Program-made: the position numbers and the translations under genes | Notes under the pieces: model-generated | Database searches by the model: none | Told to the model about the DNA's origin: nothing | The model's input: only the letters and a program-made list of their open reading frames with translations | From: Elusimicrobia bacterium RIFOXYB2_FULL_49_7 | GTDB lineage: Bacteria > Fibrobacterota > OXYB2-FULL-49-7 | Length of the DNA stretch: 20,700 nucleotides | Direction: 5' to 3' | Assembly: GCA_001800515.1 (NCBI GenBank) | Contig: MGVN01000190.1 | Location: 1-20,700, forward strand | In this document: in pieces, positions 1-20,700 of the stretch | How positions within the stretch are numbered: the stretch's first letter is position 1 | Layout of the letters: each line of letters opens with the position of its first letter

Positions 1-198
1 GATTTTGTGGGCGGTATTCGCGGTACGGAGGAACTGGTCCGACTTGTGGATTCCGGTCAATTCGTTGTTGCCTTTTCCCTGTACCCGGTCCGGATGGAGC
101 AAATTATGGCTATTGCAGACGCAGGCGGCATCATGCCGCCCAAATCCACTTGGTTCGAGCCCAAGCTTCGGAGCGGCCTTTTCTCGCACGTTTTCTAA
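1..198 (+). CDS. DUF1015 family protein, C-terminal end (partial)
   Basis: This is the last 65 residues of a protein whose start lies outside the window; the frame is open from base 1 to a TAA at 196-198. The end contains I-M-P-P-K-S-T-W-F-E-P-K-L-R-S-G-L, which matches the highly conserved C-terminal signature of the DUF1015 family (M-P-x-K-S-T-x-F-x-P-K-x-x-S-G-L). Before it there is an alternating hydrophobic stretch (V-V-A-F-S-L-Y-P-V) typical of the same family. DUF1015 proteins are about 400 residues long, soluble and widespread in bacteria and archaea; I know of no firmly established biochemical role, so none is given. The stop is 5 bases before the next start, so the two genes are probably co-transcribed. 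The family call is confident; the function is unknown. Confidence 0.85.
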   Translation, partial: DFVGGIRGTEELVRLVDSGQFVVAFSLYPVRMEQIMAIADAGGIMPPKSTWFEPKLRSGLFSHVF

Positions 199-203
199 AA
201 CCC

Positions 204-1355
204 ATGAAAACGAGCGTCGAGAGTCTCATCCTCTCCAGCAAGCAACACCTGGAGTCTCTGTTTGATTCCATCACGGATCCTATTCTGATCATCGGTCCGG
301 ATTATGCCATTGAACGGCTGAATGCCGCTGCGGCGCATCATTCCGGCGGACGCTTCCATGATTCTCTTCGAAAAAAATGTTATGAACGGTTTCATGGGCG
401 GAATATGCCTTGCCCGGAGTGTCCCTTTGATCTTGCTTTTTTTCGACGCAAACAGGACAGTGTCAAGATGATGCGGCCGAAAGAGGGACGGGAACGTATC
501 TGGGATATGCGCTATTTCCCATTCCTCAGCAAGGAAGGTCGTGTAGAGGCGGTGGTGGAACATTATGTGGAGGTGACCGAGGGTGAAGAGGCCAAAGCGA
601 AACTGGCTGAAGCGTATACGGGCATCAAGCGTGATCTGGGTGTGGCGAAAAAGATACAGGAGGCGCTTTTACCTTATCGGCCGCCTACCGTACCGGGCCT
701 GTTGTTGCAGAGTTATTGCCGGCCCGCGCAAGAGGTGGGCGGAGATTTGATTGATTTTATCAAAATTGACCCGGCTCGCACCGGTATTTTGATTGCGGAT
801 GTGTCCGGCCACGGTGTGCCCGCTTCGCTGGTGGCCGCCATGGCCAAGATGTCCTTTTATACGCATACGGCGAATCAATTGGGTTCCGCGCAGGTCATGG
901 AACGAGTCAACCGCGATCTGTTCCATAATTTGGTTATGGAATATTTTGTCAGTGCTCTGTATACGGTCTATGATGCCACAAGCGGTCGATTGACTTATTC
1001 CCGTGCCGGGCACCCCCCGGCCCTGTTGCTCGAAAAGAAGACCGGCCGTCTCCGTGAGTTGTCGGGCAGCGGTTTTTTCCTGGGCATGATGAAGCAGGGC
1101 GCCTTTGAGGAGAAGCAAATCCGGCTTCAGCCCGGAGATCGGCTCCTGTTCTATACGGACGGTGTCCTCTATCTGCAGGGCCCGCGGAAGGCCTGGTTTG
1201 ATCTCCGGGCGCTGAAAGCATTCTTCAGAGAGACCCGGAATCGACCCCTGCGTACCGTCAAGGCGTGTCTGGTGGCGGAAATGGCCCGATCGTCGCGTAA
1301 GGCGGCGGACGATGCAACCTTCATTCTGTTGGAGGTGTTTTCTGGCCGCGACTAA
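204..1355 (+). CDS. PAS domain-containing SpoIIE/PP2C-type serine phosphatase
   Basis: This is a 383-residue cytosolic two-domain signalling protein. Residues about 10-125 form a PAS-like sensor (D-S-I-T-D-P-I-L-I-I). It carries three cysteines, C59, C70 and C73, in the pattern C-Y-E-x7-P-C-x-x-C-P, seen in some PAS domains and possibly cofactor- or metal-linked. A helical linker (about 128-155, ending A-K-K-I-Q-E-A-L-L-P) leads to the SpoIIE-type PPM phosphatase domain (about 160-378). The metal-binding acidic motifs are present: G-G-D-L-I-D-F (D181, D184), A-D-V-S-G-H-G (D199), Y-T-D-G (D319) and A-D-D-A-T (D369, D370). The family removes phosphate from serine or threonine, usually on anti-sigma-factor antagonists; no such partner is encoded nearby, so the target is unknown. 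ATG at 204 was chosen because it begins just before the PAS helix and sits 5 bases after the upstream stop. No Shine-Dalgarno sequence is visible, so translational coupling is likely. Confidence 0.9.
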   Translation: MKTSVESLILSSKQHLESLFDSITDPILIIGPDYAIERLNAAAAHHSGGRFHDSLRKKCYERFHGRNMPCPECPFDLAFFRRKQDSVKMMRPKEGRERIWDMRYFPFLSKEGRVEAVVEHYVEVTEGEEAKAKLAEAYTGIKRDLGVAKKIQEALLPYRPPTVPGLLLQSYCRPAQEVGGDLIDFIKIDPARTGILIADVSGHGVPASLVAAMAKMSFYTHTANQLGSAQVMERVNRDLFHNLVMEYFVSALYTVYDATSGRLTYSRAGHPPALLLEKKTGRLRELSGSGFFLGMMKQGAFEEKQIRLQPGDRLLFYTDGVLYLQGPRKAWFDLRALKAFFRETRNRPLRTVKACLVAEMARSSRKAADDATFILLEVFSGRD

Positions 1356-2061
1356 ACCCGATGCGGTGCTCATTACCGGTGCGGCCTGCCGTATCGGACG
1401 TGCCATTGCTCTCCATCTGGCCAAACAGGGTTTTGCGATTCTCGGCCATTATCGTTCTTCAAAAAAGGAAATAGCCTCTTTGGAACAGGCTGTAAACAAG
1501 CTGGGAAGACTATTCTATCCGGTACAATGGGATCTGTCGACTCCCCCCGACGGTTTGATCGCGCATTGCCTGAAACACCCGGTTTTCCTCTGCGGGCTCA
1601 TTAATAACGCTTCAGTTTTTGAATCCGGTTCCCTGTCGGATATGTCGCGTGTTCGCTGGCAAACGTTGTTACAAGTCAATGCCCTTTCTCCCTTGCAGCT
1701 GGCGGCGGACTATTATCGACAGGTGAAACGGGGTTGCGTCATTAATGTGCTGGATGCTCAAGCTAAGTCCGGAAACCCGAATTTTCAGATTTATAGAATG
1801 ACCAAACGATTTTTGTTCGATATGACCCTGGATTGTGCCGCACTCTATGCACCTCTTGTCCGGGTTAATGGTATCGCCCCCGGCGCCATTCTGCCGCCCC
1901 ATTTTGATCGGCCGAACCGAAAGCATCCCGTGCCGAAGCCGGCGCTGCTTAAACGGGGCGGTTCGTTGAATGGAATACTGAATGCGGTGGATTATTGCTT
2001 CAACAACCCGCTTTTAACCGGACAGATTCTTTATGTGGATGGCGGTTTGCATTTGGTTTAA
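1342..2061 (+). CDS. FolM/PTR1-like short-chain dehydrogenase (dihydropteridine/dihydrofolate reductase candidate)
   Basis: This is a classical-length (about 239 residues) NAD(P)H-dependent short-chain dehydrogenase. The Rossmann motif is T-G-A-A-C-R-I-G (12-19). H-Y-R-S-S (36-40) has the basic residue expected for NADPH. N-N-A-S (88-91) and Y-x-x-x-K (Y151, K155) are present. Where ordinary members have a catalytic serine, this one has aspartate (I-N-V-L-D-A, D138), the arrangement found in pteridine reductase PTR1 and E. coli FolM (dihydromonapterin reductase). With folB and folE immediately downstream, a role reducing dihydropterins or dihydrofolate is the best inference. The start is unusual. 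A strong GGAGGT at 1331-1336 is followed 5 bases later by CTG at 1342, which gives the expected short N-terminus. The alternative, ATG at 1312, has no ribosome site and would add 10 residues. The gene overlaps the phosphatase gene by 14 bases. Family confidence is high, exact substrate moderate. Confidence 0.82.
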   Translation: MAATKPDAVLITGAACRIGRAIALHLAKQGFAILGHYRSSKKEIASLEQAVNKLGRLFYPVQWDLSTPPDGLIAHCLKHPVFLCGLINNASVFESGSLSDMSRVRWQTLLQVNALSPLQLAADYYRQVKRGCVINVLDAQAKSGNPNFQIYRMTKRFLFDMTLDCAALYAPLVRVNGIAPGAILPPHFDRPNRKHPVPKPALLKRGGSLNGILNAVDYCFNNPLLTGQILYVDGGLHLV

Positions 2062-2087
2062 TTTGGGACATTACCTCAGGAGTTATC

Positions 2088-2450
2088 ATGGATAAAATTA
2101 TCATTCGGGATTTGGCCTTGCGGACTTTTATCGGCGTGGATGAGAGTGAGCAGGAAAAAAAACAGGACGTCGTGTTGAATCTGGTTCTATCGGTTGATTT
2201 GCGGGCTGCGGGCCAAAGCGATCGTCTTGAAGATACGGTGAATTATCGAACCCTGAAACATGCCATTGTAGCGGCCGTGGAAGGAGGACGTTTTCATCTG
2301 CTGGAATATTTGGCGGAACAAGTGGCGGCGTTGACCTTGTTGGATGTGCGTATCCGGAAAGTGGAAGTGACGGTGGATAAGCCCGGCGTGCTTCGCTATG
2401 CGCGCAGCGTGGCCGTGGTGATTGAAAGAACCCAACAGAAATCAGAATAA
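2088..2450 (+). CDS. folB: Dihydroneopterin aldolase
   Basis: FolB converts 7,8-dihydroneopterin to 6-hydroxymethyl-7,8-dihydropterin plus glycolaldehyde in folate synthesis; it is a small cytosolic oligomer. The 120-residue product has the full family length. It shows the opening I-x-I-R-D-L-A-L-R-T-x-I-G-V, glutamate 21 of the G-V-x-x-x-E segment, V-N-Y-R (51-54), L-L-E-Y-L-A-E (71-77) with the substrate-binding glutamate, and the catalytic-site lysine in V-D-K-P-G (K98). ATG 2088 is chosen because AGGAG at 2078-2082 lies 5 bases upstream and the protein then begins at the usual position; longer in-frame starts would overlap the SDR gene. It lies 26 bases after the FolM-like gene and 58 bases before folE, so a pterin/folate operon is likely. 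No missing residues seen. Confidence 0.93.
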   Translation: MDKIIIRDLALRTFIGVDESEQEKKQDVVLNLVLSVDLRAAGQSDRLEDTVNYRTLKHAIVAAVEGGRFHLLEYLAEQVAALTLLDVRIRKVEVTVDKPGVLRYARSVAVVIERTQQKSE

Positions 2451-2508
2451 TTATAGCTTAAATGATGGATACCCTCTGAATTGATTTGGACATAATAAGG
2501 AGACAACA

Positions 2509-3072
2509 ATGGAAAAACTAATCCGAGAACTGCTTAAGAGGATTGGAGAAAATCCCGACCGTGAAGGGTTGAAAAAGACGCCGGGACGGGTGAAGAAAGG
2601 ATATGAATTCCTGACAAAAGGGTATCATGAAGATCCTATGAAGATTATCAAGGGTGCTATTTTCAAAGAAAATTGCAACCACATGATTATCGTTAAGGAC
2701 ATTGAGTTTTACAGCTTATGCGAACATCATATGCTCCCCTTTTTCGGGAAATGCTACATCGGCTATATCAGTAAGAACCGCGTCTATGGCGTCAGTAAAT
2801 TGGCGCGTGTGGTGGAGTGCTATTCACGCCGGCTTCAAGTGCAGGAACGACTGACTCAGCAGATCGCCCGAATCGTCAAGGATGCCATCCATGCGGAAGG
2901 GGTGGGCGTGGTCATTGAGGCGCGCCATCTTTGTATGATGATGCGCGGGGTACAGAAGCAGAATTCCATCATGGTGACTTCGGCCATGTTGGGCAGTTTT
3001 CATGATGATGTGGCTACGCGAACGGAATTTTTGGATTTGATAGGACGGCGGTCGTCTATGGAATTGTTGTAG
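2509..3072 (+). CDS. folE: GTP cyclohydrolase I
   Basis: FolE opens GTP to form 7,8-dihydroneopterin triphosphate, the first step of folate synthesis and also the entry point to queuosine. The 187-residue product is normal for the bacterial type I enzyme. The zinc ligands and catalytic histidines are visible in S-L-C-E-H-H-M-L-P-F-F-G (C71, H73, H74) and H-L-C-M-M-M-R-G (H140, C142). Other conserved segments are E-N-P-D-R-E-G-L-x-x-T-P-x-R-V near the N-terminus and S-K-L-A-R-x-V (96-102). The start is secured by AAGGAG at 2497-2502, 6 bases before the ATG. It is the last gene of the plus-strand cluster and converges on mdh with a 32-base gap. The 58 bases between folB and folE show no clear promoter, so I infer co-transcription. 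The enzyme could also supply the queC/queE genes 13 kb downstream. Confidence 0.96.
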   Translation: MEKLIRELLKRIGENPDREGLKKTPGRVKKGYEFLTKGYHEDPMKIIKGAIFKENCNHMIIVKDIEFYSLCEHHMLPFFGKCYIGYISKNRVYGVSKLARVVECYSRRLQVQERLTQQIARIVKDAIHAEGVGVVIEARHLCMMMRGVQKQNSIMVTSAMLGSFHDDVATRTEFLDLIGRRSSMELL

Positions 3073-3104
3073 AGAGGCCGTCCGCTGCGTCTCTCCCGTC
3101 ATTT

Positions 3105-4040
3105 TCACAGACCCGTCTCTGCCACGGATTTCTTCACTGTTTCGGCGGTCTTGTCAAAGGCCGCCTTTTCTTCCCGGGTCAGTTTGACTTCAAGGATCTT
3201 TTCAATACCGCCTGCGCCGATAATGGCCGGTACTCCCACATAGAGCCCCTGGACACCATACTCGCCGTTGCAACAGGCGGCGCACGGCAGGACTCGTTTC
3301 AGATCCTTGAGATAGCTTTCGGCCATGACGATGGCGCTGCCGGCGGGGCTGAAATAGGCGCTGCCATTGCCGTAAAGTTGGACGATTTCGGTTCCTGCTT
3401 CACGGGTGCGATCTTCAATGGCTTTCAGTTTGTCCGCCGGAATCAGTTCCGGGACCGGTACGCCGCCCACGGTTGCAAGGCGGGACAGGGGGACCATGGT
3501 GGGACCATGGCCGCCTAAGACCAAGGCCTGTACATCACGGACCGATACATTGAGCTCCATGGCGACAAAGGCGCAGAAGCGGGCCGAATCCAGTACGCCG
3601 GCCATACCGACCACTTTATGAGCCGGGAAGTGGCCTGCTTTTTGGTAGGCATAGACCATGGAGTCCAACGGGTTGGTGATGATGATATGAAAGGCATTCG
3701 GGCAGAGGGTCTTTAATTTTCCGGCAATCCCGGTGATAATGCCCAGATTGATGCGAAGTAAATCTTCCCGGCTCATGCCCGGTTTACGGGGTAGGCCGGC
3801 GGTAACGATGACCACGTCCGCGTTTTCGCAATCTTCAAGACGGTGGGTGCCCAGGATATTGCCTGTGCTGCCATTGACGGGTGCCATTTCCAGGATATCC
3901 AGCGCCTTTCCTTTGCAAAGGGCTTCCTTGTCCGGGATATCGTATAGAACGATGTCGCCGAGTTGTTGCTGAAGTGCGAAGAGGGCGAGGTTGCCGCCGA
4001 TTTGTCCTCCGCCGATGAGCGCGATCTTTTTCCGGGCCAT
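3105..4040 (-). CDS. mdh: Malate dehydrogenase, lactate dehydrogenase-like type
   Basis: NAD-dependent interconversion of malate and oxaloacetate in the cytosol. The 311-residue product is of the LDH-like MDH group, not the E. coli type. Visible features are the nucleotide-binding G-G-G-Q-I-G (10-15); aspartate 34 after the second strand (V-L-Y-D), which favours NAD over NADP; the substrate-discriminating arginine in G-L-P-R-K-P-G-M-S-R (R85, with R91), where lactate dehydrogenases have glutamine; N123 in I-T-N-P; D151 and R154 in V-L-D-S-A-R-F; and the catalytic histidine in G-G-H-G-P-T-M-V (H178). The minus-strand start has a good AAGGAA about 5 bases upstream. It is transcribed alone, divergent from the CgeB-like gene and convergent with folE, and a candidate promoter lies just upstream. 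The C-terminal half contains a clustered C-A-A-C-C, uncommon but not in the active site. Confidence 0.95.
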   Translation of the reverse strand: MARKKIALIGGGQIGGNLALFALQQQLGDIVLYDIPDKEALCKGKALDILEMAPVNGSTGNILGTHRLEDCENADVVIVTAGLPRKPGMSREDLLRINLGIITGIAGKLKTLCPNAFHIIITNPLDSMVYAYQKAGHFPAHKVVGMAGVLDSARFCAFVAMELNVSVRDVQALVLGGHGPTMVPLSRLATVGGVPVPELIPADKLKAIEDRTREAGTEIVQLYGNGSAYFSPAGSAIVMAESYLKDLKRVLPCAACCNGEYGVQGLYVGVPAIIGAGGIEKILEVKLTREEKAAFDKTAETVKKSVAETGL

Positions 4041-4069
4041 GGAAGTTCCTTTGTTTAATGGAAAGCAAT

Positions 4070-4099
4070 ACGATACAAATTGAGCTTTCGGCGAGGCAA
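4070..4099 (-). promoter_or_regulatory. Candidate sigma70 promoter for mdh
   Basis: On the minus strand, TTGCCT (4094-4099) and TATCGT (4070-4075) are separated by 18 bases. This would give a transcript starting about 25 bases before the mdh start codon, with room for the AAGGAA ribosome site. It matches at 4 of 6 bases in each element, so it is only a plausible candidate. Confidence 0.4.
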
Positions 4100-4106
4100 T
4101 AAAAAA

Positions 4107-4136
4107 TTGTGCGGGTCAGGCGGAGTTGGGTATATT
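4107..4136 (+). promoter_or_regulatory. Candidate sigma70 promoter for the CgeB-like gene
   Basis: TTGTGC (4107-4112) and TATATT (4131-4136) are 18 bases apart. The -10 element ends 6 bases before the ATG at 4143, so the expected transcription start falls on or next to the start codon. No Shine-Dalgarno sequence lies at a usable distance. If this is the real promoter, the mRNA would be leaderless. Confidence 0.45.
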
Positions 4137-4142
4137 CCCTGT

Positions 4143-5312
4143 ATGTCTAAACGCATTCTCATCGTTCTTCCTCGTCAGGGGGGGTCGCGCAGTCTGGGTG
4201 AAAACATCCATTTTGCCTTCACCCGTATGGGCCATGAGACAACCTTGTTCGATTTCGGTCGGTACCGTGACGGATTGGGGCGTTTGCTCAAGACCGAAGA
4301 CGATAATCTCATCACGGATCTGGCGAATCAGGCGCTTGTTGTCAAGTCTTTGGAAGTTAAAGCGGACCTGGTGCTGGTCATGGCCCTTTCTCCGGTCCAT
4401 CCCTTTACCGTCCAGATGCTGAAGAATGCCCATATTCGGACCGCCCACTATTTCTGCGAAGACCTGCGCTCTGCGGATCATTGGAAACCCATCATCCAAG
4501 CCTATGATGATTTTTTTATCATCCAGAAAGATCCCTGGCTTTCGGATCTGAAGCAAAACCATTATGCCCGCACCTTTTATCTGCCGCACGGTGCGCCTTT
4601 GGAGAATTTGAATGATCCTCCTCTTAAGAAGGAATTCAATGCCATTTTTGTGGGTGCGCCCTATCAGAACCGGGTCCTCTTTTTCGAACGGCTGGCTGCC
4701 CTGAATGTCGATTTCCGCATCTGGGGTTGGGGTTGGGATCGCTTTCCCTTGTCACCTGCCTTGAAGTCGCGCCTCATGGATGGTACACGCTGGCTTTCCC
4801 ATGCGGAAATCATTTCCTTGTACAGCCGTGCCAAAATGGTGATCAATCTCCACTCCACCCTCACGGGAAAAGAGGTTGATGAAAACGGCGATTTTCTTAA
4901 CCCGCGTGCTTTTACGGTTCCCGTATGCCGGGCGCTTCAGATAGTGGACCGACGGAAGAGTTTGGCCGACTTTTTTGTGGAAGGAAAAGACGTGGTTTGT
5001 TTTGCCTCCCTGGAAGAATTGGCCGGCAAGATACGGTATTATACCGCCCATTGGAACGAAGCCGAAGCCATCATTGAGGCCGCCTACCAGCGGACCTTAT
5101 CCGGTCATCTCCTCTCGGATCGTCTTAATACGCTCCTATCCGTCACCTTGCCGAAACAAACGCCTCTCCCGCATCAGGGTATTCCCGAGTTGGCCGAGCA
5201 GGCCCGGGCCAGACTCAAACAGGGAAACCCGTTGAGCGACGATGATTTTCTTCATCTTTTAGCGGAAAACATTCTGATCAAAAAGAGCACGGAGGAGACG
5301 GCGGATGGCTAA
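4143..5312 (+). CDS. CgeB-like glycosyltransferase (DUF3880 plus GT-B C-terminal domain)
   Basis: This 389-residue protein is similar in layout to the CgeB/DUF3880 family of GT-B glycosyltransferases. The N-terminal half has a Rossmann-like start (M-S-K-R-I-L-I-V-L-P), then V-L-V-M-A-L-S-P-V-H (about 80-89) and T-A-H-Y-F-C-E-D (about 101-108), typical of the DUF3880 region where a hydrophobic strand leads to an acidic residue. The C-terminal half has I-F-V-G-A-P-Y-Q-N-R, then V-I-N-L-H-S-T (about 239-245), L-N-P-R-A-F and a C-R-A-L-Q-I-V-D stretch, resembling the donor-nucleotide-binding half. No signal peptide or membrane segment is visible. It overlaps the following GT9 gene by 8 bases, so the two probably act together in a glycan pathway (LPS, O-antigen or protein glycan). 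Donor and acceptor are unknown. ATG 4143 has no ribosome-binding site; see the promoter entry. Confidence 0.78.
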   Translation: MSKRILIVLPRQGGSRSLGENIHFAFTRMGHETTLFDFGRYRDGLGRLLKTEDDNLITDLANQALVVKSLEVKADLVLVMALSPVHPFTVQMLKNAHIRTAHYFCEDLRSADHWKPIIQAYDDFFIIQKDPWLSDLKQNHYARTFYLPHGAPLENLNDPPLKKEFNAIFVGAPYQNRVLFFERLAALNVDFRIWGWGWDRFPLSPALKSRLMDGTRWLSHAEIISLYSRAKMVINLHSTLTGKEVDENGDFLNPRAFTVPVCRALQIVDRRKSLADFFVEGKDVVCFASLEELAGKIRYYTAHWNEAEAIIEAAYQRTLSGHLLSDRLNTLLSVTLPKQTPLPHQGIPELAEQARARLKQGNPLSDDDFLHLLAENILIKKSTEETADG

Positions 5313-7404
5313 AATCCTGGTCATGCTGCCGAATAATCCCGGCGATGTGCTTATGGCCACGCCGGCTCTGCGTTCACTCAAAGCGGATGGACATACCGTC
5401 CATTTCCTGGTAGACGAAGAGAGTGCTTTGCTGGTGCGCCATAACGCGAACATCGACTGTCTTCATGTGCTTCCGCGCCGGAAACTTAAAGAAAAGCTTT
5501 CCGAAGAGAATTTTCGACATGGGATTCTGGGACTCAAGGAATTTCTGGCCCCCTTGTTTCATGAAAGATTTGATAAGGTGGTCAACCTTTTTCAGGGCGA
5601 TTCGACCGCTTATCTTGCTTCCCTGCTTGATTGCAGCGATACTGTGGGCGGCCGATATACCCGAAAAGGAAAGTTGGAGCTTGTAGGGGACATGACGGCG
5701 CTCCTCTATGCCATTCCCTTTGCCCGACGGCAAGTGCCTGCTCATGCCTGTGATTTGTACACGCTCATGTGCGGTACCCGGCCGGACGGAAAAGGGGTGG
5801 AATTGTCTCTGCCTAACGAGGCCTATGCTTTTGCAGAACAACTTTTATCAGAGCGAAGCTTCTCAAGGGATCGATTGGTGGTTTTTCACCCCTGTGCAGC
5901 GCATCGTAAAAAGGAATGGCCTGCTGCCGCTGCCGTTGATTTTTTGAAGCGGTTGGAACAGGCGGGATATGATGTGATTCTGACCGGATCCGCAAAGGAA
6001 CAGGCGCGGGTTGAAAAACTCCGGAACGAAGCGGGCAGTCAACGCTCTGTGAATCTATGCGGGACCGCTTCTTTTCTTGAATCCGCGGCTGTTATGAATG
6101 CGGCGGTTGCGGTGGTATCGGGCGATACGGTGGCCATGCACATGGCTGCTGCTGTCGGTGGACGGGCGATTGCCCTCTTTGCGCCTACCTCACCGCTTGA
6201 AACCGGTCCCTATGCAGCGGGGAGCGTGGTTTTTGTCTCTTCTTGTCTTTGCTTCGGCGATTATGCGGGTCCTTGTTCCTTCGACAAGTATTGCACGCAA
6301 CACATCGGACCGGATCAGGTGCTGGCTTGTCTGCAAGGCGGGAAAGAGAAACCGCTATCCGGTATCAGACGGCTGGATGCGCAGTTTGATCCGACTACCG
6401 GTTTGATGGATTATCAGACGGATGGATATTCCGCCTATGCTTCCTCAGGTCGCGCTTTCTTGAGATTCCTGACCGGAACGCCCGCCTCCGGCCATTCTCT
6501 TTCTGCGGATGAGGATATTACTCTTGAACGGTTTTCCCGGTTATTGTCCGACAACAGTCAGTCCTTGAATATGATGAAACGGCTCCAGGCATCGGGCAAG
6601 GAAATTACGGATTGGCTTAAAACCAACCGCGACGTGGAACGCCGGCTGAATCTTTGCACCGGCCCGGGAGCTTTGTTGGCGGCTTTTCTAAGACTTAAAA
6701 ATAATGCCATCGGCTCCGAAGCGTTTCAGGATTTGGTGGAGGCGATGCTGGACAATGTGCGCAATCTGTCCATGGCCGTGGAGGCCGTTCGGGGACTCTC
6801 ATTGCCTGTTGCGGCACCTGCGGTAAAACCCAAAGTGGCTCTTCTGACCTCACCGGAGAATTCTGCCGGAAAAGCGTTGGATTATCAAGGGCTGCTTATC
6901 CTTCCTTTCAGCGGGAGCCTTCCTGGAATATTTTCTCAGGCGGAATCTTTGCCTGTAGAGTATCTTTTTTTCCTGTCTGACAAAGCGCTTCCGGCACCGG
7001 GTTGCCTGAACGAAATGGTTCGCATTTTGTCGATGTACCCGGACTTTTCTGCGGTGTGTGTCAAGGGGTTGAATCTTGACGATATAGTCATTCAGGCTGG
7101 TTGGGAGAGGGGAGCGGATAGGAGATATTCCGCCCGCCTGGCAGGCAAAGGGCGATTTGATTCGGAGGTCAGCCGTTATGCGTTTATTCCGGCTGCGCCG
7201 CTGGAGGGTTTTTTAGTACGAAAGAGGGCGTTTATATCGGTTATGCAGATTGGGCCAATCACTTCAGGTCCGGAAGCCGCGGGTGATTTTTGTGAGAAGC
7301 TGATGATGCATGCCGGGCCTATATTATATTGTCCGGAAGCAGAGGTTTACCTTATATCGCTGAACGATCGGAAGGCTCAAATCGGATCGTTCAGTATATC
7401 GTAG
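5305..7404 (+). CDS. GT9 (heptosyltransferase-family) glycosyltransferase with C-terminal degenerate GT2-like domain
   Basis: The 699-residue product is twice the normal GT9 length. Residues 1-345 form a complete GT9 domain: P-N-N-P-G-D-V-L-M-A-T-P-A-L-R (9-23), V-V-F-H-P (192-196), W-P-A-A (205-208), V-S-G-D-T-V-A-M-H-M-A-A (271-282), A-L-F-A-P-T-S-P (289-296) and the closing cysteine cluster (C314-C330). GT9 enzymes add heptose or related sugars from nucleotide donors. Residues about 350-505 are a helical linker I do not recognise. Residues about 508-685 look like a reduced GT2 (GT-A) domain: a Rossmann-like start; E-Y-L-F-F-L-S-D-K-A-L-P-A-P-G (552-566), resembling the D-x-D region but without a second aspartate; a later L-V-R-K-R-A-F; and L-Y-C-P-E-A-E-V-Y-L near the end. 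The second part is inference. It overlaps its upstream gene by 8 bases and, tail to tail, the histidine kinase gene by 28. Confidence 0.83.
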   Translation: MAKILVMLPNNPGDVLMATPALRSLKADGHTVHFLVDEESALLVRHNANIDCLHVLPRRKLKEKLSEENFRHGILGLKEFLAPLFHERFDKVVNLFQGDSTAYLASLLDCSDTVGGRYTRKGKLELVGDMTALLYAIPFARRQVPAHACDLYTLMCGTRPDGKGVELSLPNEAYAFAEQLLSERSFSRDRLVVFHPCAAHRKKEWPAAAAVDFLKRLEQAGYDVILTGSAKEQARVEKLRNEAGSQRSVNLCGTASFLESAAVMNAAVAVVSGDTVAMHMAAAVGGRAIALFAPTSPLETGPYAAGSVVFVSSCLCFGDYAGPCSFDKYCTQHIGPDQVLACLQGGKEKPLSGIRRLDAQFDPTTGLMDYQTDGYSAYASSGRAFLRFLTGTPASGHSLSADEDITLERFSRLLSDNSQSLNMMKRLQASGKEITDWLKTNRDVERRLNLCTGPGALLAAFLRLKNNAIGSEAFQDLVEAMLDNVRNLSMAVEAVRGLSLPVAAPAVKPKVALLTSPENSAGKALDYQGLLILPFSGSLPGIFSQAESLPVEYLFFLSDKALPAPGCLNEMVRILSMYPDFSAVCVKGLNLDDIVIQAGWERGADRRYSARLAGKGRFDSEVSRYAFIPAAPLEGFLVRKRAFISVMQIGPITSGPEAAGDFCEKLMMHAGPILYCPEAEVYLISLNDRKAQIGSFSIS
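7360..7394. repeat. Perfect 10-bp inverted repeat spanning two convergent gene ends
   Basis: CTGAACGATC (7360-7369) and GATCGTTCAG (7385-7394) are exact inverted copies separated by 15 bases. They lie inside the last codons of both the GT9 gene (plus) and the histidine kinase gene (minus), so both proteins end near Leu-Asn-Asp encoded by the same repeat. An RNA hairpin could form on either transcript. Neither side is followed by a T run, so a classic terminator is not supported. Confidence 0.6.
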
Positions 7405-10076
7405 ATCAGATTGGAAAGCTTTACCAGTTCGAACGGTTTCTGAATAAATGCCTTGGCTCCGGCTGAGAGCATGTTCTGGACATCGCCGGCCATGTCATAA
7501 CCCGATGCCACGATAATCTTTACATCCGGATTGATGGCCTGCAATGCTTTCAGGCAATCTGGCCCCTTTAGAACAGGCATAACCACATCCAGAATCACCA
7601 AGTCCGTTTTGTTTTTAAATTGTCGGTAATATTCCACACCTGTTTGACCGTTTTCCGCAGAAACGACGTTATAACCCAAGGCTTGTAGCATGGAAGCATA
7701 GACATCCCGGACCGCTGCTTCATCATCAATTAATAGGATATGACCCTGCCCATATTTATATTGTTGCGACAGTTTGACCGCGTCCGCGGCCGGGGTTCCG
7801 GCTTCGGGAAAAAGAAGGGTGAAAATGGTCCCTTTGTTCGGTTCGCTTTCCACTTCGATGTAGGCATTATGGCTTTTGACCGTGCCGTACACGCTCGGCA
7901 AACCCAGACCGGTGCCTTTACCGAGTCCTTTCGTGGTAAAGAAAGGTTCGAAAATCTTGGACAAGTTATGTTTTTCAATACCGGTTCCGGTGTCCTGTAT
8001 TTCAAAGGCGACATAGGATCCGGGAATGGGTTTGTAGGGACGCGTGCGTGCATATTCCTCATCCAGTTGGATATTCGAGGAATGAAAAGTGAGCGTCCCC
8101 CCCTCCGGCATGGCATCGCGTGCATTGACCGCCAGATTCATGACCGCGTTTTGGATCAGGCTGCGATCGCCCATAATCGTGGCTGGAAAAGCAAGCAGTT
8201 GGTCGACCAGGATAATACGTTTATCAATCGTATGCTGGAGAATGGTCATGACTTCCCGGACCGTTTCGTTCAGATCGATGGCAATGACCTCAATTTTTCC
8301 TTTACGGGCAAAGGAAAGAAGTTTTCGGGTGAGATCCGTGGCCCGCTGTACGGTGGAGAGCACGGAGCGGGTAAAGCCGAAGAGGATTTTGTTGTCCTGA
8401 CCGAATTTTTCCTGAATGATTTCCGTGAACCCTGAAATCGCGGCCAGCATGTTGTTGAAATCATGGGCGACCCCGCCTGCCAACAGACCGATGGCTTCCA
8501 TTTTTTGTGCTTGCTGGAGCTGTGCTTCCAGAACCTTTTTCTCGGCCGCCGCCTGTTTCTGAATCGAAATATCGGAGAAGACGCCTTGGAGTACCGGGTT
8601 TTTATTGAAAAAAGTCACGGAGTTGTGGATATTCACGGATTTGATTTTTCCCGCTTTGGTGACAATGGGCACATCTTGGATGGTCACCTCCCCTAAAGTC
8701 AGGTGCTTTTTAAAACCTTCCCGAATTATGTCCCTTTCTTTTTCCGGATGGAGATTAGATTGATGCAATCCGATCAATTCCGACCGTGTCCGTTCAAAAA
8801 GTTGTTCTGCTGCCAGGTTGCAGTTGATTAATGTGCCATCCTGGTTGGCCCATAAGACCGCATCCTTGGAATTCTCGAACAGCAGGCGGAAGCGGGCTTC
8901 GGCTGCCAGCAGTGCCTCCTCTTTGTAGTCTATTTCCTCCATGTCTTTCAGGATTTTCTGGTGCGCTTCCTGCAGAGAATCGAGCATCCGGTTGATGGAG
9001 TCGGCCAGGCTGCCTAATTCGTCGTTTTTATCTTTGGGAAAACGCCCGGAGAAATCTTTTCGATTGCCGATACTGCCGGCCCATTTGCTCAGCGCGGACA
9101 GTCGGGACAGAACGGTGATTTGCACATGAAAGAGAATCAGAGCGCCCAGAAGGAGCCCGGTGAGCAAAAGCCCGAAAAGAATGATCAAGCGGGCAAAGCG
9201 GATTTGTTTTTCGATCTCATTCAGCGTCGAAAGACGCATATTGTAAATTGTTCGATGGGATTTTGCCTCGACCAATAAAGCGGGTTTTCCGGTGAGATCC
9301 CGTATCAATGCGATTCCGCTGATGGAATCTTTGCTTTCAATCTTGATGTAGGTGGTCAGACCGGCTTCAAGTTGTGATAGACCCTTTTTGGTTGCCTCCG
9401 ACAAGGAGGGATTATCGATACGCTGGAAGGTAAGGTGGAGATGGGTCGATTGGCTCAGCTGACGGATTAAAAGGCTGTCTAAGTATTTTCCAAAAAGGAA
9501 AGTGCCGCGTGACGGTCCTTTGCCCGCCCCGTTCAGGATGGGCAGAGAGACCAGAAGCAGAGGTCCCCGGCTTGTCAGGAGCAATCCTTCTTTTCGGCTG
9601 GAAAGCGAGGAGTGGGAGAGAAGATCAGAGCCGGGCATAAGCGCTTGTTTCAAATCCGCTGGAGGGGGATAGAGGTGCCGCTGGTGGGGTTCATAAGATT
9701 GTTCGAATGCCGCTGTTCCATTGTTCCGGTACATGGCCCAATAATTGATTTGAAGGTTATGGATGCCGGTTGAAGTCATGTTTTCCCTGATGAACCGGGG
9801 GTCGTTGGTGGCCATGAAACGGTAGGAGAGGGCCCAGTCGGCATAATCCGACAGTTTGATGAGCCTGTTCTTTTGGTCTGCTGCCAATGCCTCCAGAGTG
9901 CGCTGGATATTTTCTTCGACGATTTTCTTTTCGGCCGTCAGTAACCCGACGGTCAGATCGGTATGAATGGCGTGCACCCCTCTTTTTAAGAGTAATTGCG
10001 TTGAGGTGAAAAGGGCTAATAGGCAAAATAGGACGATGGCAACAGAATACAAAAGAATCTTTATGCGTAAAGACAT
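7377..10076 (-). CDS. Membrane hybrid sensor histidine kinase (CHASE4-like, HAMP, PAS, HisKA, HATPase, receiver)
   Basis: This is an 899-residue inner-membrane sensor. TM1 (about 7-29) and TM2 (about 295-318) flank an extracytoplasmic domain of about 265 residues. It contains K-L-S-D-Y-A-D-W-A-L-S-Y (74-85), resembling the conserved D-x-x-x-W region of CHASE4 sensors. A HAMP domain (about 318-372) and a coiled coil follow, then a PAS domain (about 390-505). The kinase core has the phospho-accepting H538 in A-G-G-V-A-H-D-F-N-N; the ATPase has the N box N-A-R-D-A (651-655), D695 in D-T-G-T-G-I, F-E-P-F-F-T-T-K and G-K-G-T-G-L-G-L. A C-terminal receiver has D784/D785, the phospho-accepting D830 in L-D-V-V-M-P, S858 and K880. 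All catalytic residues are present. There is no DNA-binding output domain and no response regulator gene nearby, so the signal and final target are unknown. It overlaps the GT9 gene 3' end. Confidence 0.93.
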   Translation of the reverse strand: MSLRIKILLYSVAIVLFCLLALFTSTQLLLKRGVHAIHTDLTVGLLTAEKKIVEENIQRTLEALAADQKNRLIKLSDYADWALSYRFMATNDPRFIRENMTSTGIHNLQINYWAMYRNNGTAAFEQSYEPHQRHLYPPPADLKQALMPGSDLLSHSSLSSRKEGLLLTSRGPLLLVSLPILNGAGKGPSRGTFLFGKYLDSLLIRQLSQSTHLHLTFQRIDNPSLSEATKKGLSQLEAGLTTYIKIESKDSISGIALIRDLTGKPALLVEAKSHRTIYNMRLSTLNEIEKQIRFARLIILFGLLLTGLLLGALILFHVQITVLSRLSALSKWAGSIGNRKDFSGRFPKDKNDELGSLADSINRMLDSLQEAHQKILKDMEEIDYKEEALLAAEARFRLLFENSKDAVLWANQDGTLINCNLAAEQLFERTRSELIGLHQSNLHPEKERDIIREGFKKHLTLGEVTIQDVPIVTKAGKIKSVNIHNSVTFFNKNPVLQGVFSDISIQKQAAAEKKVLEAQLQQAQKMEAIGLLAGGVAHDFNNMLAAISGFTEIIQEKFGQDNKILFGFTRSVLSTVQRATDLTRKLLSFARKGKIEVIAIDLNETVREVMTILQHTIDKRIILVDQLLAFPATIMGDRSLIQNAVMNLAVNARDAMPEGGTLTFHSSNIQLDEEYARTRPYKPIPGSYVAFEIQDTGTGIEKHNLSKIFEPFFTTKGLGKGTGLGLPSVYGTVKSHNAYIEVESEPNKGTIFTLLFPEAGTPAADAVKLSQQYKYGQGHILLIDDEAAVRDVYASMLQALGYNVVSAENGQTGVEYYRQFKNKTDLVILDVVMPVLKGPDCLKALQAINPDVKIIVASGYDMAGDVQNMLSAGAKAFIQKPFELVKLSNLIYDILNDPI

Positions 10077-10083
10077 TTACTTT

Positions 10084-10113
10084 ATAATAATATTCCGTGG
10101 AAGGCTGCTTCAA
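10084..10113 (-). promoter_or_regulatory. Candidate sigma70 promoter for the histidine kinase gene
   Basis: On the minus strand TTGAAG (10108-10113) and TATTAT (10084-10089) are 18 bases apart. The -10 element ends only 7 bases before the ATG at 10076, and upstream of the start there is only a poor ribosome site (AAAGTAA). A second TATTAT at 10087-10092 would leave a 15-base spacer. Either way the predicted leader is almost absent. Confidence 0.4.
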
Positions 10114-10132
10114 CGAAAAACCATTCCAAACC

Positions 10133-10162
10133 TTGACACCCATTGCCCGGAAATGCTATTTT
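10133..10162 (+). promoter_or_regulatory. Sigma70-type promoter with extended -10, upstream of rplM
   Basis: A perfect TTGACA (10133-10138) is followed after 18 bases by TATTTT (10157-10162), preceded by TG-C as in extended -10 promoters. The expected start near 10169 gives a leader of about 38 bases before the GTG of rplM. This is the best promoter in the window and suits a strongly expressed ribosomal protein operon. Confidence 0.7.
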
Positions 10163-10206
10163 GATCGGTCTGTATTTATTTTGTTTATTTAGCTTTGGAG
10201 CTTATT

Positions 10207-10638
10207 GTGAAAACACCCATCCTGAAAGAAGATGATGTAGAGCGTGCCTGGAAGCTCGTTGATGCTTCCGGAAAGACTGTCGGACGGTTGGCGACCAAAG
10301 TCGCCTTCTGGCTGGCCGGCAAGCATAAACCCGCTTATTCTCCGCACCAGGACTGGGGTGATTATGTGGTGATTATCAATGCCGAAAAAGCCCGTTTTAC
10401 CGGAAAAAAAGCGGACCAGAAGACCTATTTTACCCATTCCGGATATCCGGGCGGCCAACGCATTTATACCTACAAGGAAATGATGCAGAAACGGCCTGCC
10501 GATGTCGTTAAGCATGCCATCGAAGGTATGATCAAGCACAAAAGCGCGCTCGGACGCCGGATTGCCAAGAAACTTTTCATCTACACGGGTCCGGATCATC
10601 CTCATGGCGCCCAAAAGCCGGAATCCGTTGAATTGTAA
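10207..10638 (+). CDS. rplM: 50S ribosomal protein L13
   Basis: L13 is an early-assembling protein of the large ribosomal subunit. The 143-residue product matches the family length. Visible hallmarks are W-K-L-V-D-A-S-G-K-T-V-G-R-L-A-T, L-A-G-K-H-K-P-A-Y-S-P-H, G-D-Y-V-V-I-I-N-A-E-K, H-S-G-Y-P-G-G and the closing Y-T-G-P-D-H-P-H-G-A-Q-K-P. GTG at 10207 is preferred as the start because GGAG at 10197-10200 lies 6 bases before it and the protein then opens V/M-K-T-P as in relatives. The in-frame TTG at 10195 overlaps that ribosome site and has none of its own. The gene is followed 25 bases later by rpsI, the usual partner, and led by the promoter at 10133-10162. Confidence 0.96.
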   Translation: MKTPILKEDDVERAWKLVDASGKTVGRLATKVAFWLAGKHKPAYSPHQDWGDYVVIINAEKARFTGKKADQKTYFTHSGYPGGQRIYTYKEMMQKRPADVVKHAIEGMIKHKSALGRRIAKKLFIYTGPDHPHGAQKPESVEL

Positions 10639-10663
10639 ACGTCATTAACAAGGAAATATGAGC

Positions 10664-11059
10664 ATGGCCGCAGAAAAGAAAATTCGCTCGACCGGTCGCC
10701 GCAAATGCAGTATCGCCCGCGTCGTCCTCCTGCCCGGACAGGGTTCCATTCAGGTGAACGAGAGGGAGGCCAAGGATTACTTCAAACGCGAAACGCTGAT
10801 GATCGAAGTCGAGAAGCCGCTGCGTCTTACGGAACGGTTCGATCGTTACCATGTAACCGCCCTGCTGAACGGTGGCGGCCTGACGGGTCAGGCTCATGCG
10901 CTCAGACTCGGTGTGTCGCGCGCGCTTTGCGTGGCGGAACCCGAACTCCGCGGTATCCTTAAAAAAGCGGGCCTCCTGACCCGTGATTCCCGTATTGTGG
11001 AAAGAAAAAAATACGGTAAAGCGGGTGCCCGGAAAAGCTTCCAGTTTTCGAAACGTTAA
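10664..11059 (+). CDS. rpsI: 30S ribosomal protein S9
   Basis: S9 belongs to the small-subunit head; its extended C-terminal tail reaches the P-site tRNA. The product (131 residues) has the family pattern: S-T-G-R-R-K-C-S-I-A-R-V near the start, Y-F-K-R-E-T, V-T-A-L-L-N-G-G-G-L-T-G-Q-A, G-V-S-R-A-L, L-L-T-R-D-S-R-I-V-E-R-K-K-Y-G, and the invariant ending F-S-K-R. Two ATGs, 10658 and 10664, follow AAGGA (10650-10654) at 3 and 9 bases; I prefer 10664, because 3 bases is too close, but the difference is only two residues. It is co-transcribed with rplM. The 141 bases downstream, before rpsB, contain a predicted RNA structure, listed separately. Confidence 0.95.
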   Translation: MAAEKKIRSTGRRKCSIARVVLLPGQGSIQVNEREAKDYFKRETLMIEVEKPLRLTERFDRYHVTALLNGGGLTGQAHALRLGVSRALCVAEPELRGILKKAGLLTRDSRIVERKKYGKAGARKSFQFSKR

Positions 11060-11109
11060 TTTTTTCATAGTCATAACCGAACCGTTTAAGCACACAACCC
11101 GCCAGAAGC

Positions 11110-11161
11110 GGAGGCCTTGGTTCCATCCTTTTCCGACAATGGACAAGAGGTGGCGGCCTCC
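11110..11161 (+). promoter_or_regulatory. Structured leader upstream of rpsB (candidate autoregulatory or attenuator element)
   Basis: GGAGGCC (11110-11116) pairs exactly with GGCCTCC (11155-11161). Inside it, TTG (11117-11119) can pair with CAA (11144-11146) and TCCAT (11122-11126) with ATGGA (11139-11143), leaving a 12-base terminal loop. The rpsB ribosome site (AAGGAG, 11189-11194) lies 28 bases downstream and is not sequestered. Known rpsB-tsf operons in other bacteria are autoregulated by S2 through a leader structure; whether this one is equivalent is inference. No T run follows, so it is not a standard terminator. Confidence 0.45.
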
Positions 11162-11200
11162 ACTGAGTTGTGGAAGAACCAAACCAAAAAGGAGAAAAAC

Positions 11201-12055
11201 ATGGCAGAACTCACGCTTCAAAGCCTGCTCGAGGCGGGCGCCCATTTCGGTCATCAGACCAGCCGTTGGAATCCGCAAATGCGCCGCTATATCCTCACGG
11301 CGAAAAACGGCATTCATCTCATCAACCTCGAAGAAACCTTAACCTGCGTTCAGGCTGCTGCCCAGAAGCTGGCCCAGGTCCAGGAAAACGGTCGCAGTAT
11401 CCTTTTTGTGGGTACTAAGAACCAGGCCAAAGATGCGGTGCGCGAAGCCGCCGAAAAGTGTAAACAGTGTTATGTTAACGTGCGTTGGCTGGGTGGATTG
11501 CTGACCAACTATTCCACCATCAAGAAATCCCTGAAGAAAGTCGATGATATCGACCGTATGGAACAGGACGGTACGTTCAAGCTGCTGCCCAAGAAAGAGG
11601 TCAACCGGCTGCGCAAAAAACGCGAACGCATCTTGAACTTTCTGGCCGGTGTCAAGGAAATGAAAGGGCTGCCGGGGGCGGTGGTCATTGTCGATATCCT
11701 GAAAGAGCATATTTCGCTTCTTGAAGCGCGCCGTCTGAAGATTCCGGTCATCGGAATTCTGGATACCAATGCGGATCCCACCAAAGTGGAATTTCCTATT
11801 CCTGCCAATGATGATTCCCTGAAAACAGTCCAACTTATTCTGGATTCTCTGGCCGATGTGATTGCCGCCACTCCGATCAAAGTGGTTCAACGGGATAATA
11901 AGGACGACGAAGGGGATGGCCGCAGACGCATCGTCAAACGCAAAATCATTAAGACAATCGTGCGCAAAAAGCGACTCAAAGGGTCCGGTGAAGCCGCGGA
12001 GGAGACCTCGGTGTCCGATGCTGCGGCCTCTTCCGAATCCGTAAGCCACGAATAG
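11201..12055 (+). CDS. rpsB: 30S ribosomal protein S2, with charged C-terminal extension
   Basis: S2 binds the back of the small subunit between head and body and is needed for late assembly and initiation. The 284-residue product shows L-L-E-A-G-A-H-F-G-H-Q-T-S-R-W-N-P (9-25), I-L-F-V-G-T-K-N-Q-A (67-76), V-N-V-R-W-L-G-G-L-L-T-N (92-103), L-P-G-A-V-V-I-V-D (157-165) and the I-P-V-I-G-I-L-D-T-N-A-D-P (181-193) segment. The conserved fold ends near residue 228. About 55 further residues follow: an acidic stretch (231-239), a very basic stretch (240-260) and a Ser/Ala/Glu-rich end. The start is set by AAGGAG at 11189-11194, 6 bases upstream. tsf follows 29 bases later, the classic rpsB-tsf pair. 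Function is certain; the tail is unusual but could be a lineage trait. Confidence 0.96.
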   Translation: MAELTLQSLLEAGAHFGHQTSRWNPQMRRYILTAKNGIHLINLEETLTCVQAAAQKLAQVQENGRSILFVGTKNQAKDAVREAAEKCKQCYVNVRWLGGLLTNYSTIKKSLKKVDDIDRMEQDGTFKLLPKKEVNRLRKKRERILNFLAGVKEMKGLPGAVVIVDILKEHISLLEARRLKIPVIGILDTNADPTKVEFPIPANDDSLKTVQLILDSLADVIAATPIKVVQRDNKDDEGDGRRRIVKRKIIKTIVRKKRLKGSGEAAEETSVSDAAASSESVSHE

Positions 12056-12084
12056 AACAGACTATTTTAACGGGAGATCAATCC

Positions 12085-12963
12085 ATGACAGAAATATCCG
12101 CCTCTGCTGTTAAGGAACTTCGTGAAAAGACGGGTGCCGGCATGATGTTATGCAAAAAAGCGCTCGGCGAGACAAACGGCGATGTCAATGCCGCCATTGA
12201 CTACCTTCGCAAGCAAGGCGAGATTACAGCCGGTAAACGCGCCGAACGGACCGCCAAAGAGGGTAAAGTGGGCATTGCCGCCAAAGGGCTCACTACCGTG
12301 ATGCTTGAATTAAACAGTGAAACCGACTTTGTGGCTAAAAATGACGACTTCAATGCCCTGTTAAACGGCCTTCTGGAAGTGGCGCTCGACAAAAAACCCC
12401 GGGATGTGGATAGCTTTAAGATTATGGCTGCAGCTGCATTCGGTGAGCGAACGGTTCAGGAAGCGGTCTCGGAAAAAAGCGGCATCATCGGCGAAAAGAT
12501 TGATATCCGCCGTGTGACAACCGTTGAAGGGGATTCTTCCTCCCGTGTTTTCTCCTATATTCATATGGGTGGCAAAATCGGTGTATTGCTTAAATTGGCC
12601 GGTACGCCCACCGTTCTTGAACACGCAAAGGTTTTGGAATTGGGTAAGGATATCTGTATGCAGATTGCCGCGTCGTCTCCTTTGGCTGCCAATCGGGATG
12701 AGATCCCGGCCGATAAGATTGAGAGTGAAAAAGCCATCTACCGCGAACTTTCCCTCAAAGAGGGCAAGCCGGAGAAGATGCTTGATAAAATCGTTGCAGG
12801 CCGACTCGAGAAATTCTACAAGGAAAACGTGTTGACCGAGCAGCTGTTTGTAAAGGACAATGAAAAAAGTATCAACCAAGTGATAGCCGCGTGCGCCAAA
12901 GAAGCGGGCGGAGAGATTAAAGTGATGTCTTTTGTCCGTTACCAGTTGGGCGTTTCCGCGTGA
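12085..12963 (+). CDS. tsf: Elongation factor Ts
   Basis: EF-Ts exchanges GDP for GTP on EF-Tu in the cytosol. The 292-residue product has the N-terminal UBA-like helix bundle ([19 protein letters not shown]), and the invariant contact motif T-D-F-V-A-K-N (80-86) with the upstream L-N-S-E. The two dimerisation repeats follow (about 60-140 and 155-285), including the [11 protein letters not shown] segment. GGGAG at 12072-12076 lies 8 bases before the ATG. Its stop codon overlaps the pyrH start (GTGA), so the downstream gene is translationally coupled. Length and motifs are normal for the family. Confidence 0.97.
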
Positions 12964-13676
12964 ACATCCGCTTCAAACGGGTTTTGCTTAAGATTTCCGG
13001 AGAAGCGCTCCTGGGGAGTCGCTCCTTTGGCCTTGATTCCACGGTGGTTGAGCGCATTGCCGACGAAGTCGCCGAACTTAACCGTATCGGCGTCCAGGTG
13101 GCGGTGGTCATCGGCGGCGGCAATATCTTTCGCGGTCTTAAAGAAAATTCCACTTCCGGCATTGACCGTACCACCGCAGACCATATGGGTATGCTCGGTA
13201 CGGTGATGAATTCGTTGGCCATGCAGGATTGTCTGGAGCGCGAAGGCGTCAATACCCGTGTCTTAAGCGCCATCCGGATGGATCAGATATGTGAACCCTT
13301 CATTAAACGTCGCGCGGTGCGCCATCTTGAAAAAGGGCGTGTCACCATTTTTGCCGCCGGTACAGGAAACCCCTATTTTACAACAGATACGGCCGGTGTG
13401 TTACGTGCTGTCGAAATCAAGGCGGATGCGATCATCAAGGCCACTAAGGTGGATGGGGTTTATGATGATGACCCGGTCAAGAATAAAAACGCAAAAAAGA
13501 TAGACGATATTTCTTATGATGAGGTGATGACACGTCATCTCAAGGTCATGGATATGACGGCTATTACTCTCTGTTCCGAAAATCAGCTGCCTATTCTGGT
13601 CTTAAATCTGCTCACCCCGGGCAATCTCAAACGGGCCATTGTCGGGGAAAAAATCGGCACCCTGATTCATCCATAG
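12960..13676 (+). CDS. pyrH: Uridylate kinase (UMP kinase)
   Basis: PyrH phosphorylates UMP to UDP with ATP; it is a cytosolic hexamer of the amino acid kinase fold. The 238-residue product has K-I-S-G-E-A-L-L-G at the start, [10 protein letters not shown] (the phosphate-binding loop), the [14 protein letters not shown] substrate segment, [12 protein letters not shown] and [13 protein letters not shown]. The start is GTG at 12960, overlapping the tsf stop by 4 bases (GTGA), as is common for this pair. In many bacteria the next gene is frr (ribosome recycling factor); here a membrane methyltransferase follows 12 bases later and frr is not in the window. Confidence 0.97.
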
Positions 13677-13688
13677 GATAATCTGTCC

Positions 13689-14285
13689 ATGCCGCTCGGA
13701 CAATTGTTATTCAAAGCGCGCAGTTATACGCCGATTCCTTTCTTAATCATTATTTTGTTCTTTGCAGCGCCGACTCCGTTTTCTTTAACATTGGGCTATG
13801 CGCTGATGTTGCTTGGAGAAGCACTCCGCATCTGGAGTGTGGGGTATACCGGCTTTACCACCCGTACCCGAAATGTGGGGGCCGCACAACTCGTCACCAG
13901 CGGCCCCTATGCTTATACCCGGAATCCCATTTATCTCGGTAATTTTATTTTATCTTTGGGTGTCTGCACGGCGTTTAATGCCTTGATGCCCTGGACGCTG
14001 CTTGTGTTCACAGCACTTTTCACTTTTCAGTACCATTTCATTATCCGGCTTGAAGAGGAAACTTTGGCCGGCAAATTCGGAGAAGCGTATCAAGCTTTTT
14101 TAGCAGGCGTACCCCGCTTCCTTCCTTCGTTACGCCGGTTTGCCGGAGCGTCCTCCCATTCTTTTCAACTCGCGGTCGGCCTCCGAAATGAGAAAAACAC
14201 CTTTGCCAGCATTCTTTTTATCGTTCTCTGTTCCCTTGCCTATTTCCTGTTTAACAATCCCCTGTTGTCATGGATTCATTCCTGA
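13689..14285 (+). CDS. Isoprenylcysteine carboxyl methyltransferase/PEMT-like membrane methyltransferase
   Basis: This is a 198-residue integral membrane protein with about five hydrophobic segments (roughly 16-30, 33-52, 80-97, 99-117 and 171-190). The cofactor-binding signature of the ICMT/phospholipid methyltransferase superfamily is clear: T-S-G-P-Y-A-Y-T-R-N-P-I-Y-L-G-N (70-85), followed by R-L-E-E-E-T-L (120-126) and F-G-E-A-Y-Q-A-F (130-137), which hold S-adenosylmethionine near the membrane surface. Bacterial members methylate lipids, isoprenoid-type acceptors or small molecules; the substrate here cannot be told. AGGA at 13674-13677 lies 11 bases before the ATG. It follows pyrH by 12 bases and overlaps the next glycosyltransferase gene by 16, suggesting one operon and perhaps a shared cell-envelope role. 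The C-terminal hydrophobic helix after residue 170 is an addition to the usual core. Confidence 0.85.
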   Translation: MPLGQLLFKARSYTPIPFLIIILFFAAPTPFSLTLGYALMLLGEALRIWSVGYTGFTTRTRNVGAAQLVTSGPYAYTRNPIYLGNFILSLGVCTAFNALMPWTLLVFTALFTFQYHFIIRLEEETLAGKFGEAYQAFLAGVPRFLPSLRRFAGASSHSFQLAVGLRNEKNTFASILFIVLCSLAYFLFNNPLLSWIHS

Positions 14286-15253
14286 TTATCAGGCTGAGCT
14301 CGTTGGGCGACATTCTTCTCTCTTTTCCGGCCATCCGTGCGCTTCGGGCGGCCTATCCAACGGCTCGAATCGATTTTCTGACAAAACCGGCTTACGCATC
14401 CCTGCTGTTAAACCATGCCGGACTGAATCATGTCCTTGTTTTGCAAAAGGGAACGATTCGGGAAGTGCTGACTCTGCGGCAAAAGATTCGTCGGGATTAT
14501 ACCCGGGTGTTTGATCTTCACCATAATCTCCGAAGCTGCCTGCTTACCATCGGATGGGCATCTGACCGGCTTCATCGGTTTCGGAAGTTTACCGTGAAAA
14601 GACGACTATTAGCCGGATGGCGCATCAATCTGTTAAAAAACGCTCCTTCTGTTCCGCTTCGTTATCTGGCCTGTGTTGAAAAAGCGGGCGCAACCGATGA
14701 CGGTCTGGGATTGCTTTTACAAAGGAATGCGGCTGCCTCAGCAGTTGCTGAAACGCTGGTTAAGTCTCCTATTGCCCTGGCGGTCGGTGCACGCTGGCCG
14801 ACCAAAGCGTGGCCGGTGGAACGATTCATCGAATTGATTCATCTTTTGCCTGAGGAACACTTTGTTTTGCTGGGAGATGGAGCGGATGGGGTTCGTGCCC
14901 GCGCGGTTGCTCAAGCTGCGCCGGAGCGGGTTATTGATTTGACGGGAAAGACGGATTTGCTGACCGTGGCGGAAGTGATTCGGCGTTGCCGCGGCATGGT
15001 GGCCAATGATTCGGGGCTGATGCACCTGGCCTGTGCCGTTGATACCCCGGTCGCGGCTCTATTCGGCTCAACGGTTCGAGAATTCGGCTTTTTCCCTTTT
15101 CGGGCGCGTGCCAAGGTTTTAGAAGCATCGGTGGATTGCCGTCCTTGTACAACGCAGGGAAGGCGTAATTGTCCCCAAAAGAGCTTGGTGTGTCTGACCG
15201 CCATTTCCGCTCAGGAAGTGCGGGAGGCGCTTTATCGCCTTAAGGTTTTATAA
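14270..15253 (+). CDS. GT9 glycosyltransferase (ADP-heptose:LPS heptosyltransferase-like)
   Basis: This is a 327-residue single-domain GT9 enzyme. The N-terminal acceptor half opens L-I-I-R-L-S-S-L-G-D-I-L-L-S-F-P (5-20), the standard family signature. The donor half contains A-V-G-A-R-W-P-T-K-A-W-P (about 171-182), V-L-L-G-D-G, D-L-T-G-K-T-D-L and V-A-N-D-S-G-L-M-H-L-A (about 243-253), where the aspartate-serine-glycine and histidine belong to the sugar-nucleotide pocket. A cysteine pattern near the end (C-R-P-C-x8-C-P-x5-C) is typical of WaaF-like members. The enzyme probably adds a heptose or similar sugar to the LPS core at the cytoplasmic face of the inner membrane. No ribosome site is evident; the start overlaps the preceding gene by 16 bases, so coupling is likely. 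Unlike the 699-residue GT9 at 5305-7404, there is no extra domain. Confidence 0.9.
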   Translation: MDSFLIIRLSSLGDILLSFPAIRALRAAYPTARIDFLTKPAYASLLLNHAGLNHVLVLQKGTIREVLTLRQKIRRDYTRVFDLHHNLRSCLLTIGWASDRLHRFRKFTVKRRLLAGWRINLLKNAPSVPLRYLACVEKAGATDDGLGLLLQRNAAASAVAETLVKSPIALAVGARWPTKAWPVERFIELIHLLPEEHFVLLGDGADGVRARAVAQAAPERVIDLTGKTDLLTVAEVIRRCRGMVANDSGLMHLACAVDTPVAALFGSTVREFGFFPFRARAKVLEASVDCRPCTTQGRRNCPQKSLVCLTAISAQEVREALYRLKVL

Positions 15254-15269
15254 CGGTTGCCCGGTTCGT

Positions 15270-15791
15270 TCATTCTGCATCGTATCGGATCAGAGAATGA
15301 GCGGGTACATTATCGAGCTTAGAACGACCTTTCAGAAAGTCCAGTTCAATCAAAAAGATCGCAGCCGCTACGTTTCCACTTAATTTTCGGACCAAGGCAA
15401 TGGCGGCTGCCATGGTGCCGCCTGTGGCCAGAAGGTCGTCTACCAGGAGAACCTTGTCTGTCTTGGTGATGGCGTCTTGATGAATTTGGATTCGGTCGGT
15501 GCCATATTCCAGCTGATAGGATATTTCCTCTGTGGGGGCGGGGAGTTTGCCGGGCTTACGGATAGGGACGAAAGGCAGCCCCAGGTAAAAGGCGATGGGC
15601 ATGCCGAAAATAAAACCGCGTGATTCAATGCCCACAATCTTTGTGATGCCGCTGTTCCGGTAGGGTTCGGCCATCTGTTTTACCGCCTCCTGCAACGCAT
15701 TACTATTCAAGAGCAGGGTGGTGATGTCTTTGAAGCCTATTCCCTTTTTTGGAAAATCCATAACGGTTCGGATAGTGGATTTCAGATCCAT
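15270..15791 (-). CDS. apt: Adenine phosphoribosyltransferase
   Basis: Apt salvages adenine by joining it to PRPP to give AMP. The 173-residue product has normal length and motifs: F-P-K-K-G-I-G-F-K-D-I-T at the start (13-24), G-I-E-S-R-G-F-I-F-G (54-63), the flexible-loop region R-K-P-G-K-L-P (78-84), the Y-x-L-E-Y-G segment (92-97) and the PRPP-binding V-L-L-V-D-D-L-L-A-T-G-G-T (114-126). The start has AGGAG 6 bases upstream on the minus strand. It converges with the GT9 gene, with only 16 bases between the stops and no convincing terminator. It diverges from the queuosine cluster, sharing a 93-base intergenic region. Nothing is odd in the protein. Confidence 0.96.
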   Translation of the reverse strand: MDLKSTIRTVMDFPKKGIGFKDITTLLLNSNALQEAVKQMAEPYRNSGITKIVGIESRGFIFGMPIAFYLGLPFVPIRKPGKLPAPTEEISYQLEYGTDRIQIHQDAITKTDKVLLVDDLLATGGTMAAAIALVRKLSGNVAAAIFLIELDFLKGRSKLDNVPAHSLIRYDAE

Positions 15792-15832
15792 AAGATGCTC
15801 CTACGATTAAAGTGAAGAGTTAAATTCTGTTG

Positions 15833-15861
15833 TTGAAAAAATATCTTTGTGGAAATTATTT
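15833..15861 (+). promoter_or_regulatory. Candidate sigma70 promoter for the zinc ribbon-queE-queC cluster
   Basis: TTGAAA (15833-15838) and TTATTT (15856-15861) are 17 bases apart, giving a transcript start near 15868 and a leader of about 17 bases to the ATG at 15885. An AAGGA at 15868-15872 lies 12 bases before that ATG, a little far. There is no space for a preQ1 riboswitch in so short a leader. Confidence 0.45.
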
Positions 15862-15884
15862 TGCAATAAGGATTAAATACAACG

Positions 15885-16073
15885 ATGGTCAATTGCCCCT
15901 CCTGCCAAAGCAGAAGAATTCATATCCTCGATAAAGGCCTCAAGAAAGTGGTGCGCTTTTTTCAGGGGAATAACCGTTTCGCCTGTCGCGATTGTGGGGC
16001 GACTTGGCGTGAGCGCGAACCGCACCTTCGCCTCAAACTCAAACGGAAACGACAGAACTGCGGCACGGTATGA
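15885..16073 (+). CDS. Small zinc ribbon protein leading the queuosine genes
   Basis: This is a 62-residue basic protein of unknown function. It has two C-x-x-C knuckles: C-P-S-C (C4, C7) and C-R-D-C (C34, C37), 26 residues apart, the layout of a zinc ribbon. F-A-C-R-D-C-G-A-T-W around the second pair resembles transposase-associated and ribosomal-type zinc ribbons. The end (residues 42-56) is rich in arginine and lysine, fitting nucleic acid binding. The frame is real rather than a shadow: its TGA overlaps the queE start by 4 bases (ATGA), it follows a candidate promoter, and the two knuckles are intact. It has no recognised role in queuosine synthesis; an RNA- or DNA-binding accessory or regulator is possible, but this is inference. 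Confidence 0.75.
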   Translation: MVNCPSCQSRRIHILDKGLKKVVRFFQGNNRFACRDCGATWREREPHLRLKLKRKRQNCGTV

Positions 16074-16711
16074 CTCTGCTCGTTTCCGAGATATTCAAGT
16101 CCATCCAGGGAGAATCGACGCACAGCGGGCGAATCTGCGCTTTTGTCCGGCTATCGGAGTGCAATTTGGCGTGTTCCTGGTGTGATACTCGATATGCCTG
16201 GACACAGGGTCGGGTGATGGCTTTAAATGCGATTGTTAAACAGGTATTGGCCTTCAAGACAAGGTTGATTGAGGTGACAGGCGGAGAACCCTTGCTTCAG
16301 GCCGGAACGCTTCCTCTTCTTCGGCGGCTCCTGAAGGAGAAAAAAAAGATTCTCCTTGAAACCAACGGTTCACTTTCCCTGGCGGGTGTTCCCAAAGGGG
16401 TGCATATTATCATGGATATCAAGACGCCTTCTTCCGGCGTGGTCATTCCCTATCTTCCCGCCAATCTCAGCTGGTTGAAGCCGAGTGATGAAATCAAGTT
16501 CGTGGTAGCGGATAATAAGGACCTCGCCTTTTCTGGGAAGTTTATTCGCCGGCACGGATTAGATAAAAAGCATACGGTTCTTCTCTCTCCGGTAGCGGGT
16601 CGACTATCTTTGGCACGGGTGGCGGCTTGGTGCTTAAAAAGCGGGTTGAATGTCCGACTGAACGTCCAACTTCACAAGATTCTCTGGCCAAAACAGACGC
16701 GCGGGGTCTGA
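16070..16711 (+). CDS. queE: 7-carboxy-7-deazaguanine synthase (radical SAM)
   Basis: QueE rearranges 6-carboxy-5,6,7,8-tetrahydropterin to 7-carboxy-7-deazaguanine, using S-adenosylmethionine and a [4Fe-4S] cluster. The 213-residue product starts with the family signature V-S-E-I-F-K-S-I-Q-G-E-S (5-16). It has the cluster motif C-N-L-A-C-S-W-C-D-T (C31, C35, C38; C-x3-C-x2-C), V-T-G-G-E-P for S-adenosylmethionine binding (about 69-74), and L-L-E-T-N-G-S. The D-I-K-T-P-S-S-G segment is also conserved in QueE. The ATG overlaps the zinc ribbon stop by 4 bases and the TGA overlaps the queC start by 1 base (TGATG), so the three genes are one translation unit. QueD is not in the window; FolE at 2509-3072 supplies the pathway's pterin precursor. 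Confidence 0.94.
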   Translation: MTLLVSEIFKSIQGESTHSGRICAFVRLSECNLACSWCDTRYAWTQGRVMALNAIVKQVLAFKTRLIEVTGGEPLLQAGTLPLLRRLLKEKKKILLETNGSLSLAGVPKGVHIIMDIKTPSSGVVIPYLPANLSWLKPSDEIKFVVADNKDLAFSGKFIRRHGLDKKHTVLLSPVAGRLSLARVAAWCLKSGLNVRLNVQLHKILWPKQTRGV

Positions 16712-17382
16712 TGACGAAACGGAAAGACAAGGCACTGGTTGTTTTTTCCGGTGGACAGGATTCGACCACATGTCTTTATTGGGCCATGCGCCGCTTTGGA
16801 CCGGAAAATGTCTCGGCCGTCACTTTTGATTATGGTCACCGCCATAAAATCGAGATACAAAGCGCTCAACGTATCGCCCGTTTGGCCGGTATTCCCCATC
16901 AGATTTTATCCATCAGCACCTTTCGTGAATTGGGCGGAAGCTCTCTTACTTCCGCTTTGGCCGTGAGTCATCGTCGCGGCCGACGAGGACTTCCCAATAC
17001 CTTTGTGCCTGGTCGTAATCTGATATTCCTTACTTTTGCAGCGGCGTATGCGTATCCTGCAGGCATTCGCCATCTTGTGGCCGGGGTTTGCCAGGCCGAT
17101 GTGGCCGGTTATCCGGATTGCCGACGGAATACCATACGGGCCCTTGAAAAGAGTCTTTGTCTTGGCATGGATTTTCCCTTCCGCATTCATACCCCCCTGA
17201 TTCGTTTAAGCAAGCCCGATACGGTTCGTTTGGCGGTCCGGCTGCAGGCCCTTCCTGCATTGGCTTTGAGTCATACCTGTTATAACGGCAAGCGGCCGCC
17301 TTGCGGAAAATGCATGGCTTGCCGTCTTCGCGCCGATGCTTTTGCCGAGGCGGGCATCCCGGACCCACTCCTGTCGCGATAA
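16711..17382 (+). CDS. queC: 7-cyano-7-deazaguanine synthase (preQ0 synthase)
   Basis: QueC uses ATP and ammonia to convert 7-carboxy-7-deazaguanine to preQ0. The 223-residue product has the PP-loop S-G-G-Q-D-S-T-T-C-L (13-22), F-D-Y-G-H-R-H-x-x-E, V-P-G-R-N-L-I-F-L and Y-P-D-C-R, all typical. The structural zinc site is intact: C190, C198, C201 and C204 in C-Y-N-G-K-R-P-P-C-G-K-C-M-A-C. ATG 16711 was chosen because it directly overlaps the queE stop and starts just before the first strand; an earlier in-frame start at 16627 would only add unrelated residues inside queE. It is the last gene of the cluster. lepA begins 41 bases later and may be transcribed from here. Confidence 0.94.
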   Translation: MTKRKDKALVVFSGGQDSTTCLYWAMRRFGPENVSAVTFDYGHRHKIEIQSAQRIARLAGIPHQILSISTFRELGGSSLTSALAVSHRRGRRGLPNTFVPGRNLIFLTFAAAYAYPAGIRHLVAGVCQADVAGYPDCRRNTIRALEKSLCLGMDFPFRIHTPLIRLSKPDTVRLAVRLQALPALALSHTCYNGKRPPCGKCMACRLRADAFAEAGIPDPLLSR

Positions 17383-17423
17383 AGGTATTTATTCCCACTC
17401 TCGATTAATTATTTTTACGGCCA

Positions 17424-19229
17424 ATGGAACAATCCCGAATCCGGAACTTCTGTATCATCGCCCACATCGATCACGGCAAATCCACCCTGGCGGATCGGCT
17501 GCTTGAAAAAACCGGTACCCTCGATCGTTATCAGATGATGGACCAGGTCCTTGATAATATGGATTTGGAACGTGAACGCGGCATCACCATTAAAGCGCAT
17601 GCCATCCGGATGGTATACAAGGCCAAAGACGGGATCGAATATGTGCTCAATCTCATCGATACGCCCGGCCATGTGGATTTCACGTACGAAGTGAGTCGCA
17701 GTCTTTCTGCCTGCGAAGGGGCTATCCTGGTGGTCGACGCCTCTCAAGGGGTTGAGGCGCAGACCTTGTCCAATCTCTATCTGGCGCTGGGCAACGACAT
17801 GACCATCATTCCGGTGCTGAATAAAATCGACCTCCCGTCTGCGGATGTCCCCAAAGCGGTGGAAGAGCTGAATAATCTGCTCGGAGGCGACATAGAGCCT
17901 CTGCTCATCAGTGCCAAGGACGGCACCGGAGTGGAGGCGGTATTGGAAGCGGTGGTGAAACAGGTGCCGCCGCCTAAAGGAAATCCTGATGCTCCATTAA
18001 AGGCGCTCATTTTTGATTCCGTATTCGATTCCTATCGCGGAGCCGTTGCTTTTGTCCGGGTGGTCGATGGTGTACTGAAACAGGGGAGCCTGCTTCGTTT
18101 CTTTGCCATTGACCAGCAATTCGGTGCGGATGAGGTGGGTCATCTCAAACTCAAGCGGGTCAAAGTGGATCGACTGGAGACCGGCGAGGTGGGTTATCTG
18201 ATCGCCAACATCAAGAGAGTGGCGGATATCAAGATAGGCGATACTGTGACCACGGCCAAAGAGGGAACCGCCGAGCCGCTTCCCGGTTACCAGGAAGTCA
18301 AGCCCATGGTGTATTGCGGGCTGTATCCTGAAAATCCGGATAATTATGATGATCTTCGCGATTCCCTGGATAAATTAGCCTTAAACGACTCCTCCATCAG
18401 TTGGGAACCCGAGACCTCCACGGCACTGGGTTTTGGTTTCCGCGCCGGTTTCTTGGGTCTGCTCCACATGGAAATCATCCAGGAACGGCTGGACAGAGAG
18501 TTTGGGGTGGATATCATCAATACGGTCCCGAACGTCAAATATCGGGTTCGACTGAGGGATGGTGCACAACTTTTTTTGGAAAATCCGAGCAAGTTGCCCG
18601 CCGTCAATCTGCTGGACTATTTGGAAGAACCTTATGTTATTGCCAAGATCATTGTTCCTACGGAGTATGTGGGCAACATGATGAAGCTGGGGGAGGAGAA
18701 GCGGGGCGTTTATATCAGCATGGAATATCTCGACCCCACACGGGTCAATATGCAATATGAATTCCCTCTGGCTGAAATCATTTTTGATTTCTTCGACCGC
18801 CTCAAGTCGTTGTCGCGCGGTTACGCCTCTTTTGATTATGAATTCAAGGAATACCGGCAGAGCGATCTCGTCAAACTCGATATTCTTATCAACGCCAATC
18901 CGGTGGACGCCTTTTCCATCATCATCCATCGCGACAAGGCGTATACCTGGGGCCAAAACCTGGCCACCCGCCTCAAGGATCTCATCCCGCGCCAGATGTT
19001 CGAGGTCGTCATCCAGGCGGCCATCGGATCGCGCGTCATCAGCCGTACCGTGGTGAAACCGCTCCGCAAGAATGTGACGGCCAAGTGCTACGGCGGAGAT
19101 ATTTCACGCAAACGCAAACTCCTCGAAAAGCAGAAAGAGGGAAAAAAGCGGATGAAACAGGTGGGTCAGGTGGAGATACCGCAGGAGGCCTTTTTTGCGG
19201 TTCTCTCCATGAACCAGGAAGCGGGGTAA
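17424..19229 (+). CDS. lepA: Elongation factor 4 (LepA), translational GTPase
   Basis: LepA is a ribosome-associated GTPase that acts in initiation and translocation under stress. The 601-residue product aligns over the full family length. The G motifs are A-H-I-D-H-G-K-S-T (13-21), [13 protein letters not shown] and N-K-I-D; the EF-G-like domains follow. The LepA-specific C-terminal region is intact, including [34 protein letters not shown] and the [11 protein letters not shown] segment. There is no Shine-Dalgarno sequence before the ATG; the 41-base gap after queC is AT-rich. The signal peptidase homologue begins at the base after the stop, the usual lepA-lepB order. Confidence 0.97.
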
Positions 19230-20204
19230 ATGGACCGTTTTCGCGAAATTACGGAACAAACCCGCCATGTCAAGGACCTCCGGCTTGTGCTTTATGAGGT
19301 GGTTGAAGTCGGTATGGCGGTCCTTTTTTTCGCCCTATTGACCCGTCTTTTTTTCTTTCAGGCTTTTACGGTACCCTCCCCGGCCATGGAGGGAACCCTG
19401 TTGCCGGGAGACCGCTTTTTCGCCAATCGGCTCGTGTATGGTCTTAAACTTCCCTTTTCCGATAAGATTCTCCTCCGTTTCAAGCGACCCCGTATGGGCG
19501 AGGTGGCTGTTTTCCGAGACCCGGGTTTGATGGGTCGCTTGTCGGTGCGCCGCTGTATCGCCGGCCCGGGTCAGACCGTGCACTTGACCGATAAAAAGGT
19601 CTTTGTGGATGGCGCGGAATTCCGTTTTCCCGCTACCGCTCGTTCCGGGGGGACCGTTTCCATTGAAGAACGTTTCTCTCCCCGCGACACCTTTCATCCT
19701 TTCCGCATCCCGCAGCCGGGGGAACGCATCCGGATTGATACGTTGCCGCTTCGGGAATTTGATTTTTTATCCTCACTTATCCGCCAGGAAAACCCGGAAA
19801 GCCGTTTTACCATAACAGCGGATCTGATGAAAGGGAACCTTCCTTGTGATCTGCCCGATTTAGCCGACCTTCGGATGGATCTCCTGCAACAGGATAGTTT
19901 GCCGAGTTTGGACCGTATGAATTGGATCCAGTTGTCCAATGTTCTCAACTTCCTGACCTCCCGCGGAGATTCAGCCGTTTATTCAATCCGCCGGGTACTT
20001 TACCGTGACGGCGTGCAGGTGAAGGAGTATCCGGTTCGGCGGCGTCATTTCTTTTTTATGGGCGACAACTGGGATGACAGTGAAGACAGCCGTTTTACCG
20101 GTCTTATCATGGAGGACTTGATTGTTGCGCGGGCCTCTTTTACCTATTGGTCCGCATCGCCGCAGGGAGGACTTCGCTGGTCTCGTCTTTTTCTTTTTCT
20201 CTGA
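19230..20204 (+). CDS. Signal peptidase I (LepB) homologue lacking the catalytic serine and lysine
   Basis: This is a 324-residue membrane-anchored protein with one clear transmembrane segment (about 24-46) and a large domain expected outside the inner membrane. The S26 boxes are recognisable. Box B is V-P-S-P-A-M-E-G-T-L-L-P-G-D (48-61), box D is S-V-R-R-C-I-A-G-P-G (105-114) and box E is F-M-G-D-N-W-D-D-S-E-D-S-R (276-288). In active enzymes box B reads S-x-S-M with the second serine as nucleophile, and box D reads Y-x-K-R-x-x-G-x-P-G-D with the lysine as base. Here the nucleophile is Ala52 (codon gcc) and the base is Arg107 (cgc). Box E, needed for the fold, is intact. About 150 residues are inserted between boxes D and E, as in FCB-type LepB. 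It follows lepA directly, where active lepB usually sits. It is probably an inactive paralogue. Confidence 0.82.
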   Translation: MDRFREITEQTRHVKDLRLVLYEVVEVGMAVLFFALLTRLFFFQAFTVPSPAMEGTLLPGDRFFANRLVYGLKLPFSDKILLRFKRPRMGEVAVFRDPGLMGRLSVRRCIAGPGQTVHLTDKKVFVDGAEFRFPATARSGGTVSIEERFSPRDTFHPFRIPQPGERIRIDTLPLREFDFLSSLIRQENPESRFTITADLMKGNLPCDLPDLADLRMDLLQQDSLPSLDRMNWIQLSNVLNFLTSRGDSAVYSIRRVLYRDGVQVKEYPVRRRHFFFMGDNWDDSEDSRFTGLIMEDLIVARASFTYWSASPQGGLRWSRLFLFL

Positions 20205-20252
20205 AACGGAAATGGGGCGTCTTGTCGGGTAATTTATTTATTTTCTTATGCC

Positions 20253-20546
20253 ATGGGAAAACTGAAGATAACCAAGAGCCGGACAGGTATTGAAGAACAC
20301 CGGCGTACAATCGATCGCCTGAATCGGGCCCTGCTGACCCTGCTGAATCGCCGTGTGAAAGCAGCCTGTCGCATTGGGGCCATCAAGAAGCAACAGGGAT
20401 TACCGATTTCCGATCTTTCCCGTGAAAAAGCCATTATGGCGGCATTATGCGCCGATAATCCGGGACCGCTTGATACTATCGCGATCCATGCCATTTTCAG
20501 GACCATTATCCGGCATACCAAACGGTTGGAAAGGAAACTCAGTTGA
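20253..20546 (+). CDS. aroQ: Chorismate mutase, AroQ type
   Basis: This 97-residue all-helical protein converts chorismate to prephenate, the branch to phenylalanine and tyrosine. It matches the AroQ-alpha fold. The first helix has H-R-R-T-I-D-R-L-N-R-A-L-L-T-L-L-N-R-R, giving the shared-subunit arginine and the second arginine. I-G-A-I-K-K provides the lysine, and I-S-D-L-S-R-E-K the aspartate, arginine and glutamate. N-P-G-P-L and I-F-R-T-I-I form the last helix, where glutamate replaces the E. coli Gln88, as in other family members. The active site appears complete. No ribosome site is visible; the 48-base gap after the LepB homologue is AT-rich. Its TGA overlaps the TTG start of the AroA-like gene, so translation is coupled. 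Confidence 0.9.
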   Translation: MGKLKITKSRTGIEEHRRTIDRLNRALLTLLNRRVKAACRIGAIKKQQGLPISDLSREKAIMAALCADNPGPLDTIAIHAIFRTIIRHTKRLERKLS

Positions 20547-20700
20547 ACCGCACTCTTCGTCAAGCCAAGAAAATGGAAGGTCGGGTCGAGATACCCTCTT
20601 CCTATCGGGAGATGGCCCGGGCTTTTTTCCTCTCCCTGTTCGCTTCGGGTGAAACCACCCTTTCTCCCTTACCGCGATGTGCGGGTACGGAAGCGCTGAT
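20543..20700 (+). CDS. EPSP synthase (AroA)-like protein, N-terminal part, divergent binding motif
   Basis: This is the first 52 residues; the gene continues past the window. The start is TTG at 20543 with AAGGA at 20531-20535, 7 bases upstream, overlapping the chorismate mutase stop by 4 bases. The pattern E-G-R-V-E-I-P-x-S-x-x-x-x-A-R-A-F-F-L-S-L-F-A-S-G-E-T fits the first repeat of the EPSP synthase/MurA fold (G-x-I-x-P-G-S-K-S-x-S-x-R-A-L-L-L-A-A-L-A-x-G), which makes 5-enolpyruvylshikimate 3-phosphate. However, the residues at the normal G-S-K-S are S-S-Y-R (19-22): the lysine that binds both substrates is tyrosine, and the following serine is arginine. The later arginine is kept (R26). 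Context (chorismate mutase) supports a shikimate link; activity is doubtful. Only a fragment can be seen. Confidence 0.65.
   Translation, partial: MNRTLRQAKKMEGRVEIPSSYREMARAFFLSLFASGETTLSPLPRCAGTEAL

Follow-up and report, generated by a model that had tools for sequence, protein, structure and literature searches.

The window analysed here is a 20,700-nucleotide stretch of DNA. It carries a complete open reading frame for a homologue of type I signal peptidase (SPase I), which lies between lepA and a gene with a chorismate mutase domain (Table 1). The lepA stop codon (19227-19229) directly abuts the ATG of the signal peptidase homologue. The GC content of its frame by codon position (0.60, 0.42 and 0.58) resembles that of five other genes in the window. 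Rfam and tRNA scans of the window returned no matches.

Further upstream, genes for a radical SAM protein (QueE-like) and QueC are adjacent at 16070-17382. Their mechanically called open reading frames overlap at 16627-16711, so the true queC start is probably further downstream. Immediately upstream of this pair, a small open reading frame at 15885-16073 on the + strand encodes 62 residues with C-x2-C pairs, perhaps a zinc-ribbon protein; its Pfam matches were all sub-threshold.

Table 1. Position of the signal peptidase homologue, its motifs and its neighbours in the window.
Feature	Position	Strand	Basis or remark
lepA (EF4)	17424..19229	+	upstream neighbour of the signal peptidase homologue
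Type I signal peptidase homologue without the dyad, 324 aa	19230..20204	+	complete ORF; PF10502, TIGR02227
N-terminal hydrophobic helix, residues 17-41	19278..19352	+	AF2 model helix; presumed single membrane anchor
Box B, P-S-P-A-M-E-G-T, residues 49-56	19374..19397	+	alignment
Ala52, codon gcc, at the nucleophile Ser position	19383..19385	+	alignment
Box D, S-V-R-R-C-I, residues 105-110	19542..19559	+	alignment
Arg107, codon cgc, at the general-base Lys position	19548..19550	+	alignment
Domain between boxes D and E, residues 155-268	19692..20033	+	AF2: two strand-helix-strand units; QENP at residues 186-189
Box E, GDNWDDSEDSR, residues 278-288	20061..20093	+	alignment
Trp281, specific to the clade, in place of the box E Arg	20070..20072	+	Trp in 10/10 full-length clade members; Arg in 67/67 outgroup rows
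Chorismate mutase domain gene, downstream	20253..20546	+	PF01817, 71.7 bits

Replaced dyad residues in a signal peptidase fold

The encoded protein is an S26A family homologue. It scores 98 bits against PF10502 (cut-off 22.9), and the equivalog model for signal peptidase I, TIGR02227, gives 99.9 bits (cut-off 47). Bit-score cut-offs were compared for this protein only; both models were also matched, as judged by E-value, by all ten full-length members of the clade of relatives described below. As TIGR02227 scores a protein without the dyad at about twice its cut-off, annotation from the model alone would present it as a working signal peptidase.

The protein has the LexA/signal peptidase fold with the dyad replaced, as is the case for SipA of Streptococcus pyogenes. 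A Foldseek comparison of the whole AF2 model gave a weak score in its first row (TM 0.38 by query, rmsd 16.8), which we attribute to the domains between boxes D and E being different from those of Escherichia coli. Mean pLDDT of the N-terminal helix region was 70, 95 and 92 for residues 11-20, 21-30 and 31-40, and the modelled helix is presumed to be a membrane anchor. E. coli LepB has two membrane helices, in contrast to the single one presumed for the window protein. It also has a different domain II, the active Ser90-Lys145 dyad and GDNRD in box E, where the window protein has GDNWD.

The QENP motif of the domain between boxes D and E is invariant in the ten full-length clade members, and each of its residues is present in 22-24 of 24 long-form LepB rows outside the clade. 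These 24 rows have the domain in common with the clade, but all of them keep Ser/Lys and GDNRD. Two of them, P0036 and P0064, are named Chitinivibrionales, which we take to belong to the class Chitinivibrionia of the Fibrobacterota. An internal duplication of the domain was considered and rejected: hhalign assigned its two halves a P of 0.34, which did not improve on four control segments or 30 column-shuffled controls.

In a phmmer alignment to E. coli LepB, PSPAM fell on PSGSM and SVRRC on YIKRA. Ala52 therefore stands at Ser90 and Arg107 at Lys145 (E. coli numbering from PMC12984324), and the protein has neither the catalytic Ser before the Met of box B nor the catalytic Lys of box D. A sequence-only reading of this DNA had named both replacements with the correct codons and coordinates. 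The same Ala/Arg pair occurs in P0002, a near-identical record of 204 residues that has a different source and departs from the window protein at residue 142. Arg is also found in the nearest full-length relative, P0003 (52% identity). Box E had been called intact; its spaced motif does fit, but the usual Arg of GDNRD is Trp here.

It could be speculated that these residues arose in an ordinary LepB through an error of sequencing or assembly. Ordinary relatives had been named beforehand as a sign of such an error, and this was borne out by half: relatives of 41-46% identity keep Ser-Met in box B and Lys-Arg in box D, with Gly for the first box B Ser. However, a second record (P0002) has the same residues, Arg is also present in the sister subclade, and separate lineages share the losses. 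In addition, CGC differs from AAA and AAG at three bases, where “at least two” changes had been counted. The chance that an error explains the residues is therefore negligible.

Relatives and the order of dyad losses

A search with the single protein gave 21 matches; when the query was an alignment of three rows, the number rose to 367, and the best 120 of these were examined. Among the matches listed, 12 clade relatives were found beyond P0002 (P0003, P0004 and P0024-P0033). The two named clade members among these matches, P0025 and P0029, are both Fibrobacterota. Fibrobacterota also appear among the named close matches of the window LepA (P0146 at 77% and P0147 at 75%, in the best 120 of 7998), and the source of the window is probably a member of this phylum too.

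Six of the 12 relatives are apparently linked to lepA, on the basis of matching contigs and not of gene order or strand. Their contigs (9068, 16878, 113716, 9787, 4075 and 2504 bases) match, in size and source tags, contigs that carry a close LepA among the matches listed. Four of the other six relatives come from contigs of 667-2010 bases, which could not hold both genes in full. For P0028 (30624-base contig) and P0030 (67152 bases), no LepA from an equal-sized contig occurred among the best 120 of 7998 matches. Viral contigs gave 97 pattern matches without a confirmed relative, and plasmids gave 10 records with coverage of at most 68% and identity below 40%. A scan of genome contigs, for which the query was the single protein and thus weaker than an alignment, returned one locus (L001, a Lachnospiraceae record, 38% over 48 residues).

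To compare dyad states, 80 sequences chosen from the matches listed were aligned: 13 clade rows, including the window protein, and 67 others. All 67 outgroup rows had Ser/Lys. Within the clade we found Ala/Arg in two rows, Ser/Arg in two, Gly/Arg in two, Gly/Lys in one, Val/Leu in one and Ser/Lys in four, while one fragment had Lys with the Ser position missing. Among 59 further listed relatives that were not in the alignment, 58 had Ser/Lys; the remaining one, P0033, belongs to the clade but is a fragment lacking both box B and box D, and it was excluded from the dyad counts. At least one dyad residue was thus lost in 8 of 13 clade rows, compared to none of 125 relatives outside the clade, among the matches listed. 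The idea that relatives share the Ala/Arg pair holds for P0002 and not for the clade as a whole, in which four members keep Ser/Lys and may cleave. Judged by these residues, the clade grades from possibly active members to dyad-less ones.

Another possibility is that the window protein is still a peptidase, with Ser50 or another residue as its nucleophile. Ser50 is present in the window protein and in P0003 and P0032, but position 50 is Gly in 8 of the 10 full-length clade members. The 24 columns whose residue is fixed throughout the clade and carried by a minority of the rows outside it include one Ser (S150) and no Lys, His or Cys, and Arg is a poor general base. We consider this possibility very improbable.

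A tree of 31 rows was built after removal of column 50 and both dyad columns, and the clade formed one side of a branch with support of 100/100. On this tree, four changes are required in the Ser column and three in the Lys column. The window protein and P0002 are sister to P0032 and P0003 (Ser/Arg; support 100/99), which indicates that Lys was lost first in the window's subclade. P0029 (Gly/Lys), on the other hand, is sister to P0028 (Ser/Lys; support 100/100), and here Ser was lost first.

Topology tests were run on groups chosen after the tree was seen. A single clade of all Ser-lost rows was rejected (p 2e-53), although without P0029 it was rejected only at p 0.03. A single clade of all Arg rows (the window's subclade with P0025 and P0026) was not rejected (p-AU 0.43), so the Lys loss may represent two events rather than three. 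Three deep forks within the clade have bootstrap values of 60-65. The safe statement is that Ser was lost at least three times and Lys at least twice, if regain is ruled out.

Conserved and clade-specific residues

The ten full-length members are all 323-324 residues long; they were selected for full length, so their open frames alone prove little. Fifty-three columns are invariant among them, 25 of these in the 152 columns between boxes D and E. Outside the clade, 43 columns are at least 95% conserved, and 18 of these are invariant within it. Each dyad column is kept in five of the ten, while D104, R281 and W290 are kept in none; outside the clade, D104 occurs in 64 of 67 rows and W290 in 66 of 67.

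Box E reads GDNWD or SDNWD in the ten, compared to GDNRD in the others. Trp281 is thus found in all ten, Ser/Lys members included, and in none of the 67 rows outside, which suggests that a change of job preceded the loss of catalysis. M230, N237, N240 and F241 are likewise invariant in the clade, and each occurs in 0-2 of 67 rows outside. Such clade-wide changes beyond the dyad would also be expected of a non-catalytic subunit that pairs with an active LepB or with Sec and steers substrate choice, the domain between boxes D and E and Trp281 being its contact surface. No partner gene was recognised within the window, however, and a subunit of this kind seems quite improbable to us.

Rates were compared on seven contigs with paired lepA. 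The window protein shared 41-48% identity with five relatives from outside its subclade (LepA 72-77%) and 52% with its sister P0032 (LepA 83%). For P0032, a fragment, identity to these five was 37-47% (LepA 73-78%). Compared with one another, the five gave ten pairs at 49-68% (LepA 72-87%): nine of these fell at 49-55%, and the tenth reached 68% with LepA at 87%. P0025, which has lost both dyad residues, was only slightly below the other relatives (48.6-52.3%). Lower identities at comparable LepA divergence indicate that the window's subclade evolves faster, which would speak for relaxation or change.

These observations bear on the possibility that the gene is a redundant LepB copy in decay: another signal peptidase would have taken over catalysis, and the lepA-linked copy would drift, kept by its place in the operon. 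Dyad losses in both orders and the faster evolution of the window's subclade are consistent with this. The same is true of P0030, in which the Gly and Ser of box E are also lost, and of P0032, which has an out-of-register tail (residues 178-191) on its 2504-base contig; this tail is either a frame break or a contig-end error. On the other hand, the full-length members have kept their length and their 53 invariant columns, nearly half of which fall between boxes D and E. The losses also recur in lineages whose LepA is only 72-83% identical to that of the window, and the gene is still present there. We therefore regard decay as unlikely.

Known homologues and a candidate binding role

SPase I is normally an essential enzyme, according to PMC4049620. 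The same paper describes S. pyogenes SipA, in which Asp/Gly occupy the dyad positions, peptidase activity is undetectable and the peptide cleft is retained; it is essential for pilus polymerisation, and the authors propose that it binds a key component at the cell surface (PMC4049620). Its box E is given as NDYREERLD in PMC12984324, where Arg is also reported at the base position of the phage 186 CI repressor, a member of the same superfamily. Staphylococcus aureus SpsA, as described in PMC12445088, is an SPase I homologue without two conserved catalytic residues, dispensable and accompanied by the active SpsB.

The window protein resembles the Gram-positive SpsA in being an SPase I homologue that lacks two catalytic residues. 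SipA (SPase I fold, PDB 4n31) serves in Gram-positive pilus assembly with Asp/Gly, in contrast to Ala/Arg here, and its solved chains of 135-142 residues are too short to accommodate a large domain between boxes D and E, unlike the window protein. The sipA gene sits among sortase and pilin genes. No such setting was found in the window, where the neighbours are lepA and the chorismate mutase domain gene. A search of the open-licence literature found nothing on “inactive signal peptidase”, and its Fibrobacterota or Fibrobacter signal peptidase papers were off topic by title or the start of the abstract. Pseudo-signal-peptidases are already known in Gram-positives (SipA, SpsA); what is new is the repeated loss of the dyad in a lepA-linked Gram-negative clade.

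The sequence-only reading had proposed a LepB homologue adjoining lepA that should not cleave. This is well supported by the residues at the dyad, and it gains from a clade in which the dyad is lost repeatedly while much else is kept. We lean towards a membrane-anchored, outward-facing protein of the SPase fold that would hold exported or membrane proteins and not cleave them, in the manner of SipA. Its retention would rest on the fold, the peptide groove and the domain between boxes D and E. At the Sec exit, on the outer face of the inner membrane, it could hold signal peptides or other stretches of these proteins uncut, serving in assembly or quality control or partnering an active LepB that is probably encoded elsewhere. 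SipA is the tested precedent for such a binding or chaperone-like role. The loss of D104 and W290 in all ten full-length members suggests that binding may differ from that of a signal peptidase. Relaxed constraint would equally produce the fast window branch, and this counts against a binding role.

A broader scenario is plausible, though we would stop short of calling it probable. A lepA-linked signal peptidase of the Fibrobacterota would have taken on a new job in the ancestor of this clade, a shift marked by the box E Trp and the residues between boxes D and E. Cleavage would thereby have become unnecessary, and three or more parallel losses of the catalytic Ser would have followed. The outcome would be a conserved, non-proteolytic Gram-negative export factor, with the Ser/Lys members as living intermediates.

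SPase I is a drug target, and the clade lets one ask what its fold does without cutting. Ser/Lys members, members with one dyad residue lost and members with both lost occur at apparently one locus, and would form a natural series from enzyme to binding protein.
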